A stretch of 64,000 bases of DNA from Actinomyces massiliensis 4401292 (GTDB taxonomy: Bacteria; Actinomycetota; Actinomycetes; Actinomycetales; Actinomycetaceae), in NCBI RefSeq assembly GCF_000269805.1, contig NZ_JH711481.1:783785-847784 (forward strand), in the 5' to 3' direction. Below, piece by piece: positions 1-64,000 of the stretch. Positions within the stretch are counted from its first letter, which is position 1. Each line of letters starts with the position of its first letter. The notes below the pieces were generated by a model, which saw nothing but the letters and a program-made list of their open reading frames with translations, did no database searches and was not told the DNA's origin. The position numbers and the translations under genes are program-made.

Positions 1-1
1 C

Positions 2-3000
2 GCTTCGCCCGCCGCCCCGGCCGGCGCCGAGCTGGAGCCCGCCCCGGCCGCCGCCGAGCTGGAGCCCGCCCCGGCCGCCGCCGAGGCTCTTCCCGCCCCG
101 CCCGCCGCCGTCGAGAACTGGAAGCGGAGCCTGCTCGACCTGTCCCGGCGCAACCCCCTCATCAGTCGTACCTCGCGCGACACGGTCAAGCTGTGGGTGC
201 CGCCCGATCTCATCGGCCGGCTGGAGGACTTCGTCAACGACCGCAGCCTCGTGACCCTGCGCCCGGACCCCTATGGCGCTGCGAACCGCGCGTCTGTGAG
301 TTCCGATGACCGGGCCGTGCTGCTGACCGAGCAGCGGACGGCCTACATCAACCTCTCCGGCAAGGAGTGCGCGCAGCGCCTGCAGACCATGGCGGCCTCC
401 GCCCGCACAATCCTGGCGGAGACCGGGGCGAACAACCTCTACCTGGCCATCGGCACGCTCGCATGGCGTCTTGATGGCGTCCAGGTGCGCTCGCCGCTCA
501 TCCTCATCCCCGTCAATCTGGAGCAGGAGGGCGACACCTACGGGATCGTCCTGGATGAGGCCGGTGCCTCGACTCCCAACCACTCCCTACTGACACGTTT
601 CAAGGCGGATACCGGCATTGATCTGGTCGAGTTGCGCGAGCCGGTGCGCGACGAGCACGGCATCGATGTCAAGGCCACCCTGCAGAGGGTGCGTCGTCGG
701 CTGAGCAGGGCGGGCCGTTGTGATGTTGTCGAGCGCACCGTGCACTTGGGGCTGTTCGGTTTCTCCACCTACCGCATGTGGCAGGACTTGGAGGAGAACT
801 GGCCGACCATCACCTCCAACCCGCTGGTCGGTCACCTCCTGGAGGCCCCGGGCGCCGCCCCGACGGCGTTCCCGGATCCGGTCGATCCGACCGGCCCGGT
901 GGACGATCTTGACGAGGTTGTTGAGAACCTGCCGCTGGTCGCCGACTCCGATCAGGCGCGGGTGGTGGCCGACGCCGCGGCCGGGCGCAGCCTCGTGGTC
1001 GAGGGGCCTCCGGGGACGGGCAAGTCGCAGACCGTGGCGAACCTGATCTTCCGTGCCCTGGCGCAGGGGCGGACCGTCATGTTCGTGGCGGAGAAGGCCT
1101 CTGCCCTCGATGTCGTCGCCCGCCGACTGCGCGAGGAGGCGGGCATCGGCGACCTGCTGCTCAACCTTCACGACAACGGCATGAAGCCCGCCGAGGTCTG
1201 CGAGGCGCTGCGGCGCGCGCTCGACCTGCAGGCCCCCGACGTCGGCGCTGCCGAGGTGGACGAGCTGCGCGGGCGGTTGGCTCAGCTTCGCGGGCGTCTG
1301 GGGGAGTACCGGGAGGGGCTGCATGATCCGCGGGATGGTGCGTCCTATTACCGGGCGCGTCGGGAGTTGATCGAGGAGCGCGACGCCGAGAGCGGCGACG
1401 GGGCGACGCAGGCTCACCCCGCCGAGAGCGAGCAGGGCGAGCTCGAGCGGGCCCGCTCCGCTTTCGAGGCCCGGGCCCGGGAGACCGGGCTGGATGCCTT
1501 CGATGCGGTTACTCAGTCCCGGCTGCTCGAGGACTACCGCACCACCCTGGAGCAGCTGCGCGCCGCCTTAGCGCCCGAACTGCTGAGCAGCGTTCTGGCC
1601 CACCGCGATCGGGTGCTGCGGGAGGCCGGCTCACGTGCTGAGGAGCTGCGCCGCGAGGTCCGCCGTCGGCGTGGGAGCCTGAACGTCCGGGAGCTCATCG
1701 ACTCCTACTGGGATCTCGTGGTTGCGATCACCCCTTGTCTGCTGGTTTCGCCGGATTCGGCGGCGCGTTTCTTCCCGGCCGATCGTCGTTATGTCGATGT
1801 GGTCATCTTCGATGAGGCCTCCCAGATCACGGTGGCCGGCGCGGTTGGCGCCATGGGGCGGGGCCGGTCGGTGGTCGTCGTCGGGGATCCCAAGCAGATG
1901 CCGCCCGCAGCCGCTCCCGGTACAGCCCGGGGAGGCGGTGACCTGGAGGGCGCGGGCCGTAGCGAGAGCGGCTCGATTCTGGACCGTTGCCTGGCCGGTG
2001 GTGTGCCGAGTCGTCGGTTGACGTGGCACTACCGCAGTCGGGTGGAGTCCCTGATCGCCTTCTCCAACCGCCACTACTACGACGGCGGTCTGCTGACCTT
2101 CCCCAGCCCGCTCACCCTGTCCGACCGCTCCGACGACGGCCCCGACGGGTACGGAGTCTCGCTGAGACGGGTGGACGGCACCTACTACCGGGAGAAGGCG
2201 CGAGCCGGGCGGCCGGGGGTCCGGCCCAGCACGAACCCGGTTGAGGCGCGTCAGGTCGTCGAGGAGGTGGTCCGGCGCTTCGAGGCGCACCCGAGCGTGC
2301 CGTCAGTGGGAGTCATCACGTTCAACGCTCGTCAGCGTGACCTGATCGAGGAGCTGTTGCGCAAGGAGCTCGGTTCGCAGCGGGTTGATGAGGCGCTGCG
2401 GGTGCGCGATGGCCTGTTCGTGCGGAATCTGGAGAATGCGCAGGGCGAGGAGCGGGATGCGATCCTGTTCTCGTTGACCTTCTCCGCCAATGAGCGCGGC
2501 GACGTGCCGCTCAGCTTCGGCTCGCTCGGTCATGCCGGTGGGGAGCGGCGGCTCAATGTGGCGATCACGCGGGCGCGGCGTCAGATCGTGCTGTTCGCGA
2601 GCTTCGACCCGGAGGACCTGCACGCCGAGCGCTCGGCCCATCAGGGGGTGAAGGACCTGCGGGCCTACTTGGAGCAGGCGCGCAGTGGCAGTGCGCCGCG
2701 GGCGCTGCCGGCCTCGCGCAGTGCGGTGGATCTGCACCGCAATGAGATCGCCGAGCGTCTGCGGGAGACGGGCCTGGAGGTCAGCGTCGGCGTGGGCCAC
2801 TCCTCCTTCGAGATCGACCTCGTGCTCGGCGCCTCGGGGCGGCCCGGGGTGGCGGTGCTCCTGGACGGTCCCGGATGGGACAGGCGGGGAAGTACGACAG
2901 ATCGCGACCTGCTGCCGATCGATGTCCTGCGGACCATGGGGTGGGAGCGGGTCGAGCGGGTCTGGATGCCCGAATGGGTCGCCGACCCCGACGCCGTCGT

Positions 3001-3970
3001 CACCCGGTTGGTCGAGGCCGCCGGCGGGAGCCTCGCAGCGATGGAGGACCAGGCGGAGCAACTGGAGGTCCCCGAGGCCGACGGGGGCGATGAGCCCGAA
3101 GCGATGCCGTCCGAGGATGAGGCAACGTCGTCGGATCCGGGCGCCGTGGCCGCTGTCGTGACTGCCGTGGACTCTCCAGTACCCGATGCGCCCAGCGCGC
3201 CGGACGGTACGGCGGTCCTCGTCGCACCGAGTGCCCCGAGTGCGCCAAGTTCCCCGAGCGAAGCGGGCGCACCCGCTGCACCTGCCGCCCCGGTCGCGTC
3301 CAGCGCCTCGACTGCTCCGTCCACGCCGGACGGCTCCGCGCCCGCCACCCCGACGGCACCCGCGACTCCGACCGACTACCGGGAGTGGCGGCTTGAGGGG
3401 ACGCGTCCGCTGGACGTGCTCGACCGCGCTGAGAATGATCCGGAGGCCGAGGCCCGCGTCATCGAAGTGGCCCGGGCCATTTGCGACGTCGAGTCCCCAC
3501 TGACCCGGCACCGACTCATCGTCAAGCTCTGCCGCACCTTCAACCTGTCGCGAACAGCCAGGTCCCGGGAGGAGAGGGTACGCCGCGTCCTGGGGGAGTC
3601 GTTCGCCTACATCGACGAGCACGACTTCGTGTGGCGCACTTACGACGCCTCGTTGCTTCCGGTGTCCTATCGGCGCGGCGCCCTGGACCATGTGGACTCC
3701 ATCGAGGAGATCCACCCGCGCGAGCTGGTCGCGCTCATGGCCGATCTCCGGGCCAATAGCCCCGAGTGGCGGTCGCCCGACGATCTGTACCAGAAGGCAC
3801 TGCGGCGGCTCAGCTCCAAGAAGCGCAGGCTGGGCGCGCGCGGCATCCTGCCCGCCCTTGAGGCCGCCCTCAAGGAGGCCGAGCGCGAGGGGGCCGAGGG
3901 CGAGGGGGCCGAGGGCGAGGGCTGCGAGGGCGCTGGCAGCGCAGACGAGCAGGAGGCGCCGCCCGCCTGA
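2..3970 (+). CDS. DUF4011 / SF1 helicase / Vsr-like nuclease protein, 5' end outside window
   Basis: The reading frame is open from base 2, so the start lies upstream; about 1,322 residues are visible. Seen in order: a low-complexity Ala/Pro/Glu linker, the DUF4011 opening (WKRSLLDLSRRNPLI), Walker A GPPGTGKSQT, Walker B VIFDEASQI, GDPKQMPP, LTWHYRS and the late helicase motif VAITRARRQI. A restriction-like fold follows (HRNEIAERL...SSFEIDLVLG), then an Ala/Pro linker and a DUF3320-type tail. It is a close paralogue of the complete 1,793-residue protein immediately downstream. DUF4011-helicase-Vsr proteins are known as single-gene anti-phage factors (called Hhe in defence catalogues, from memory), so a nucleic-acid-cleaving defence role is inferred. 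No lesion is visible. Confidence 0.85.
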   Translation, partial: ASPAAPAGAELEPAPAAAELEPAPAAAEALPAPPAAVENWKRSLLDLSRRNPLISRTSRDTVKLWVPPDLIGRLEDFVNDRSLVTLRPDPYGAANRASVSSDDRAVLLTEQRTAYINLSGKECAQRLQTMAASARTILAETGANNLYLAIGTLAWRLDGVQVRSPLILIPVNLEQEGDTYGIVLDEAGASTPNHSLLTRFKADTGIDLVELREPVRDEHGIDVKATLQRVRRRLSRAGRCDVVERTVHLGLFGFSTYRMWQDLEENWPTITSNPLVGHLLEAPGAAPTAFPDPVDPTGPVDDLDEVVENLPLVADSDQARVVADAAAGRSLVVEGPPGTGKSQTVANLIFRALAQGRTVMFVAEKASALDVVARRLREEAGIGDLLLNLHDNGMKPAEVCEALRRALDLQAPDVGAAEVDELRGRLAQLRGRLGEYREGLHDPRDGASYYRARRELIEERDAESGDGATQAHPAESEQGELERARSAFEARARETGLDAFDAVTQSRLLEDYRTTLEQLRAALAPELLSSVLAHRDRVLREAGSRAEELRREVRRRRGSLNVRELIDSYWDLVVAITPCLLVSPDSAARFFPADRRYVDVVIFDEASQITVAGAVGAMGRGRSVVVVGDPKQMPPAAAPGTARGGGDLEGAGRSESGSILDRCLAGGVPSRRLTWHYRSRVESLIAFSNRHYYDGGLLTFPSPLTLSDRSDDGPDGYGVSLRRVDGTYYREKARAGRPGVRPSTNPVEARQVVEEVVRRFEAHPSVPSVGVITFNARQRDLIEELLRKELGSQRVDEALRVRDGLFVRNLENAQGEERDAILFSLTFSANERGDVPLSFGSLGHAGGERRLNVAITRARRQIVLFASFDPEDLHAERSAHQGVKDLRAYLEQARSGSAPRALPASRSAVDLHRNEIAERLRETGLEVSVGVGHSSFEIDLVLGASGRPGVAVLLDGPGWDRRGSTTDRDLLPIDVLRTMGWERVERVWMPEWVADPDAVVTRLVEAAGGSLAAMEDQAEQLEVPEADGGDEPEAMPSEDEATSSDPGAVAAVVTAVDSPVPDAPSAPDGTAVLVAPSAPSAPSSPSEAGAPAAPAAPVASSASTAPSTPDGSAPATPTAPATPTDYREWRLEGTRPLDVLDRAENDPEAEARVIEVARAICDVESPLTRHRLIVKLCRTFNLSRTARSREERVRRVLGESFAYIDEHDFVWRTYDASLLPVSYRRGALDHVDSIEEIHPRELVALMADLRANSPEWRSPDDLYQKALRRLSSKKRRLGARGILPALEAALKEAEREGAEGEGAEGEGCEGAGSADEQEAPPA

Positions 3971-3976
3971 AACGCC

Positions 3977-4030
3977 GAGATCGGTCGAGTTCCGCGTCGA
4001 GATCGGTCGCAGTCCGCGTCGAGATCGGTC
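3977..4030 (+). repeat. three GAGATCGGTC repeats, 22-bp period
   Basis: The 10-mer GAGATCGGTC occurs at 3977, 3999 and 4021, with CCGCGTC preceding the second and third units. The array starts 6 bp after the stop codon of the preceding helicase gene. The same three-unit array, in the same orientation relative to its gene, follows the helicase at 19822-22554. Confidence 0.85.
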
Positions 4031-4118
4031 CAAGCGCCGGACCCGGCCGCCAGCCCCGCGAACGGGCCATGCCCGAGCCCGCCCCTGAGGGCGCGATCCG
4101 AGCCGCCCGGCGCGTTGC

Positions 4119-4619
4119 CTACCTGTCCTGACGAACCTGGCGGTCGCCGAGCTCCCGTTCGAGGGTGATGGTGCACTTCGACGTGATCGCCATCCCCTCG
4201 CACTCGGTGACGCCCGGCAGAGCGCCGACGCTCAGATTGATCGTGACGTCCTGATCGGTCTCGGTGACCTCTGCGGAAACGCCGTCGCATTTGTCCGGGC
4301 CACTCCAGAAGACAACGTCCACAGTGGTGGGGGAGGACAGCGACCAGGAGCCCCAGGTCACGGGATGCGTGTGCGTCAGGTCGTCGCGAATCTCGAGCGT
4401 TTTGGCATTCGATGGGTCACTGAGACGGTCATCGGTTGTTGTCTCTTCGGGGCTGCTGGTGGAGTCCGTGGCCTCCGCCGTCTTCGTATTCGACTTTGCA
4501 GTCGACGGCTCAATGGGAGGCACCGCAGTAGGCTTACCCGAGCCGGGGCGGTAGCGGCAGCCGCTTGCCGCAAGAGCGGCTGCCAGGAATGTCGCTTTCA
4601 TGCTTGTGCGTCGTCTCAT
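4119..4619 (-). CDS. small secreted lipoprotein, unknown function
   Basis: This 166-residue protein has a basic N-terminus, a hydrophobic stretch and a lipobox ending AASGC, so it should be lipid-anchored outside the membrane. A Ser/Thr/Glu-rich linker (about residues 30-65) leads to a small beta-rich domain with paired cysteines (KCDG, VTEC, SKCTI) that may form disulfides. The ATG at 4619 has GGAAG about six bases upstream; an internal Met at 4601 is an alternative start. I do not recognise the domain. It lies alone, antisense between the two large helicase genes, and its 3' end faces the repeat array. Confidence 0.6.
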   Translation of the reverse strand: MRRRTSMKATFLAAALAASGCRYRPGSGKPTAVPPIEPSTAKSNTKTAEATDSTSSPEETTTDDRLSDPSNAKTLEIRDDLTHTHPVTWGSWSLSSPTTVDVVFWSGPDKCDGVSAEVTETDQDVTINLSVGALPGVTECEGMAITSKCTITLERELGDRQVRQDR

Positions 4620-4680
4620 GCGTCACTTCCGGTCTCGTCTGCGGGCTTGCCGGGCTGGCCGCCGTCGGCGGCTTCTGTCG

Positions 4681-4814
4681 CTGTCCACCGCGGCGGTTTA
4701 GAGCCCCGGGCCGGACTCAGTGAGGCTCAGCGAGCGCCCGATATGGGCGTGACCGCGTGAGAGCCCTGCGCGTTGCCGTCGCCGGCGACGGTTCTAAACC
4801 GCCGCTATGGACAG
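4681..4814. repeat. MITE-like element with 22-bp terminal inverted repeats
   Basis: The ends 4681-4702 and 4793-4814 are inverted copies matching at about 20 of 22 positions; the shared core is GCGGCGGTTTAGA. The 90-bp interior has no convincing ORF and no clear target duplication flanks it. The remainder of 4620-5073 holds only the upstream region of the next helicase gene. Confidence 0.55.
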
Positions 4815-5073
4815 GTTCCCGCCGCCCCCGCGATGCGATGGACAATCCCGGCTACAGCGGAGCGTTTGTGGGATACATTAAGCGCCATCCCAGCATTAAC
4901 CAGACGAACCATCCAGACCAACTACCCGCCTATGGACTTGCCGTCGATGCTTCCGCTGCCCCCGACCGTGTCGTGGGGCGCCGCGGTCTGCGCATTTCGG
5001 CCTCATTCCGCCTGGTCGTGGCTGTCCTCCGACAGCGCCCCAGCCGATTCCCTACCTGAGCTATCTGAGCCTC

Positions 5074-8000
5074 ATGAAACTCAATAATCGCGATCTTGCC
5101 CTTCGAGGACTCCTCGGTGTCCTCCCGCCCCATCTGGAGCGCTACCTCCGCAGCACCCTGGGTGACCGCTGCACGCCCGAGGGACTGCGCGCCCTCCTCG
5201 CGGACAGCGACGCCTCAGACCCTCCCGACCTGGCGGACCTGTCCACCCAGATCCGCGTCCTGACCGTCCACAGCGACGGCTCCGACGGACTGGACCTGTC
5301 GCCGGAGTTGAGGACTGCGCTGCGCGAGGTCGGCCGCCTGCGCGACGAGGTCGTCAGCGGCGGCGCCCTCAACGCCGACAGGACCCTGGCCGTCCTCGAC
5401 GCGGTGGGCGAGACCCTTCGACTCATCGGTGCCGAGTCCGACCAGGCCGAGGTGCGCGAGCTCATCGCCGCCATCGACGGCGGTCAGGGCGCCGGCAGCG
5501 GCCCTCTGGACGCCGTCGGCGTCGAGGTGGTCTGCGTCCCGGTGCTCAGCTACGCCCACGCCGTGGCGGGGGCCGCGCCCGCGGTCTCGATCCGCCTGTC
5601 CCTGCCGGGGTATGCCTTCAGCTCGGGTGCGCACGCCTCCGGCCTGGACGCGTCCGGCGACGATCAGCAGCGGCGCACTCTGGTCTCCGAGGCGCGCGGC
5701 TCCCAGGAGCTGCCGCCGGGGCCCCTGGAGGTGACGCTCACGCTCATCGAGGACGACGGCGGACGCCAGATCGCCGAGCCCTGGCACCTGACCTGGGACA
5801 CCTCCCAGCCGGTGCTGACCGAGACCCGCACGCTTGCGCTGGACCGGGCCAACCTGCTCCAGGTGGAGCCGGGGGCCGCCCATGTGCGGGTCGAGCTGCG
5901 CGCCGGTGATGGCGCCACCGCCGTGCGCAGGCTCCCGGGGCTGACCGTGCTGCCCCCGCGCCAGTGGCGGCTCGACGGCGGCGGGCGCTGGGCGGGCGCG
6001 GCGCTGGCGACCTTCGTCCAGCCCGACCAGGCCGCCATCGGCGCTCTCGCCGCTGAGGCGCTCCGCCTCGTCCGGCGCGACGAGAACGCTGAGAACGCCG
6101 ATCCCGACGGCTCTCCCGGTCCCGATGCCCTGGCCGTGGCCGCGTGCGCCGCCCTGCGCGACCGCCGCGTGATGATCAAGGCCGCGAGCGATCCGTGGCA
6201 GGCCGGTTCGCACCCCATTCGCACCGCCTCCGGACTGCTGGAGGCCTGCACCGGCAGCGTCCTCGACATCGCGGTCCTGCTCGCCGGAGTCCTGGAACGG
6301 CTGGGCGTGGTCCCTGTCCTCCTGCTCGCCCCCAAGGCCGTCTTCCTCGGCTATCGCAGGCCGCAGGGGGATCAGGGAGATCAGGAGGACGCGGACGGGG
6401 AGCCGCACGTCAGCGCGCAGGATGCCGCCGATCTCATCCAGCGCGGCGTCATGGGCATGATCGACCCCGATCTGGCGGTGGGCGCGTCGATCGCCGTCCT
6501 TCACGAGCTGCCCGACACAGTGCGCAGCGTGGCGCTGGAGACCCTGCCCGACCTGACTCTCGCCGTCCCGTTGGACGTCGCCCGGGCCGACGGCGCGGAG
6601 CCGCAGCCCATGCTGGATCGCGACGAGCACGACGTCGTCATTGAGCTCGCCGCGTCGACCCGCCCGGGCTCGCCCGACGACGCATCCGTTCTCGCTCCGG
6701 ATGCCCCGGATGCTCCGGAGGCCGACCGGTCGTCCGCCGAGGATGAGCCCGACTCTGAACCTGGACCCGATTCCGGTTCTGATGCGGGCTCCGACTCCGG
6801 GGCCGAGCCCGCTTCGGCCGCTGCCGAGGCTCTTCCCGCCCCGCCCGCCGTCGCGGAGTGGAAGCGGAACCTGCTCGACCTGTCCCGGCGCAACCCCCTC
6901 ATCAACCGCCCGATGCACGATTCCATCGAGCTGATGGTGGAGCCCGACCTGCTCGGCCGGCTCGAGAGCCTCATCAACGCCGGAGACCTGGTGGTCCTGC
7001 GCTCGATGTACGACGCCGCGGACGACGCCTCCGCGGATGCCGGAGACCAGGGGGCGCTGCTGACCGAGCAGCGGACGGTGTGCATCGACCTGCCCGCCGA
7101 GGAGTGCGCGCGGCGCCTGCAGACCATGGCGGCCTCCGCCCGCACCACTCTGGTGGAGACCGGGGCGAACAACCTCTACCTGACCCTCGGCTCCCTCGTG
7201 TGGTGCATCGACGGCTACTGGGTGCGCTCGCCGCTCATCCTCATCCCCGTCAACCTGGAGCAGGAGGGCGACACCTACGGGATCGTCCTGGACGAGGCTG
7301 AGGCCTCGACCCCCAACCACTCCCTGCTCGCCCGCTTCAAGGTCGATACAGGCGTTGATCTGGTCGAGTTGCGCGAGCCGGTGCGCGACGAGCACGGCAT
7401 CGACGTCAAGGCCACCTTGGACAGCCTGCGCCGCCGGCTGCGCAGGGCCGGGCGCCGCGGCGTCGTCGTCGAGCCCTCCGTGGGCCTGGGCATGTTCCGC
7501 TTCTCCACCTACCGCATGCGCCAGGACTTGGAGGAGAACTGGCCGACCATCACCTCCAACCCGCTGGTCGGCCACCTCCTGAAGGTCCAGGGCAGTGCCT
7601 TCGTGGAGCCGGCGAACGACGACCCTGTGGAGGACGACGACCAGGTGGTCGAGAACCTGCCGCTGGTCGCCGACTCCGATCAGGCGCGGGTGGTGGCCGA
7701 CGCCCTGGCCGGGCGCAGCCTCGTGGTCGAGGGGCCGCCCGGAACCGGCAAGTCCCAGACCGTCGCCAACATCATCTTCCGGGCCCTGGCGCAGGGGCGC
7801 ACCGTCATGTTCGTGGCGGAGAAGGCCACGACGCTCGACGTCGTCGCCCGGCGCCTGCGCGAGGAGGCGGGCATCGGCGACCTGCTGCTCAACCTTCACG
7901 ACAACGGCATGAAGCCCGCCGAGATCTACCGGGACCTGCGGCGCGCGCTCGAGCTGCGGGCGCCCGAGTCCGGCCCGGCCGACGACGACCCCGATGCGCT

Positions 8001-10455
8001 GCGCCGGGAGCTGGCAGCCCTCCGCAAGCGCCTGGGCGAGTATCGGGAGGGGCTGCATGATCCGCGGGATGGTGCGTCCTATTACCGGGCGCGTCGGGAG
8101 TTGATCGAGGAGCGCGACGCCGAGGGCGACGGGCTGGAGCAGGCCCAGGCGACCTTTGAGGCCCGGGCTCGGCAGACCGGGCTGGATGCCTTCGATGCGG
8201 CCGTCCATGCTCAGCTGCTCGAGGATTACCGTGACACTCTGGGGAGGCTGCGCAAGGCGCTGACGCCCGAGCTGCTGAGCAGCGTTCTGGCCCACCGCGA
8301 TCAGGTGCTGCAGGAGGCCGGTCCGCGCACCGAGGAGCTGCGCCGCGAGCTCAATCGCCGTCGGGGGACTCTGAATGTTCGGGGCCTGATCGATTCCTAC
8401 TGGGATCTCGTGGTTGCGATCACTCCGTGCCTGCTGGTTTCGCCGGATTCGGCGGCGCGTTTCTTCCCGGCCGATCGTCGTTATGTTGATGTGGTCATCT
8501 TCGATGAGGCCTCCCAGATCACGGTGGCCGGCGCGGTTGGCGCCATGGGGCGAGGGCGGTCGGTGGTCGTCGTGGGCGACCCCAAGCAGATGCCGCCGGC
8601 CCCGGTGCCGGGCGCCTCCAAGCCCGGCGAGGACCTGGAGGGTGCGAACCGCCGCGAGAGCGGCTCGATTCTGGACCGCTGCCTGGCCGGTGGTGTGCCG
8701 AGTCGTCGGTTGACGTGGCACTACCGCAGTCGGGTGGAGTCTCTGATCGCCTTCTCCAACCGGCACTACTACGACGGCGGTCTGCTGACCTTCCCCAGCC
8801 CGCTGGCCATGGCCGGTCGGTCCGACGACGGCCCCGACGGCTACGGCGTCTGCCTGCGGCGGGTTGAGGATGGCGCGTATCACGAGGAGAAACCACGGGT
8901 CAGGCGGCCGGGGGTTCGGCCCGGCACGAACCCGGTTGAGGCGCGTCAGGTCGTCGAGGAGGTGGTCCGGCGCTTCGAGGCGCACCCGGAGGGCGTGCCA
9001 TCCCTGGGGATCATCACCTTCAGCTCCCACCAGTGCGCCGCGATCGAGGAGCTGTTGCGCAAGGAGCTCGGTTCGCAGCGGGTCGATGAGGCGCTGGAGG
9101 CGACTGATGGCCTGTTCGTGCGGAGCCTGGAGAATGCGCAGGGCGAGGAGCGGGATGCGATTCTGTTCTCGTTGACGTTCTCCGCCAATGAGCGCGGCGA
9201 TATCCCGCTCAGCTTCGGCTCGCTCGGTCATGCCGGTGGGGAGCGGCGGCTCAATGTGGCGATCACGCGGGCGCGGCGTCAGATCGTGCTGTTCGCGAGC
9301 TTCGACCCGGAGGATCTGCGCGTTGAGCAGTCGGCCCACCAGGGGCTCAGGGATTTGCGCGCCTATTTGGAGCAGGCGCGCAGTGGCAGTGCGCCGCGGG
9401 CGCTGCCGGCCTCGCGCAGTGCGGTGGATCTGCATCGCAACGAGATCGCCGAGCGTCTGCGGGAGACGGGTCTGGAGGTCAGCGTCGGTGTGGGCCACTC
9501 CTCCTTCGAGATCGATCTCGTGCTCGGTGCTTCCGGGCGGCCCGGAGTGGCGGTGCTCCTGGACGGTCCCGGATGGGACCGTCGCAAGAGCGTGATGGAT
9601 CGTGATCTGCTGCCGGTCGATGTTCTGGGGACCATGGGGTGGGAGCGGGTCGAGCGGGTCTGGATGCCCGAGTGGGTCGCCGACCCCGACGCCGTCGTCA
9701 CCCGGCTGGTCGAGGCCGCCGGCGGACCGCCCCCGCAGGAGCAGCCCGCGCAGGAGCCGGAGGAGCCGGCCTCATCGCAGGAGTCGGAGGAGCCGGGGCA
9801 GCCGGAGGAGCCGACGTCGTCGGATGCCGAGGCGGGCGCCGTCACGGCCGATGAGGGTCCGGATGAACCGCACGGCGCGCAGGAGGAGCCGGCCGGAGTC
9901 ATGGGGTCTGCTGCTCCCGGCCCGATCGACTACCGTCAGTGGCGGCCTGCGGGCGAGCTTCCGGCGGAGATCCTGGATCGTGCTGCCCAGGACGGCGCGG
10001 CGCGAGCACAGGTCGTCGAGGTGGCGCGGAGCATCTGCGCCGTCGAGTCGCCGATCACCCGGCACCGGCTCATCGTCAAGGTCTGCCGTGCCTTCGGCCT
10101 GTCGCGGATCAATGCCGAGCGCGAGGCCCAGGTGCGCAACATCCTGGGGGAGTCCTTCGCCTACATCGACGAGCACGACTTCGTGTGGCGGAGCATGGAC
10201 TCCATGCAGGTGGCGCCGCCCTACCGCCGCAGGGCTCTGGACCATGTGGACTCCATTGAGGAGATCCACCCGCGCGAACTGGTCGCGCTCTTGGCCGACG
10301 TCCGCGCGACGAGTCCCGAGTGGTCCTCTCCCGAGGAGCTGTATCAGCGGGCGCTGCGACGGCTCAGCACCAGATGGTGGAGGTGGAGGCTGGGCAGCCG
10401 CGGTGTTCTGCCGGCCCTCGGAGCAGCTTTGAGGGAGGCCGAGCGGGAGCAGTAG
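5074..10455 (+). CDS. DUF4011-helicase-Vsr defence-type giant protein, complete
   Basis: This 1,793-residue protein begins with an all-alpha segment resembling the HEPN-like N-terminus of such proteins (about 1-130), followed by a beta-rich region (about 150-300). An acidic Asp/Ser/Pro linker precedes DUF4011 (from about 595). The SF1 helicase motifs are Walker A near 886, DEASQI near 1140, GDPKQMPP near 1168, LTWHYRS near 1213 and VAITRARRQI near 1394. An MTES_1575/Vsr-like nuclease domain (about 1450-1560) and a DUF3320-type C-terminus follow a second acidic linker. The ATG has no strong Shine-Dalgarno. Many blocks are nearly identical in DNA to the copy upstream, showing a tandem duplication. 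Anti-phage activity is inferred from family knowledge. Confidence 0.88.
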   Translation: MKLNNRDLALRGLLGVLPPHLERYLRSTLGDRCTPEGLRALLADSDASDPPDLADLSTQIRVLTVHSDGSDGLDLSPELRTALREVGRLRDEVVSGGALNADRTLAVLDAVGETLRLIGAESDQAEVRELIAAIDGGQGAGSGPLDAVGVEVVCVPVLSYAHAVAGAAPAVSIRLSLPGYAFSSGAHASGLDASGDDQQRRTLVSEARGSQELPPGPLEVTLTLIEDDGGRQIAEPWHLTWDTSQPVLTETRTLALDRANLLQVEPGAAHVRVELRAGDGATAVRRLPGLTVLPPRQWRLDGGGRWAGAALATFVQPDQAAIGALAAEALRLVRRDENAENADPDGSPGPDALAVAACAALRDRRVMIKAASDPWQAGSHPIRTASGLLEACTGSVLDIAVLLAGVLERLGVVPVLLLAPKAVFLGYRRPQGDQGDQEDADGEPHVSAQDAADLIQRGVMGMIDPDLAVGASIAVLHELPDTVRSVALETLPDLTLAVPLDVARADGAEPQPMLDRDEHDVVIELAASTRPGSPDDASVLAPDAPDAPEADRSSAEDEPDSEPGPDSGSDAGSDSGAEPASAAAEALPAPPAVAEWKRNLLDLSRRNPLINRPMHDSIELMVEPDLLGRLESLINAGDLVVLRSMYDAADDASADAGDQGALLTEQRTVCIDLPAEECARRLQTMAASARTTLVETGANNLYLTLGSLVWCIDGYWVRSPLILIPVNLEQEGDTYGIVLDEAEASTPNHSLLARFKVDTGVDLVELREPVRDEHGIDVKATLDSLRRRLRRAGRRGVVVEPSVGLGMFRFSTYRMRQDLEENWPTITSNPLVGHLLKVQGSAFVEPANDDPVEDDDQVVENLPLVADSDQARVVADALAGRSLVVEGPPGTGKSQTVANIIFRALAQGRTVMFVAEKATTLDVVARRLREEAGIGDLLLNLHDNGMKPAEIYRDLRRALELRAPESGPADDDPDALRRELAALRKRLGEYREGLHDPRDGASYYRARRELIEERDAEGDGLEQAQATFEARARQTGLDAFDAAVHAQLLEDYRDTLGRLRKALTPELLSSVLAHRDQVLQEAGPRTEELRRELNRRRGTLNVRGLIDSYWDLVVAITPCLLVSPDSAARFFPADRRYVDVVIFDEASQITVAGAVGAMGRGRSVVVVGDPKQMPPAPVPGASKPGEDLEGANRRESGSILDRCLAGGVPSRRLTWHYRSRVESLIAFSNRHYYDGGLLTFPSPLAMAGRSDDGPDGYGVCLRRVEDGAYHEEKPRVRRPGVRPGTNPVEARQVVEEVVRRFEAHPEGVPSLGIITFSSHQCAAIEELLRKELGSQRVDEALEATDGLFVRSLENAQGEERDAILFSLTFSANERGDIPLSFGSLGHAGGERRLNVAITRARRQIVLFASFDPEDLRVEQSAHQGLRDLRAYLEQARSGSAPRALPASRSAVDLHRNEIAERLRETGLEVSVGVGHSSFEIDLVLGASGRPGVAVLLDGPGWDRRKSVMDRDLLPVDVLGTMGWERVERVWMPEWVADPDAVVTRLVEAAGGPPPQEQPAQEPEEPASSQESEEPGQPEEPTSSDAEAGAVTADEGPDEPHGAQEEPAGVMGSAAPGPIDYRQWRPAGELPAEILDRAAQDGAARAQVVEVARSICAVESPITRHRLIVKVCRAFGLSRINAEREAQVRNILGESFAYIDEHDFVWRSMDSMQVAPPYRRRALDHVDSIEEIHPRELVALLADVRATSPEWSSPEELYQRALRRLSTRWWRWRLGSRGVLPALGAALREAEREQ

Positions 10456-10474
10456 TGACGGGTTCGCGTAGCCT

Positions 10475-11125
10475 GTGCCCGTGAGCGTTGATGACGACCT
10501 TCGGCGCGTGACCGCCAAGCTGTCGATCCTGTTCTCCCGCGGAAGCTTGACGAGCACGTCCCGCAGAGCGATCGCATTGCAGCCCCCGCTGAATGAGGAG
10601 CGGGTGGCCGCCTACGAGCGCGAGCAGGGGATCGTGCTTCCGGCGGACTACCGCGCCTTCATCACCCGCGTCTTCGGCTGCGGCAACTGGCCCTTCTACG
10701 TGCTGCGCGAACTCGGCGTCCCGGATCGGGAGGACGACCTCAAAAATCTCGAGCCGAGCGCGCCCTTCCCCTACACCTTCACCCGTCCCTTGATCTGCGA
10801 CCCCGCGGACCAGGATCCCTACTGGGAGGCTCTGGAGCGCGGTGAGTCCGACCGCGGCTGGATCCCCTTGTGCACGGAGGGCTGCGGCATGAACGCGATC
10901 CTGGTGGTGACGGCTGCTGACCCTCAGGTGGTCGGGACGGTGTGGTACTTCGACCTGGCCAACGACTGCGGCATACTCCCGCTCGTTCATCCCACGACTC
11001 GCGAGCCGCTGCGCTTCCTGAGCTGGCTTGAACTCTGCCTCGACACTCAGGCCGACGGAGGGGGCCGCCTCGCCCTGATCGAGCTGGTCCCCGCCGAGCT
11101 CTTCCCGACCTTCCCGGAGCCCTGA
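10475..11125 (+). CDS. SMI1/KNR4 (SUKH) family protein
   Basis: The protein has about 216 residues. The central part carries the SUKH pattern: an N-terminal helix (LNEERVAAYEREQGIVLPADYRAFI) leading to a beta-rich core with GCGMNAILVV and VWYFDLANDCGI. The family includes immunity proteins to contact-dependent and polymorphic toxins and other interaction modules. It starts about 20 bp after the giant helicase and could be co-transcribed with it. GTG 10475 and GTG 10481 are both possible starts and neither has a strong ribosome site. No toxin gene is adjacent, so it may be an orphan immunity or accessory gene. Confidence 0.7.
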   Translation: MPVSVDDDLRRVTAKLSILFSRGSLTSTSRRAIALQPPLNEERVAAYEREQGIVLPADYRAFITRVFGCGNWPFYVLRELGVPDREDDLKNLEPSAPFPYTFTRPLICDPADQDPYWEALERGESDRGWIPLCTEGCGMNAILVVTAADPQVVGTVWYFDLANDCGILPLVHPTTREPLRFLSWLELCLDTQADGGGRLALIELVPAELFPTFPEP

Positions 11126-11170
11126 GCGGGCTGCGCCCCCGCCCTACCCCGCCCTGCCCATTCCACCCGT

Positions 11171-11247
11171 CGAGATCGACATCCTCGAACGAGATCGACG
11201 GTGCCACCGCCAACTTCGTTCGAAAAAGTCGACCTCGACGCGCGGGG
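11171..11247 (+). repeat. palindromic repeat, copy 1
   Basis: The 67-bp element (11171-11237) is an imperfect palindrome along its full length: CGAGATCGACATCCTCGAAC at one end is mirrored by the other, with a GGTGCCACC core. Identity with copy 2 (13275) extends over 77 bp to 11247. It lies just beyond the 3' end of the rloB-like gene. Confidence 0.85.
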
Positions 11248-11268
11248 CGAAAGGACAGAGCGGGTCGT

Positions 11269-11868
11269 TCACAGGAGCCCGAGGCGCTTCAGCAGGTGCG
11301 GCATCGTCGTCGACGGGCACGGCCCCTGTGCATTGAGTTCGGGCAGGGCGACGCCGGGCAGTCGAGAGTTCGAACGGGCCCGGGTGAAGGCATCGAACGG
11401 GAAGTCGTCAGGCAGGCTCTTCCCCTCCTTGGCGGGCAGCCCAGTCAGTTCGAGATAGTGGCGCTGGGCGTCCTCCTGGTTCTGGTAGTTGCGGACTCGT
11501 CCGTAATGCGCATTGAGTCAGACTTCAAAACAGGGCACGGAGACGACGCCGATAACCTTGGACTGTGTGATCCTGCGGCATGCGGCGAGGAACGGCCTGC
11601 GATCCGTCCCGTCGTGGTCGACGACGATCCACACCTCGTCGTACTCGTTGAGCTCGTGTCTTGCCCGTGGGTGCTGAAGTGCTTTGAGGATCGTCTTGGG
11701 CTCTTTGCCGTCGTGCCACGACGTCTTGATGCTCAGGCCCGAGTCTCGAGGCACCCGGTCCTTGAGCATCCCGAGGTAGGTCTTCTCCGTCTTCCCGCCG
11801 TTGGTGGCCAGGAGAATCGTGGTCTTTTGCGTCCGTTTCCTGCGCCCGCGCCTCAGATCTCGCCCCAT
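11269..11868 (-). pseudogene. rloB: rloB-like gene with in-frame TGA at a conserved Trp
   Basis: Read through, the frame gives about 199 residues, the same length as the intact RloB at 28774-29376, and it aligns along its full length. It has TTILLATNGGKTEKTY, EVWIVVDHDGTDRRPF and a C-terminus PCPSTTMPHLLKRLGLL. The only lesion is TGA at 11518-11520, where the intact copy has TGG in VPCFEAWLNAHY. RloB proteins carry a TOPRIM-like fold and work with an AAA ATPase in abortive-infection or restriction-linked loci. The ATG at 11868 lies 3 bp after the rloA stop, so the two are co-transcribed. It is either freshly inactivated or read through; the context TGA-CTC has the C that favours leakiness. 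Confidence 0.8.
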
Positions 11869-11871
11869 GAC

Positions 11872-13191
11872 TCATCCCTTCTGGGGGACGGCCGCACCCA
11901 GGACGTCGCGGGAGAGCAGCCGGAAGAGGTCGACATCGGGCAGCGCGCCGAATCTGCCGGCGAGGTAGCGCTTCTGCTCGTTGTTGCCCGGACGGGAGTC
12001 GAAGTCGGACAGCGGGAACACCTCACTGGAGCCGCCGTCCTTCTCGCAGAACCAGACCTCGCCGGGGTCGAGCAAGCGCGCCGGTGAGTTGCCCAGGAGC
12101 GTCGCGTCATGGGTGGAGAACAGGATCTGCGCTCCCGTGCGGTTGAGGTCCGGGTCCTTGAACATGGTGACGATTGCGGCGGTGAGCGCAGGGTGGAGGC
12201 TGGCGTCGAGCTCATCAAGGATGAGAAGACTGCCGCGAGCGAGCGTCTCGATCGCGGGGGCCGCCGTCGCGAGCCAGGTGATCGTGCCGGCGCTCTGAGC
12301 GCCCAGGCCGAGTTCGAAGGACGATCCGTCGCCATCGGTGTGGGTGAAGACGAGGGACCGCTGGACGGAGGGGACGGCATCCTTGGGGATCTCCCGCAGT
12401 TCGTCATCGCCCGCGCCCGCGGCGAGCATTGCTCGGACCCGTCTGAGGAGCTCTGGTGGGATCTCCTCCTCGCGGGCCTCGACGTCGGTGATGCCGAGGT
12501 CCGCGGTGCTCGCGAGGGCGCGGATGATCGCGCTCCACTTCGACGGATCCTCGACCATACGGGCCATCACCCACTGGAGCCAAAGTCTCTGATCGGACTC
12601 TTCCCGAAGAACTTTGACGACGGTGCTTCCGGCTCGGAGTCCCTGTGCGACCGGCCGGAGAGTCGCGTGGTCGTAGCGCGCCGCGACTGCGAGCATGAGG
12701 TCGGTGGGGGTGAGAAGGCGTTTCACCTCCGCGGTGGGGCCTTTGAGGGCAGGGCCGACCTTGACCTCGATAGGTGCTTCGGCGTCGGCCTGCGTCCGGG
12801 TGAACAGGTGGCGGGCGGTGCCCTTGGGGAAGGCGTGCAGGGACTCGGAGTGGATGCCCCAGACCGAGGCTTCGACCTCGTAGTGGTATCGCACGCCGTC
12901 GGCCACGAAGTTGACGTCGTAGGTGGTCGAGCGCTCCACCGCAGCCGTGGCGTGAGGGTGGTAGAGCAGCAGGCCGGGCTTGCTGATGGCTCCGCTCAGC
13001 ATGCTCGCGGCGGAGAGAAGCGTCGACTTGCCCGAGGCATTCGCTCCGAAGACGGCGGCGATGCGGAAGGTGACGTCGGCCCACGTTTGAGGTGGCTTCG
13101 GGACTTGTGTCTTGAGGAACGGGCGCACGAAGGACAGCTGCGCCTCGTCCCTGAAGCACTGGAAGTTGGAGACCGTGAAGTCGAGCAACAT
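11872..13191 (-). CDS. rloA: RloA-like AAA ATPase of an abortive-infection pair
   Basis: This 439-residue ABC/SMC-like ATPase starts MLLDFTVSNFQCFRDE. Walker A is FGANASGKSTLL (about residues 38-49); the signature and Walker B region is LILDELDASLHP, followed by the switch STHDATLL. The family (AAA_15/AAA_21, RloA/AbiL type) pairs with RloB, here the next gene. The longer upstream frame is rejected because MLLDFT matches the start of the second RloA at 27471. No Shine-Dalgarno precedes the ATG, but a TATATT box sits about 6 bp upstream, suggesting a leaderless transcript. The pair is flanked by identical 77-bp direct repeats at 11171 and 13275. Confidence 0.85.
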   Translation of the reverse strand: MLLDFTVSNFQCFRDEAQLSFVRPFLKTQVPKPPQTWADVTFRIAAVFGANASGKSTLLSAASMLSGAISKPGLLLYHPHATAAVERSTTYDVNFVADGVRYHYEVEASVWGIHSESLHAFPKGTARHLFTRTQADAEAPIEVKVGPALKGPTAEVKRLLTPTDLMLAVAARYDHATLRPVAQGLRAGSTVVKVLREESDQRLWLQWVMARMVEDPSKWSAIIRALASTADLGITDVEAREEEIPPELLRRVRAMLAAGAGDDELREIPKDAVPSVQRSLVFTHTDGDGSSFELGLGAQSAGTITWLATAAPAIETLARGSLLILDELDASLHPALTAAIVTMFKDPDLNRTGAQILFSTHDATLLGNSPARLLDPGEVWFCEKDGGSSEVFPLSDFDSRPGNNEQKRYLAGRFGALPDVDLFRLLSRDVLGAAVPQKG

Positions 13192-13274
13192 AAGGAGAAT
13201 ATACCGCACGAAGCTCCTATAAGGGAATTTTTTCCGAAAACAGCGATTATTCTCGCGATTAGTCTTGGCCTCGG

Positions 13275-13351
13275 CGAGATCGACATCCTCGAACGAGATC
13301 GACGGTGCCACCGCCAACTTCGTTCGAAAAAGTCGACCTCGACGCGCGGGG
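13275..13351 (+). repeat. palindromic repeat, copy 2
   Basis: All 77 bp are identical to copy 1 and in the same orientation. It lies in the intergenic region between the divergent rloA and antiporter genes. Together with copy 1 it brackets the rloAB pair. Confidence 0.85.
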
Positions 13352-13458
13352 ACCGCGACGAGGACGGCTCCACGCCCCGGCGCCGTCCCTGGGTATCATC
13401 CCCACCGCTGGCCGCCACTGCGGTCGCCGGGTCCCTGTCACCGAGGAAAGGAGCGGAT

Positions 13459-15183
13459 GTGAGCGCCGTCTTCGTCTCCCTGCTGTGCATTGTCGCGGTC
13501 TCCTTCGCCGCCCCACTCATCTCCTGGAGCGTCCCCAGGCGCCTGCTGCCCGAGACCGTGCTGCTCATCGCCGGGGGCGTCCTCATCGGCCCCAGCGGTC
13601 TGGGCATCGCCCACGGGGGGCAGGACATCGCCTTCCTCAAGGAGCTCGGCGTCGCCTTCCTCTTCCTCATGGCCGGCTACGAGATCGATGTCAACGAGCT
13701 CCGAGGCTCCGGCGGTCGCCACGCCATGGCCGCCTGGGCCGGATCGCTCGGCCTGGCCTTCGCGGCGGTCGCCGTCGTCGGCGTGTCCGGCGGCGCCTTC
13801 TCCGCCAACGGCATCGCCATCGCCATCGCCATGACCTCCACGGCCATCGGCACGATTCTGCCGATTCTGCGCGAGCGGGGGCTGCTGCCCACGGCGGTGG
13901 GCGCGGCGATCCTCAACCACGGCGCCGTCGGCGAAGTCGGTCCGATCATCCTCATGGCGCTTCTGCTGGGGTCGCGCTCGACCTGGGCCAGCCTGGCGAT
14001 CCTCCTGGTCTTCCTGGCCGTCACCCTCCTCATCGTGCGCTTCACCGACCGGGTGCGCCGCGCCGGGCGGCGGTTCATCGAGGCGATCCGCCTGGGCGGC
14101 ACGACGACGGCGCAGACCACGGTGCGCATCACGGTCCTGCTGCTGGTGGGCCTGTGCGCTCTCGCGGAGGTCTTCGACCTCGACGTCGTCCTGGGGGCCT
14201 TCGCCGCCGGTTTCATCCTGCGCTACGCTCTGCCCGACGGGAACCGCCAGTTCGAGGAGAAGCTCGACGGGCTCGCCTACGGCTTCTTCATACCGATCTT
14301 CTTCGTCGTCTCCGGGATGGGGATCGATCTGGGCATGTCGGAGCAGTCGCTGGCGACCATCGGCGCCTTCCTCCTCCTGCTCGTGCTCGTGCGAGGCCTG
14401 CCCGTGTGGGTCGCCTCCCGGTTGGAGCGGCGCCGCAACGGCTCGCGCGCCTACTCCATGCGCCAGTCCCTGCAGATCGCCGTCTACTCCACCACTGCTC
14501 TGCCCATCATCGTGGCCGTCACCCAGGTGGCGGTGAGCGCCGACGCCATGAGCGCGTCCTTCGCCTCCACGCTCGTGCTGGCCGGCGCAGTCAGCGTGCT
14601 CGTCATGCCGGCTCTGGGACTGGCCCTGTCCTCCGACGACGATCATGCCCCCGCGGTCGAGGCGCTCGCCGTCGTTCAGGGGCCGCGCGAGCAGCACGGG
14701 CACGGCCTGATCGAGGCCTCAGGCGATACCGGCGAGATGCTCGTCAGCGAGCCGCGGCGGCCCGCCGGTCTGGGGGCGTCGTCGCCCGACGACGGCGGTG
14801 ACGCGGCGCCCGCCGGCTCCGCAGAGCCGCTTCCCGCCGATTCGCCGTTTCCCGCGTCTGCTGCGATTTCGACGCCTGTCAACGGCCTGCCGCGCCGCGG
14901 CCGTGATCTTCTCTTCCATCACCATGGTCTGTCGCAGACCGAGGCTCGCCGCTTGGCGGAGCGTCTGGAGCAGATCGAGGCCGAGCGGACGCACTGGCGC
15001 CAGCAGATGCGTCGCCAGCTCAGGCTCGAGCGCGAGGAAGCCCGCCAGCGCCGTGCCGTGCTGTGGGCGCAGGATCGAGCTCAGCGTCGTCGTGAGCGCG
15101 AGCAGTTGCGCGAGCTGCGTCAGGAGGCCCGCCGCAAGGGCGCGGGAGAGGACACGGGAGAGGACGAGGACTCCCGGCGCTGA
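13459..15183 (+). CDS. CPA2-family cation:proton antiporter
   Basis: This 574-residue integral membrane protein starts at GTG 13459, placed by an AAAGGAG site five bases upstream. About 12-13 hydrophobic helices fill residues 1-390, with family features such as VLLIAGGVLIGPSGLG, FLFLMAGYEID and VVLGAFAAGFILRYALP. It should exchange Na+ or K+ for protons across the cytoplasmic membrane. After the membrane part comes an unusual 180-residue cytoplasmic tail: an Ala/Pro-rich segment, then a highly charged Arg/Glu/Gln coiled coil. No TrkA-N/RCK domain is present, so the tail may be a distinct regulatory or interaction module. Confidence 0.88.
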   Translation: MSAVFVSLLCIVAVSFAAPLISWSVPRRLLPETVLLIAGGVLIGPSGLGIAHGGQDIAFLKELGVAFLFLMAGYEIDVNELRGSGGRHAMAAWAGSLGLAFAAVAVVGVSGGAFSANGIAIAIAMTSTAIGTILPILRERGLLPTAVGAAILNHGAVGEVGPIILMALLLGSRSTWASLAILLVFLAVTLLIVRFTDRVRRAGRRFIEAIRLGGTTTAQTTVRITVLLLVGLCALAEVFDLDVVLGAFAAGFILRYALPDGNRQFEEKLDGLAYGFFIPIFFVVSGMGIDLGMSEQSLATIGAFLLLLVLVRGLPVWVASRLERRRNGSRAYSMRQSLQIAVYSTTALPIIVAVTQVAVSADAMSASFASTLVLAGAVSVLVMPALGLALSSDDDHAPAVEALAVVQGPREQHGHGLIEASGDTGEMLVSEPRRPAGLGASSPDDGGDAAPAGSAEPLPADSPFPASAAISTPVNGLPRRGRDLLFHHHGLSQTEARRLAERLEQIEAERTHWRQQMRRQLRLEREEARQRRAVLWAQDRAQRRREREQLRELRQEARRKGAGEDTGEDEDSRR

Positions 15184-15247
15184 GCTGTGCTGGGCGGGGC
15201 GCCCTTCTGCGTGCTTCCTGTCCGCCTCCGGCGCGCGTCCTTTTTGT

Positions 15248-15314
15248 CGAGGTCGACATTCTCGAACGAGGTTGGCGGTGGCGCCGTCGATCTCATTCCA
15301 GAATGTCGATCTCG
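15248..15314 (-). repeat. palindromic repeat, copy 3 (inverted)
   Basis: This 67-bp copy matches copies 1 and 2 in reverse orientation with several substitutions, many at mirrored positions so pairing is mostly kept. It starts 64 bp after the antiporter stop and lies between it and the hipA remnant. Confidence 0.8.
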
Positions 15315-15367
15315 ACGGGGCTATGAGGCGCATCCACACCTGCCCCGTGCCTCCGGTTCCACGCGGC

Positions 15368-15963
15368 TCAACGGGCTCGGGCGGCTTTCCCCAGCGCTTC
15401 CAGGCGCGGAGCGATCGCCTCCGCCATCATGGTGATGTCGTGTTCTGAGAGCCGATTGCTCCGAGCGCACTCTCGCCATGGCGCCAGATGGTCGACGACG
15501 GCACCTATGCGCTCGCGTGCGGATTCCCGAGTGATGTCGCAGTCTTCCGCCAGGGCCAGCAGCCCTTCGGTCTCTTCGGGAAAGGTGTCGGCCCCCGCGA
15601 TGGAGGTCGAGCGCCTGGCCATGGGATCGGGATTCGGATTCACGTCGAAGGCGGGGCTGAGGGTCCACGAGCCGCGGCTCGCCAGGAATCCGTGGTTGCG
15701 CAGGTGGTCGTCGGTGTTGCCCAGTGCCACAGAGGCGATCACGCGTCTGAAGAGCTCATGAAGATCGCGGCGTGGCGACAGGGAGAGATCGCGGATGGCC
15801 TCGGCGAGGGGTCGATGCCGGCTTCGCCTTCCGTGAGATAGCCGGAGTCATAGAGAAAGGTCGTGGACACCCGCCCGCGTAACCGGGTGATATGGGCGGT
15901 CCCGACTCTGCGCGGGGAGCCTGCAGTGTCGATGGGGTCGATGAAAACGTCGAGATCGGTCAT
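15368..15963 (-). pseudogene. hipA: hipA kinase remnant with internal deletion and frameshift
   Basis: The N-terminal part (15963 down to about 15805) encodes a HipA beginning, MTDLDVFIDPIDTAG...GYLTEGEAGIDPS. It then jumps frame into the C-terminal kinase lobe, DLHELFRRVIASVALGNTDDHLRNHGF, which holds the catalytic-loop signature. About 160 residues of the N-lobe and ATP-binding region are missing. HipA toxins (about 420 residues) phosphorylate glutamyl-tRNA synthetase or other targets; this copy cannot be active. Its ATG overlaps the hipB stop (ATGA), the normal hipBA arrangement. Confidence 0.8.
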
Positions 15964-16247
15964 CGTGCGCGTTTCCTCCCGAGGTTGCCGGCGCGGAGAC
16001 GGCCGATGTCACTGGCGAGGGGGTCGGCGGCATCGACTACGTGATCGAGAATGCCGAGGGCTCGCAGCACCTGGGCGACATTGCCGAAGCTGACACCGGG
16101 ACTTCCGGACTCGATCCGCCGCAAAGTATCCCGAGTGATGCCGGCGCGTTCGGAGACCTGTTGCGCGGTCAGACCGAGGACCATGCGCCAACCATGGATG
16201 TGCGCCCCGAGGTGCTCCATCTGACGATTGATTCTGTAAGCGGCCAC
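15960..16247 (-). CDS. hipB: HipB-like XRE antitoxin/repressor
   Basis: This 95-residue protein has one helix-turn-helix, GWRMVLGLTAQQVSERAGITRDTLRRIE (about residues 18-45). The GTG at 16247 is chosen because AAGGAGG lies six bases upstream, which rules out the longer frame. HipB binds and neutralises HipA and represses its own operon. With hipA deleted, it is an orphan that may act only as a DNA-binding protein. The reading frame is intact. Confidence 0.78.
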   Translation of the reverse strand: MAAYRINRQMEHLGAHIHGWRMVLGLTAQQVSERAGITRDTLRRIESGSPGVSFGNVAQVLRALGILDHVVDAADPLASDIGRLRAGNLGRKRAR

Positions 16248-16260
16248 GTTCACCCTCCTT

Positions 16261-16299
16261 ATGGCGATCATTCTAGTCAATAAGAGTAATTATGGCGAT
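16261..16299. promoter_or_regulatory. AT-rich hipB upstream region with direct repeats
   Basis: ATGGCGAT occurs at 16261-16268 and 16292-16299, 31 bp apart, in a locally AT-rich stretch upstream of hipB. Placement suits a HipB operator. The remainder of 16300-16600 has no feature I can support apart from the pilin gene's ribosome site. Confidence 0.4.
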
Positions 16300-16600
16300 T
16301 TTAGCCGTCATAATGAAGCACGTGGCGGCATCGCTCCGGCTGGTGCTGGGGCCGTGCCCGCGCTCGGCGCTGAGCTGGGCTGGGTGAGGCGCCCCCGCAC
16401 CTGCCTCGCGCCCCGCGGGCATCCGGTTGCCGGGCTCCACACCTGTGCTCGAGCAAGTTCCCTCCACCGGGCTCGATAGGCCCGTATGCGCGCGACTGGG
16501 CCGGTGTTCGACCCTGGTGAGGCGGGCACCGCGCCCGCGAGGCTCGGCAGGCGGGCGTGCTCACCGTCGGCCCGTCGGGCCCCTCTACCTCGAGGAGAAC

Positions 16601-16846
16601 ATGATGAAGCTCATCTGGAACACCGTGCGCGATGCCTGGAGCCTTGCGCACGTCCGCGGCGAGGATCGCCTCGCTCGGGACGGGACGAAGGACGGCGACG
16701 CCGAGGCCGGCATGGCAACCGCCGAGTACGCCATCGGCACCCTCGCAGCCGCCGCTTTCGCCGGGCTCCTGCTCGCCATCATACGGTCGGGATCCTTGCA
16801 GGGCGTTCTGCAGGGGCTGATCGAGTCCGCCCTCTCAGCGGGCTGA
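16601..16846 (+). CDS. DUF4244 Flp-type pilin-like protein
   Basis: This 81-residue protein has a charged leader, then GMATAEYAIGTLAAAAFAGLLLAIIR, the Glu+5 prepilin-like cleavage region followed by one transmembrane helix. Such DUF4244 proteins sit with TadE genes in actinobacteria and resemble Flp major pilins. ATG 16601 or 16604 follows GAGGAG; the second has better spacing. It is first in a three-gene set with the two genes downstream, but tadZ, tadA, tadB and tadC are not next to it here. Confidence 0.8.
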   Translation: MMKLIWNTVRDAWSLAHVRGEDRLARDGTKDGDAEAGMATAEYAIGTLAAAAFAGLLLAIIRSGSLQGVLQGLIESALSAG

Positions 16847-16852
16847 GACGTC

Positions 16853-17236
16853 ATGGCGCGGAGAGAGGGCCTTCTCCGTCCCATGGAGATGCGTTCGCGA
16901 ACCGCCGCGCCCGGTGAGGCGGGCATGGTCACCGCGGAGATCGCCGTGGCCCTGCCCGCCGTCGTCCTGGTGCTGCTGCTCGTGTTGTCCGCAGTGTGCG
17001 CTGGTGTCACTCAGCTGCGCGTGACGGATGCCGCCCGGGTCGCGGCGAGGCAGGCCGCTATCGGCTCCGACGACGTCGAGGGCGCGGCCGTGCATGCCGG
17101 AGGAGCGGTGCGCGTCGACGTCGAGCGGGGCGAGCTGACCTGCGTGCACGTGAGCCGGCCGGTCCCGGGGCCGCTCGGCGGGCTCGGTCTGACGGCGCGC
17201 AGCACCGCCTGCGCCTATACCGAGCCGACCGGGTAG
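16853..17236 (+). CDS. TadE-family minor pilin
   Basis: This 127-residue protein has the TadE signature GEAGMVTAEIAVALPAVVLVLLLVLSA: a short basic leader, the conserved Glu, then one membrane helix. The extracellular part has two cysteines (ELTCVHV, TACAY). TadE proteins are minor pseudopilins of the Tad/Flp secretion and adhesion machine. It begins 6 bp after the DUF4244 gene and is followed 8 bp later by a second TadE-like gene, so the three form an operon. Confidence 0.82.
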   Translation: MARREGLLRPMEMRSRTAAPGEAGMVTAEIAVALPAVVLVLLLVLSAVCAGVTQLRVTDAARVAARQAAIGSDDVEGAAVHAGGAVRVDVERGELTCVHVSRPVPGPLGGLGLTARSTACAYTEPTG

Positions 17237-17244
17237 TGACGGCG

Positions 17245-17655
17245 ATGAGGGTGCGGGGTATGCGGATGCTGTGCAGGGGCACTCCCGCGGCACGGGTCGT
17301 GATGGTGGATGAGCGCGGTTCCGGGACTGTTCTCGTTCTGGGGATCATTGCCGTGCTCCTGGCCATGGCGGTCTGCGCCGGTGGTCTCATCCAGGCGCAG
17401 GCCGCCGCGGGGAAGGCACGGAGCGCAGCCGATCTGGCGGCATTGGGCGGGGCGACGGCGCTGTCCTCGGTTGTCGCCCCGAGTGAACCGTGCGAGACGG
17501 CGGGGCGCGTGGCGCGGGCCAACGGCGCTGAGGTGACGGTGTGCACCGTGGTCGGGGAGGACGTCGTGGTGGAGGTGTCCGTCCGAACACGAGTGCTGGG
17601 AGTCGTTCGCGAGGCCGTCTCGGCCGCACGCGCCGGCCCTGCGGATGCCCCTTGA
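17245..17655 (+). CDS. Rv3654c-family TadE-like protein
   Basis: This 136-residue protein shows DERGSGTVLVLGIIAVLLAMAVCAGGL, then AAAGKARSAADLAALGGATAL, the usual signature of helicase/secretion-neighbourhood TadE-like proteins (Rv3654c type). It has one membrane helix and a short exported domain with a cysteine pair (EPCETA, VTVCTV). It ends the pilin operon. In related actinobacteria these genes lie beside DEAD-box helicases of the kind at 19822-22554, which is nearby but on the other strand. Confidence 0.75.
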   Translation: MRVRGMRMLCRGTPAARVVMVDERGSGTVLVLGIIAVLLAMAVCAGGLIQAQAAAGKARSAADLAALGGATALSSVVAPSEPCETAGRVARANGAEVTVCTVVGEDVVVEVSVRTRVLGVVREAVSAARAGPADAP

Positions 17656-17965
17656 TGCCGGCCTTCGCCGTGCCTGTTTGCGGTGTGGTAGGTCGGTGTG
17701 TGAGCGGGAGGTGGTGGGGCGCCGGCTTTTCTGGTGTCCGGGTTGTGTTGTCAGGGTTTTGTCAGGTGTGGTGGGGGTGAATCTCCAGGGTGGTGGGGTT
17801 ATATGTGTGTTGCCGCCGGACGGGATGGGTCATGAGGGTTGGGGAACCTGTTGATGGGCTTGTTTCCGAGAGGTGCTTGGGTCCAAGGGAGCCCGGGTGG
17901 TTCGTTTCGGCTAAGGAGGCTTGTCTGCCGGGTGTGGGAACCCGGTGGGTGGTCTCGATGACTCA

Positions 17966-18004
17966 GGCCCGTGGGTCCGGAACGCCGCACCGGACCCACG
18001 GGCC
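17966..18004. terminator. strong hairpin between convergent genes
   Basis: Perfect 15-bp arms (GGCCCGTGGGTCCGG and its complement) enclose a 9-nt loop. There is no U-tract, but position between the pilin operon and the convergent SDR gene suits a bidirectional terminator. The remainder of 17656-18052 is GT-rich on the + strand and has no supported gene. Confidence 0.6.
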
Positions 18005-18052
18005 ATAGTCATGAGGCACATGAGGCATACGAGTTGGCGCGAGCGCCGGCCT

Positions 18053-18925
18053 TTATTTTTTGTCGGTGGCGTGGCTCTTGTAGAAGTCGATGAGTGTGTG
18101 GGTTCCGACGGGGTCTCCCACACAGTCGTTGAGCATGCTCCATGTGACGAACCGCAGTGTGTCTGCTCGCCGAGGGTTGACGACTCCGACGACCTTGATG
18201 AGGGGCGGCAGGATGGCGGGCGACACGGTCGTGGTTTTCGCAGGCCGCTCGAGAGCGCGGAATGCGCACTCAGCCAGGCTCTTCCAGGTGAAGACCTCCG
18301 GGCCTCCCACGTTCCATTCGCCCTCTTCGGAGTCAACCAGGCGGTCCACGCAGAATTCCGCAAGGTCGGCCCCATGAATGGGGTTGATCCGGGTGTTCGG
18401 ACGGAAGAGGTAGGCTCGCCCTCGTTTGGCCATCGTCAGAATCTGGGCCATGTCGGAGAAGTACCCGGGTGGGTTGATGATTTGGCTTGAAATCGTTGAG
18501 GCGGCGAGCTTTTGAGCGAAAGTGGTCTTGGCCTTCGTCAGCTGGGCCGGGCACCGGTCGCCTCCAATGACGTTGACGAAGCAGAAACTCCGGGCGCCGT
18601 ATTGCTCGGCAGAGCGGAGGATGGCGAGGTTGGCGCGGTAGTCGATATCCCAGGGGCTCGCCTTCTGCTTGGTGACGCCGAGCGCGGAGATGACCTTATC
18701 GACATCCTTGGCGACATCGGCGGTGAAGGCGGGGTCCGTCACGTCCCCGACCGCCCACTCGTCGACGAGGCCGTCGAGGGCGGGCGCCTCCCACGGACCT
18801 GGTGAGGCGGCCCGGCTGCGGCTGCGCGTGATGGCGCGGACCCGATGCCCGCGACGGTGCAGCTCGGCGACGATGAAGCGTCCGAGGTAGCCGGTCGATC
18901 CGGCGACAAGAGTAGTTGTGGTCAT
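18053..18925 (-). CDS. atypical SDR / NmrA-like NAD(P)-binding protein
   Basis: This 290-residue protein begins MTTTTLVAGSTGYLGRFIVAEL, the GxxGxxG Rossmann motif of extended/atypical short-chain dehydrogenases. HRVRAITRSRSRA suggests NADP preference. The classic YxxxK is not obvious, as in NmrA-like redox sensors and divinyl-reductase-like relatives; INPIHGADLAEF is a family hallmark. It overlaps the upstream TetR gene by ATGA and is translated with it. Substrate unknown; the TetR partner suggests induction by an electrophile or small molecule. Confidence 0.75.
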   Translation of the reverse strand: MTTTTLVAGSTGYLGRFIVAELHRRGHRVRAITRSRSRAASPGPWEAPALDGLVDEWAVGDVTDPAFTADVAKDVDKVISALGVTKQKASPWDIDYRANLAILRSAEQYGARSFCFVNVIGGDRCPAQLTKAKTTFAQKLAASTISSQIINPPGYFSDMAQILTMAKRGRAYLFRPNTRINPIHGADLAEFCVDRLVDSEEGEWNVGGPEVFTWKSLAECAFRALERPAKTTTVSPAILPPLIKVVGVVNPRRADTLRFVTWSMLNDCVGDPVGTHTLIDFYKSHATDKK

Positions 18926-19587
18926 GAGTTGTCCTGTTTTTTTCCTGATACGGGTTGAGTGCGCTGGGTGTGTGACGTGTGGGTGCGCGGCGCGCCGAGC
19001 ATTCGGGGAAGGATGGTGCAGACGATTTCCTGGGCTTTGTCGCGGTGGGCGGCGTCCTGGGTGGCCCAGCGGTCGATGCAGTTCACGACGGCATAGGCGA
19101 GTTCGGCATGCATCTGGGCGGGAATGAGCGGGTCGAGGAGTCCGAGTTCCAGGCCGCGCGAGACCAGGCTCATGTTCCAGTCGATGAGCGTTTCCTTGAA
19201 CGCGTCGAGACTTCGGCACGGCGGGAGGTCGTCGAGGTGATATATGGCTCCGACGGCGACGAGATCCGGCCGCTCGGCCGCCGCAGAGAGGTCCGCGGTG
19301 AGCTCCGTCAGGGACGGCCAGAAGGAATCCGCGTCGAGGTCGGCGACCCTGGGGATGTGCACAAGGGCACCGAGTTCGTGCAGGCCGTCGGCGACTGCCT
19401 CGTCGAGGAGCCGCTCCTTGGTGCCGAAGAAGTAGTAGAAGGAGCTGCGCGGGAATGTCGCCTGCTCAAGGAGCGAGGTCAGGCGGGTCGCACTGAAGCC
19501 ATTGGCGGCGAATGCGAGACGCGCCTGACGGAGAAGGCGCGATCGTCGTTCCGGATCGAGCGGCTGTGCGGTCCTGGCCACGGCCAC
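18922..19587 (-). CDS. TetR-family repressor of the SDR gene
   Basis: The 221-residue regulator carries an N-terminal HTH (ANGFSATRLTSLLEQATFPRSSFYYFFGTKERLL, about residues 32-65) and an all-alpha ligand domain with two conserved-looking His/Cys positions. A charged, Thr/Gln-rich tail ends the protein. It precedes and overlaps the SDR gene. A TGGACA palindrome 56 bp upstream probably is its operator. Confidence 0.85.
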   Translation of the reverse strand: MAVARTAQPLDPERRSRLLRQARLAFAANGFSATRLTSLLEQATFPRSSFYYFFGTKERLLDEAVADGLHELGALVHIPRVADLDADSFWPSLTELTADLSAAAERPDLVAVGAIYHLDDLPPCRSLDAFKETLIDWNMSLVSRGLELGLLDPLIPAQMHAELAYAVVNCIDRWATQDAAHRDKAQEIVCTILPRMLGAPRTHTSHTQRTQPVSGKKQDNS

Positions 19588-19642
19588 CGCCCCCTTTTCT
19601 GTTCGGAGTGCTCGCGGGTGAACGGGATCAGGTTATAGTTTA

Positions 19643-19658
19643 TGGACAGGGTTGTCCA
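19643..19658. promoter_or_regulatory. palindromic TetR operator candidate
   Basis: TGGACA-gggt-TGTCCA is a perfect 6-4-6 palindrome overlapping a TATAAC-like -10 region on the minus strand, upstream of the TetR-SDR operon. Confidence 0.55.
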
Positions 19659-19763
19659 GAAATTGATGAGGGCTTGATCCCGCAGCGGTCCAGGCGTGTT
19701 GTTTGTTCCCAAGGCTGATATGCGCTGATGCGCTGCGGCTGTCGGGGGGATGCGGCGTCTCTG

Positions 19764-19817
19764 AACCGATCTCGGCGCGGAACCGGACCGATCTCGACGC
19801 GGAGTACGACCGATCTC
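19764..19817 (-). repeat. three GAGATCGGTC repeats, 22-bp period
   Basis: On the minus strand the 10-mer (one unit ends GGTT) recurs with exact 22-bp spacing. The array starts 4 bp after the helicase stop at 19822. It mirrors the array at 3977-4030. Confidence 0.85.
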
Positions 19818-19821
19818 GCGA

Positions 19822-22554
19822 TTAGAGCGGCTCGCCGTCGCTGTCGGCCTGGGCCTTCGGCGCCGCCTGCGTCAGCAGGCGCAGCAGTGTGATCGCCCCG
19901 GCCTTGTCCAGCGGTTCATTGTTGTTGCCGCATTTGGGGGATTGCACGCAGCTCGGGCACCCGGCGGTGCAGGCGCAGCTTTCGACGACGGCGAGTGTCG
20001 CTTCTAGCCACTGTGCGCCGACCCGGTAGCCGCGCTCGGCGAAACCGGCCCCGCCGGCATGACCGTCGTGGACGAAGACGGTGGGCGCTCCCGTCTGCGG
20101 GTGCGAGCTGATCGAGAGGCCGCCGATATCCCAGCGGTCGCAGGTCGCCAGTAGCGGCAGCATGCCGATCGAGGCGTGCTCGGCGGCGTGCAGCGCGCCG
20201 GGAAGGTCTCCGGGTGCGATGCCCGCCGCCTGGGTGAGGTCGGCCGGGATCGTCCACCACACCGCGGCGGTCGGCAGTACGTGCTCGGGCATGTCCAGCT
20301 CGTGCTGGGCGACCACTTCCATCGTGGGCAGGGTCAGCTCGGTGTAGCCGATCACCTGGCTGGTGACCTCCACCGACCCGAAGGACCAGCGGATCCCGTC
20401 ACCCCACATCTGGGCGTCGCGTTCGCCGATGATGCGTACGCTGGAGTGCTCTCGCGCCCGGGTCCGATAGCCGATCGCCGCTTTCTCGGTGACGAGCGCG
20501 GCCTCCTCGGTGAGGTCGGTGACGACGTAGCTGCGGCCCTGGTGGATGTAGACGGCGCCCTCGTGCACGGTGGAGTCCGCGGCGGCGCCGTCGACCGTGC
20601 CGATCACTGCGCCTGTGGGGGAGTCGATCACCGGTACCTCCGGCGGCCCGTCCCCGCGCAGGGAGGTCAGGTCCTGGGGGCGCCCAGGCAGGCTCGTGTT
20701 CCAGAACCATCCGGTGGGGCGGCGGCGCAGCGCTCCGCGGGCGGCCAGGTCCGCCAGAAGGGATTCGTCCGGCAGCCCGAATAGCGCTAGATCAGCTTCC
20801 CGCAGGGGCGCCTCGCTCGCGGCCGAGCACAGGTGCGGGGCCAGCACGTAGGGGTTGGCCGGGTCGAAGACGGTGGCCTCCGGAGCGGCGAAGACCGTGT
20901 CGGGGTGGTGAACGAGGTAGGCGTCCAGCGGGTTGTCGCTGGCGATGAGGACGGCGAGTCCGCGGGTGCCGGCCCGCCCGGCGCGGCCCGCCTGCTGGCC
21001 CAGGCTCACGCGTGTGCCCGGCCAGCCGGCGATGAGGACGGCGTCCAACCCGGTCACGTCGATGCCGAGCTCGAGCGCGTTGGTGGTCGCTAGGGCGCGA
21101 AGGTGTCCGCGACGCAGGTCCTTCTCCAGTGCGCGGCGCTCCTCGGGCAGGTAGCCGCCCCGGTAGGCGGCGACGGCGCCGATGAGCTCGGGCTGGCTTC
21201 TGCCCAGGATTCGCCTGGCGTGTTCGGCCACGATCTCGGCGCTGCGCCGCGATCGCACGAAGACGAGGGCCCGCGCGCCCACGCTGAGCAGGTCCGCGAG
21301 CAGTTCCGCGGCCTCGACGACGGCGGAGCGCCGGGCCGAGGGGTCCTCGGTGGGGTCGAGCGTGTCGGGGCCGACGGGAACGGGTCCCGCGGGCTCCGGC
21401 CCGGTTCCCCCGGCCGGAGCGGTGGCGCCGGGCGCGTCCGATTCGCCGCTACGGGCGGCGGTCCCCGCCGTGAGACGGCCTGAGCCGTCGGCCCGTCCAT
21501 CAGCGCCCGCGCCGGGGTCCCGGTTCGCGGCGGCGTCGTCGGGCCGGTCGGAACGCGGGCCCGACGCCGGGACGTCGGCGGCGGGCGCCGGTGCCGTCGC
21601 CGAGCTCTCCCGGAACAGCCACGGGTCGCGCAGCGCCGGCTGCCACAGGGCGAGGGCGCGCTCGCCGGCCGGAGCGCCGTCGTCGGTCACGGCGGTCACG
21701 GCCTCCGGGGGCACCCCGATGAGGCGCGCGGCCGTGAGGGCCGGCTCGGCCGCCGTCGCGGAGGCGCACAGCACCACCGGCCCCGGGCCGTCGGGGCGCA
21801 GCCGGTGCACCAGTCTCAGCAGGCGCCGCAGGACAAGGGCGACGTGCGCGCCCAGGATCCCGCGGTAGGCGTGGCACTCATCGACCACGATGTAGCGCAG
21901 CGCTCGCAGGAGGCGCGTCCACCGCTCGTGGCCCGGCAGGAGGGAGAAGTGCAGGAAGTCGGGGTTGGTCAGGACGACGTCGGCGTGGGCGCGGGCCCAG
22001 TCGCGCTCGGGCAGGGGGGTGTCGCCGTCGCAGGCGCCGGTGCGCACGGTGCGGACCGACCCGGCCTGCAGGCCGGCCTCCCGCTGGACGGACTCGACCT
22101 CGGCCGCGAGTCGCTCCAGGAATGCCGCCTGGTCGGCGGCCAGGGCCTTGGTGGGGGAGAGGTACAGCGCGGTCGGGCGGCGGCCGTGGGCGGAGATACG
22201 GGCGCGCCTGGTGGCGCCGACGCCGGGCCCGCCGTCCGCCCCGGCATCCTGGGCGGCCAGGACGCCGGACAGGGGCGGCAGCCACGCGGCCAGGGACTTG
22301 CCGGAACCCGTCCCGGTGGCGAGCACGGTGTGACGGCCGGAGTGGACGGCGTCGGCGGCCGCGACCTGATGCGTCCACGGGGACCCGATCCCGAGGCGCC
22401 CGTAGGCGGTCACGAGCACGGGATCGGCCCAGGCGGGCCACTGGCCATGACGGCCGGGGCGGGCCGGGGTGCGCTGAAGATGGACGAGCCTGCCGTCGCG
22501 CGCGCCGATGCTCGTCAGGAGCTCGGTGAGGTCGCGCGCGGGCCGGTCGGTCAT
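19822..22554 (-). CDS. DEAD/DEAH helicase with DUF1998 (MrfA/Hrq1-like)
   Basis: This 910-residue SF2 helicase has Walker A ATGTGSGKS (K86), a DECH box in YIVVDECHAYRGILGAH, ATNALELGIDVTGLDAVLIAGWPG and GQQAGRAGRAGT for the second RecA lobe. The C-terminus carries DUF1998 with the four-cysteine cluster CSCTAGCPSCVQSPKC. MrfA and Hrq1 relatives repair mitomycin and crosslink damage. An Ala/Pro/Gly-rich insertion of about 90 residues (near 330-420) separates the lobes and looks like a flexible linker. Start at ATG 22554. DrmB of DISARM also carries DUF1998, but no DISARM methylase or partner lies here. Confidence 0.88.
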   Translation of the reverse strand: MTDRPARDLTELLTSIGARDGRLVHLQRTPARPGRHGQWPAWADPVLVTAYGRLGIGSPWTHQVAAADAVHSGRHTVLATGTGSGKSLAAWLPPLSGVLAAQDAGADGGPGVGATRRARISAHGRRPTALYLSPTKALAADQAAFLERLAAEVESVQREAGLQAGSVRTVRTGACDGDTPLPERDWARAHADVVLTNPDFLHFSLLPGHERWTRLLRALRYIVVDECHAYRGILGAHVALVLRRLLRLVHRLRPDGPGPVVLCASATAAEPALTAARLIGVPPEAVTAVTDDGAPAGERALALWQPALRDPWLFRESSATAPAPAADVPASGPRSDRPDDAAANRDPGAGADGRADGSGRLTAGTAARSGESDAPGATAPAGGTGPEPAGPVPVGPDTLDPTEDPSARRSAVVEAAELLADLLSVGARALVFVRSRRSAEIVAEHARRILGRSQPELIGAVAAYRGGYLPEERRALEKDLRRGHLRALATTNALELGIDVTGLDAVLIAGWPGTRVSLGQQAGRAGRAGTRGLAVLIASDNPLDAYLVHHPDTVFAAPEATVFDPANPYVLAPHLCSAASEAPLREADLALFGLPDESLLADLAARGALRRRPTGWFWNTSLPGRPQDLTSLRGDGPPEVPVIDSPTGAVIGTVDGAAADSTVHEGAVYIHQGRSYVVTDLTEEAALVTEKAAIGYRTRAREHSSVRIIGERDAQMWGDGIRWSFGSVEVTSQVIGYTELTLPTMEVVAQHELDMPEHVLPTAAVWWTIPADLTQAAGIAPGDLPGALHAAEHASIGMLPLLATCDRWDIGGLSISSHPQTGAPTVFVHDGHAGGAGFAERGYRVGAQWLEATLAVVESCACTAGCPSCVQSPKCGNNNEPLDKAGAITLLRLLTQAAPKAQADSDGEPL

Positions 22555-22682
22555 GGGACCAGTGTGCCGCAGGGGTGAGACATGAATGGGCGCAGATCCT
22601 CACGACCATCTCATCGATGAAGGTCGCCCCGCGGCGCGGGGCGGGGCCGTGGAGCGCGGCTCCCCGGCATCCGTCTCGGCTC

Positions 22683-22730
22683 TTGACTCCACCGAGCACG
22701 CCGCGCATGATTGTACTGGATCTCGTACAT
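22683..22730 (+). promoter_or_regulatory. yefM-yoeB promoter and autoregulatory operator
   Basis: TTGACT at 22683 and CATGAT at 22706 are spaced by 17 bp. Just downstream TTGTAC-N8-GTACAT (22711-22730) matches the TGTAC-type palindrome bound by YefM/YoeB complexes, placing the operator over the transcription start. Confidence 0.7.
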
Positions 22731-22744
22731 GTGGAGGAGGGGTC

Positions 22745-22993
22745 ATGTCCATCATGTCCGCCAGCGAGGCCCGGGCTAACCTGTTCGGGCTCATCGAGCA
22801 GGTCAATGAGGACGCGGCTCCCGTGGAGATCACCTCGCGGCGCGGGGACGCCGTCCTCATCTCGCGCAGCGAATTCGACGCGCTGGAGGAGACGGCTCAC
22901 CTTCTGCGCGTGCCCGCCAACGCCGCGCACCTCCTGGGGAGCCTCGCCCAGGCGCGCGAGGGACGCATCGAGGAGCACGGGTTGCTGTCGTGA
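22745..22993 (+). CDS. yefM: YefM/Phd-family antitoxin
   Basis: The 82-residue protein starts MSIMSASEARANLFGLIEQVNED, the Phd/YefM DNA-binding fold, followed by RRGDAVLISRSEFDALEET and a flexible C-terminal tail that would wrap the toxin. A GGAGGAGGGG site precedes ATG 22745. It overlaps the toxin gene by four bases (GTGA), giving translational coupling. It neutralises YoeB and represses the operon through the palindrome upstream. Confidence 0.9.
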   Translation: MSIMSASEARANLFGLIEQVNEDAAPVEITSRRGDAVLISRSEFDALEETAHLLRVPANAAHLLGSLAQAREGRIEEHGLLS

Positions 22994-23247
22994 GGCTCGT
23001 CTTCACGTCGAACGGCTGGACGGACTACCGCTCCTGGCTGAGGGCGGACCGACGCATGCTGTTGCGGATCAACAGGCTCATCGAGGATGCCATGCGCCAC
23101 CCCTTCGAGGGGGTGGGGAAGCCGGAGCCGCTGCGGCACGCGCTGTCCGGCGCCTGGTCCAGGCGGATCTCCGGCGAGCACCGGCTCGTGTACCTCGTCG
23201 ACGGCGATGACCTTGTGATCCTCCAGGCGCGGTTCCACTATGAGTGA
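22990..23247 (+). CDS. yoeB: YoeB/Txe-family mRNA interferase toxin
   Basis: This 85-residue protein has the full Txe/YoeB layout: LVFTSNGWTDYRSW, INRLIEDAMRHPFEGVGKPEPLRH, WSRRISGEHRLVYLV and the terminal FHYE with the catalytic His-Tyr pair. YoeB is a ribosome-dependent endoribonuclease. The Glu, Arg and His residues expected for catalysis are present, so it should be active. GTG start overlapping yefM. Confidence 0.9.
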   Translation: MRLVFTSNGWTDYRSWLRADRRMLLRINRLIEDAMRHPFEGVGKPEPLRHALSGAWSRRISGEHRLVYLVDGDDLVILQARFHYE

Positions 23248-23768
23248 GTGCGGGCGCATGGGCGGGTGCGCGAGACTCCGCGACTCTCGGCCGTAAGGAG
23301 GCGCACGGCGACGGCCGGGCCGGTACCGAGCATGTCCGAGCGTGTGCCGTCTCCTGGGGAGCGGATCTGTTCATGGCCGGTCAGGCGACCTGGGCGGCAT
23401 GAAGATCGGCGCGGCGGTTGCCCGGCTCGATGGCTCGGGCGACGTCGTCCCCCCCCCCCCCCCCAGATCCTCCCCGGCGGTCAGGCGTACGTCGACGACG
23501 GCGTCGTCGGGCAGGTCGGCGGCCAGGATGATGGCGTCGATGATCGCGTGACGCAGTGCGAGATGGGGCAGGGCTGAGGGCCCTGTCGTTGGTGTCGAAC
23601 AGGGCCTGATCGGGAGGGAGTGGATGGTCGGGTCCCCGGCCCACCGGCGCCCGGTGGGTGCCTGGCGGCTGCCGCCGGGCCATGGCATGCGCCCTCCCCG
23701 CTCCAGACCATGACCGCGCGGACCTCGTCGGGAATCCGTGTGAGACCTCGCTCAGCGGGCGTGACAGT
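23248..23768. other. gene-poor stretch with unidentified coding debris
   Basis: A minus-strand fragment around 23480-23690 reads LALRHAIIDAIILAADLPDDAVVDVRL and looks like the remains of a gene I cannot name. It runs into the C-tract at 23449. No complete gene is supported. Confidence 0.35.
23449..23464 (+). repeat. homopolymer of 16 cytosines
   Basis: Sixteen consecutive C residues, by far the longest homopolymer in the window. On the minus strand it would encode a glycine run in the unidentified fragment. Confidence 0.9.
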
Positions 23769-23815
23769 GCCTCCGATCGATTGTGGATGTATGACATCCA
23801 CAATCGATCGGAGGC
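23769..23815. repeat. perfect 22-bp inverted repeat with ATG as its 3-nt loop
   Basis: The arms at 23769-23790 and 23794-23815 are exact complements (core TCCGATCGATTGTGGATGT), separated only by ATG at 23791-23793, the predicted start codon of the MFS gene. It could be an operator for a dimeric regulator or an RNA hairpin holding the start codon. Confidence 0.85.
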
Positions 23816-25188
23816 GCCTCCTCGGCACCGTCCTGATCGCGACCTTCATCGGACAGTTCGACTTCTTCGTCGTCAACGTGGCGGCCCCGGGCATCCAGAC
23901 GAGTCTGGGCGCCGGCAACACCGCGCTGGAGCTGGTGGTCGCCGGTTATGCCTTCATGTACGCGGCGGGTCTGGTGACGGGCGGCCGCCTTGGTGATCTG
24001 CTCGGGCGCCGCCGGGTGTTCATCGCCGGGCTGACGGCCTTCGCGGTGACGTCGGCGCTGTGCGGGCCGGCTCCGAACGCCGGTGTTCTCATCGCCTGCC
24101 GGGTCATGCAGGGCCTGAGCGCGGCGGTCATGCTCCCCCAGGCGCTGGCGTTCATCAACACGGTCGTCGCGCCGGAACGACGAGGATGGGCGATGGGGTG
24201 GTTCGGCGTCGCCTCGGGCGTCGGCTCCATCGCCGGGCAGGGGCTGGGGGGCTTCCTCGTGCAGGCGAACCCCTGGGGCCTCGGGTGGCGGCTCGTCTTC
24301 CTGGTGAACGTGCCCATCATGCTGATCGCCATCATCGCGTCCCTCCGTTATCTGCCTTCTGTGTCGTCGCGGGGTGAGAACAGCGTCGATGGAATCGGGG
24401 CCCTGGCCGTCTTCGTCGGCGTGGCGGGACTGATGGGGACCGCACTTCTCGCTCAGTACCAACGCCCCAGGATCGCCATCGCCTCGGGAGTCCTCGGGCT
24501 GATCGTCCTCGCGGTCACCATCCGCAGTCAGGCGAGCCGCGTTGCGAAAGAGCTCCCCGTCACGTTGAATCCGAGACTGCTCCTGGTGCGATCGATGCGT
24601 CTGGGCAGCGTCGCCTCCGGGGCCTTCATGGCCTACTTCGCGAGCTTCATGTTCGTCCTGACCGTCGTGCTGCAGCGCTACTGCGACCTCACCCCGATCC
24701 AGGCCGGTCTGGTCTTCCTCCCCTCGGGCGCGACCTTCATGATCAGTTCGCTGGCCGGGTCCAGCCAGGTGCGCAAGCACCTTCGCGAAAGCCTCATGCT
24801 CGGGTGCGGGATCACCAGCATCGGGCTCGGCGTGATAGTAATCGCGATTCTGGCCGGTTCTTCTGCGAGCATTCTGCCGTGGTGGCTGGCGGCCGCCGTC
24901 AGCCTGACCGGGTTCGGCAACGGCTTGATCCTTCCGACGCTCACCGGACTCTCACTGTCGGAGGTCGCTCCCAAGCAGGCGGGAATGGCGAGCGGAGTCG
25001 TCACGATCCTTCAGCAATTCGGCGCGTCGCTCGGTGTGGTGATAGTAGGAGCCATCTTCTACGGTTTCGCAACGAAGAACATGATAAACGGGATGACCGC
25101 ATCCACCATCATCCACATCCTGCTCGTCGCGCTGGTCGGATTCACGTGCTGGAGGGCCACGATCAAGCAGGAGGCGACGGCGCTTTAG
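23791..25188 (+). CDS. MFS transporter, DHA2-like drug exporter
   Basis: The 465-residue protein has about 14 hydrophobic helices. It shows GRLGDLLGRRRVF (motif A after helix 2), the helix 1 pattern TFIGQFDFFVVNVAAP and RVMQGLSAAVMLPQALAFI. It should export a drug or metabolite by proton antiport. ATG 23791 is the only Met placed at the family's usual N-terminus, but no Shine-Dalgarno precedes it and it sits in the loop of a perfect palindrome; GGAGG occurs after it. Convergent with the Rrf2 remnant, which may once have regulated it. Confidence 0.82.
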   Translation: MTSTIDRRRLLGTVLIATFIGQFDFFVVNVAAPGIQTSLGAGNTALELVVAGYAFMYAAGLVTGGRLGDLLGRRRVFIAGLTAFAVTSALCGPAPNAGVLIACRVMQGLSAAVMLPQALAFINTVVAPERRGWAMGWFGVASGVGSIAGQGLGGFLVQANPWGLGWRLVFLVNVPIMLIAIIASLRYLPSVSSRGENSVDGIGALAVFVGVAGLMGTALLAQYQRPRIAIASGVLGLIVLAVTIRSQASRVAKELPVTLNPRLLLVRSMRLGSVASGAFMAYFASFMFVLTVVLQRYCDLTPIQAGLVFLPSGATFMISSLAGSSQVRKHLRESLMLGCGITSIGLGVIVIAILAGSSASILPWWLAAAVSLTGFGNGLILPTLTGLSLSEVAPKQAGMASGVVTILQQFGASLGVVIVGAIFYGFATKNMINGMTASTIIHILLVALVGFTCWRATIKQEATAL

Positions 25189-25260
25189 AATATGAGACCT
25201 ATTCGTGGGGTGTAGGCGAATATGAGTCCGAAGGCTGCTGATGATGGTTGCTGGAGCGAC

Positions 25261-25565
25261 TCATACCTTTGATAGGAAGGCTGACGTTCTCGCCTTGAGG
25301 GAGTCCGGAAGAACCTCGACGAATGCGGCGACGGTACGCCCCGCCATCTCGGCGCGCCATGCGGCGTCGGCCTGGTCGACCAAGGAGTGGACAATGCACT
25401 TGTGCTGGCACTCCTCCGGCGTCGCGGCTCCTATTCCTTGTCGTCGAATCTCTTGACAGGTGAATGCCGGTGCCGAGCCCTCGATGGCCTCAAACACGCT
25501 CAGGGTGGTGATCTTCTCGGCGGGGCAGCCGGACGATACCCTCCGCGAGGGTCCGTTGTCGCCAG
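25261..25565 (-). pseudogene. Rrf2-family regulator remnant, 5' end lost to the IS
   Basis: The minus strand encodes RGGYRPAA in one frame and PAEKITTLSVFEAIEG...CQHKCIVHSLVDQADAAW in the next, matching the GGYRLA..EITLLDVVEAIEG segment and cysteine-rich loop of Rrf2/NsrR/IscR regulators. The frames switch near 25530, and the HTH half is missing at the boundary with the IS element. Dead gene. Confidence 0.7.
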
Positions 25566-27274
25566 GCCTGACTCGTGACACCTTAGTGCCCTGGGGACTG
25601 TAGGGATTTGAGGATGCTGGTTGCGGTTGGGGTGATTTGGGGTTGGGCAGCGATCTTATGACCGTTGAGGTTGATGGTGACGTCCTGGAGAGGCTTGAGG
25701 GTACGGATGATGCGTTTGATGCTGATCCCAGTGACCTCCTGAAGATAGCGGGCGACGGCCAGGGCGGCCATGACCACGGTCAGGTGCGCCTCACTAGCAT
25801 CGCACTGATGGTGGAAGACCGGCCGGGCTCTCAGGTCGTGCTTGCTCATCCGAAATGACTGCTCGACGTGCCACAGCTCGTGATACGAGGAGACCACCTC
25901 ACCGGCATCCATCAAGCGTGCAGGAACGAAAGGTGACATACCCCTTGAGCCCCACCAGCGACCTGGCCCGGGCCAAGGACGCCTCATCGAGCACCTGATC
26001 GCCTTTATGGACGGTGACGAACCGCGTGCCCTTGGGACGCTTCTCGCCGGCGATGACGGCCCGGGCCCGGTTGGCCTGGGCGGTCAGGGCCTGAGCGTCC
26101 CTGGCGGCGCGCTTCTTGGAGTAGGCCCACACTGCTCTCCATGAGCCCGGGTGAGTGTCCGGGTCCCAGATGGGCTCACGACGCTTGCTGACGTCCCGCT
26201 CGCTCCTGGAGCCTTTCTTGGGGGTGATGGTGTCAATGAGCCGCCCATCGGTGAAGGCGTCCCCGCTCCAGCGGAAGTGGGCCTCAAGGTCACCTGGGGC
26301 CCGGACCTGGCGGGCCCCGACAATGAACCGCAGCCTCGCCTCATGCAGAGACTTGAGGTTGGTCGCTGAGAGCATGCCGGCATCAGCGACGATGACGAGC
26401 TCCTCGATACCGTGAGCGGCCTGGAAGGCCTCCACGATGGGGATGATCGTGGTGGTCTCGGCCTTGTTCCCTTCCCAGCACCCGATTCTCAGAGGGAAAC
26501 CACGGCGGTCGACCAGCAGGCCGACGATGACCTGGGGATCGACCCGCCTCTCCTTGGAGTAACCCACCCGCCGCAGGTCGTCCTCCTTCTCGGCCTCGAA
26601 ATAGAGCGTGGTGACGTCCTACAGGCACAGGGCCAGACCGGAGGTGCTGGTGACGTGCTCGAACAAGGCCTGAGAGATCGCCTCACGGTAGCCCCGCTCC
26701 TGAGCCCGGGCCAGGGAGCGGAACAAGGTCCGCACGGTGACCGGCTCCAGGCCCAGGTCACTCAGCACCCGGGGGACCTGGGCCTTGGAGGACGGCTCGA
26801 CCAGACGCGCCAGAACCATCTGCTCAAAGGCCCGATCACCCCCGACCGCCTCACCCAGCCCCAGACGCCTGTAGGCGCCGTGCAGGACCTCCCACAACAA
26901 CCTGGAGTGCTTGGACTCCACCGCGGTAGTAGCCAGGCCGGTGCGTCCCGGTGCCGGCTCCAGGGACTCCAGGTCCAGCAGCCCCTGGCCCTGCCAGGCG
27001 GCGATCTTCTGCCGACCGGCCTCCAGCAGGGCCTCCAGCTCCGTCTCGTCGTGGGCTGAGCCCAGGTGCTCCACGATCCGGCGCACACCACCGGACTTGG
27101 ACACGATCTGAACGGCCGTGGCCCCTGAGGCTGTCTTGACCTTGCGCACAAACGGGCTCACACCAGCCCACCATACGGGCTCTTAGTGCCCCACCACCAG
27201 ACCCCCAACACCGCAATACCAACGAAAACTCACGCCGAGTCACCGAAAACCCACCAAGGTGTCACGAGTCAGGC
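25566..27274 (-). mobile_element. IS1634-type insertion sequence, about 1.7 kb, defective
   Basis: Terminal inverted repeats of 23 bp (25566-25588 and 27252-27274; core GACTCGTGACACCTT) match at 22 of 23 positions. They enclose a single broken transposase. No target duplication is obvious. Insertion removed the start of an Rrf2-type gene. Confidence 0.8.
25583..27161 (-). pseudogene. IS1634-family DDE transposase, nonsense plus frameshift
   Basis: Conceptually joined, the protein runs from MSPFVRKVKTASGATAVQIV through YSKERRVDPQVIVGLLVD and ELVIVADAGMLSATNL to ELWHVEQSFRMSKHDLRARPVFH, the order of IS1634/IS1549 transposases (DDE fold with a late E in HVEQSFR). TAG at 26619-26621 replaces Tyr in LCL(Y)DVTTLYFEAE. 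A frameshift near 25930, after LVGLKGYV, separates the last third. Full length would be about 520 residues. The element cannot transpose alone. Confidence 0.85.
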
Positions 27275-27470
27275 AGGACCGCTGACGCGTCCGTGCAGCA
27301 CCCTCCTCCGGCAGGCCGGCGAGATTGAGCCGGATCGCCTCAGGCCCATAGCGCAAGGGGCCGGAGGTACCGACGCCGAGCCGCAACGACGACACTCTCT
27401 TATGCCAGCTCATGGAGACGATTCAGGAAATTTCTTCCCATTTGGACGCGCTCCCACGTAGCATGGATTC

Positions 27471-28772
27471 ATGTTGCTCGACTTCACCGTGGCGAACTAC
27501 CGCTGCTACGCCGAGGAGACGACCCTCGATCTCACCCGGGGCTCGCTCAAGACCCTGATGCCGCGCGCCGGCTCGTCGTGGAAGGAGCAGACATGGCGTG
27601 TGGCGGCGGTCTTCGGCGCCAACGCCTCCGGCAAGTCGACCCTCCTGGATGCGCTCGACTGCCTCCACCACGCCGTCGGCGGCCAGCGGAATATCCTGCA
27701 CCAGCCCTTCAGCCTCGATCACGACCACGTGGCGCAGCCCTCCCGCTTCTCCATCGGTTTCACCCACGAGAATGAGCGCTACAGCTACAGCATCGAGGCG
27801 CACCACTGGGGCATCTCGCGTGAGGAGCTCTGGGCCGCGGGCCAGCGCTGGCGCAAGGTCTTCATACGCACGCAGGCCCCCGAGGATGACGAGCCCACGA
27901 TCGAGGCCGGCACCACCCTCAAGGGAGCCACGAACGAGGTCCGTCGGATCACGACGCCGCAGGACCTCTTCCTCGCCGTGGCTCTTAAGTACAAGCACAC
28001 CGCCCTCGCTCCGATCGCGCATAGCCTGCGAGACATGCGCTTCATCCACCACAGCGATGAGGAGCGCGGCTCGCGCCTGCAGTGGGTGATGAGCCGGCTC
28101 GCGGACGCCCCCAAGCAGTGGACGGGCATCGTGAACGCCATTGCCGGGGCCGCCGATCTCGGCATCGTCGGTCTTGAGCTCGAGGAGCGCGAGGTCCCTC
28201 CGAAGGTGCTTGATCTCCTGCGACGGTTTCCGTGGAGCGAGGACGAGGATGCCGAGGTTCCCGCCGAGGTGCTCAAGGAGCTCCAGCGTCACCTCGTCCT
28301 CCACCACCGCGGGGCTGACGGCGAGGAGTACCGGTTGGCTATCGGCCAGGAGAGTCAGGGCACTCTCACCTGGCTGGCAACGGTCGGTCCCGCCATCGAC
28401 GCCCTGCGACTGGGTCAGATCCTGTGCATCGACGAGCTCGACGCGAGCCTCCACCCGACGCTGACCGCCACGCTGGTGGACATGTTCAAGGATCCGGACC
28501 TCAACGCCCGAGGCGCCCAGATCGTCTTCACAACCCATGACACCGCACTCCTGGACAACTCTCCCGTCCAGCTCCTGGAGGCGGGCGAGGTGTGGATGAG
28601 CGAGAAGTCGCTCTCCGGCGCCAGCGAGCTCTTCTCACTCGCCGACTTCCCCTCCAACCGCAAGGGCACGAACAAGCAGCGCCGCTACCTCGCCGGAGCC
28701 TTCGGCGCCATCCCCCGGGTGGACACCTCCACCCTCCGCCAGTACCTCTCGACGCCGGCGGAGGCGAGGTGA
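27471..28772 (+). CDS. rloA: RloA-like AAA ATPase, second copy
   Basis: This 433-residue protein is co-linear with the ATPase at 11872-13191: MLLDFTVANYRCYAEE, FGANASGKSTLLDALD (Walker A), QILCIDELDASLHPTLTA (Walker B) and FTTHDTALLDNSPVQLLE (switch His). The C-terminus ends in a KQRRYLAGAFGAIPRVD motif shared by both. It would act as the sensor or motor partner of RloB in an abortive-infection-type response. rloB starts 2 bp after its stop. ATG 27471 has no clear Shine-Dalgarno. The remaining 27275-27470 shows no gene. Confidence 0.88.
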   Translation: MLLDFTVANYRCYAEETTLDLTRGSLKTLMPRAGSSWKEQTWRVAAVFGANASGKSTLLDALDCLHHAVGGQRNILHQPFSLDHDHVAQPSRFSIGFTHENERYSYSIEAHHWGISREELWAAGQRWRKVFIRTQAPEDDEPTIEAGTTLKGATNEVRRITTPQDLFLAVALKYKHTALAPIAHSLRDMRFIHHSDEERGSRLQWVMSRLADAPKQWTGIVNAIAGAADLGIVGLELEEREVPPKVLDLLRRFPWSEDEDAEVPAEVLKELQRHLVLHHRGADGEEYRLAIGQESQGTLTWLATVGPAIDALRLGQILCIDELDASLHPTLTATLVDMFKDPDLNARGAQIVFTTHDTALLDNSPVQLLEAGEVWMSEKSLSGASELFSLADFPSNRKGTNKQRRYLAGAFGAIPRVDTSTLRQYLSTPAEAR

Positions 28773-28773
28773 G

Positions 28774-29376
28774 ATGACGCCACCGAGAAAGAAACGACGT
28801 GGTCAGCGAGCTGAGCGGCGCACCGTTCTCCTTGTGACCAACGGACGGGTCACCGAGAACGCCTACCTGCAGCAGCTGTGTCGACGCGTGGACCGCGACA
28901 GAGTCTCAGCCAAAGTGAAGGTCATCGGCGGTGACCCGCTCATGGTCGTCAAGGAGCTCAGCGGGCCTCGGTCAGATCTCAGTGACTACAAGGAGGTGTG
29001 GATCGTCGTCGACCACGACGGCCAGGACCGTCGCCCCTTCCTCGCCGCATGCCGAAAGCTGAGCAGCGAGCAGACGGTTGTCCACGGCGTCGTCTCCGTG
29101 CCCTGCTTCGAGGCCTGGCTCAACGCCCACTACGCGCCCGTGCAGAACTACCAGAGCCAGGCGGACGCGCAGGAGCACTACCTGAAACTGACAGGGCTCA
29201 GCAAGAAGAACGCCAAGACGCTCCCGGGTAGCTTCCCCTGGGATGCGGCCGCGCAGGCCGTGGACAGGTGCCACCTGCCGACGGACGAGCAGCCCGAGAT
29301 CGACGCTCAGGGCACCTGCCCGTCGACGACGATGCCCCACCTGCTCCGCAGTCTCGGACTTCTCAACGATGCCTGA
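28774..29376 (+). CDS. rloB: RloB-like TOPRIM-type effector, intact copy
   Basis: The 200-residue protein has a basic N-terminus, TVLLVTNGRVTENAYLQQL (metal-binding Glu of a TOPRIM-like fold), VWIVVDHDGQDRRPFLAACRK with the DxD, and SVPCFEAWLNAHY with the conserved Trp that is TGA in the other copy. RloB proteins resemble the nuclease halves of OLD/PARIS/AbiL-type systems, so it is the likely RNA- or DNA-cleaving effector. Directly coupled to the upstream ATPase gene. Confidence 0.88.
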   Translation: MTPPRKKRRGQRAERRTVLLVTNGRVTENAYLQQLCRRVDRDRVSAKVKVIGGDPLMVVKELSGPRSDLSDYKEVWIVVDHDGQDRRPFLAACRKLSSEQTVVHGVVSVPCFEAWLNAHYAPVQNYQSQADAQEHYLKLTGLSKKNAKTLPGSFPWDAAAQAVDRCHLPTDEQPEIDAQGTCPSTTMPHLLRSLGLLNDA

Positions 29377-29735
29377 CTCCCACCCGAACCCGCACCGCAG
29401 TCACTGACGGGCAGTCAGGCGCACCGGCCCCAGCCCGAGCCGAGCACGGTCCACCCCTTGGCGGTATCCCACACGAGGTCCTTCACCGCCCACCAACCTC
29501 ATGCACACTGGTTTCACCTGCACCCGCCAGACGATCACCGAGCGCATCAGGGTAAGCCGTAGCACTGTCTCAGCCCCTGCGGGCGACGTCGTCGTCACCT
29601 TGGAGCGTTTCCTGAGCGTACGCGTCACGGACTCTGACGCCATTGTTTGCCGTTACGGGCGCACCGGACGTCTGTCCTCCCACCCGTCCTCAGCGTACGC
29701 GCCACGGCTGGATCCTCGTGCCCTCCGGGCTCGGC

Positions 29736-29903
29736 GACGCCGACCTCGACGGCTGCTTCCGCACGCTCAACCAGATCGGCTACGAGGACCCCATCTCCAT
29801 CGAGTGGGAGGACTCCGGTATGGACCATCTGGCAAGCGTTCCCTTGGTGCTGACGTACGCACGCGAGCACGTCCACAACCTTCCCGCCGCCGCCTTCGAC
29901 GTG
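29736..29903 (+). pseudogene. remnant of a sugar-phosphate isomerase/epimerase
   Basis: The frame encodes DADLDGCFRTLNQIGYEDPISIEWEDSGMD, closely matching the last beta-alpha unit of xylose-isomerase-like TIM barrel proteins (RTLnqiGYdGpisvEWED). Nothing recognisable of the rest of the barrel remains upstream. The region 29377-29735 holds no supported gene. Confidence 0.6.
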
Positions 29904-29948
29904 CTCCTGAGAGTCCTCGACCGACGGAAGGGACCACCGGTCGAGAGT

Positions 29949-29981
29949 GTTATTGACTCACATAACGTTACTGACTAACAT
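29949..29981 (+). promoter_or_regulatory. leaderless tetR promoter with operator repeats
   Basis: TTGACT (29953) and TAACAT (29976) are spaced by 17 bp; the ATG at 29989 is at the expected transcription start. Direct repeats GTTATTGACT (29949) and GTTACTGACT (29967), 18 bp apart, overlap both boxes and are candidate TetR sites. Confidence 0.65.
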
Positions 29982-29988
29982 CGATTTC

Positions 29989-30642
29989 ATGACTCCTCGC
30001 CCCTCGACGACCGACCTGCTCCGACGGACCGCACTGAGGATGTTCGCCGAGCAGGGGTACGACGCCGTCCCGGTCACCGCCATCGCCAAGGCCGCCGGAG
30101 TCTCCCACATGACCTTCTTCCGGCACTTCCCCGCCAAGGAGGCCGTGGTGGTGAGCGACCTGTTCGATCCGCTCATCGCCGAGGCGGTGCGCGCCCAGCC
30201 GCGGCGGTGGCGGCCCCTGACCCGGGCGGTGCGCGGCCTCATCGCGGCGATGGGCGACGAGGCGGCGCACGAGGAGATGTCCTCGTGGGAGTTCCACGAA
30301 CGCGTTCGGCTGGCGGCTCGCACCCCGTCCCTGACGGCCGCCGTGCGGGCTGCGAGCCAGGAGACCGAGCGCGCCATTGCCGAAGCCCTCATCGTCCCGG
30401 GCACCGACGACGCGGCGGCGCGGGCCGCAGCCGGCGCCGTCATGGGGGCCGCGAGCAGCCTCCTGCTCGCCTGGGCGGAGGGAAGCAGTTTCCCCGCCAG
30501 AGCCACGACCGCTGCGCCCGACGCAGCAGCCGGCGCAGCGACCAACGCGCCCGACACAGCAAGTGGCACAGCAACCTGCGCAACCGGCGATGCGGCAACC
30601 GCCCTCAGCCGGGGCCTTCTTACCCTCCTGGGGGAATCATGA
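29989..30642 (+). CDS. TetR-family regulator of the ABC exporter operon
   Basis: The 217-residue protein has an N-terminal HTH, YDAVPVTAIAKAAGVSHMTFFRHFPAKEAVV (about residues 22-52), and a ligand domain, ending in an Ala/Thr/Asp-rich segment (about 165-200) that looks like a flexible insert. ATG 29989 is preferred because the promoter places the transcript start there. The stop overlaps the ATPase gene start (ATGA). It probably represses the operon until a substrate of the exporter binds. Confidence 0.85.
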   Translation: MTPRPSTTDLLRRTALRMFAEQGYDAVPVTAIAKAAGVSHMTFFRHFPAKEAVVVSDLFDPLIAEAVRAQPRRWRPLTRAVRGLIAAMGDEAAHEEMSSWEFHERVRLAARTPSLTAAVRAASQETERAIAEALIVPGTDDAAARAAAGAVMGAASSLLLAWAEGSSFPARATTAAPDAAAGAATNAPDTASGTATCATGDAATALSRGLLTLLGES

Positions 30643-31548
30643 GGGGCGCGGCGGCGTCGGCCCTGGCGGTTGAGGGTATCCGCGTCGACCTGCGAGGGAA
30701 GCCCGTCCTGCGCGGCCTCGACCTCTCGGTCGCCGAGGGCGAGTGCCGCGCAGTCGTGGGTCTCAACGGCGCCGGGAAGACGACGACCTTGCGCGTCATC
30801 CTGGGCATGCTGCGCCCCGAGGCCGGGAGAGTCCTCCTGCACGGCCGCGACATCACCTCCTCCCCCCAGGGGCATATGGCGGCGGGTCGGCCACCTGGTG
30901 GAGACACCGCTGTCCTACCCCGAGCTCACCGCACGGCAGAACATCGAGGCATCCGCCCGCCTGCACGGAGCCGATCCCGAGCGCGCCGGGAGGGCCGCGT
31001 CGCGGATGAGTGAGACGCTGGCGCTGACCGACTGGCTCGATACACCCGTGCGCCGCCTGTCGCTGGGCGCTCGCCAGAAGGTGGGACTGGTCGGAGCCCT
31101 GGCGCATGAGCCGAGCCTCGTCGTCCTCGATGAGCCGACCAACGGACTGGACCCGCTCGCCGTCGTCGGATTCCGGGAGCTCCTGCGGGAGGTGACGCAG
31201 CGCGGCGGCTCCGTGCTCGTGACCGGGCACCACTTCGATGAGCTCACGCGGATCGCCGACCGGGTCGACGTCCTGCACCGGGGTCGGGTCATCGACACGC
31301 TGACGCCCGGCGGGCCCAGCGGCGCTGACAGACCCGGCAAGTCCTGCGAACCCGGCAGACTCAGCGAGCCCGGCGGCGCCGACCTCGAGCGCGTCTTCTT
31401 CGACGCTGTTCTGGCGGCGGATCGGGCGGCCCTGGAGCCCGACTCGGGGAGGCCCGTCCGAGCCGGGCGACCCACCGGGCGCTCGGCCCCGCGCGGGCGA
31501 CTTCCCCGAGCCGGGCGGCCCGGGGAACGGCGGGAGACCTCACGATGA
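30639..31548 (+). pseudogene. ABC transporter ATPase with +1 frameshift in a C6 run
   Basis: From ATG 30639 the frame gives LNGAGKTTTLRVILGMLRPEAGRVLLHGRDITSS (Walker A). The correct frame then shifts, and the +1 frame continues RGIWRRVGHLVETPLSYPEL, RLSLGARQKVGLVGALAHEPSLVVLDEPTNGLDPLAV (signature and Walker B) and VTGHHFDEL. One C too many in CCCCCC (30862-30867) accounts for it. Corrected length is about 302 residues, normal for a DrrA/CcmA-like ATPase. This may be a true mutation, phase-variable slippage or a sequencing error; otherwise the gene looks functional and its neighbours are intact. Confidence 0.8.
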
Positions 31549-32318
31549 TGACGGATCCCCGGACTCGCACGGTCATCATCGGTCTCGAGGCTCGCAAATT
31601 GGTTCGCGCCACGGTGACACGCGTGGCAACCGTCGCCTGCCTGGTTCTCGTCACGGTCACCACGGCCGGCGGTTACGCCGCCGCGATGCACGCCAGCGAC
31701 ACCGACATAGGCCGCAAGGCGGCCTCGCTGGTGACCTCGCCCGGCTGGGGCGGCTACACCGGTCTGGGGGCGACGAGCGTCAGCGTGACGATGCTCCTGG
31801 CGGCGGGCGTCGTGATGTCGTGGAGCGTGGGTCGGGAGTTCACCGATGGCACCATTGTGGGTCTGTTCTCCATCCCACCCGCCTTGCGCGCCATCGTCGC
31901 GGCGAAGATGGCGGCGACCCTGGGCTGGGCGGCACTGCTGGGAGTCGGCGAGGCGGTCCTGCTGACGACGACGGGGCTGATACTCGGCCTGGGGCCGGCG
32001 GGAGCCGCCAGCTGCTTCGCGGTGCTGGCGCTCGTCGCCGTCCTGCTCAGCGCGGGAGTCCTGCCGGTCATGTGGGCGGCGACCCACTGGCGTGGCTATC
32101 TGGCAGGGATCGGCTTCACGCTGGCGATCCTGGTCGCCACCAATCTGGCCGCCGGCTTCGGGCTGGGCGCCTGCACCCCGTGGTCGATCCCGGTTGTCTG
32201 GGCCGCGCGCCATGAGGAGGTCAGCACATTGCTGCTGGTGGCACCCGTGGTCGCCGGCGCGATCGGCGCCTGGCTCACACTCCGGTCCTGGGACCGGCTG
32301 CAACTGGGCGCGGACTGA
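31545..32318 (+). CDS. ABC-2 type membrane permease
   Basis: This 257-residue protein has about six hydrophobic helices and the ABC-2 feature MSWSVGREFTDGTIVGLFSIPPALRAIVAAKM. It overlaps the ATPase stop by ATGA and completes the TetR-ATPase-permease operon, which probably exports a drug, peptide or lipid. No start other than ATG 31545 is needed. A lone permease implies a homodimer. Confidence 0.82.
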   Translation: MMTDPRTRTVIIGLEARKLVRATVTRVATVACLVLVTVTTAGGYAAAMHASDTDIGRKAASLVTSPGWGGYTGLGATSVSVTMLLAAGVVMSWSVGREFTDGTIVGLFSIPPALRAIVAAKMAATLGWAALLGVGEAVLLTTTGLILGLGPAGAASCFAVLALVAVLLSAGVLPVMWAATHWRGYLAGIGFTLAILVATNLAAGFGLGACTPWSIPVVWAARHEEVSTLLLVAPVVAGAIGAWLTLRSWDRLQLGAD

Positions 32319-32395
32319 CCGCAAGGCCGCACGACACTCACTGTCGTATCGCACGCGGCCCGTCCGACGCCCCGTCACGACGAGGAGGCGGCCTC

Positions 32396-33355
32396 CTACT
32401 GCGCCGCCGCGAGAATGACTGCGCCCTTCTCCGGGGGCCGGCCCTCCCCCACAACGCTTCCGTCCTTCATATCGAAGCGAACCTCATCCGAACCGGACTC
32501 GTCCCAGGCTGTCGAGAGCTCAACACCCTGAAGGACTTGATTCCCGAGGACAACAGCCAGCACCCTCGCAGCGGCATCGGAGTCGAGGCCGTCCTCGTAG
32601 TTCCCGAAGGCGGCCACACGCAGTTGGACCTGAGCATGCACGAAGTCCATGTCATCCAATTCGATCGACGCCCCCTCCCTGTTTCTGTCGGCTGGAGACA
32701 TCGCCTCGAAGACCCGCTCGAGCGGAACGGAGCTGAGATCAGCGTGCCCAGTATACCGGGTACTCACGCTCAGCCCGCCAATGCGAATATGCCGTTCGAA
32801 GTCCCGGTGACTGAGTGACAACGCATCGGAGGAAGGGGGAGCCATCCAGTTATCCGGGAAATTATCAACGGCGCGATACCGCACCAGGGTTCCACCCGAG
32901 CCGACCTCGATGCCGTCAACCGCGGGCGTGCAGAGCCCGGCGACCGTCTCGACCGCTTTCGTCGCATCCGTCGCCTTACTGCTCCACCTGACGTCGGTGG
33001 ACCCTTGCACCCAGGCGACCTCCATATCCACCGTCTGAGATTCAGCGATTTCCGCAACCTTGTCGAATGATTCGCCCACCACGGTGATCAGAGCATCCTG
33101 GGGCGGATCGTCGCTCAGCCTCACGCGAACCGTCCAGCGATAGCCCTGGTCGCCGAGGAGCTCGACGTAGACCTCGACCGAGTCAACGCCCTTCAGGCCG
33201 AGAAGATACTCCCTCACCCTTCGCTCCTTATTGGAATTCGAAAGCCCACAACCGGGCACCGCGCTAACAGCAACAGCGCCGATCATCAGCGACAGCGCGC
33301 GCCGCCGATTGAGCCGATTGAAACGACTCGCAGAGCTCGCGGCACAGACGTTCAA
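32396..33355 (-). CDS. lipoprotein of unknown function
   Basis: This 319-residue protein has an Arg-rich N-region (RFNRLNRRRALSLMIGAVAVSAVPGC) ending in a lipobox; the RR pair suggests possible Tat export. The mature part holds repeated alpha/beta units (VREYLLGLKGVDSVEVYVELL; LEIARD-like helices), reminiscent of sensor or binding domains built from short repeats. I do not recognise the family. It stands alone, convergent with the ABC permease. Confidence 0.65.
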   Translation of the reverse strand: MNVCAASSASRFNRLNRRRALSLMIGAVAVSAVPGCGLSNSNKERRVREYLLGLKGVDSVEVYVELLGDQGYRWTVRVRLSDDPPQDALITVVGESFDKVAEIAESQTVDMEVAWVQGSTDVRWSSKATDATKAVETVAGLCTPAVDGIEVGSGGTLVRYRAVDNFPDNWMAPPSSDALSLSHRDFERHIRIGGLSVSTRYTGHADLSSVPLERVFEAMSPADRNREGASIELDDMDFVHAQVQLRVAAFGNYEDGLDSDAAARVLAVVLGNQVLQGVELSTAWDESGSDEVRFDMKDGSVVGEGRPPEKGAVILAAAQ

Positions 33356-33635
33356 AGGATCACCTCAGCAAAAACAGATGTCGCCCAAGAGCACGACATG
33401 GTAGGCCAGCACGCCGGCGATCAGCCAGGTTTTCTCACTGAGGCGGGGATGCGGGCGTCCTGTCGCACCCGCACCGCCCTCGACGTCCCCATCTCCACCG
33501 TTGCGGACCATCAGCGAGCCACGATGCCACCGTAGAATCTCAGCACGGCCCGCGGAACGGGGAGGACTGCCCGTGCCTCACCAGTTCCGACGCTACCGGT
33601 GCTCAGGCGCCGTCTCGTTCCGGCAGCACCCTCAA

Positions 33636-33741
33636 GGGATCGGCAAAGTCGATGGGTAAAGGCATCTGAGCCGGTTGGTCAGAGATGGTGTGTCGCTGAG
33701 ACGGGGGGCGGGCCCCGTGGGGACGATGAATGATGCTTAGC
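33636..33741 (+). repeat. solo end of an ISAs1-type element
   Basis: Begins GATCGGCAAAGTCGATGGG and continues with a GTGTGTCGCTGAGACGG segment and a GGGCCCCGTGGGGACGATGA segment, closely matching 35518-35624 and, more loosely, the left end of the intact ISAs1 element at 35665. No transposase follows. The stretch 33356-33635 holds nothing I can support. Confidence 0.65.
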
Positions 33742-33789
33742 CTCGATCTTTAGGCGAAGCGGCCCCGACCGCGACCTGGCACGGGGCTG

Positions 33790-34453
33790 TACAGACCGGC
33801 TTGAGGAATCTCACGATCGCGTCGTGGTGCTGCCCGCCAGCATAGCGCAAGGCTGCAGTAAATCAGGTGCACGACGCACTGCTGGACGACCGTCCGCCCC
33901 CACGCAGTGCTTGATCCGTCTCCGACAGGCCCTTTCGGTCACCCTTCTTCCGTGGTCCGGCTGATCGTGTCCCTGGCAGACCCCGAGCACCGCAGACCCC
34001 CTCGAAGTGCGCAACGATCCTCTCCCATGGTCAGACCGCGCACAGTCAATCGGAGAGCACGATCTAGTCGATGCCCTTGGCCAGCACTCCCGCTCGAGCA
34101 CGACCACCGGCTCGAGCGCGCCATCCCGATCCCGCGCGACCTCGATCCCAACCAGCCCAATTTCGGTGGACGCGGTCCTCCTCGCACCCCATTACGCATG
34201 TCCGCATCCGCCGGGACGCCGCCGCGCTCAAGGCCGAGGCGCCTGATCATCTCCACCTCCAAGGCAATCCCGAGTACGTCCTCGATGAGCTGACTGAGCA
34301 GGCCTGCCGGACCTCGGCACACCAGGTTCATGCCCTGCTCCCCTGGCCCGAGCGAACAACCGCCCGGGCCGACTACTTCTGATCGACGATCCCCCCGGTC
34401 ACAGAACCGATCAACGCCTCAGCCACCACCTCAGTCGCGTCAGACACAACCAT
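33790..34453 (-). pseudogene. IS256-family transposase, multiply frameshifted
   Basis: Across three frames the minus strand reads MVVSDATEVVAEALIGSV, LLSQLIEDVLGIALEVEMIRRLGLERG, TEIGLVGIEVARDRDGALEP, LTVRGLTMGE, DTISRTTEE and TVVQQCVVHLI, in the order of IS256/Mutator transposases (GER region, PRDRDGSFEP, GLTTGEI, DxISRITD, QQCVVHL). Stops and frameshifts break it throughout and the C-terminal third is absent. Confidence 0.75.
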
Positions 34454-34668
34454 CTCTCTCGGATTGGACCGCACCCACACCCCTCAAACAGACCCCCGGA
34501 ATCCCCGAGTGCTACGTATCTCTTCTCTCGATGCCGGTGGGTGGAACTATCGACCCGGTGGTGCGCGCACCTAACGAGAGTTAAGAGGTCAGGATAGGTG
34601 TCGTACCCCCGCCGTACGGTGGCCCGCAGCCCCGAACGGCAGGGTTGTCGGGTGCGGAAGGAGCAATT

Positions 34669-35406
34669 ATGGACATCGATCCAACCATGCGGGTACGCAA
34701 TGAAGGCGCATTGAGAGTTATTGTGAGAATGGCCAAGTTCTGGAGGGCGTGGGTAGTTGCTGCGCTAGCTGTTATTTTTCTTTTAGGAATGTTAGAACAT
34801 TATATTTTCCATACTTCTAGAACACTGCTCTGCGTCGGTGTTTTGTTTCTGATTTGCATGTTCGTTTCGACAGCAACCCTGTTGGCGGCTGGTTATTTGA
34901 TCCCACCACCAAAGCCGCTCACTAAGCACCATTCCCTGGTTAATCGCTTACACCAGTATTTTCGTACGGTCCTAAGTGCCCTCATGCTCGGTGTTGCTGC
35001 TTTTTGGGGTGCCGTCGTGTCAATCGATGTCGACGATGCAATGAAGACCTCTGGCATTGAAGGAGCCATGGAGGTAGGTAAGACTTCGGTGCTGTATCCG
35101 ACAGTAACGATAGCCGTAATTGGGTTATGGGTAATTTCAATGGGGGTGTTTGTGGATGTACACCGCACCGACCCCGAAATGGTCGTTTCCAAGTTCGAGG
35201 AAATAATAGAGAAATGTTTCAGCCTCGAGCGATGGCGTTTCTATAAGCAACACGAGGGCCGTAAGGCTGTGCGAGCATTCTTAAATCTCAGCACACGAGG
35301 CATATGGGCGTTTTTTGTCGTGTACTGTTTTCCGCTCCTCGTATTGTTGGCGATAACATTTGCATGGGGTTGGATTGAGAATTATTTCGCGTCGACTATT
35401 CGATGA
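34669..35406 (+). CDS. four-helix membrane protein in low-GC DNA
   Basis: This 245-residue protein starts at ATG 34669 with GGAAGGAG upstream. Hydrophobic helices lie at about 20-40, 48-70, 100-120 and 140-165, with another near the C-terminus (GIWAFFVVYCFPLLVLLAI). No recognised domain. Base composition is clearly AT-richer than all neighbours, with codons ending in T and A that the host rarely uses. It lies between the IS256 wreck and two ISAs1-type ends, so it is probably imported cargo. Confidence 0.65.
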   Translation: MDIDPTMRVRNEGALRVIVRMAKFWRAWVVAALAVIFLLGMLEHYIFHTSRTLLCVGVLFLICMFVSTATLLAAGYLIPPPKPLTKHHSLVNRLHQYFRTVLSALMLGVAAFWGAVVSIDVDDAMKTSGIEGAMEVGKTSVLYPTVTIAVIGLWVISMGVFVDVHRTDPEMVVSKFEEIIEKCFSLERWRFYKQHEGRKAVRAFLNLSTRGIWAFFVVYCFPLLVLLAITFAWGWIENYFASTIR

Positions 35407-35517
35407 CTCCGGACGTTTGTAGAGAAATGCTGGCGTTCCACCATCCGACTCTTAGCATTTGCGAGCGTGGTAGGCGAGTTTTATTGATCTGTTTGGGGGC
35501 TCTTCGTATTTGAAGGC

Positions 35518-35624
35518 AGGGGTTCGGTAAAGTCTGTGGGTAAGGAGGCTGAGCCGCTTTGACGGGGATGGCGTGTCGCTGGGACAGGGGCGCGGGCCCC
35601 GTAGAGACGATGAGCGGTGTCTAG
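35518..35624 (+). repeat. second solo end of an ISAs1-type element
   Basis: Closely similar to 33636-33741 and in the same orientation: GGTTCGGTAAAGTCTGTGGG, GTGTCGCTGGGACAGG and GGGCCCCGTAGAGACGATGA. The two copies flank the IS256 remnant and the low-GC membrane gene. Confidence 0.65.
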
Positions 35625-35664
35625 TTGTACTGATCGGGAGGGTTGGTTGAGGGGTGTGGTCTCA

Positions 35665-36954
35665 GGGGGTCGGCAAAGTCGGTGGGTGGTTGTCTGATCT
35701 CTAGTGGGTCTGGCGTGTTGGTGCGGGTGCGGCGTGACCCGCACGGTGACGATGAAGGCGTCTACTCAATCCCGTCACCAGCGAGGTCACGCCGCCGATG
35801 TCATCTTCCACCACGACTGCCCTGTCGCGCCAGCCCCTGGTCCAGGTTCTCAGGAACGTGGCCGATCCCAGGGACCGGCGCGGTGTGCGCCACGACCTGC
35901 CCACGGTCCTGTCCCTGGCCGTGGCGGGGGTGCTGGCCGGTGCCCGGAGCCTGACGGCGATATGGGAGCACACCACCGACCTGACCGGCGCAGACCTGCG
36001 CTCTCTGGGGCTGGAGGAGGGGCAGGCCCTTCCATCGGAGTCCACCATCCGACGGGTGCTCCAGGACCTGGAGCCCGCAGGCCTCGACGCCCACTTGGCG
36101 TCATGGTTGTGGACGCGTACCGCCACCATCAACGGCCGCAGGGTGATAGCGGTGGACGGCAAGACCATGCGTGGAGCGCGCGCCGGCGAGGATCCGGCGC
36201 CGCACCTCCTGGCCGCCTTGGACCACGCCACGGGCGCTGTGCTTACCCAGGAGCGGGTGGCCGGCAAGACCAACGAGATCCCAACCCTGCCCGAGCTGCT
36301 TGAGCCCCTCGATCTGGACGGGGTCGTGGTGACCGCCGACGCCATGCACACCCAGGTGGACACCGCCCAGTGGATCACCCAGCGCGGTGGCCACTACCTC
36401 CTGACGGTCAAGGACAACCAGAAGACCCTGCGCAAGACGCTCAAAGCCCTGCCCTGGAAGGACGTCCCGTCCATCTCCTCGGTCGACACCTCTCACGGTC
36501 GGCGGGTGCGGCGCACTGTCAAAGCCCTCGAGGCACCCCGGTGGGTGGACTTCCCCGCCGCCGCCCAGGTGCTCCAGGTCCGACGCACCCGCACCACCAA
36601 AGGCCGCAAGGCCTCGAGCAGGTCGGTGGAGGTGGTCTACCTGATCTGCTCCCTGCCCATGACCGACGCCCGGCCCGAGACCGTCGCCGTCTGGATCCGC
36701 AGGCACTGGGGCATCGAGAACCGCCTCCACTGGGTCCGCGACGTGGTCTTCGACGAAAACCGCCACCAGCTGCGCACCCGCAACGGACCCGAGATCATGG
36801 CCGCCCTAAGAAACCTGGCCATCAGCCTCATCCGCCTCTTCCTCGGGCCCGGCGTCTCCATCGCCTCAACTACCAGATCCCTGTCCAGACGCCCCAAACG
36901 AGCCATCAGACTACTGACCCAACCAACCCCCTAAAACCGACTTTGCCGACCCCC
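35665..36954 (+). mobile_element. ISAs1-family insertion sequence, intact
   Basis: Perfect 19-bp terminal inverted repeats (GGGGGTCGGCAAAGTCGGT at 35665; complement at 36936-36954) enclose one uninterrupted transposase. I see no target duplication. Length about 1.29 kb is normal for the family. Confidence 0.88.
35798..36934 (+). CDS. ISAs1-family DDE transposase
   Basis: The 378-residue protein has an N-terminal DDE_Tnp_1-associated region (NVADPRDRRGVRHDLPTVLSLAVAGVLAGARS), the catalytic-domain start RRVIAVDGKTMRGAR (first Asp), GVVVTADAMHTQ (second Asp) and RRHWGIENRLHWVRDVVFDENRHQ (Glu). All three acidic residues are present, so the element should be able to move. The extra solo ends nearby suggest earlier insertions of relatives. 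Confidence 0.92.
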   Translation: MSSSTTTALSRQPLVQVLRNVADPRDRRGVRHDLPTVLSLAVAGVLAGARSLTAIWEHTTDLTGADLRSLGLEEGQALPSESTIRRVLQDLEPAGLDAHLASWLWTRTATINGRRVIAVDGKTMRGARAGEDPAPHLLAALDHATGAVLTQERVAGKTNEIPTLPELLEPLDLDGVVVTADAMHTQVDTAQWITQRGGHYLLTVKDNQKTLRKTLKALPWKDVPSISSVDTSHGRRVRRTVKALEAPRWVDFPAAAQVLQVRRTRTTKGRKASSRSVEVVYLICSLPMTDARPETVAVWIRRHWGIENRLHWVRDVVFDENRHQLRTRNGPEIMAALRNLAISLIRLFLGPGVSIASTTRSLSRRPKRAIRLLTQPTP

Positions 36955-37134
36955 TGCTCCTGGACCCGGTTCCGGGGCCGTGAGGGCGCGGGTTGCGGGA
37001 GCGGCTGGCCGCGCCTGGAGCCGCTTCCATTCCTGCGCGGTCACGAATGTGTCGCACCCTGAGGCTACTGTTCCCTCCGTAAGCATCCTTCCGTAAACAG
37101 CCGACGACGACGTCCGCGGAAGTAAGGAGTAGTA

Positions 37135-38739
37135 ATGAGTATGAATAATGGGAGTGGGTCCTCGCTGGAGGCGCGAGGCGCGGAGGCGACCCTTCTCGAA
37201 GTGGAGCCCGGCGTCGCCGTCCTCCTCGGCGATCACGTGCCAGCGGGATTGGAGGTCGAGCCCTTCGGGCTGGGGAGGCGTGGCGACCGCGAGGTCGTCC
37301 ACGCGCTGAGCAACGCCGTTGGCGCCGCGAACCTTGCTGCACAGGGCATAGGAGGTCTCGCCTCCGTCCAGGGGCTGGTCAGGCTCGCGCCGGAGACGAT
37401 CCGGAACCTCGGGACCATGCAGACCGTTGCGAAAGACGGCTACTACCTGGGTACCCTGACCCGGGGCGGCAAGTTCGCCGCATCCGTTCGCTGGGCGCCG
37501 GCGACGGGTGCCCAGATGGGCACCATCGTGGCGAGCCTGGGCCCCGCTCTCGCCCTCCTGACGATCGGCGCGCAGCTCACCGCGACCTCGAGCAAGGTCG
37601 ATGAGAACATCGAGTTGACCCGTGATGTGCTCAGGGCCCTTCGTGAGGATCATTGGAACAGGCTCGGCGGGCTGTACGACACCATCGCCGGCGCCGTTGA
37701 CGAGGCGCGCGAGGTCGGAACCGTCACGTCGCGAACCCTCGACCGCGTCAAGAGCCTTGAGGACTCGCTGCACAAGGAGCGCCGGGCCTTCGCCGGTTAT
37801 CTCGACAAGCATCTGCAGTCGCTCGACGCCGGATACGCCGATCGGTGCGACTACCTGAGGGACAAGGCCGAGGAGATCGTCGCGGACGTCCAGGGCTTCG
37901 TCATGGCGGAGACCGCCTACTATCGCTACCAGACGCTCAGAGCCGCCGAGATCGCGGCCGACGACCATCGCTCCGCCGGGGACGACGAGCTCATGCGGCA
38001 CCTCGCCAGGCAGATCCCGGCTGAGCGTCGTCGGTCGATGGAACTGATCGCCGGGGTTCTCGAGCAGCTCGACGCCCACTGCCATCTCGCCGCCGAGTCG
38101 AGCGGGCGGACCTGGAGCCTTCGCGACTTCAGATCCCGGCGTTCGTCCGGCGTCGACCGGGCGGTGAGCGCCATGATCGAGTACGTCGACCGTCTGCGCG
38201 GCACGGTCTATGAGGAGCCCCTCGTCCTGAGTCCGGGTATCAAGGTCGTCAAGGACGATGCGTCGAATCGCGCCCTCGGCATCCTCAGATGGGCGCTGCC
38301 CCGCGAGGAGCCCCTCCTCGCCCTGGCCGAGGTCTCCCAGTGGCGTTTGACGGGCGCCGCCAGTTACCTCGGTGTTACGCCAACACGGTTCTTCCTCACA
38401 TCGCGGTCGGCCCTCACCGGGGACGGGAGCATCGAGCGGAGCGTTTCCCTGTCGGACCTGCGTTACGTCCGTCTTCGGATGGAGAAGAAGGAGGCGACTC
38501 TGGACATCATCACGAGGGAGGAGAACATCACCGTGAGCTTCGACGATTGGGCCGTGGATAACGCTCACGCCGAAGGGGTCCGCCGCGTGGCGGATCTGCT
38601 CATGGCCTCGGTGAACCTTCCCGAGAAGGAGCGGCGAACCGCGCCGGAGCTCCAAGGGATCACGAGCCGCGGCCAGATGGTGGTGATGGAGCCGTCGACG
38701 GTCGGGCACGGCGTGGAGTATCCAGTCACGACGCACTGA
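37135..38739 (+). CDS. large uncharacterised protein with one hydrophobic segment
   Basis: This 534-residue protein has a good ribosome site (GTAAGGAG) before ATG 37135. Residues 1-125 are mixed alpha/beta; a hydrophobic stretch at about 128-149 could be a membrane helix. A long charged helical region (about 150-340; e.g. SLHKERRAFAGYLDKHLQSLDAGYADRCDYL) probably forms coiled coils. The C-terminal 130 residues (FFLTSRSALTGDGSIERSVSLSDLRYVRLRMEKKE) look like a bacterial PH-like or short beta domain. I do not recognise the family. It stands alone after the ISAs1 element. Confidence 0.6.
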   Translation: MSMNNGSGSSLEARGAEATLLEVEPGVAVLLGDHVPAGLEVEPFGLGRRGDREVVHALSNAVGAANLAAQGIGGLASVQGLVRLAPETIRNLGTMQTVAKDGYYLGTLTRGGKFAASVRWAPATGAQMGTIVASLGPALALLTIGAQLTATSSKVDENIELTRDVLRALREDHWNRLGGLYDTIAGAVDEAREVGTVTSRTLDRVKSLEDSLHKERRAFAGYLDKHLQSLDAGYADRCDYLRDKAEEIVADVQGFVMAETAYYRYQTLRAAEIAADDHRSAGDDELMRHLARQIPAERRRSMELIAGVLEQLDAHCHLAAESSGRTWSLRDFRSRRSSGVDRAVSAMIEYVDRLRGTVYEEPLVLSPGIKVVKDDASNRALGILRWALPREEPLLALAEVSQWRLTGAASYLGVTPTRFFLTSRSALTGDGSIERSVSLSDLRYVRLRMEKKEATLDIITREENITVSFDDWAVDNAHAEGVRRVADLLMASVNLPEKERRTAPELQGITSRGQMVVMEPSTVGHGVEYPVTTH

Positions 38740-38752
38740 TCCCATGCTCAGG

Positions 38753-38866
38753 ATGACGACCATCAAGGTCGAGACCAGCGCCTGCGACGGCGTCCGTGCG
38801 CTCGCGGAGCATCAGGGCGTGACCATGGTGTCGCGGGTGTCGCGGGTCTCGCGATCCGTCGGATGA
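38753..38866 (+). pseudogene. truncated antitoxin-like N-terminus
   Basis: The short ORF MTTIKVETSACDGVRALAEHQGVTM resembles the N-terminal ribbon-helix-helix of VapB-type antitoxins but loses similarity after 25 residues and stops at 37. No toxin gene follows. Confidence 0.35.
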
Positions 38867-39312
38867 CGGCGCTCGTCGACCGCGGTCCTGTCCTGCTGAG
38901 CCGCGTACCTCGCCCCTTCGCCCTGTGCTGTACACCTGGAAGGGTCGAAGCATTGGTCTAACAGGCGGGGGGCGAACATGGTCGGCAGGAGGACCTGGCC
39001 CATGCCCCGCCGCGCGAGGTCGATGGTGAGGCCGCAGCGCACCGCGAACAGATCCTCGCCCGCCGCTACGCGCTCGGCCGCCGCCTCGATGGGAGTGCGC
39101 CTGCTCGCGCCGTCGGTGATCCGGCCAGCGTGGAAGAGAGTCCCCTGAATGTCGCGGTGCTCGCGGATGACCCTTTGGGTGCGCCAGTACAGGTCCAGGC
39201 TTCGGGCGCACTCGCACTGCGGGTCGCGTACGACCGGATCATCAGTCGTCGATACGAAGGACGATGTCCGAATCTGCCGCAAAGGCCGCTGCGGGGCCCG
39301 AGCGGCCGGCAT
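38812..39312 (-). CDS. hypothetical protein with N-terminus from a repeat element
   Basis: Codon use (strong GC at third positions) supports real coding for CARSLDLYWRTQRVIREHRDIQG through RCGLTIDLARRGMGQVLLPTMFAP. I do not recognise the family. The only Met near the front (39312) falls inside the inverted-repeat element at 39265-39384, so the element probably supplied the present 5' end or disrupted the original. Could be a remnant. Confidence 0.35.
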   Translation of the reverse strand: MPAARAPQRPLRQIRTSSFVSTTDDPVVRDPQCECARSLDLYWRTQRVIREHRDIQGTLFHAGRITDGASRRTPIEAAAERVAAGEDLFAVRCGLTIDLARRGMGQVLLPTMFAPRLLDQCFDPSRCTAQGEGARYAAQQDRTAVDERRHPTDRETRDTRDTMVTP

Positions 39313-39384
39313 GAAACCGCATGATTCCGCGGTTCTATCGAGCGCGTTCGAGAGGCGTGAGCCTCTTTGCGGCAGATTTGGACA
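39265..39384. repeat. 120-bp MITE-like element with 20-bp inverted ends
   Basis: TGTCCGAATCTGCCGCAAAG (39265) and its complement at 39365-39384 match at 19 of 20 positions. A shorter internal inverted repeat (AACCGC...GCGGTT) lies in the middle. No ORF of its own. Confidence 0.55.
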
Positions 39385-39580
39385 CGGAGGCCTCCTGGCA
39401 GGGCCCGTTGGAGCCCGCCAGGGGCCCGGGAGCACGGATGCGGGCGGACGGGGGGCGCGGACGTCGGGGCTCCGGTCGATGTCACCCGGCAGCTCGCCGG
39501 GAGCGGCCCCGAGGCTCCGAAGCACCCCGCGCTCGCGGTTGCGTCGCCCTGCGTCATCGCGACAGCGGAGGTCTCGCCCC

Positions 39581-41278
39581 TCAGCCCGCGGCTCCGCCAG
39601 CGGCCGGTCGGGGTTCGGCGGCGCAGGTGGTGTCCTCTGCTGGGACGGTTCCGTTGACGAGGAAGTCGATTATGGCGGCGCCGGCACAGCTGCCGGAGGC
39701 GCCATGTCCGTAGCCCTCGACGGTGAGCAGGTGGCCGTTGTCCAGCTGGTCGGTGAGGCTCTGGGCCCAGGGGTAGAGGGTTCGGGAGTCTCTCGTGGTC
39801 CCGATGACGAGGATCGGGTCGGAGCCCTCGGCGCGAGTCTCCTGGGGTGGGGTCTGCCCCCGGTGTCCCCACCCGCGGCAGTAGGCCTCCATCGCGTTCG
39901 AGGTACCGCCGAAGAAGGGGTAGCTCTTCTTCTCGGCGGCTGCCTGAGCGTCCCAGTCGGAGACGGTGCCGGCCGTGTCCGGGTAGTCGTTGCAGATGAC
40001 CGCGCCGAACATGATCTCGCTGTTGGCGCTGCTGACCACCTCCTCGACGGTCGTTGGCGGCGCCTCACCCGAGTTCTGCTTCGCTTTCACCATGAGGGTG
40101 CCGTCATGGTTGTTCATCGCCGGGGTGAGCATGGCGGTCAGCGCGTCCCAGTCCGGTTTCTCGACGGCGTACTGCTGGACGATGCCGATGGCGTCCTGCG
40201 TGTTGACGGTGATGCTGGAGTCCGGGGCGGTGAGGGGATCCTGGTCCAGGCCGTCGACGAAGGCCGTCAGCTGGGCGATCGCCTCGTCCGTGGAGCCGGT
40301 CAGGGGGCAGCCATCATGGGCCTGGCAGTGCTCGACGTACTGGCGCAGGGCACCTTCTTTGAAAGCTACTACCTCGGCGTCGCTGTCGGTCCGGTGCCGC
40401 GACGGATCCATGGCCGCGTTCAGGACAACGCGTCCGACGCGGTCAGGGAAGAAGTCGGCGTAGACGGCTCCGATATGGGTCCCGTAGGAGGTACCCAGGT
40501 AGTTCAGCTTCGCGTTGCCGTTCGTGGCGCGCAGGACGTCCAGGTCGCGGGCGACGTCGCGGGTGCCGACGTGGTCAAGCAGCTCGGGGACCTCCGAGTG
40601 CTGGGCGCACCTGGCGGCGTTGGCCGCGCCCCGGTCGATCTTCTCCTGGGCCGGAACGTTCTTGGATGTGACGCCCCTGAGCGGGTTCGTCGGGCTGATG
40701 TCGCCGTTGCCGGGATCCGTCAGGGACTGCCTGATCTCGTCGTCGGTCCAGCAGGTGATTGGGGTGGACTGTCCGACTCCCCGAGGGTCGAATCCGATGA
40801 TGTCGTAGGCGCCTCGAAGCTCCTCGGGCATGGCAGCTGGGTCCTTCATCGACTCAACGCCGCTGTCGCCGGGGCCTCCTGGGTTGGTGAACAGGGAGCC
40901 GTGCTCGGCGTCGCCGTCGGAGGCAGGAAGCTTCTTCAGGGCGAGCGTGATGGTGCGGCCGTCCGGATGCTCGTAGTCCAGGGGGACGGTGACCGTCCCG
41001 CACTGGAAGGGAGAGGTGCCGTCCGAGCAGTCCTGCCAGTCGATGGTCTGGCTGTAGAAGCTCTCCAGTTCCTGGGGAACGTCGCTCTGGGAGGAGCCGG
41101 AGCTGCCGGTGGCGTTATCCGCCGGGGCGCTGGCCTGGGCGGTGGGTGCGGGCGCGGAAGCGGGTGTCGTGGCGCTGACGGCGGAGGCCTGTGGCTGGCA
41201 GGCCGTCAGGGCGGTCGACAGCATCAGTACTGCCAGGGCCGCGCCCGCCTTCCGCGCGGTGAGGGGTATCGGTCTCAT
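39581..41278 (-). CDS. secreted alpha/beta hydrolase, tripeptidyl aminopeptidase-like lipoprotein
   Basis: This 565-residue protein has a signal peptide with lipobox LSTALTAC, a Ser/Ala/Pro linker (about 28-65) and an alpha/beta hydrolase fold. NPGGPGDSG forms the oxyanion region, YDIIGFDPRGVGQS follows, and GTSYGT holds the nucleophile (about S264). The C-terminal TAP-like domain supplies PILVIGTTRDSRTLYPWA (acid) and VEGYGHGASGSC (His). Relatives such as the SlpD/SlpE and CaeA types cleave N-terminal tripeptides or hydrolyse esters outside the cell. All triad motifs are present. Confidence 0.88.
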   Translation of the reverse strand: MRPIPLTARKAGAALAVLMLSTALTACQPQASAVSATTPASAPAPTAQASAPADNATGSSGSSQSDVPQELESFYSQTIDWQDCSDGTSPFQCGTVTVPLDYEHPDGRTITLALKKLPASDGDAEHGSLFTNPGGPGDSGVESMKDPAAMPEELRGAYDIIGFDPRGVGQSTPITCWTDDEIRQSLTDPGNGDISPTNPLRGVTSKNVPAQEKIDRGAANAARCAQHSEVPELLDHVGTRDVARDLDVLRATNGNAKLNYLGTSYGTHIGAVYADFFPDRVGRVVLNAAMDPSRHRTDSDAEVVAFKEGALRQYVEHCQAHDGCPLTGSTDEAIAQLTAFVDGLDQDPLTAPDSSITVNTQDAIGIVQQYAVEKPDWDALTAMLTPAMNNHDGTLMVKAKQNSGEAPPTTVEEVVSSANSEIMFGAVICNDYPDTAGTVSDWDAQAAAEKKSYPFFGGTSNAMEAYCRGWGHRGQTPPQETRAEGSDPILVIGTTRDSRTLYPWAQSLTDQLDNGHLLTVEGYGHGASGSCAGAAIIDFLVNGTVPAEDTTCAAEPRPAAGGAAG

Positions 41279-41656
41279 GGGGTGTGCCCTCCTTGCGGTG
41301 TCTGGATCGTCGTCGGTCGTTCTCTGCTGCCTGCCGCGGGCCGGGTCGGTCGCAGGTGGCGCGACGCCTCATATCCGGCTCATGCCTGCTGACAGGCTCC
41401 GCCCGGGCCGCGCTCCCGCGGTGCCCGGACGTTCGCGACGTTAAAGGCGCGACGACGTCGGCTTCCTCGACCGTCGGGAGGATCTCGGAGGTGTCGGTTC
41501 TCGGCCTCCGGGTGGACGAGGTCGACGTCCCGGAGGAGGGGGGCGACGTCCGCTGTCCTTCTCCGGGAGGTTGCCGCGTCCGTACCTTCCGGCCCGCGCC
41601 CGGCTCCCTCACCTGGGGGACGAGAACGGCCGTGAAGGCTCCGGGCCCGGACCGGC
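41279..41656. other. intergenic region, no gene found
   Basis: Both flanking genes are on the minus strand. I see no coding signal, strong promoter or terminator that I can support in this stretch. Confidence 0.5.
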
Positions 41657-43231
41657 TCAGGCCTTGGGCCAGGCGACGACCAGGCAGGCGCCGACGAAGG
41701 CGACGCTCAGCCCCACGTGCATCCAGCCGAGCCAGGCCCGGCGCCGGGGCAGGGCGGGCAGCTGCGTCCACAGCGTGATGCCCCGGACGACGCCGTACAG
41801 GCCGGGCAATGCAGCGACCGCCAGGATCCAGGTGGGCAGATAAATCCAGGGCCCGCTCGCCGCGGCCGCCATGAGGCAGGCGATGAGCGTGGCCGCGCGG
41901 CAGACCACCGCCATGCGACTGGGCGCGCTGGCCGCGCGGGCCATCGTGCACAGGCCCATGACGAGCGCCAGGATGGTGAAGGCGCCGAGGAGTACAATCT
42001 CTGCCAGCGTCTCGGCCGTCAGCGGCACACTCACCGTTGAGATCTTCTGGCCGTCGGTCAGGAGCGCCGCGGCGAGCGCGGAGGCGGTTCCATCCTTGCT
42101 CTGGTCGGTGTAGACCATGACGGCCGTGCCCGACTCCCTGTCGATGGCCAGGTGGGTCATGTACTCCATCGTCGTGCCGCCGTGGTTGATGATCGTGCGC
42201 CCGTCGACGACGTCGGTGTACCAGGTGTAGCCGATCCTCTCTCCCGGCAGCCGGATGCCGTCCATGAGGTCGGCGGGCCACCGCGGCTCCTGGGGGCTGT
42301 CGCCGCCGGGGACGGTGCCGGCCAGGATCGCCTGGGCGTAGCGGGTCATGTCCTCCGGGGTGCTCCACACGCCGGCGCCGGCTGGGTTGAAGCCCGTGCC
42401 GCTGACCGACTGGCCGCGGCGCCCGTTGGCCTGGACGCCGTGGATGGCGTCGTCGGGGATGTCCGCCTGGCCGATGGTGAGGGTCGTGCGCTCCATGTCC
42501 AGGGGCGTGAAGAGCCTCTCCGTGATGTAGGACCTCCAGGAGTCGGCGCCGGCGGCGCGTGTGAGGGCCTCGCCCAGGAGCGAGATTCCCAGGTTGGAGT
42601 AGGCGAACTCGCCGCGCTCACCCAGCTCGGTGGTACGGGTACTGTCGATGAGCTGGTCGATGCTGTCGGTGAAGGGGTTGAGCCCCAGGACGCTTCCTCG
42701 CAGCACCCACCTGCTCTCATCCTGGGTGGGGATGCTCGGGAGGCCGGAGTGGTGCGAGGCGATCTCCTCCAGGGTGGCCTCGCCCGCCGGGGTGCCGGCG
42801 AGCTCGGGCAGGTGGGCGGACAGCGGGTCGCCGGCCTTGACCTCGCCGCGCGCGATGGCGTCGGCCAGGAGCTGGCCGGTGAAGGTCTTGGTGATCGAGC
42901 CGATCTCCATGGGGGTGGTGGACGTGTACTGCTGGCCGGAGGCGGCGGTGCCGATGCCGGCGTGGCGGGCGCCGTCGGCCGTGATGACGGAGACGTGGAT
43001 GCCGCGGGCCTGGTAGTCGTCGGGCAGGAGGCCGATGACCTGCTTGGCCAGGTCCTTGTCGCCGGCGATGGAGGAGGTGTCCGCCCTCGAGGTGTGCGGA
43101 CCGGCGGCGAAGACGGCCAGGGCCAGGCAGGCCGCCAGGATCGCGCAGGCCCAGCGGGGGAGGAGGCCGCGCCGCGGCCGAGCCGGCGAGGTCGGATGGG
43201 AGTCAGGGGCGGGAGAGGCTGCGGTGCTCAT
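41657..43231 (-). CDS. membrane-anchored beta-lactamase-family serine hydrolase
   Basis: This 524-residue protein starts at ATG 43231 (MSTAASPAP). A signal or anchor helix (about 28-45) precedes a class C beta-lactamase/DD-peptidase fold: SITK with the nucleophile S112, YSNLG near 208 and the KTG-equivalent NHGGTT. The last 150 residues hold four hydrophobic helices, the common build of actinobacterial serine hydrolases of this type. It probably acts on peptidoglycan peptides or D-amino-acid esters outside the membrane. It is not predicted to be a resistance beta-lactamase from sequence alone. Confidence 0.85.
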   Translation of the reverse strand: MSTAASPAPDSHPTSPARPRRGLLPRWACAILAACLALAVFAAGPHTSRADTSSIAGDKDLAKQVIGLLPDDYQARGIHVSVITADGARHAGIGTAASGQQYTSTTPMEIGSITKTFTGQLLADAIARGEVKAGDPLSAHLPELAGTPAGEATLEEIASHHSGLPSIPTQDESRWVLRGSVLGLNPFTDSIDQLIDSTRTTELGERGEFAYSNLGISLLGEALTRAAGADSWRSYITERLFTPLDMERTTLTIGQADIPDDAIHGVQANGRRGQSVSGTGFNPAGAGVWSTPEDMTRYAQAILAGTVPGGDSPQEPRWPADLMDGIRLPGERIGYTWYTDVVDGRTIINHGGTTMEYMTHLAIDRESGTAVMVYTDQSKDGTASALAAALLTDGQKISTVSVPLTAETLAEIVLLGAFTILALVMGLCTMARAASAPSRMAVVCRAATLIACLMAAAASGPWIYLPTWILAVAALPGLYGVVRGITLWTQLPALPRRRAWLGWMHVGLSVAFVGACLVVAWPKA

Positions 43232-43299
43232 GGAGCCAGGTTGCCACGGCACCCTCGCCGGGATGATCCAGCCACCCGGTTGACCCATGTCGGGCCAGC

Positions 43300-43782
43300 C
43301 CGACGCAAGGAATGCAGGGCTCCGGCCACGCTCATCATGACCGGGTGCACGTAGCCCGACCGCGCCGCGCTCGACGGGATCGCCGTGAGGTCACCAGGTC
43401 CGTCAGTCCCAGCTCATAGGCCAGAGCGAGGGTCGAGCTTCCGAGGACCCGCCCCTGACGAACGGGTGGACGAGCCGCTCGCCCAGTCCCGAGGAGATCG
43501 CCGCCCGGACGGTGAAGAAGGCGGAGACGATGAGCCGGATCGTGGAGCTGGAGAAGCCGGGCAGAACCGCCGGGGCCCTGTCCCCGGCATCGCCGACGGC
43601 GAGACGGGCGACCCGCGCCCACGGTCTGGTCTCGCGTCCTAGGCCCGGTTCCGGCCCACCTCTCGGCCGGGGAGCGCGAGCGTCGATGGCGATGGTGCCG
43701 GTGGAGAGCCGTTCGGCCGTGTCCGTGCCCGCCGCGCCCGCATCGGCGGCCTTCCGAACGATCGGGCGGGTGCCGTCGACGC
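43300..43782 (-). pseudogene. DASS-family anion symporter remnant
   Basis: Fragments in two frames read STIRLIVSAFFTVRAAISSGLGERLV, SSTLALAYELGLTDLVT and TAIPSSAARSGYVHPVMMSVAGA. They match consecutive conserved segments of CitT/TtdT-type dicarboxylate symporters (including the SNT-like IPSSAAR signature). The gene lacks both ends. Confidence 0.65.
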
Positions 43783-44127
43783 TCATCCGATGTACCGAAC
43801 CTTGCTCTCGAGTTTGGCCAGTGCGGCCTTCTTGCGCTCGTTGTAGACGATCTTCTGCCACTCGAACAGGTTGTTGCCGTGGGTGTCGATGGAGACGATG
43901 AGCGGGCCGAAATGCGTAATTCGGAAGGTCCGCAGCGTTAGGCATCCCCAGGTCGCGCTATTGGGTGTCCTCGACCTCCTCGACGGCGGTGGCGGCGATG
44001 ACCGCGTTGCCGGTTGGGAAGATGCGGTGCAGGGCGCCGTGCGTCCGGCAGCCGGTCTCGGTGCCCGGGTCCATACCGACCTTGCCGACGATGAGGCGCA
44101 CGCCGGTGCGGGCGAGGCGAGCCGCCG
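43783..44127 (-). pseudogene. ttdB: L-tartrate/fumarate dehydratase beta-subunit remnant
   Basis: The minus strand encodes [20 protein letters not shown] and [17 protein letters not shown], then a TAG where TtdB proteins usually have Trp, RDLGMP, and after a frameshift FGPLIVSIDTHGNNLFEWQ to a stop at 43783. This is the C-terminal half of TtdB/class I fumarase beta. It lies directly upstream of the DASS remnant, the gene order of tartrate-utilisation operons. Confidence 0.75.
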
Positions 44128-44265
44128 GGGGTCGGGCGCGTGTCAGTATCGAGGCTGACCTTGCGCGGGAACTGGGCCGCTTGTCCGACCGTGATAGGGC
44201 CCTTCGTGTGTGAGGGTGTGGTTGGGGGGCGGGTGCCGGTGGTTCGGTGTCTCAGGGTCCTTTAT

Positions 44266-44418
44266 GGTCGTACCTGGCGTCGCGTGGTCGTACCCGGGGG
44301 CGCGCGGTCGTACCTTAGAGCCCCTCTAAGGTACGACCGCGCGACGCCAGGTACGACCGTGTGCGGTAGGGGTACGACTGCGCGGTTTTACGTACGACCG
44401 GGTGGGACTGCGTACGAC
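44266..44418. repeat. eight-site GTCGTAC/GTACGAC array, about 20-bp period
   Basis: GTCGTAC occurs at 44267, 44287 and 44307; its complement GTACGAC at 44331, 44351, 44372, 44392 and 44412. Spacing is 20-21 bp except 24 bp at the orientation switch. The centre forms a perfect 20-bp-arm hairpin with a CCC loop (44301-44343). No gene is evident inside. Confidence 0.9.
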
Positions 44419-44595
44419 CGCACGGGGCCGATGGCGCACGGTGATGAACCGGTGCGCGCTCCCGGGCGCTCCGGGCTCCGCAGGCCAGCGTCGCGCAGGT
44501 CGGCGGTGCGCGGTTGCGGGGCCTGTGGAATGCAGCAGGACTCATGCCGGTGCGCGTACCCGTTAGCAGCACGCGGCGAGCGCCCGGGCCTTGGC

Positions 44596-45312
44596 TCATT
44601 CGGGCGGGGCGTGCCCGAACCTGTTGCAAAGGAGTCGTCCGCCGGTATCGACGGCAGAGGAAAGCCCGTAATACCAACGACTTCTCCTGTGCGTTTCGAC
44701 TGGATCCGATCCCCTGGTCATCGCGCAGGGGGCCGTCTCGTCGGTGGTGGCGCGTGCGGCCCAGGTGCGCGGGGCCCGCATGACCGTCTCGTCGTGGTGA
44801 GAGGCGTAGTGCTGCTGGTGGAAGACCGAGCCCGTGGCGGCGGCGTCGGCCGTCAACAGACGACGGAAGGCCGGGGCGTGCGCCCGAAGGTGCGGCCGGA
44901 AGGCCGTGTTGAGGGCCTTGACGTCCGGGACGCCGCTGTCGACGGCGATCTGCGCGATGCGGTGGCCGGTCCCGCCCAGGTCCCGGGTCTCCCGTCGCAG
45001 GCGGACGCGGGTGAGGTCCTCCGAGAAGGCCATGCCGACCTGCTGAGGGTAAGACCTGGGACAGGTAACGGGGGCGTGCCGCGCCAGGCGATCCAGGGCG
45101 ACGCGTTCGTGGAAGGAGGCGTCGATGCGGGCCACGGCCCGGCGCAGCGCCCGATGGCTCTCGATCGCCGTCGGCGGCCCGGGGCGCCGGGCCGGGGACA
45201 CATCGATGGTGCGGTGCGCCAACCGACGCCCGCGACACGCGCTCGGCGCCGTCCGACATTTCGTGATGTGATCTGCCACACATGCCGGATCGAGGGGCGG
45301 GGAGCCTTGCAA
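44596..45312 (-). pseudogene. AraC-family regulator remnant
   Basis: The C-terminal HTH pair is recognisable: HRALRRAVARIDASFHERVALDRLARHA followed by GMAFSEDLTRVRLRRETRDL and IAQIAVDSGVPDVKALNTAFR, the usual AraC/XylS double HTH. The first recognition helix is corrupt (PVTCPRSYPQQV in place of S..YFSRxF). The N-terminal sensor domain is missing and the tail after about 44850 looks noncoding. The stretch 44419-44595 shows nothing else. Confidence 0.5.
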
Positions 45313-45357
45313 TCATGCCGAAAGAGGTCGTCCATGAATCTTATCGAAGTCGCCTTG

Positions 45358-45408
45358 ACCACAATATGTTGTGGTTACCAAAGGGGTTGGCACCTACATG
45401 ATGTGTTG
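45358..45408 (+). promoter_or_regulatory. two NrdR-box candidates upstream of nrdD
   Basis: ACCACAATATGTTGTGGT (45358-45375) is a near-perfect palindrome matching the NrdR consensus. A weaker box, CCTACATGATGTGTTG, is centred near 45400, about three helical turns away, the usual two-box arrangement. NrdR represses ribonucleotide reductase genes when dATP is high. Confidence 0.7.
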
Positions 45409-45541
45409 CACGAGTGTGGTTCGGTTGTAGGCTTCGGAACCAGCGTAGTTGCTCCAGGCACCCGCCCTGGGGGTCGGAGCGGCGCCTACCGTCGCCATGA
45501 TGGCGTCGGTACTCGTTAACGGAAGCACTCTGGAGATGACC

Positions 45542-47491
45542 GTGTCAGACAGCAGCCAGATCCCCACCGCCGCGCATCTCGCCGCCGCTCACCCCGAGCT
45601 CGTGGCGCGCGGCTCCGCCGACTCGGCCGTCGCCCACGGCTCACGGCCCCAGGTCGATGCCGTCTCCACCATCACCGAGTACCTCGACCGCTCCGACTGG
45701 CGCGTCAACGCCAACGCCAACCAGGGCTACTCGCTCGGCGGGATGATCCTCAACACCTCCGGCAAGGTCATCGCCAACTACTGGCTGAGCCAGATCTACT
45801 CCCAGGAGGCGGGTGACGCCCACCGCGCCGGCGACTTCCACATCCACGACCTCGACATGTTCGCCGGCTACTGCGCCGGCTGGTCGCTCAAGAACCTCCT
45901 CCAGCAGGGCTTCAACGGGGTGCCCGGCAAGATCGCCTCCGCGCCGGCCAAGCACTTCTCCTCCGCCGTCGGGCAGATCGTCAACTTCCTGGGCACCTTG
46001 CAGAACGAGTGGGCCGGGGCCCAGGCCTTCTCCTCCTTCGACACCTACATGGCGCCCTTCGTCCGCCTGGACTCGATGACCTACGACCAGGTCCGACAGT
46101 GCATGCAGGAGCTCATCTTCAACCTCAACGTCCCCTCGCGCTGGGGCACCCAGACGCCCTTCACCAACCTCACCTTCGACTGGACCTGCCCCGCGGACCT
46201 GGCCGACGAGCACCCCCTCATCGGCGACGAGCTGTGCGACTTCACCTACGGCGACCTGGCCGACGAGATGGGCATGATCAACCGCGCCTTCATGGAGATC
46301 ATGACCACCGGCGACGCCGAGGGCCGCGTCTTCACCTTCCCCATTCCCACCTACAACATCACCAAGGACTTCGACTGGGAGACGGAGAACTGCGAGCGCC
46401 TGTTCACCATGACCGCGAAGTACGGGCTGCCCTACTTCCAGAACTTCATCAACTCCGAGCTCGATCCCGGCATGATCCGCTCCATGTGCTGCCGCCTCCA
46501 ACTCGACCTGCGCGAGCTGCTCAAGCGCGGCAACGGCCTGTTCGGGTCCGCCGAGCAGACCGGGAGCGTCGGCGTCGTCACCGTCAACATGGCGCGCCTG
46601 GGCTACCTGCACGCGGACGATGAGGCCGGCCTCGTGGCGGCCCTCGACCGTCTGCTGGAGATCGGCCGCGACACCCTCGAGCTCAAGCGCACCGTCATAC
46701 AGCATCACATCGACGCCGGTCTGTTCCCCTTCACCAAGCGGTGGCTCGGCACGCTCGACAACCACTTCTCCACCCTGGGCGTCAACGGCATGAACGAGAT
46801 GGTCCGCAACTTCACCCACGACGCCTACGACCTGACCGACCCGCGCGGTCACGCCATGTGCGTGCGGATCCTCGATCACGTGCGCGACAAGATGGTGGAG
46901 TTCCAGGAGGCCACCGGCCACCTCTACAACCTCGAGGCCACTCCCGCGGAGGGCACCACCTACCGCTTCGCCAAGGAGGACCGCAAGCGCTACCCGGACA
47001 TCCTCCAGGCCGGCACCGAGACCAATCCCTATTACACGAACTCCTCGCAGGTTCCCGTGGCCTACACCGACGACCCCTTCGAGGCCCAGGAGATGCAGGA
47101 GGAGCTGCAGACCAAGTACACCGGCGGCACGGTCCTCCACCTGTACATGAACGAGCAGATCTCCTCGGCGCAGGCCTGCAAAGAGCTCGTGCGCCGCAGC
47201 CTGACGGCCTTCCGCACCCCCTACATCACCGTCACGCCGACCTTCTCGATCTGCCCCACCCACGGCTACCTGGTCGGGGAGCACCTGACCTGCGAGAAGT
47301 GCGCCGAGCTGCACCCGGACGCCGAGCCGGTCGAGTGCGAGGTGTGGACGCGCGTCATGGGCTACTTCCGCCCCGTGAAGTCCTTCAACATCGGCAAGAA
47401 GGGCGAGTACATGGAGCGGCAGATGTTCACCGAGGACGCCGCCGGTGGCCACGGCCCGGCCGTCTCGCGCCTGAGTGCGGTCAGCGCCTGA
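45542..47491 (+). CDS. nrdD: anaerobic ribonucleoside-triphosphate reductase, class III
   Basis: The protein has about 649 residues. It reduces NTPs to dNTPs without oxygen, using a glycyl radical made by NrdG. Seen: the catalytic barrel with GAQAFSSFDTYMAPF, SMCCRLQLDLRELLKRGNGLFG, and the zinc site CPTHGYLVGEHLTCEKC. The glycyl-radical loop is RVMGYFRPVKSFN near the C-terminus. GTG 45542 is preferred because GGAG lies six bases upstream; ATG 45536 would abut that site. Upstream NrdR boxes imply control by dATP. nrdG lies 0.7 kb downstream behind a toxin-antitoxin pair. Confidence 0.93.
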   Translation: MSDSSQIPTAAHLAAAHPELVARGSADSAVAHGSRPQVDAVSTITEYLDRSDWRVNANANQGYSLGGMILNTSGKVIANYWLSQIYSQEAGDAHRAGDFHIHDLDMFAGYCAGWSLKNLLQQGFNGVPGKIASAPAKHFSSAVGQIVNFLGTLQNEWAGAQAFSSFDTYMAPFVRLDSMTYDQVRQCMQELIFNLNVPSRWGTQTPFTNLTFDWTCPADLADEHPLIGDELCDFTYGDLADEMGMINRAFMEIMTTGDAEGRVFTFPIPTYNITKDFDWETENCERLFTMTAKYGLPYFQNFINSELDPGMIRSMCCRLQLDLRELLKRGNGLFGSAEQTGSVGVVTVNMARLGYLHADDEAGLVAALDRLLEIGRDTLELKRTVIQHHIDAGLFPFTKRWLGTLDNHFSTLGVNGMNEMVRNFTHDAYDLTDPRGHAMCVRILDHVRDKMVEFQEATGHLYNLEATPAEGTTYRFAKEDRKRYPDILQAGTETNPYYTNSSQVPVAYTDDPFEAQEMQEELQTKYTGGTVLHLYMNEQISSAQACKELVRRSLTAFRTPYITVTPTFSICPTHGYLVGEHLTCEKCAELHPDAEPVECEVWTRVMGYFRPVKSFNIGKKGEYMERQMFTEDAAGGHGPAVSRLSAVSA

Positions 47492-47520
47492 GGGGACCCG
47501 CAACGGAGAAGGAGGGGTAG

Positions 47521-47790
47521 GTGGCGGACTGGATCGTTGAGTTCACTCCTCGTGCCGAGAAGGCCGTGAAGCGACTTGATCGCAGTGTCAGGAAGCGTGT
47601 GTTCGACAAGCTGCGGGAAATCCAGGGGGCTGACGATCCGCGGGACTTCCTGAAGTCGATGACGGGACCACTCACGGGGATGTTCCGGCTCCGGGTCGGG
47701 GACTACCGGGTGATCGTCGACATCCAAGACGAGCGCTGTGTGATCCTCGCGCTCGATGTTGGCCATCGCTCGGTTGTCTATGGCCGGTGA
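47521..47790 (+). CDS. RelE/ParE-superfamily toxin
   Basis: This 89-residue protein has the RelE fold: WIVEFTPRAEKAVKRLDRSVRKRVFDKLREI, then GMFRLRVGDYRVIVDIQDERCVILALDVGHRSVVY. The Arg and Lys positions of ribosome-dependent RNases are present. GTG 47521 follows AAGGAGGGG. It starts 30 bp after nrdD and is transcribed with it. Its antitoxin candidate lies downstream, the reverse of the usual order. Confidence 0.88.
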   Translation: MADWIVEFTPRAEKAVKRLDRSVRKRVFDKLREIQGADDPRDFLKSMTGPLTGMFRLRVGDYRVIVDIQDERCVILALDVGHRSVVYGR

Positions 47791-47829
47791 CATCTCGAGG
47801 CTTGCTCGTGAATGGGTCACCGAAGCGCC

Positions 47830-47861
47830 GGGGCGTCCTTCGTTTCTGTGGTGGACGCCCC
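47830..47861 (+). terminator. hairpin between toxin and antitoxin genes
   Basis: GGGGCGTCC (47830-47838) and GGACGCCCC (47853-47861) form a 9-bp stem with a 14-nt loop. No strong U-run follows, so it may attenuate rather than end transcription. Confidence 0.45.
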
Positions 47862-47904
47862 GACGCCTTGTCTCGGGGATGTCTGGACTCCATGTCCGTG
47901 ATAG

Positions 47905-47933
47905 TTGTGAAGAGAATGGCTGGCACTTATGCT
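47905..47933 (+). promoter_or_regulatory. leaderless promoter for the antitoxin and nrdG
   Basis: TTGTGA (47905) and TATGCT (47928) have 17-bp spacing, and the ATG at 47940 sits at the expected start point. This would give the antitoxin and nrdG transcription independent of nrdD. Confidence 0.5.
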
Positions 47934-47939
47934 GTAAAC

Positions 47940-48176
47940 ATGTCTACTGCAGTTCTGAGCGTACGGCTGCCAGAGGATCTCAAGCGTCGGCTCGATGACC
48001 TCGGGAGCCAGACTGGTCGTTCGGCAACGTTCTACGTGCGTGAGGCCGTCGAGTCCTACATCGATGACTTGGAGTACGCGTACGCGCTGAAGGCGGAAGC
48101 AGAGGCGGTGCGGCGCGGTGAGATCAAGACGCGCCGCCTTGATGAGATCGCGGCGGCTCTTGGCCTCGATGCCTGA
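47940..48176 (+). CDS. ribbon-helix-helix antitoxin
   Basis: This 78-residue protein has an N-terminal RHH domain, STAVLSVRLPEDLKRRLDDLGSQTGRSATFYVREAVESYIDDLE, and a charged C-terminal helix that would bind the RelE toxin. ATG 47940 is chosen from the position of the upstream promoter. The stop overlaps the start of nrdG (ATGCCTGA), so translation of the antitoxin and NrdG is coupled. It probably also represses its own promoter. Confidence 0.85.
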   Translation: MSTAVLSVRLPEDLKRRLDDLGSQTGRSATFYVREAVESYIDDLEYAYALKAEAEAVRRGEIKTRRLDEIAAALGLDA

Positions 48177-48930
48177 GGCTGAGGAGACGAGATTCCGGTT
48201 GACCTGCCCTGCTGATGCTCTGGTGATCGCCGGGCTCGTCCCCATGAGCACGGTCGACTGGCCCGACCACCTGACCGCGACCGTCTTCCTGCAGGGCTGC
48301 CCCTGGAACTGCTTCTACTGCCACAACCAGGCCCTCATCCCCGCCCGCACGCCCGGCCAGGTGGCGTGGGAGGAGGTGCGCGCCCTGCTGCGCCGCCGGA
48401 GGGGACTGCTCGACGGCGTCGTCCTCACCGGCGGTGAGGCGCTGCGCCAGGACGCCCTGGCCGACGCCGCCCGCGAGGTCATCGACATGGGCTTCCAGGT
48501 GGGGCTGCACACGGCTGGGCCCTACCCGCGGCGGCTGTGGGACATGATCGCGTCCGGGCTAGTCGACTGGGTAGGGCTGGACATCAAGGCGCTGCCCGAG
48601 CACTACGGGCAGGTGGTCGGCCGGGCGAACGCGGCCGCGAAGGCCTGGGAGAGTCTGGAGGTGCTCATCGAGGCAGCCGGCCGCGGCGGGCCCGACTTCG
48701 AGGTGCGCACCACCGTGGTGCCCGGGGACGTGACGGCCGACGACGCCGTCGAGGTGGCCCGCCGGGTGCACGCGGCGGGGGCCCGGGTCTACGCCCTCCA
48801 GCAGGCCCGCTCCGAGGGGACGAGCGGGGAGTTCGACGTCGTGGCGCCCGGCTGGGACGGGATGTGCGAACGCATGGCTGAGCGCATCGAGGCTCTGGGC
48901 TGGGACCGTTTCACCTACCGCCCGGCGTAG
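48169..48930 (+). CDS. nrdG: anaerobic ribonucleotide reductase-activating radical SAM protein
   Basis: This 253-residue protein carries GCPWNCFYCHN, with the CxxxCxxC 4Fe-4S ligands C44, C48 and C51, then DGVVLTGGEALRQ (SAM-binding GGE) and DWVGLDIKALPEHY. It uses S-adenosylmethionine to make the glycyl radical on NrdD. It is slightly longer than short NrdGs and belongs to the longer, PflA-like type common in actinobacteria. ATG 48169 overlaps the antitoxin stop by eight bases. The interval 48931-49145 has no supported gene. Confidence 0.92.
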   Translation: MPEAEETRFRLTCPADALVIAGLVPMSTVDWPDHLTATVFLQGCPWNCFYCHNQALIPARTPGQVAWEEVRALLRRRRGLLDGVVLTGGEALRQDALADAAREVIDMGFQVGLHTAGPYPRRLWDMIASGLVDWVGLDIKALPEHYGQVVGRANAAAKAWESLEVLIEAAGRGGPDFEVRTTVVPGDVTADDAVEVARRVHAAGARVYALQQARSEGTSGEFDVVAPGWDGMCERMAERIEALGWDRFTYRPA

Positions 48931-49145
48931 GCTGGGGAGAATGATGACCTGGCCGAGCGTGACTGCCCCGCGTCGCTGGGTGACATCCAGAGGCTCACAC
49001 GATGAGCCCGCTGATCGGGCCCGCGACAATCGCCGGTGTGGAGATCCCGGCTACGGCTACGCTGGCGCAGGTGCGCGGGGACTGGCGGTGTCGGGGCGCA
49101 GGTACGGGGCGGAGTTCCCGCAGGGCGATCGTCGAGAGTTCAGTA

Positions 49146-49799
49146 ATGGTAGATAAGGACTTGCTCTTCGGTGATCTGTGCCCTCGAGGGGTGTCGTGCG
49201 CCGAGTCCCGGGGCGACGACGACTTCCCATCCGATCCGCGATTGACGCTTCTGCCCGGAGAAGCTGCTCGGGTTGCGCGCTCGTCCCCTACGAGAGCCGC
49301 GGAGTTCGCGACAGGGCGTCGACTGGCGCATGATGCGATGGAGCAGATTGGTTTTTCTGGGCCTGTACTCTCCGGGGCTCACGGAGAGCCGTGCTGGCCC
49401 GAGGGTGTGATCGGCTCTATTACTCACTGTCCGGGTCTGCGTGCCGCAGCCGTTGGGGTGAGGTCGCAGGTGAGCGCGCTGGGTATCGATGCGGAGCCCG
49501 ATCGAGCGCTCAGTGCCGACGTCGCTCGGGCACTGGTCATGCCCGCTGATCGCTTGCCTGATGATGCGCATGCACTCGTGGCGCTTTTGTGTGCCAAGGA
49601 GGCGGCTGCAAAGGCCTTCGTCTCGATGGGGGCTCCCACGCGGGACTTCCGTCTCTCTACGGTGCGATTCTTTGACAAAGATGGATTCATGGTCCTTGGT
49701 CGGGACGGGCATCCCGCCATGAACGGGAAGTGGCGGCGCAGTGACGGACTCGTGCTCGCGGTGGTCGCCGTCACGTGCTGTGATCGTCCGAGGTTCTGA
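49146..49799 (+). CDS. EntD/Sfp-type 4'-phosphopantetheinyl transferase
   Basis: This 217-residue protein shows the PPTase signatures: FATGRRLAHDAM, IGSITHC, ALGIDAEPDRALS (metal-binding Asp and Glu) and LLCAKEAAAKAF (the W/F-x-x-KEA motif). It transfers the phosphopantetheine arm of CoA to carrier proteins; the ACP at 53290 is the likely client. ATG 49146 gives the proper family length. Its 3' end overlaps the convergent TetR gene by 29 bp. It is the left border of the PKS cluster. Confidence 0.88.
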   Translation: MVDKDLLFGDLCPRGVSCAESRGDDDFPSDPRLTLLPGEAARVARSSPTRAAEFATGRRLAHDAMEQIGFSGPVLSGAHGEPCWPEGVIGSITHCPGLRAAAVGVRSQVSALGIDAEPDRALSADVARALVMPADRLPDDAHALVALLCAKEAAAKAFVSMGAPTRDFRLSTVRFFDKDGFMVLGRDGHPAMNGKWRRSDGLVLAVVAVTCCDRPRF

Positions 49800-50382
49800 C
49801 ACCTCGTTCAATCAGGTCCAGGAGAGCGTCATAGTTGACCTGAGTGACCCGGTCCGAGGACGTGGATTCCGCTGCTCCGTGGAGGAACTCCACTGAGAAC
49901 GCGCCTTGGACGCAGGCCCAGATCGCATTGGCGAGGGAGCGGGCATCGACATCGATGACGGCGCCGGCGGCTTGACCGTATCGGACGATCTCAATCAGCT
50001 GGGTGAAGGCGTTGCGGGCTTCAGGTCCTGGTTGGGTGGTCCACATGAACTGGTAGCAGCGCGGGTTGGCCTGCATGAGCTCGTGAACAATCGTGCCAGC
50101 CTTCCTGAGTCGGGCAAGGGGATCGTACTCGGAGATATCGCGCAGGGCACGCGTCATGATGGCGAAGCGTTCCTCGACGACGGCATGGAGCAGTCCTTGC
50201 TTGTCGCCGAAGTGGTTATAGACGCTCATGGGGGCGACCTGAGCGCGGGCGGCGACGGCGCGGATAGTGACAGCTTGCGGGCCGTTCTCCTCCAGCAGCT
50301 CCGTCGTGGCGTGAATCACTTTCGATGCCAATAGCTGGGTTGAGGTGCGCTTGTTGGGGTGTTTGCGCTGATCGGAGGCCAT
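49771..50382 (-). CDS. TetR-family regulator, left member of a paralogous pair
   Basis: This 203-residue protein has the HTH GPQAVTIRAVAARAQVAPMSVYNHFGDKQGLLHAV (about residues 30-65) and an all-alpha ligand domain. It aligns throughout with the TetR at 58967-59569 (shared VTIRAVAA, YNHFGDKQG, ARLRKAG/TRLRQAG, DAFTQLIxIVxYGQ). It is divergent from the MFS exporter; two AAC-N3-GTT sites lie between them. It probably represses the exporter and PKS genes. ATG 50382 is a reasonable start; 50397 is an alternative. Confidence 0.88.
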   Translation of the reverse strand: MASDQRKHPNKRTSTQLLASKVIHATTELLEENGPQAVTIRAVAARAQVAPMSVYNHFGDKQGLLHAVVEERFAIMTRALRDISEYDPLARLRKAGTIVHELMQANPRCYQFMWTTQPGPEARNAFTQLIEIVRYGQAAGAVIDVDARSLANAIWACVQGAFSVEFLHGAAESTSSDRVTQVNYDALLDLIERGVRTSDDHST

Positions 50383-50453
50383 GTGTCCAACTTTCATCTC
50401 GGTATCTGGCGGTCGGTGGGTTGGGGTTGTGGAGCGAGTGTCCACTAGTGTAG

Positions 50454-50483
50454 AACAGTGTTACAACCTACTGGAACATCGTT
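50454..50483 (+). promoter_or_regulatory. twin operator sites in the tetR-MFS divergent region
   Basis: AACagtGTT (50454-50462) and AACatcGTT (50475-50483) are 21 bp apart, each within a longer imperfect palindrome (TGTAGAACAGTGTTACA; GGAACATCGTTCTA). They lie just downstream of a possible TTGTGG/TAGAAC promoter for the exporter. Confidence 0.5.
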
Positions 50484-50502
50484 CTACGAATCGAGGAACC
50501 TC

Positions 50503-52116
50503 ATGACTTCAGTTGTTCCACCGCCGCCTACTGCCCTCCAGTCGACGGGCATGCCTCAGGCGCCGCTTGTGTCGCAGGCGCCCGTTAGGCGCGCGGACGC
50601 ACCGAGTCGAGGGCGTGGCCTTCGTGCAGCAGCTCTGGCGGCGCTGTGCCTGGCCGAACTGCTGGTCGTCATCGACAACACCATCGTCAATGTCGCCATC
50701 CCTACCTTCGCTCGTGATCTCAATGCATCAACCACTGGGCTGCAGTGGATCGTTGATGCGTACACCTTGGCCTTCGCCTGCCTGCTCCTGCCTGCAGGCC
50801 ACCTGGGTGACCGCATTGGGCGTCGGCGTGTTCTGGTCATCGGGCTGGCCGCGTTCGGTGTGGTGAGTGGTGCAACGGCGCTGTGCACCACCTTGGATGC
50901 GGTGACAACGTGCCGTGCGCTGCTTGGCGTATGCGCTGCACTCGTCTATCCCGCCACGCTCTCACTCATCATGACTACCTTTGAAGGTTCTTCACGAAAG
51001 GGCCTGGCAGTCGGACTATGGGCGGCAACTTCCGGGCTTGGGATCGCCCTGGGGCCAATCCTTGGCGGTCTTCTGTTGGAGCACTTTTCATGGGAGTCAA
51101 TCTTCTGGGTTAATGTGCCCTTGGCTCTCATCACTGTTCCTGCCGTGCTTGTGGCGGTGCCCGAGTCCCGTTCCAGCGAAAAGGCCCGGTTTGATGTAGT
51201 GGGCGCTATTCTGTCCGCCATCGGAGTAGGGGCGCTGGTGTGGGGAATCATCGAGGGTCCTCATCGTGGCTGGACCTCAGGATCTGTGACAACGGCCTTC
51301 ATTGTTGGCGCCATCTGTGTGTCTGCACTTGTGGCTTGGGAACTGTATTGGCCGCACCCCCTGATTGATGTCCGTCTATTCTTCCGCAGGGAGTTCTCCG
51401 CAGGTGCCGTGTCGATCGCCGCAGCATTTTTCGCCCTCTTTGGATTCATCTTCATCATCACGCAGTACTTCCAGGACGTGCGGGGTTACAGCGCTCTGAT
51501 GGCCGGCGTGGCGACCTTGCCGTTTGCTATCGTGATGGCAGTCGTTTCGCCGATCGCTTCAGTCCTTTCACGTCGGCTGGGGCCGGGATGGGTCGTCGGA
51601 GTCGGTCTGGGAATTATGGGCCTGGGATTCTGGCGAGTTACAGTCCTGGAGGCTGATTCTGCGTACTGGCAGATGATCGTTCCTGCGATGGTGATCATGG
51701 CTGCTGGTCTTGCGCTAGTCCAAGCGCCTGCGACGAGTGCAATCATGGGCGTGGTACGTAAGGATCAAGTCGGGGCTGCTTCCGCCATGAATGACACCAC
51801 CCGCGAAATCGGGGGAACTCTTGGAGTGGCTGTTCTGGGATCTATTGTCGCCTCTCAGTTCTCAGATTCCCTGAATTCGGCGGTGTCCGGGTTGATGCCG
51901 CAACAGGCTCTCGATCAGGCAGACAACTCGATCACTGCTGCGATGACAGTAGCGAAGTACATGCCGGAAACTGTTCAAGGCCTCTTTAAAGAGGCTGCTG
52001 TCAACGCCTTTATGGATACGGTTCATCAGGCAGGCTGGGTAGTGGCTTGTGTGGCGTGGGCTGGGGCGCTCATTGCAGTAATTGCCCTGCCCAGGGGGCG
52101 TCAGAATAGCGTCTGA
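50503..52116 (+). CDS. DHA2-family MFS exporter of the PKS cluster
   Basis: This 537-residue protein has about 14 membrane helices, after a Pro-rich N-terminus. GHLGDRIGRRRVLVIG is motif A, and GPILGGLLLEHFSWESIFWVNVP is the antiporter motif C region of EmrB/QacA-type exporters. It should pump out the cluster's product, also giving self-resistance. ATG 50503 follows GAGGAA. The gene reads toward the acyltransferase 120 bp downstream and is likely co-transcribed. Confidence 0.88.
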   Translation: MTSVVPPPPTALQSTGMPQAPLVSQAPVRRADAPSRGRGLRAAALAALCLAELLVVIDNTIVNVAIPTFARDLNASTTGLQWIVDAYTLAFACLLLPAGHLGDRIGRRRVLVIGLAAFGVVSGATALCTTLDAVTTCRALLGVCAALVYPATLSLIMTTFEGSSRKGLAVGLWAATSGLGIALGPILGGLLLEHFSWESIFWVNVPLALITVPAVLVAVPESRSSEKARFDVVGAILSAIGVGALVWGIIEGPHRGWTSGSVTTAFIVGAICVSALVAWELYWPHPLIDVRLFFRREFSAGAVSIAAAFFALFGFIFIITQYFQDVRGYSALMAGVATLPFAIVMAVVSPIASVLSRRLGPGWVVGVGLGIMGLGFWRVTVLEADSAYWQMIVPAMVIMAAGLALVQAPATSAIMGVVRKDQVGAASAMNDTTREIGGTLGVAVLGSIVASQFSDSLNSAVSGLMPQQALDQADNSITAAMTVAKYMPETVQGLFKEAAVNAFMDTVHQAGWVVACVAWAGALIAVIALPRGRQNSV

Positions 52117-52236
52117 AAGGAGATCGAAAAACATACTTGTGTTCATGGGCGAATATTCCTCGACTCGCCCAGTTGAGCCGCGCCAGGTCCGGCGTGAGTG
52201 AATAGAAGAACAGTACTACGCGCGAAAGGGCGTATC

Positions 52237-53274
52237 ATGGAAGCCAACCTCCAGGCATATGAAAAAGACATGATCAGGGAATTAAGGCAGGCGGGAGTGC
52301 TTGTTAGTGACACGCAATCCGTTGTCGGCGGGCTTGGATTCCTCTTCCCGGGTCATGGGACTCATTCATCTACAATGTTTGACACCTATCTGAAGGGCTC
52401 GTCCTCCGCGGGAAAATTGATTGAAATGGCCGATGAGGTCGTTAATGAGCGCTGCGGTTATCGGCTCACCGACGCAGTGCGCGGCAATGCACGTTTTCCA
52501 ATCGAGCATCCCTGTGTGACTCAGCCGGCGATCTTCACCGCCGCTTTAGGTGGGGCTCTGATGGCGGAGGAGTACTCGCTGCATCCCAGTCTTCTCGTGG
52601 GGCACAGTCTTGGTGAGTATGCAGCGTTGGTATGTTCGGGTGTTCTGACTGCGGAGACGGGCCTTCGAATGGTCATTGATCGCGCTGAATGCGTGGCAGA
52701 TATCCCTCAAGATCGCCGTGGAGCCATGTTGGCAGTGCTTCTTGATGATGATTCGCAAATTGCCGTCGTGCGACGTGCTGTTGCCGCGCACGCGTCTCGT
52801 GGGGCGATTTCGGTGGGAGTGATCAACAGTCCCCGACAGGTCGTCGTATCCGGAGAGCACGAGTTGGTCATCTCCTGCCGTGAGGAATTGAAGCGCTCTG
52901 GTGTATCTTCAACACTGCTTCCTATCGGTGTTGGGTTCCATAGCGCGGTTCTTGCCGAGGCGGTCGCTCCTTTTGAGGAACGCCTTAAGCAGTACTCCTG
53001 GACTGCTCCGATGACGCCGGTCGTCTCATCGGTATTCGGAGGATATGTCGATTCTGATTCACTTGAGGCGCTTCCGAGTCTTCTTGCCGCTCAGCTGATC
53101 ACTCAATTTGACTTCCGTAACAGTCTCAAGGTCGCTCAGGATGCCGGGGTCGACATGTATCTTGACTGTGGCCCGCGTTCTGTGCTGAGTAAACTTGTGT
53201 CTTCTCAAATGAATCTTGGTGATGTGTCCGTTATGCATCTCGACTACGGGCCTGCTCATGCTGATCGCACGTGA
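52237..53274 (+). CDS. stand-alone malonyl-CoA:ACP acyltransferase (AT)
   Basis: This 345-residue protein opens with a 30-residue helical lead, then the AT fold: GFLFPGHGTHSS, CVTQPAIFTAALGGAL, GHSLGEYAAL with nucleophile S124, RMVIDRAECV (carboxylate-binding Arg), GVINSPRQVVVSG and GVGFHSAVL (catalytic His). The intact Arg suggests malonyl-type units. AAAGGG precedes ATG 52237. In PUFA synthases this domain is followed by ACPs and a KR in one polypeptide. Here a TGA at 53272-53274 ends it while the same frame continues, with no stop, into the ACP-KR-DH protein. Confidence 0.9.
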   Translation: MEANLQAYEKDMIRELRQAGVLVSDTQSVVGGLGFLFPGHGTHSSTMFDTYLKGSSSAGKLIEMADEVVNERCGYRLTDAVRGNARFPIEHPCVTQPAIFTAALGGALMAEEYSLHPSLLVGHSLGEYAALVCSGVLTAETGLRMVIDRAECVADIPQDRRGAMLAVLLDDDSQIAVVRRAVAAHASRGAISVGVINSPRQVVVSGEHELVISCREELKRSGVSSTLLPIGVGFHSAVLAEAVAPFEERLKQYSWTAPMTPVVSSVFGGYVDSDSLEALPSLLAAQLITQFDFRNSLKVAQDAGVDMYLDCGPRSVLSKLVSSQMNLGDVSVMHLDYGPAHADRT

Positions 53275-53289
53275 GATGTTCTCACAGCA

Positions 53290-56200
53290 TTGTCCTGGGT
53301 TCGCTCTGGAAGTGTGGCGCCCACAGACGTCGAGGTTGTTGATGCTCAGGGTGAGGTGTTTGAGGCGCCGGGGTCTGGGGTCGTTGAGGAGACTCTGGAT
53401 GGTGCCGGTGTTGACAAGGATGCGGTGTGTACCGCTTTGCGTGAGGCTTTTGCTGAGCGTACGGGTTATCCGCTTGAGCTGATTGAGGCCGATCTGGATC
53501 TGGAGGCGGATCTGGGGATTGACTCGGTCAAGCGTGTTGAGGTTGTGGGGCATGTCGGTGAGGTGCTCGGTGTGGACGTCAAGGAGCTGGACTTCAGTCA
53601 GGCCTTGAGCGTGTCTGACATCGCTGAGGTGCTGGTCGGCTCCCAGAACGTCGAGGTTGTTGACGCTCAGCGGACGGAAGCCGGAGCATCCGACGCCCAA
53701 CTGGACTCAGTCACTATCGGGTATGAAGACGAATCCTCCCGAACTGCACATCGATACGTTCCTCAGTCGGTTCGGATCAAGTCTCTTGGAGCTGAGCGTA
53801 CAATTCTCCCCGGTGACGCTATCCTAATAACGGCGGCAGATCAGTCTGTCAATGATGCCGTGAGAAAAGTTCTTGAAGAACTGAGCTTGACAGTCATCGA
53901 AATTCCCGGGGACGCGTCGGAAGCGACTATCAAACGCCTGACTTCCTCGGATCGTCTTCGCCGAGTGTCTACCGTCGTGGATCTATCCGTCCTGCGTCCG
54001 CACGCCGACGTACTGTCCAAGGGTGACGCCTGGTGGCAAGATGTTGAAGGCCAGTACACGACCGTATTCAGCGTTGCTCAAGCAACCTATGAGACCCTGC
54101 AATCATATGGAGAACATGCGTCATGGATCGCTGTAACGTCCAGTGGTGGTATGTCAGGGATGGACTTGCGAACCGTCGGCGATCCTATCGGCGGACTGAC
54201 CGCAGGATTTGTCAAGACCTTGGCTCTCGAACTGAGGCAGATGCATACTCGAATTGTCGACTTTGACGTAGTTGAGCCTAGCTCATTGGCTGGTGCTCTC
54301 AGAACCGAGTTGACTCACGAGGCTGAGAATGAAGAAATCGAGATAGGCTATATCGAAGGAGATCGGTACACGGTACGCGTTCTTCCTGTGCCAGTGTCGA
54401 GTTCTGACCGCGCAGTACGGCAGTCCCTTTCGACAGACTCTTGCGTTGTGATGTCTGGTGGTTCCCGTGGCATCGTCCGTGAGTGTGCTCTGGCGTTGGC
54501 AGAGCAGCGAAACATTCCAGTTGTGCTCCTTGGACGCTCAGACCCCGACGATCCGGAGATGAAACCATGGTTGGCCTACAGTGACGAGGACTGGGCAAAT
54601 GCCCGTGCTGAAGTGATGCGTCAGGGGCGAACTCGGCGTCCGGAGGCAAGCGTCGCCGACCTCTCCGACGAATACAGGAAAATCACTTACACTCGTCAGC
54701 TTGTCACCAATCTGGCCGACATTGACTCTCGCACTGACAAGATTCACTACCTTGTATGCGACGTGTCTGATCCAGATCAGGTTGACAAGGCGATGGCACA
54801 AGTTCGTAGCAGGTTCGGAAAGATCAGCGCCATTGTGCACGGAGCCGGCCTTGAGTCATTCGGTGCCATACCTCGTAAGTCTCTCAAAAAGACCGCCAAG
54901 GCTATTGCTGTGAAAGCCCGAGGTTTTCAGAACCTCCTGAGGTCCACAGCTGAGGATGATCTAAGCGCCTTTATATCCTTCGGATCTATTTCTGGGCGAT
55001 TTGGTATGGACGGCCAGTCGGATTACACTGCCGGCGCCTCGCTACTGGCGCAGATGGCACACATCATGTCGCGGTCGCAGTCGCAAAATCCTCGCACCAT
55101 CCCGTTCATTACCATGGAATGGACCGCTTGGGACGAGGTAGGAATGGCGACTAATCCTGAAGTCGTCTCAGTTCAGGCCAACGAGCGTGGTATGACATAC
55201 ATGTCTGTCGCCGATGGAGTTCGCCACTTTGTCGATGAAATAGAGCTTGGGACGGCGAATCCAGAGGTGCTCTACTTCGGGGAGCTTGGAAAAAATCGTC
55301 CTGCCGCTCAGGTGCCGGAACTGACTAAGAGTGGCACGCAACTGAGTGAGTTGATGGATAATTCTGGAATGATTGTCAATCGAAGTTCCTTCCCCATGGT
55401 TGACTATGCTGAGACTACTGAGTCGGGGCTTCAAACGACTCGAGTCCTGTGGACTGAGCGTGATCGCTATCTCCCTGATCACCTGGTTAAAGGAACCGCA
55501 ACCTTTCCTGGGGTACTGCATTTCGAGACCCAGATTGAAACTGCGCTCCTGCTTGCTGGTGACCAATATGCCGGAATTGAGCTCGAGCAACTTGATCTCC
55601 AGACATTCCTTAAATGCAGAGATCGGGATCATGTGACAATCCATGTTGACGCTAAACGTGTGGATGAAAAACGGATCGACACGGAATTGACTTCTGTGTT
55701 CCGTACCCCGAACGGAGATGTGCTCGATCCAAGAAGACCGCAGTCGAGCGCTACATTCCGTCTCCTTGATGAGCCGGTATCAGCTAAAGAGCCCGTGCTT
55801 GACATTGAGCATATCTTCGACGATGTGATCGGTGAGTTTGACATTGATAAGTACTATGCTCTGACTGATAGCTTCATATCATTCGGGCCAACGTTCCGCT
55901 ACCTGAATAGCGCCTTTCTTGTCGATGAGAACATAGTGGTTGGGGAACTTCAGATTCCGGGGATACCAGGACTGTTCTCTGATGTCGCCGATCCGAACTT
56001 CCGGTGCAACCCGATTCTCGTTGACAATGTTGGAAGGTTCGCCCTGATGCGGCAGCTGTGGCGCAATGGCCAGTATGTTGTTCCGACGCAAATGAAGAGT
56101 GCGCGAATGTATCGCTGCCCTCAGGTGCGCGAGCGTTGCTTCGGAAAGATGACTGTTCTGGAAGACTATGAGGATGGTTTTGACATGCGGCTCGATATCG

Positions 56201-56313
56201 TTGACGAAAACGGCTACCTGCTCTGCACTGGCGAGCATATTCGTCTGACTGCGATCGGCAGTATGCCTGAACCTGCGAATATTCTTAGCAACACTATTTC
56301 TTCAAGGATCTGA
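53290..56313 (+). CDS. ACP-KR-DH polyketide synthase subunit
   Basis: The protein has about 1,007 residues. One acyl carrier domain has LEADLGIDSVKRVEV, the motif typical of PUFA-synthase ACPs (Ser about 79). A structural SDR half (about 130-370) precedes an active ketoreductase: VVMSGGSRGIVRECALAL for NADPH, VKARGFQNLL, FGSISGRFGMDGQSDYTAGA with Ser and Tyr. The C-terminal 320 residues form a double-hotdog dehydratase: RYLPDHLVKGTATFPGV (HxxxGxxxxP) and PILVDNVGR (Asp). No ER or thioesterase is present. Start is uncertain: TTG 53290 has no ribosome site; GTG 53314 has only a weak one. Confidence 0.88.
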   Translation: MSWVRSGSVAPTDVEVVDAQGEVFEAPGSGVVEETLDGAGVDKDAVCTALREAFAERTGYPLELIEADLDLEADLGIDSVKRVEVVGHVGEVLGVDVKELDFSQALSVSDIAEVLVGSQNVEVVDAQRTEAGASDAQLDSVTIGYEDESSRTAHRYVPQSVRIKSLGAERTILPGDAILITAADQSVNDAVRKVLEELSLTVIEIPGDASEATIKRLTSSDRLRRVSTVVDLSVLRPHADVLSKGDAWWQDVEGQYTTVFSVAQATYETLQSYGEHASWIAVTSSGGMSGMDLRTVGDPIGGLTAGFVKTLALELRQMHTRIVDFDVVEPSSLAGALRTELTHEAENEEIEIGYIEGDRYTVRVLPVPVSSSDRAVRQSLSTDSCVVMSGGSRGIVRECALALAEQRNIPVVLLGRSDPDDPEMKPWLAYSDEDWANARAEVMRQGRTRRPEASVADLSDEYRKITYTRQLVTNLADIDSRTDKIHYLVCDVSDPDQVDKAMAQVRSRFGKISAIVHGAGLESFGAIPRKSLKKTAKAIAVKARGFQNLLRSTAEDDLSAFISFGSISGRFGMDGQSDYTAGASLLAQMAHIMSRSQSQNPRTIPFITMEWTAWDEVGMATNPEVVSVQANERGMTYMSVADGVRHFVDEIELGTANPEVLYFGELGKNRPAAQVPELTKSGTQLSELMDNSGMIVNRSSFPMVDYAETTESGLQTTRVLWTERDRYLPDHLVKGTATFPGVLHFETQIETALLLAGDQYAGIELEQLDLQTFLKCRDRDHVTIHVDAKRVDEKRIDTELTSVFRTPNGDVLDPRRPQSSATFRLLDEPVSAKEPVLDIEHIFDDVIGEFDIDKYYALTDSFISFGPTFRYLNSAFLVDENIVVGELQIPGIPGLFSDVADPNFRCNPILVDNVGRFALMRQLWRNGQYVVPTQMKSARMYRCPQVRERCFGKMTVLEDYEDGFDMRLDIVDENGYLLCTGEHIRLTAIGSMPEPANILSNTISSRI
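53327..53670 (+). repeat. in-frame direct repeats flanking the single ACP
   Basis: A 23-bp sequence starting ACGTCGAGGTTGTTGA occurs at 53327-53349 and 53648-53670 with one mismatch, 321 bp (107 codons) apart. This is the expected signature of a tandem-ACP array with one remaining or assembled unit. Confidence 0.8.
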
Positions 56314-56315
56314 TT

Positions 56316-58856
56316 ATGTCTATGTCGTACTCTTCTCTTGCCGTTATTGGATTTGGTTGTAATCTCCCTGGTGGTTCTAATGGTGCGGAGTCGTACTGGG
56401 ACACCATTATTCAGGGGCGTAGTGGCATTAAAAGCTCGCGCGATCAGCGATGGAACTACAGTGGGTATCTAGATGCCGACCGCACTGCACCAGAGCGCAC
56501 GTATTGTGGACTTGGGGGGCTGCTAGACGACTTTACTGTACGTCGCGGTAGGTGGTGCTCCTACACAGCGGTTGAAAAACTCAATCGCACGCAAATGCTC
56601 ATTCTAGATACAGCGATTCAGGCACTCGGCATGGCAGGGATGGCGCCGGGAGACAGCAGGCTGAAGGAAATTTCTCTCATTGTGGGAAACATGCTTGCCG
56701 ATGAGGCGTACGATCATGAGGTTCTTGGCGAGATCGCCAGGCTGGCTCTCCAGGAGGCTGTTCCGGATCCTGGAGAACGTCGGCCCTACGAGGCCAGCCT
56801 CGATCATTCACTTCCGGTAGTTGATGATAATGCCGATTCTGCCAGAGTGGTCCCTTCTGCTCTTGCGCATCCGGTCGCCACGTTACTTGGTTTGCAAGAT
56901 AGGGCTGTTGTTGTCGATGGAGCTTGTGCCTCCGGTTTGCTGGTCGTTGACGCGGCGGCTCGTTATCTACATGATCGTACGTCTCCTTTTGTTCTTGCCG
57001 TTGGGGCAATGGCGAACATGGCGATCACAGGAAACGTCAGCTTCTCCAAAATTGGTGGTCTCTCGGAAACTGACTCGACACCCTTGGATGAGAACGCTTC
57101 GGGGCTTGTTCCCGGTGAGGGTGCTGGAGCTGTGCTGCTGTGTCCGTTGGCCTATGCCCTAGAGCATGGGATGACGGTATATGGAGTGATCCGTGGTAGT
57201 GCGACTCGTACTGATGGTCGTGGTAGGGCAATATATGCCCCTAACATGCGAGGCCAGGTGTCGGCCATGAGGCAGGCAATGGCAGGCGGAAACTTCGTTG
57301 CTGATGATATCGATCATATCGAGACGCATGCAACTGGAACAAAGGCGGGAGATACAGAGGAGCTGCTTTCTGTAAAGGAAATCGCTTCCGGTCGTTGCTC
57401 AGGTCCAGTATCTTTAGGGTCGGTTAAGTCGCTTACGGGGCATGGTTTTCCGGCTGCAGGCATAGCCAATCTCGTTAAGGTTCTGCTATGCATGCAGCAT
57501 GAGCGCTTCGCGCCTGTTCATGGCGTGAAGACACCTCACAAGCTCATCAGGGAGAATCCCGACATTTTTGCTCTTCATCGAGCGCCTGCAACGTGGCCTG
57601 TTAATGACTCCCGGCCTCGTAGAGCGCTGGTCAATGCATTCGGTTTTGGTGGAGTGAACTCGTCGGTCTGCATTGAGCAGTTTGATAAACAGTACCACGC
57701 CAATCTCGTAAGAGTGGAGTCTGACACTGTGCTGCCGTCCGGGAAAGGCCGAGCCGTAGCGATTGTCGCTACCGGGCGCTGTCAGGCGACTGCCATGGAC
57801 AATGGTACACTTCTTGATGACGACATTGACTTCGACTGGCGCCATTTTAAGGTTCCTCCGGTCCTGGTTCCGCATATGGATGGCGCACAGCGTCTAGCTC
57901 TGGAGGCAACAAGGCGCTTGCTTGCTGAAAGGCAGATTGATCCGGATCGTTGTGGGATAGTGCTAGGGCAGCCTGCGGGTCTTGAGGTTCTTGCTCGTCG
58001 GTCGTTTAAGATCAGACTTCCTGAAATCGTTTCAGCGCTGCGTTCCACTCAAGGTGTGGACAGTCGAGACATCGAGGCCGTAGTCTCTGGTGTTGAAAAG
58101 ATTGCCTCGTCTATTCCTGCAACAATAGAGGCGTCTCTGCCGGGGTATATGGACAACATTGTTGCCGGCCGTCTTGCTAATGTCTTCGATGTTCGTGGGC
58201 CATCAATGGTTTTGGATGCCGGAGAAGCATCGTTTGCGGCGTCTGTTGACCTCGCAGCTCGCTATCTTGATGCAGGGGAGTGCGATCAGATGATCGTGGG
58301 TTCCGCTTTTGCGTCGAGGTCCCGTGTGCATCGAGCTGCAGGCTTGGCGTCTCAAGGACGTAACGCTTCCGTCATGCTCGTGCGCTCTCTTGAGTGGGCG
58401 CGGAAGCATCCAGAGGAGGTTTTGGCTGTTGTTGAGGTGAAGACTGTTTCAGAGGTCGAACATGACGGAGGATTCAGTAACTCGGCGAATGCTGGTTGGG
58501 TGCTTGAGACGATGGCCACTTCTCCAAACGGCTCCGGTTGGAGTGAGCAAGCGACTGTTGCTCAGTCAGGTCGGAAGTTTGGCTACAGCGTGGCCGTCTA
58601 TGGCACAGTCCTCTCATATGACGAGAAGTCGGATGGCGAATCGGCATCAATGGCGACGAGGTTGCACTTGGCGGCAGCCGACTCTCCTGAAGAAGGCTTG
58701 CGTCTGCTTTCCCGTCCCGCAGTGGCGAACGCAAACAAGGAGAATGGGCTTGGTCGTTTTCGGATGGCCGTCCTGGACTCCGATATGGAGCTGGCCGAGG
58801 TGATCTGGAGGTTCCTCGGTCAATGCGGTCGAGAAGAGGAACTCGTCCGCAAGTAG
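56316..58856 (+). CDS. ketosynthase / chain-length-factor (KS-CLF) didomain subunit
   Basis: This 846-residue protein starts 2 bp after the previous stop, with AAGGA upstream. KS half: VDGACASGL with C204, HIETHATGTKAGD (H338) and VKSLTGHGFPAAG (K371, H376), a complete Cys-His-His set. The second half (about 470-790) is a second ketosynthase fold in which the Cys site reads VLDAGEASFAASV (E637), and the histidines are lost: a chain-length-factor-like partner. KS-CLF is the build of PfaC-type PUFA synthases and type II PKSs. It condenses malonyl units on the ACP of the preceding subunit. Confidence 0.9.
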   Translation: MSMSYSSLAVIGFGCNLPGGSNGAESYWDTIIQGRSGIKSSRDQRWNYSGYLDADRTAPERTYCGLGGLLDDFTVRRGRWCSYTAVEKLNRTQMLILDTAIQALGMAGMAPGDSRLKEISLIVGNMLADEAYDHEVLGEIARLALQEAVPDPGERRPYEASLDHSLPVVDDNADSARVVPSALAHPVATLLGLQDRAVVVDGACASGLLVVDAAARYLHDRTSPFVLAVGAMANMAITGNVSFSKIGGLSETDSTPLDENASGLVPGEGAGAVLLCPLAYALEHGMTVYGVIRGSATRTDGRGRAIYAPNMRGQVSAMRQAMAGGNFVADDIDHIETHATGTKAGDTEELLSVKEIASGRCSGPVSLGSVKSLTGHGFPAAGIANLVKVLLCMQHERFAPVHGVKTPHKLIRENPDIFALHRAPATWPVNDSRPRRALVNAFGFGGVNSSVCIEQFDKQYHANLVRVESDTVLPSGKGRAVAIVATGRCQATAMDNGTLLDDDIDFDWRHFKVPPVLVPHMDGAQRLALEATRRLLAERQIDPDRCGIVLGQPAGLEVLARRSFKIRLPEIVSALRSTQGVDSRDIEAVVSGVEKIASSIPATIEASLPGYMDNIVAGRLANVFDVRGPSMVLDAGEASFAASVDLAARYLDAGECDQMIVGSAFASRSRVHRAAGLASQGRNASVMLVRSLEWARKHPEEVLAVVEVKTVSEVEHDGGFSNSANAGWVLETMATSPNGSGWSEQATVAQSGRKFGYSVAVYGTVLSYDEKSDGESASMATRLHLAAADSPEEGLRLLSRPAVANANKENGLGRFRMAVLDSDMELAEVIWRFLGQCGREEELVRK

Positions 58857-58875
58857 ATCGAGTTTCGATCTACTC

Positions 58876-58914
58876 GTGCGGGGCTCTCGATCGCCTTAGT
58901 CGGGAGCCCCGCAC
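58876..58914 (+). terminator. intrinsic terminator of the PKS operon
   Basis: Perfect 11-bp arms (GTGCGGGGCTC and complement) with a 17-nt loop, followed at once by ACCCCGTTTTTGGGG, which adds a T-run and a second short hairpin. Position 20 bp after the KS-CLF stop. Confidence 0.8.
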
Positions 58915-58966
58915 ACCCCGTTTTTGGGGTGGATGGTTTTCTATATCTTGCCATGAGGCGGTGACA

Positions 58967-59569
58967 TCAACTTCGGCTTATTCCGCGAATGACGACGTCT
59001 AGAAGAATATCGTAGGCATCGTCGTCGAGTGTTGTTACGTGATCGGAAGAGCCTCGCGCAGCGGATTGGTGCTGCCATTCAATGAATATCGCACCTTGAA
59101 CGCTGGCCCATATTGCTTCAGCTAGTTTTCTTGGGTTATCTTCGATGAAAACACCTGCCACTTGTCCGTACTGGACGATGTGGATGAGTTGTGTGAAGGC
59201 ATCGTGAGCGGCAGGTCCCGGGCGAGTGACCCACATCAGTTCATAGGCTTGAGGGGTGGCCAGCATGAGTTGGCGAACGACAATGCCTGCTTGACGGAGG
59301 CGAGTTTTAGGGTCTTGTTCGGCGATTTCGCGCAATCGACTGACCATGATTGAGAAGTGTTGCTCGGCGATAGCATCGAGGATGCCTTGCTTGTCCCCGA
59401 AGTGGTTGTAGATGCTGGCCGGTGACACGTGTGCCTGCGCTGCCACAGCGCGGATGGTTACCGCCTGCACGCCTTTGTTCTCCAGGAGGTCCGTGGCCGC
59501 CCGAACGACGGTGGGCACTAGTTTTTTTGAGGATGTGCGAGTGGTGCGGCTTGTCGGCTGTGAAGCCAT
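58967..59569 (-). CDS. TetR-family regulator, right member of the paralogous pair
   Basis: This 200-residue paralogue of the regulator at 49771-50382 has HTH GVQAVTIRAVAAQAHVSPASIYNHFGDKQGILDAI and a ligand domain of equal length. AAAGGGGG precedes ATG 59569. Convergent with the PKS operon, it forms the right border of the cluster. Two repressors with near-identical recognition helices may share operators or sense two ligands, for example precursor and product. The recognition helices differ only at VAPMSV/VSPASI. Confidence 0.87.
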   Translation of the reverse strand: MASQPTSRTTRTSSKKLVPTVVRAATDLLENKGVQAVTIRAVAAQAHVSPASIYNHFGDKQGILDAIAEQHFSIMVSRLREIAEQDPKTRLRQAGIVVRQLMLATPQAYELMWVTRPGPAAHDAFTQLIHIVQYGQVAGVFIEDNPRKLAEAIWASVQGAIFIEWQHQSAARGSSDHVTTLDDDAYDILLDVVIRGISRS

Positions 59570-59796
59570 GGGTCCCCCTTTTGTGAGAACGACCTATGGT
59601 GAGGTGGGCGAATTGTCATGTTGCTCATGATACTCGGCGTCGAAGTCCAGCGTTGTTGGGCCTTTTGAGGCGCGTAACACTGCGGTCGTCGGGGATGGGC
59701 GCTGTCAGCCGTTAGCCCGAGGCTCGTAGATCGAGGAGGCCGCTATGGGGAGCGGTGTCCATGGTTGGTGTTGGGGCGCACTCCTAGCCTCGGGGC

Positions 59797-60186
59797 ATGA
59801 GCTACGACCTCCTGATCTTCGAGCCGGACTCTGCGACCGACGATGACTTCCCCCGGTGGTGGGAGCAGGTCGTTGCCCAGTGGGACGAGCCGCAGGGCTT
59901 CAGTGCCATCGACGGCTCCACCCCGGCGATCAGGTCCATCTACCGCGACCTCATCCGCATCTTCCCTCCGTTCAACGGTCCCGACGCGCTGAATGACGCA
60001 GAGCTCGAGGATCGGGAGGCCAAGGGGTTGCCAGTCGCCGACTACACCATCGGCGCGGACTACATCTACATCAGCGTCGGTTGGTCGGATGCGAATGCGC
60101 TGGTCAAGATCGTCGGCCAGATGGCCTGGACGCAGCGGCTCGCGGTCGCCTACGTCAGCGAGGACAGCTCGATCTTCCGGCCGTAG
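59797..60186 (+). CDS. hypothetical protein, MSYDLLIFEP family
   Basis: This 129-residue acidic, cytoplasmic protein has MSYDLLIFEPDSATDDDFPRWWEQ and a later YTIGADYIYISVGWSDANALV segment. Proteins with this opening are common beside polymorphic-toxin immunity genes in actinobacteria, but I know no proven function. It stands alone after the PKS cluster with no ribosome site stronger than average. Confidence 0.6.
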   Translation: MSYDLLIFEPDSATDDDFPRWWEQVVAQWDEPQGFSAIDGSTPAIRSIYRDLIRIFPPFNGPDALNDAELEDREAKGLPVADYTIGADYIYISVGWSDANALVKIVGQMAWTQRLAVAYVSEDSSIFRP

Positions 60187-60309
60187 AAGAGGGGTCTGAC
60201 ACTGAGCCTCGAGCGTTGATGCTATCGCGGCCTCGTGTGGCTGTACTCTCTCCACAGTTCGTCCGGAGCGAGTGGGGATGCGTGGTTGGGTGCGATCGAC
60301 CCATTGGGC

Positions 60310-60948
60310 TCATAGCACCCGATAGACCTCCTCGAAGGGCAGGCGCGGGTTTCGCTCCTGGTACGCGTCTGGCCCTGGGTGACCGACGTTGATGACCAGC
60401 AGCACCTCCACGTCCTGACCGGCGAAGAACTCGGTCGCCAATGCCTCGGCGTCGTCTCCGTTCATGGGGCCGGCTGCCAGCCCGACGGCGCGAATCGCCT
60501 GAATGACGTAGGCCGTCTGGATCAGTGCTGAGGTGCGCGCCCAACGCGCCCGCATCTCCGCCCCGCCCTCCTCCAGCAGCCGCTGGTAGCGCTCGCCGCG
60601 CGGGTGCAGCCGCGGCAAGGACTCGGCGAAGGTGCGGTCGGCTGCGCAGACGAGGGTGAGAGGCGCCCCCGCGGCCTGCTCGCGATTGCCGCGAGGAAGA
60701 CAGGGCAGTAACCGCTCCCGGGCGGCGGGGGACTGCACGGCCGCCACCCGCAACGGCTGGGCGTTGACCGCCGTCGGCGCCCACTTGGCCAGCTCGTGGA
60801 TCGCCCGCAGCTGGGCGTCCGTCACCGGTTCGTCGGTGAAGGTGTAGGCGGTGCGTGCCCCGCCGAACAGCAGCGAGGCATCGGACTCGGTCAGGGCGGA
60901 CTCGCCGGGCACGGGGCCCGGAACCGGAACGGGGGAGACGACTGCCAT
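60310..60948 (-). CDS. nitroreductase-family flavoprotein (RutE-like)
   Basis: This 212-residue protein has LFGGARTAYTFTDEPVTDAQLRAIHELAKWAPTAVNAQPLRV, the FMN-binding start of nitroreductases close to RutE/malonic-semialdehyde reductases, and NVGHPGPDAYQERNPRLPFEEV at the end. It should use NAD(P)H and FMN to reduce an enal, quinone or nitro compound. ATG 60948 replaces the longer frame, whose N-terminus is out of family. No pyrimidine-degradation genes lie nearby. Confidence 0.82.
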   Translation of the reverse strand: MAVVSPVPVPGPVPGESALTESDASLLFGGARTAYTFTDEPVTDAQLRAIHELAKWAPTAVNAQPLRVAAVQSPAARERLLPCLPRGNREQAAGAPLTLVCAADRTFAESLPRLHPRGERYQRLLEEGGAEMRARWARTSALIQTAYVIQAIRAVGLAAGPMNGDDAEALATEFFAGQDVEVLLVINVGHPGPDAYQERNPRLPFEEVYRVL

Positions 60949-61284
60949 GCCTCGATTGAAGCACGTGCCGTCTCCCCCGCGGTGGAATGGCCGGTCGGGT
61001 ACCGGCCCTTCGGGCGGTGACCAGTCCTTAGGCAGCCTTACTGGCCGCCGCCCGATGCTATGGATGATGTCTCCCGAGGTGTTCTTGTTGCTCTGTGCCT
61101 CCTCCCTTCCTGCTTCTTCTGTCTTTCCTTGGCCAGGTGGGCGGGTGTGCGCCGTCCTGTGGACATCAGACAACACGAGGGGATGTTGTGGTGGTGTTGA
61201 GGCTATTGCTTATGTCGTTGCAACATGCGAACCCTCCGGGACATCTCGGTGGGTGCGTCGACCCTGCAGATATGTGACTGCGGC
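60949..61284. other. intergenic region, no gene found
   Basis: Upstream sequence of the nitroreductase gene on one side and the 3' end of the SdpI-like gene on the other. It has a locally lower GC content around 61080-61240, but I can support no promoter, riboswitch or ORF. Confidence 0.4.
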
Positions 61285-61992
61285 TTACGGGTGGCGGTGC
61301 CGTGGCCGGCTCAAACGCATGGCCCTGACCAGGGAGGCGACCAGAAGGGTCACGGTGATGGCTACCGCTCCGCTGCCTCCGATCGCCAGACCCAGCCACG
61401 GGCTGGCGGTGGTGCCCGCAATCGTGGCCAGGCCGACGACGACCATCGAGATGCCCGCGCTGCGGCTCATCGAGCGTTGAGCGACGATGAGGGCATTGAG
61501 CCAGGAGTCATTCGTCTCGACGTCGGACTGCGCGATGGGGAGATAGATGCCCAGAAGGACCAGCAGGGCGCCCAGGCTCATCGCCACCAGCGTGAGCGCG
61601 GAGGTCTCGGAGCCCGTGTGGAGGCCGACGACGAAGACGTGCATGGCGCACATCACTAGGCAAAGCCCGGCCTGCGTCGCGGTGCGGACCCGTGCGGCAC
61701 TGCGGTCGTAGCGGGGCATTGGCATGCTGGTGAGGGAGGAGAACTTCGTGTTCACCCAGGGGCTGATCGCCATCAGTGAGGAGACCAGCACGAGGATCAC
61801 CGGCATTGCCGACGCGCTAAAGCCTCGGGGGATGATGCTCGCGCCGTGGCTGCCGCCGGCCTCCCGTGTGACGATGGTGGGCGCCATCTCCGGCCAGTGC
61901 ACGGCGCTCCAGGCGATCATGAAGGCCAGGGCGATCGCCGCAGCGATAACAACTCCGGCGGCAAAACGAGTTGGGCGGTTCTCGGTTGTCAT
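61285..61992 (-). CDS. SdpI-like membrane protein
   Basis: The 235-residue protein has about six hydrophobic helices, with MPVILVLVSSLMAISPWVNTKFSSL and a second half resembling the DUF1648/SdpI architecture. In Bacillus, SdpI confers immunity to the SdpC toxin and sequesters the repressor SdpR. It overlaps the ArsR gene by ATGA, the sdpRI arrangement. No SdpC-like toxin is visible in the window, so the assignment rests on topology and gene order. Confidence 0.6.
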   Translation of the reverse strand: MTTENRPTRFAAGVVIAAAIALAFMIAWSAVHWPEMAPTIVTREAGGSHGASIIPRGFSASAMPVILVLVSSLMAISPWVNTKFSSLTSMPMPRYDRSAARVRTATQAGLCLVMCAMHVFVVGLHTGSETSALTLVAMSLGALLVLLGIYLPIAQSDVETNDSWLNALIVAQRSMSRSAGISMVVVGLATIAGTTASPWLGLAIGGSGAVAITVTLLVASLVRAMRLSRPRHRHP

Positions 61993-62315
61993 GGTTCTCT
62001 CCTTTCCTGAGCGAGGCGGACGGTGGGATCGGGGGCTTTGAGCGTGCCGCCCAGGGAGGCGAGCAGCAGCATGGCCTCGTCAATGAGGGTGAGGTTGACG
62101 CGGTACTGGATCTCGGTGCCGCGGCGACGGGTGTCGACCAGCTCGGCCTCGCGCAGCGTGCGCAGGTGGCCCGACAGGGTTGATCCTGAGACGCCGACGG
62201 CGTCGGCGATCTCGCCGACCTTGACGTAGTCGTGATCGCGCAGAAAGGCCAGGATCGCGCGCCGTGTGGGGTGCCCCAGGGCGGCGAAGACTCCTGATTC
62301 GGTATTTCGCGACAT
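61989..62315 (-). CDS. ArsR-family autorepressor (SdpR-like)
   Basis: This 108-residue winged-helix protein has VFAALGHPTRRAILAFLRDHDYVKVGEIADAVGVSGSTLSGHLRTLREAELVDTRRRGTEIQYRV, matching the SdpR/ArsR fold without metal-binding cysteines. It begins at ATG 62315 within a palindrome that is probably its own operator. Coupled to the SdpI-like gene by a four-base overlap. Confidence 0.85.
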   Translation of the reverse strand: MSRNTESGVFAALGHPTRRAILAFLRDHDYVKVGEIADAVGVSGSTLSGHLRTLREAELVDTRRRGTEIQYRVNLTLIDEAMLLLASLGGTLKAPDPTVRLAQERREP

Positions 62316-62328
62316 ACCGAAATAGTAC
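62298..62328 (-). promoter_or_regulatory. sdpR-like operator over the start codon
   Basis: TTCGGTAT (62298-62305) and ATACCGAA (62314-62321) form a perfect 8-8-8 palindrome covering the ArsR start. A TACTAT -10 box (62323-62328, minus strand) places the transcript start at or next to the ATG. Confidence 0.65.
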
Positions 62329-62398
62329 TCCGGGCGCCGTCGGCCCGCGCGTTGAACGAGCTGGAACGGGCCCGGAGCGGAAGGTGAGTGTGATGCGT

Positions 62399-63184
62399 TC
62401 AGTGCAGGAGGAGGGTCAGGAAGGCGCTGAGGTTGTTGAGGCAGTGGATGCTCGCCGGGTAGAGCAGGTTGCTGTCGGTCTTGACATAGAGCAGCCCGCA
62501 GCTGAGCCCGATGAAGGCGTGCGGGATGATGCTCAGTACCTCGGAGAGCGCGAACGAGTGCATGTGCAGCGCACCGAACAGAACGCTGGAGACGACAACA
62601 GCCACCCAGGTCGGCGCGAAGCGCTTGATGAGCCCAATGAGGAGCTGACGGAAGAACATCTCCTCCACAATCGGCCCCACGATCCCGAGCACGATGACGA
62701 TGACAATCGGCGGGAACATCTGCGTGGCTTCGCCAACGCTGGTGTCATTCTGCAGGGTTGCTCCGGACAAGCCGGCGAGGTTGAGCAGGGCCGAGGACGC
62801 CAGGCCGCCGACGATCTCGATAACCAAGGCGGCGAGTCCGCCCACGATGAGAGTGAGGACGGCCCGCCGCTTACGGGCCGCTATCTGACGGGCGGCCCGG
62901 GCCAGCGGGTGGCGGAAGGCGACGCAGCCGACGGCGAAGAGAGCGATGTAGAGCGCGAGACGGGTTGAGGGGCCGGCGTCCCCGGGGATGAGAAAGTGGC
63001 CGAGGTGGAGGGGGAAGAAGAAGGCGTAGACGCTCGTGAAGATGACCAGCGCGACGGTGCTCAGGCGGTCGGGCCGGGTGCTCGCGGTCGGAGTCGAGAC
63101 CGGAGCGGAGTCCGACGGCGCAGGATCTGGTGCTCCGGAGGCGGTCGGTGTCTGCTGGGACAGGGACGTGCGGGAAGTGCTCAT
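62399..63184 (-). CDS. CPBP-family intramembrane glutamic protease
   Basis: This 261-residue protein has a Ser/Pro/Thr-rich cytoplasmic lead (1-40) and about eight hydrophobic helices. Catalytic motifs: VEEMFFRQLL (E174, E175, R179), FGALHMHSF and SIHCLNN. CPBP (CAAX/Abi) proteases include bacteriocin-immunity and peptide-processing members. It is 83 bp upstream of, and in the same direction as, the SdpR/SdpI-like pair, which supports an immunity or signalling link. Confidence 0.85.
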   Translation of the reverse strand: MSTSRTSLSQQTPTASGAPDPAPSDSAPVSTPTASTRPDRLSTVALVIFTSVYAFFFPLHLGHFLIPGDAGPSTRLALYIALFAVGCVAFRHPLARAARQIAARKRRAVLTLIVGGLAALVIEIVGGLASSALLNLAGLSGATLQNDTSVGEATQMFPPIVIVIVLGIVGPIVEEMFFRQLLIGLIKRFAPTWVAVVVSSVLFGALHMHSFALSEVLSIIPHAFIGLSCGLLYVKTDSNLLYPASIHCLNNLSAFLTLLLH

Positions 63185-63304
63185 GGCTGGAAGTGTGCGG
63201 TGGTCGGCTCGAGAGCGGCATCGCCCTGGCGGCCTAACCCAACGGCGTGCGTCAGACCCCGGTCCATCAAACCCCGGTTCGACTCCCCGGGCCTGTCATT
63301 GCCG

Positions 63305-64000
63305 CTACTTGACCACGACCGAGTCGGCGTTCTCCTTGGTGATCCAGGTGGCCTTGGTGTAGTTGACCTTCTCCACCGACTTGCCGTTGATGAGCGATAC
63401 GACTGTGTCCACGGCCATTCGCCCCATTCCGGCCGTGTCCTGTGAGACGGTCCCGTCAATGCCGCCGCTCTTGATCGAGTTCAGGCCGTCGTCGGTCGCG
63501 TCCACTCCGTAGACCGCGATCTCCTGGCTCTTGCCTGCGTTGTCGATCGCCTTCTGCGCACCGATCGCCATGGAGTCGTTCTGAGCCACGATCGCGTTGA
63601 TGGTCTTTCCTGTGGACAGCCAGTTCTCGGTGACCTTGAGCGCCTCAGCCGTGTCCCAGTTGGCGGTTTGCTGGAAGGCCAGCGTGACGTCGGGGTGGCT
63701 CTTGAGGACCTCGTCGTAGCCGGTCTTTCGCAGTACCTGTCCGTCGGAGCCCATCGGTCCGTAGAGCACGGCCACCGTTCCCTTACCGCCCATCGCGGAT
63801 ACGGCCTGCTCCATCTCGAGCTTGCCGGCGGCCGTGTCGTCCCCGCCGACGAAGGAGCTGGCCCGCTCCTGCTGCTTGGCCTTCTGGGCCACGGTGATGA
63901 TCGGAATGTCTGCCTCCTTAGCGGCCTTGAGCCCCGGGGCGACTCCCTCCTGCGATACCGGCTCCACGATGATGCCCTTGTAGCCCTGGCTGACGGCGGA
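63305..64000 (-). CDS. sugar ABC transporter substrate-binding protein, N-terminus outside window
   Basis: The frame is open to base 64000, so the start lies beyond the window; about 231 residues are visible. Sequence SQGYKGIIVEPVSQEGVAPGLKAAKEADIPIITV, NAIVAQNDSMAIGAQKAID and IAVYGVDATDDGLNSIKSGGIDGTVSQD follows the RbsB/periplasmic-binding 4 fold. It would bind ribose or a similar sugar at the cell surface. No permease or ATPase is in view. The preceding 63185-63304 region has no supported gene. Confidence 0.88.
   Translation of the reverse strand, partial: SAVSQGYKGIIVEPVSQEGVAPGLKAAKEADIPIITVAQKAKQQERASSFVGGDDTAAGKLEMEQAVSAMGGKGTVAVLYGPMGSDGQVLRKTGYDEVLKSHPDVTLAFQQTANWDTAEALKVTENWLSTGKTINAIVAQNDSMAIGAQKAIDNAGKSQEIAVYGVDATDDGLNSIKSGGIDGTVSQDTAGMGRMAVDTVVSLINGKSVEKVNYTKATWITKENADSVVVK

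Follow-up and report, generated by a model that had tools for sequence, protein, structure and literature searches.

The 64,000-nucleotide stretch of Actinomyces massiliensis DNA analyzed here (the window) holds a 10.8-kb cassette of seven genes that was acquired horizontally and that, with moderate confidence, we read as encoding an iterative synthase that works with one ketosynthase (KS) and makes a conjugated polyenoyl chain for export by a DHA2 pump. Its features are as follows.

48932..59737, no strand: inserted cassette with all seven genes, bounded by comparison with empty sites (10,806 bp)
49146..49799, plus strand: Sfp-type 4'-phosphopantetheinyl transferase (PPTase; Pfam 4PPT_N, 5.5e-20)
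49771..50382, minus strand: TetR-family regulator 1, transcribed divergently to the exporter gene (Pfam TetR_N, 1.7e-13)
50450..50487, no strand: imperfect inverted repeat, putative operator (16-nt arms, 81% complementary)
50503..52116, plus strand: DHA2/EmrB-type MFS exporter (NCBIfam TIGR00711, 289.8 bits, cut-off 230.2; ORF open from 50458)
52198..53274, plus strand: acyltransferase (AT) domain, severed from the remainder of the protein by a stop (Pfam Acyl_transf_1, 9.8e-28)
53272..53274, plus strand: in-frame TGA stop, lacking at that place in the A. oris homologue (comparison with A. oris)
53290..56313, plus strand: ACP, structural KR half, KR and PKS-type DH (Pfam PP-binding, KR, PKS_DH_N, PS-DH)
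56316..58856, plus strand: KS-CLF didomain (Pfam KS N and C domains; AlphaFold2 and Foldseek)
58876..58914, no strand: inverted repeat in the gap separating the convergent genes for KS-CLF and TetR 2, a possible terminator (15-nt arms, 93% complementary)
58967..59569, minus strand: TetR-family regulator 2 (Pfam TetR_N, 9.7e-14)

The seven open reading frames lie where the first-pass annotation had placed them and carry the domains it had named (Pfam: PPTase, two TetR, MFS, AT, PP-binding with KR and PKS-type DH, and KS), and ORF and Pfam searches of the insert returned nothing beyond these seven genes. The GC content is 56.4% in the insert versus 68.0% elsewhere in the window, and 382 overlapping windows of the same size to its left range from 64.8 to 70.2%, which bears out the earlier remark on low GC. 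A radical-SAM gene precedes the insertion point. In five of the eight Actinomyces genomes inspected by BLAST (G027, G001, G011, G065 and G026), the two edge sequences (window 48930/48931 and 59738-59746) lie 2-52 bp apart, i.e., these are empty sites. The cluster is a real and bounded one, and its proposed horizontal acquisition is upheld. Transposon ends were rejected, the two ends having no common repeats of at least 8 bp, and so was phage or viral carriage (ACP-KR-DH without a match in phages, the KS-CLF protein without one in viral contigs); an alignment of the KS against viral contigs gave 14 matches at 22-30% identity.

Elsewhere in Actinomyces, the cluster was found only in A. oris CCUG 34288, which has the same seven genes at the same site, with 95-97% DNA identity to the window in two main BLAST pieces. 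Most cassette genes are under purifying selection, the dN/dS against A. oris being 0.10-0.21 for the MFS exporter (0.10), KR-DH, KS-CLF and both TetRs. A draft genome from another family of the order (G788) has a KS 45% identical and a KR-DH 32% identical, with a PPTase-like gene between them.

The synthase is accompanied, as had been stated, by its own PPTase, an exporter and two TetRs. The exporter scores above the DHA2/EmrB subfamily cut-off, so the claim of a DHA2 pump holds. The PPTase start at 49146 is a chosen one within an ORF open from 49002, and the TetR 1 start at 50382 was picked by likeness to TetR 2 (ORF open to 50445); the two regulators are 55% identical across 190 residues. 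An operator common to both was rejected, as they have just one common 9-mer, which chance allows. Promoter and terminator scans of the region found no more sites than in shuffles (5 terminator sites versus a mean of 8.9).

In the KS, C204, H338, K371 and H376 are invariant among 18 aligned proteins, and its active site is intact as claimed; the CLF site is without the Cys, and the second half of the CLF is degenerate. The AlphaFold2 model of KS-CLF (mean pLDDT 77) has its best Foldseek match in the PDB to 6riw, the KS-CLF of PfaC (E 4.9e-48), which is also the second-ranked PDB match by sequence; the final ~135 residues, the expected place of the second CLF half, are poorly modeled and poorly aligned. 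In the ACP-KR-DH protein, whose AlphaFold2 model was poor (mean pLDDT 54) and left unused, KR Tyr579 is invariant among five aligned proteins, and so are His731 and Asp912, which we take, from their motifs, to be the catalytic pair of the DH; the view that the KR and DH sites are intact stands on these residues. Pfam matches of the seven cassette proteins include neither a PfaD-type enoyl reductase (ER) nor a thioesterase (TE), in line with the set described earlier as free of ER, PfaD and TE. NCBIfam matches were the best 25 for two of the seven. A Pfam SDR model named enoyl-ACP reductase does match, at the KR. No FabA-like DH was found in the insert proteins P0004-P0006 (Pfam, E 0.001). With a PKS-type DH, no FabA-like domain and neither a PfaD-type ER nor a TE seen, a conjugated polyene is predicted rather than a PUFA, and polyene-type chemistry is plausible.

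The reading of an iterative KS-CLF synthase is supported, and the likely role of the cassette is to make a polyene-like chain and export it. The PPTase would convert the ACPs to the holo form, and the AT would load malonyl. The sole KS would then condense repeatedly, with its paired CLF limiting the length, and in each round the KR and then the PKS-type DH would act, so that, ER being absent, an all-conjugated polyenoyl chain would grow on the ACP. Release would proceed without a dedicated TE, through hydrolysis or an unlinked enzyme, and the DHA2 pump would export the product; the two TetRs may keep exporter and synthase repressed until they sense the product or a precursor. The single KS may be insufficient if a housekeeping KS is recruited.

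The first-pass annotation had regarded AT, ACP-KR-DH and KS-CLF as separate polypeptides; as the native partition this is not supported. The ORFs of AT and ACP-KR-DH share a frame, with the TGA at 53272-53274 between them, whereas in A. oris (L001) AT-ACP3-KR-DH is one continuous protein of 1585 aa. Across the junction, a 2-kb block (51418-53432) is identical in the two genomes except for the stop codon, and the AT is identical at 1074/1074 nt. Since it is the sole difference in this block, the stop must be very young, and the split is best taken as a very recent stop codon and no evolved partition. The window has one ACP versus three near-identical ones in A. oris (tandem 321-bp units); the single ACP may reflect assembly collapse, and either the stop or the ACP count may be an assembly or sequencing error. 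The native form would be two proteins, AT-ACP3-KR-DH and KS-CLF; for the window strain this would mean either a separately produced AT or an impaired pathway.

With this stop codon, the pathway may be inactive in the window genome. Roughly one chance in three, in our judgment, goes to a cluster decaying in this strain, with the AT detached and no product made while the A. oris cluster works. The youth of the stop and the reduced ACP number are consistent with such decay, but the cut falls between domains and leaves whole domains in both halves, the downstream genes are open, and an error in assembly or sequencing could mimic either sign. Somewhat less probable is a functional split, in which the AT works as a discrete protein that loads the ACP in trans, with translation resuming past the stop. 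In its favor, the AT protein stops beyond its domain, the following ORF starts 15 bases later in the same frame, and sister synthases carry AT or AT-ACP apart from KR-DH; against it, the A. oris counterpart is a fusion, the change is too young for selection to show, and the in-frame restarts (TTG 53290, GTG 53314) are without a convincing ribosome site.

The descent of the synthase was followed in trees confined to Actinomycetota and plasmid records, whose PfaA and PfaC clades were named by architecture and include no sequence from a proven PUFA producer. In the KS tree, with rows free of labeled hgl, aryl-polyene, RerA and Type R KSs, the window KS forms a 100/100 clade together with those of A. 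oris and a single draft genome. This Actinomyces type joins six single-KS-CLF proteins, from actinomycetes, Paraburkholderia and Azospirillum, at 99/94 (49 rows); with 64 rows the same grouping has an SH-aLRT of 93, under the star limit. By path length, the nearest rows beyond its own clade are those of L046, which belong to other groups, not the single-KS-CLF rows. The KS is apart from three FabF rows at 100/100. The KR tree (38 rows, midpoint-rooted, PKSE KRs dropped by the length filter) also places the Actinomyces type with the single-KS-CLF lineage (95/89), and in a tree of the CLF alone the Actinomyces type is not recovered as one group (75/62). The window KS lies outside the sampled PfaA-like, PfaC-like and PKSE clades, so the proposed check against these families ended with a clade of its own, nested in none of them. 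Grouping with PKSE was rejected (p-AU 0.003, the PKS of the C-1027 plasmid among the rows), and one cyanobacterial PKS (L129) adjoins PKSE. Grouping with PfaC was barely rejected for the Actinomyces type (p-AU 0.046) and not rejected for the single-KS-CLF rows (p-AU 0.052).

These results narrow the first impression of a PUFA-synthase-like system, which was right on the KS-CLF fold and agrees with the tandem ACPs of A. oris, and failed on the type of dehydratase and the KS clade. The same two likenesses would favor a genuine PUFA-type synthase for membrane lipids whose remaining parts lie elsewhere in the genome, as would PfaA (TIGR02813) being the top NCBIfam model for ACP-KR-DH, at 2.2e-49 and 167 bits, far under its cut-off of 1010. 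We nevertheless consider this very improbable: the KS clade and the missing FabA-like DH stand against it, the latter being found in both PfaC-like controls (PF07977, three stretches in each, beside weaker PKS-type DH matches), and TIGR02813 has eight stretches in the own genome, none above the cut-off, of which six are cassette genes and two are in a 441-aa KS and a 3246-aa ORF. Less credible still is an enediyne-type PKSE supplying the polyene precursor of a larger scaffold, which would share the polyene logic and a PKS-type DH that follows the KR, an order also present in the C-1027 plasmid PKS, but is opposed by the AU test and by an insert of only seven genes.

The preferred reading, a synthase on one KS-CLF, draws attention to an iterative polyketide/fatty-acid synthase branch that has a CLF and a single condensing site; such enzymes would offer a simple setting in which to ask what determines chain length and polyene geometry. 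Tentatively, and with the odds somewhat against it, the Actinomyces type may form, with its sister lineage, an unrecognized class of iterative synthase on one KS-CLF, of a descent distinct from Pfa and PKSE, with the Actinomyces cassette as its smallest form here, giving oral bacteria an exported conjugated polyene. The natural fused, three-ACP and stop-split, one-ACP forms are a possible pair for studies of AT and ACP dosage. The cassette is also a testable small-molecule locus for Actinomyces, a genus with one cluster in MIBiG at the date of the paper, according to the accessible part of PMC8549736. Among the matches listed from the PMC open literature, as far as their accessible text goes, no paper on the cassette or the single-KS-CLF lineage was recognized, and the word Actinomyces is absent from the accessible part of PMC13291983.

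The partition of the synthase is not isolated, as other synthases also have AT-ACP and KS-CLF on different proteins. The single-KS-CLF lineage consists of L050/L127, L105/L123, L106/L124 and L115/L125 (same class), L066 (a Paraburkholderia ginsengisoli plasmid) and L068 (Azospirillum argentinense plasmid p4). It resembles the Actinomyces type in the common KS and KR clades and in having one KS-CLF per fetched stretch, and in L066, L123, L125 and L127 AT-ACP and KS are likewise on different proteins; it differs in its P450, second KR, SDR or desaturase partners. KR and KS share a polypeptide in L066, L124 and L127, an SDR is fused to the KS in L123 and L125, and the AT is fused to it in L068; no AT-ACP was seen on the L124 contig. 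Two Streptomyces plasmids from the protein search, with their KSs outside the tree (L138, L139), likewise carry AT-ACP separately, though L138 contains two KS-CLF ORFs. Two ACP-KR-DH ORFs at contig edges (L047/L048) look similar but were set aside, their KRs grouping with a Nonomuraea KS-AT-ACP-KR synthase.

Among known systems, the Pfa (PUFA) synthases share the KS-CLF fold (PfaC, PDB 6riw) and the tandem ACPs of A. oris; unlike them, the insert is without a PfaA KS, a FabA-like DH and a PfaD-type ER, and its KS belongs to a different clade. The cassette was rightly held to be unlike PfaABCD and PKSE: its sole KS is on the KS-CLF protein, not in a KS-MAT-ACPn-KR layout as in PfaA, nor on one polypeptide with AT-ACP-KR-DH as in PKSE. 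KS and CLF are one polypeptide, not discrete proteins as in type II aryl polyene systems. As described in the accessible part of PMC11563203, RerA/RerB of Rhodococcus erythropolis PR4, a KS-AT-ACP2-KR-DH synthase and a PPTase/TE protein, offers a precedent for the preferred reading, since in E. coli it makes conjugated polyenes of up to C22. It shares AT, KR, DH and PPTase with the cassette and has two ACPs; it differs in having the KS on the same polypeptide and a TE, and a CLF is not mentioned there. The Type R synthase of Shulse and Allen, KS-MAT-CLF-ACP(3-6)-KR in a single polypeptide, is like the Actinomyces type in one KS, a CLF, several ACPs, a KR and a PPTase (PMC3098273, accessible part, where DH is not listed), whereas the Actinomyces type has KS-CLF on a protein separate from AT-ACP-KR-DH.

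Seven ORFs make up the cluster, and the nearest named record found for its genome (G000) is that of Actinomyces oris CCUG 34288.

49146-59569: seven ORFs (PPTase, TetR, DHA2-type MFS, AT, ACP-KR-DH, KS-CLF, second TetR)
50450-50487: inverted repeat, a candidate operator only

The KS, KR and DH active sites, described as intact in the first-pass annotation, proved so on alignment. Cys204, His338, Lys371 and His376 are all retained in the window KS (18 rows), and Tyr579 of the KR and His731 and Asp912, the putative DH pair by motif, are invariant in 5 of 5 aligned KR-DH proteins. Cysteine is absent from the CLF site in all 18 rows. The KS-CLF was modelled by AlphaFold2 with a mean pLDDT of 77, most residues past ~710 being poorly modelled; its top PDB match is 6riw, the PfaC KS-CLF (Foldseek E 4.9e-48; runner-up 4.8e-37), and by sequence a double-KS PKS of Brevibacillus ranks first and 6riw second.

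KS phylogeny was estimated in a quick tree of 64 rows (5 of 69 extracted rows dropped: duplicates, a fragment and a CLF) and a careful tree of 49 rows (22 dropped: those 5, two long and 15 close or surplus rows; two plasmid records added), both drawn from Actinomycetota and plasmid records, without hglE and aryl-polyene KSs, and with groups beyond the named records assigned by architecture. The KSs of the window, A. oris and G788, a draft genome from another family of the order, form one clade in both trees (100), joined to six KS-CLF proteins not of PfaC type (93 SH-aLRT with 64 rows; 99/94 branch support with 49). PfaC-like, PfaA-like and PKSE KSs form other clades, the last including the PKS of C-1027 plasmid SGLP1, which we take to be SgcE. 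The window KS lies outside all three sampled groups: a tree forced to unite the Actinomyces KS and PKSE is 54 log units worse (p-AU 0.003), and one uniting it with PfaC 7 log units worse (p-AU 0.046). Forcing the six single-KS-CLF rows with PfaC also costs 7 (p-AU 0.052) and is not rejected. By path length, the nearest rows beyond the window's own clade are the L046 rows, of other groups. An unrooted 18-row KS-CLF tree separates the three KS-CLF groups without ordering them, and when the CLF portion is taken by itself the Actinomyces type comes apart, with weak support (75/62). The Actinomyces KR falls among single-KS-CLF KRs (95/89), apart from PfaA-like KRs, in a midpoint-rooted tree of 38 rows, from which a length filter excluded PKSE KRs. 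Another Actinomyces genome (G003) carries a synthase pair, a 2397-aa KS-AT-ACP-KR ORF followed by a 1451-aa KS-AT ORF (L063); its first KS groups with PfaA-like KSs, away from the window KS.

Architecture varies among loci of the single-KS-CLF lineage:

L123: AT-ACP2 / SDR-KS-CLF / KR-DH
L125: AT-ACP / SDR-KS-CLF / KR-DH
L127 and L066 (Paraburkholderia ginsengisoli plasmid): AT-ACP(2) / KS-CLF-KR
L124: KS-CLF-KR-DH
L068 (Azospirillum argentinense plasmid p4): AT-KS-CLF / KR-DH / ACP3-SDR

Some adjoin P450, MFS, TetR, second KR or desaturase genes. A protein search added two Streptomyces plasmids, L138 and L139, in which AT-ACP is likewise on a separate protein; L138 has two KS-CLF ORFs. Together these stretches hold KS-CLF synthases of actinomycetes, Paraburkholderia and Azospirillum, mostly with one KS per fetched stretch and in some cases with P450, SDR or desaturase partners.

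Among 84,980 species genomes, a KS-CLF pattern scan, which detects close relatives only and may have omitted the window's own record, returned one relative, A. oris. Of 49 Actinomyces genomes, 2 have a full-length ACP-KR-DH match and 9 others only partial ones. In overlapping samples, with two candidates scored per genome (four in the family), so that relatives may have been missed, ACP-KR-DH reaches 1e-15 in 22 of 396 phylum genomes (best besides the window, 191 bits); KS-CLF reaches E 1e-42 or better in 2 of 213 family genomes and in 7 of 396 order genomes, of which last only G000, G010 and G788 exceed 180 bits; and a three-row profile gives E < 1e-60 in 60 of 394 class genomes, with >300 bits in G000 only. 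G788 (75% complete, 510 contigs) is presumably a MAG. On its 7-kb contig the KR-DH runs off one end and a gene resembling a CPBP protease is truncated at the opposite one; between them lie the KS-CLF and a PPTase-like gene, which scores 21 bits with Pfam ACPS, below the cut-off of 25.

The same gene set, sought in other Actinomyces, was found in A. oris, with AT fused to ACP-KR-DH in a single 1585-aa ORF (AT-ACP-ACP-ACP-KR-DH). In the window, AT and ACP-KR-DH share one frame and are parted by a TGA at 53272-53274. The two clusters differ by 1-10% per 200 bp, and dN/dS is 0.11 for KR-DH, 0.21 for KS-CLF and 0.10 for MFS, genes that do differ; the 1074 nt of the AT show no difference. Identity covers 51418-53271, and from there up to 53432 only the stop codon differs, the alignment being uncertain beyond ~53430 owing to ACP repeats. 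A near-identical block of ~2 kb (51418-53432), within clusters elsewhere a few per cent apart, is a sign of recent within-cluster exchange. We read this as a block recently exchanged between the two lineages, in which the stop would have arisen afterwards. The split is thus either very young or an error, and not an arrangement that selection has maintained; the earlier description of AT and ACP-KR-DH as separate polypeptides is not supported as the native state. The A. oris ACP units measure 321 bp and match at 98%, and three ACPs versus one may be a genuine difference or an assembly collapse.

The insert spans 48932-59737 (10,806 bp) and is, as first noticed, visibly poorer in GC than its surroundings (56.4% vs 68.0%; 64.8 to 70.2% in 382 overlapping same-size windows leftward). 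None of the seven proteins matched an integrase family, and the insert ends showed no terminal repeat. The preceding radical-SAM gene is present in 48 of 49 Actinomyces genomes and the following nitroreductase gene in 13. The site was read in 8 of the 11 nitroreductase-bearing genomes besides G000 and G010. The insert edges are 2 to 52 bp apart in five (G027, G001, G011, G065, G026), and three (G069, G007, G003) have 2.1-2.6 kb of different DNA. By coordinates only, the two genes lie <=2.2 kb from each other in G029, G031 and G059. The site after the radical-SAM gene (48931-59738) is an insertion hotspot, given the 2.1-2.6 kb of other DNA in those three Actinomyces genomes (stretches L135, L136 and L137). 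In L137, the segment of window 59735-60214 is present twice, once partially (3268-3639 and 3883-4362), at the insertion site of that genome. A second radical-SAM copy (G000:C1:855433-856206), 77% identical and with an internal TAG stop, lies ~23 kb from the first.

Pfam matches of the seven proteins include neither a PfaD-type ER nor a TE, in line with the first description of a set free of both. Since KR and DH are present and these two absent, a conjugated polyenoyl chain is the expected product, judging from domain chemistry. The AT would load malonyl, to judge from a GFHS motif, which typically marks such loading. From gene position, the DHA2 pump would export the product and the TetRs would repress the cluster. 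The nearest tested example found of conjugated-polyene chemistry is RerA/RerB (PMC11563203).

Among the papers listed in searches of the PMC open-access literature, none was recognised as describing the cassette; the sister lineage has possibly been described beyond that literature. Two surveys of oral clusters do not use the word PUFA in their main texts (PMC8549736; PMC6469967), and the former gives a total of 8 polyketide clusters for its Actinomyces genomes; whether or not this cassette is among them, either is possible. The window DH is of PKS type (PKS_DH_N, PS-DH), a feature shared with the C-1027 PKS. Pfam finds no FabA-like domain in the window synthase proteins, whereas each of the two PfaC-like proteins tested has three FabA stretches plus weaker PKS-type DH matches. 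In the scheme of Shulse and Allen (PMC3098273), types A-T rest largely on which KS the PfaA homologue carries. As described there, none of these types is an AT-ACP3-KR-DH with a lone KS-CLF; the nearest, Type R, has one KS and a CLF like the cassette, but all in one protein.
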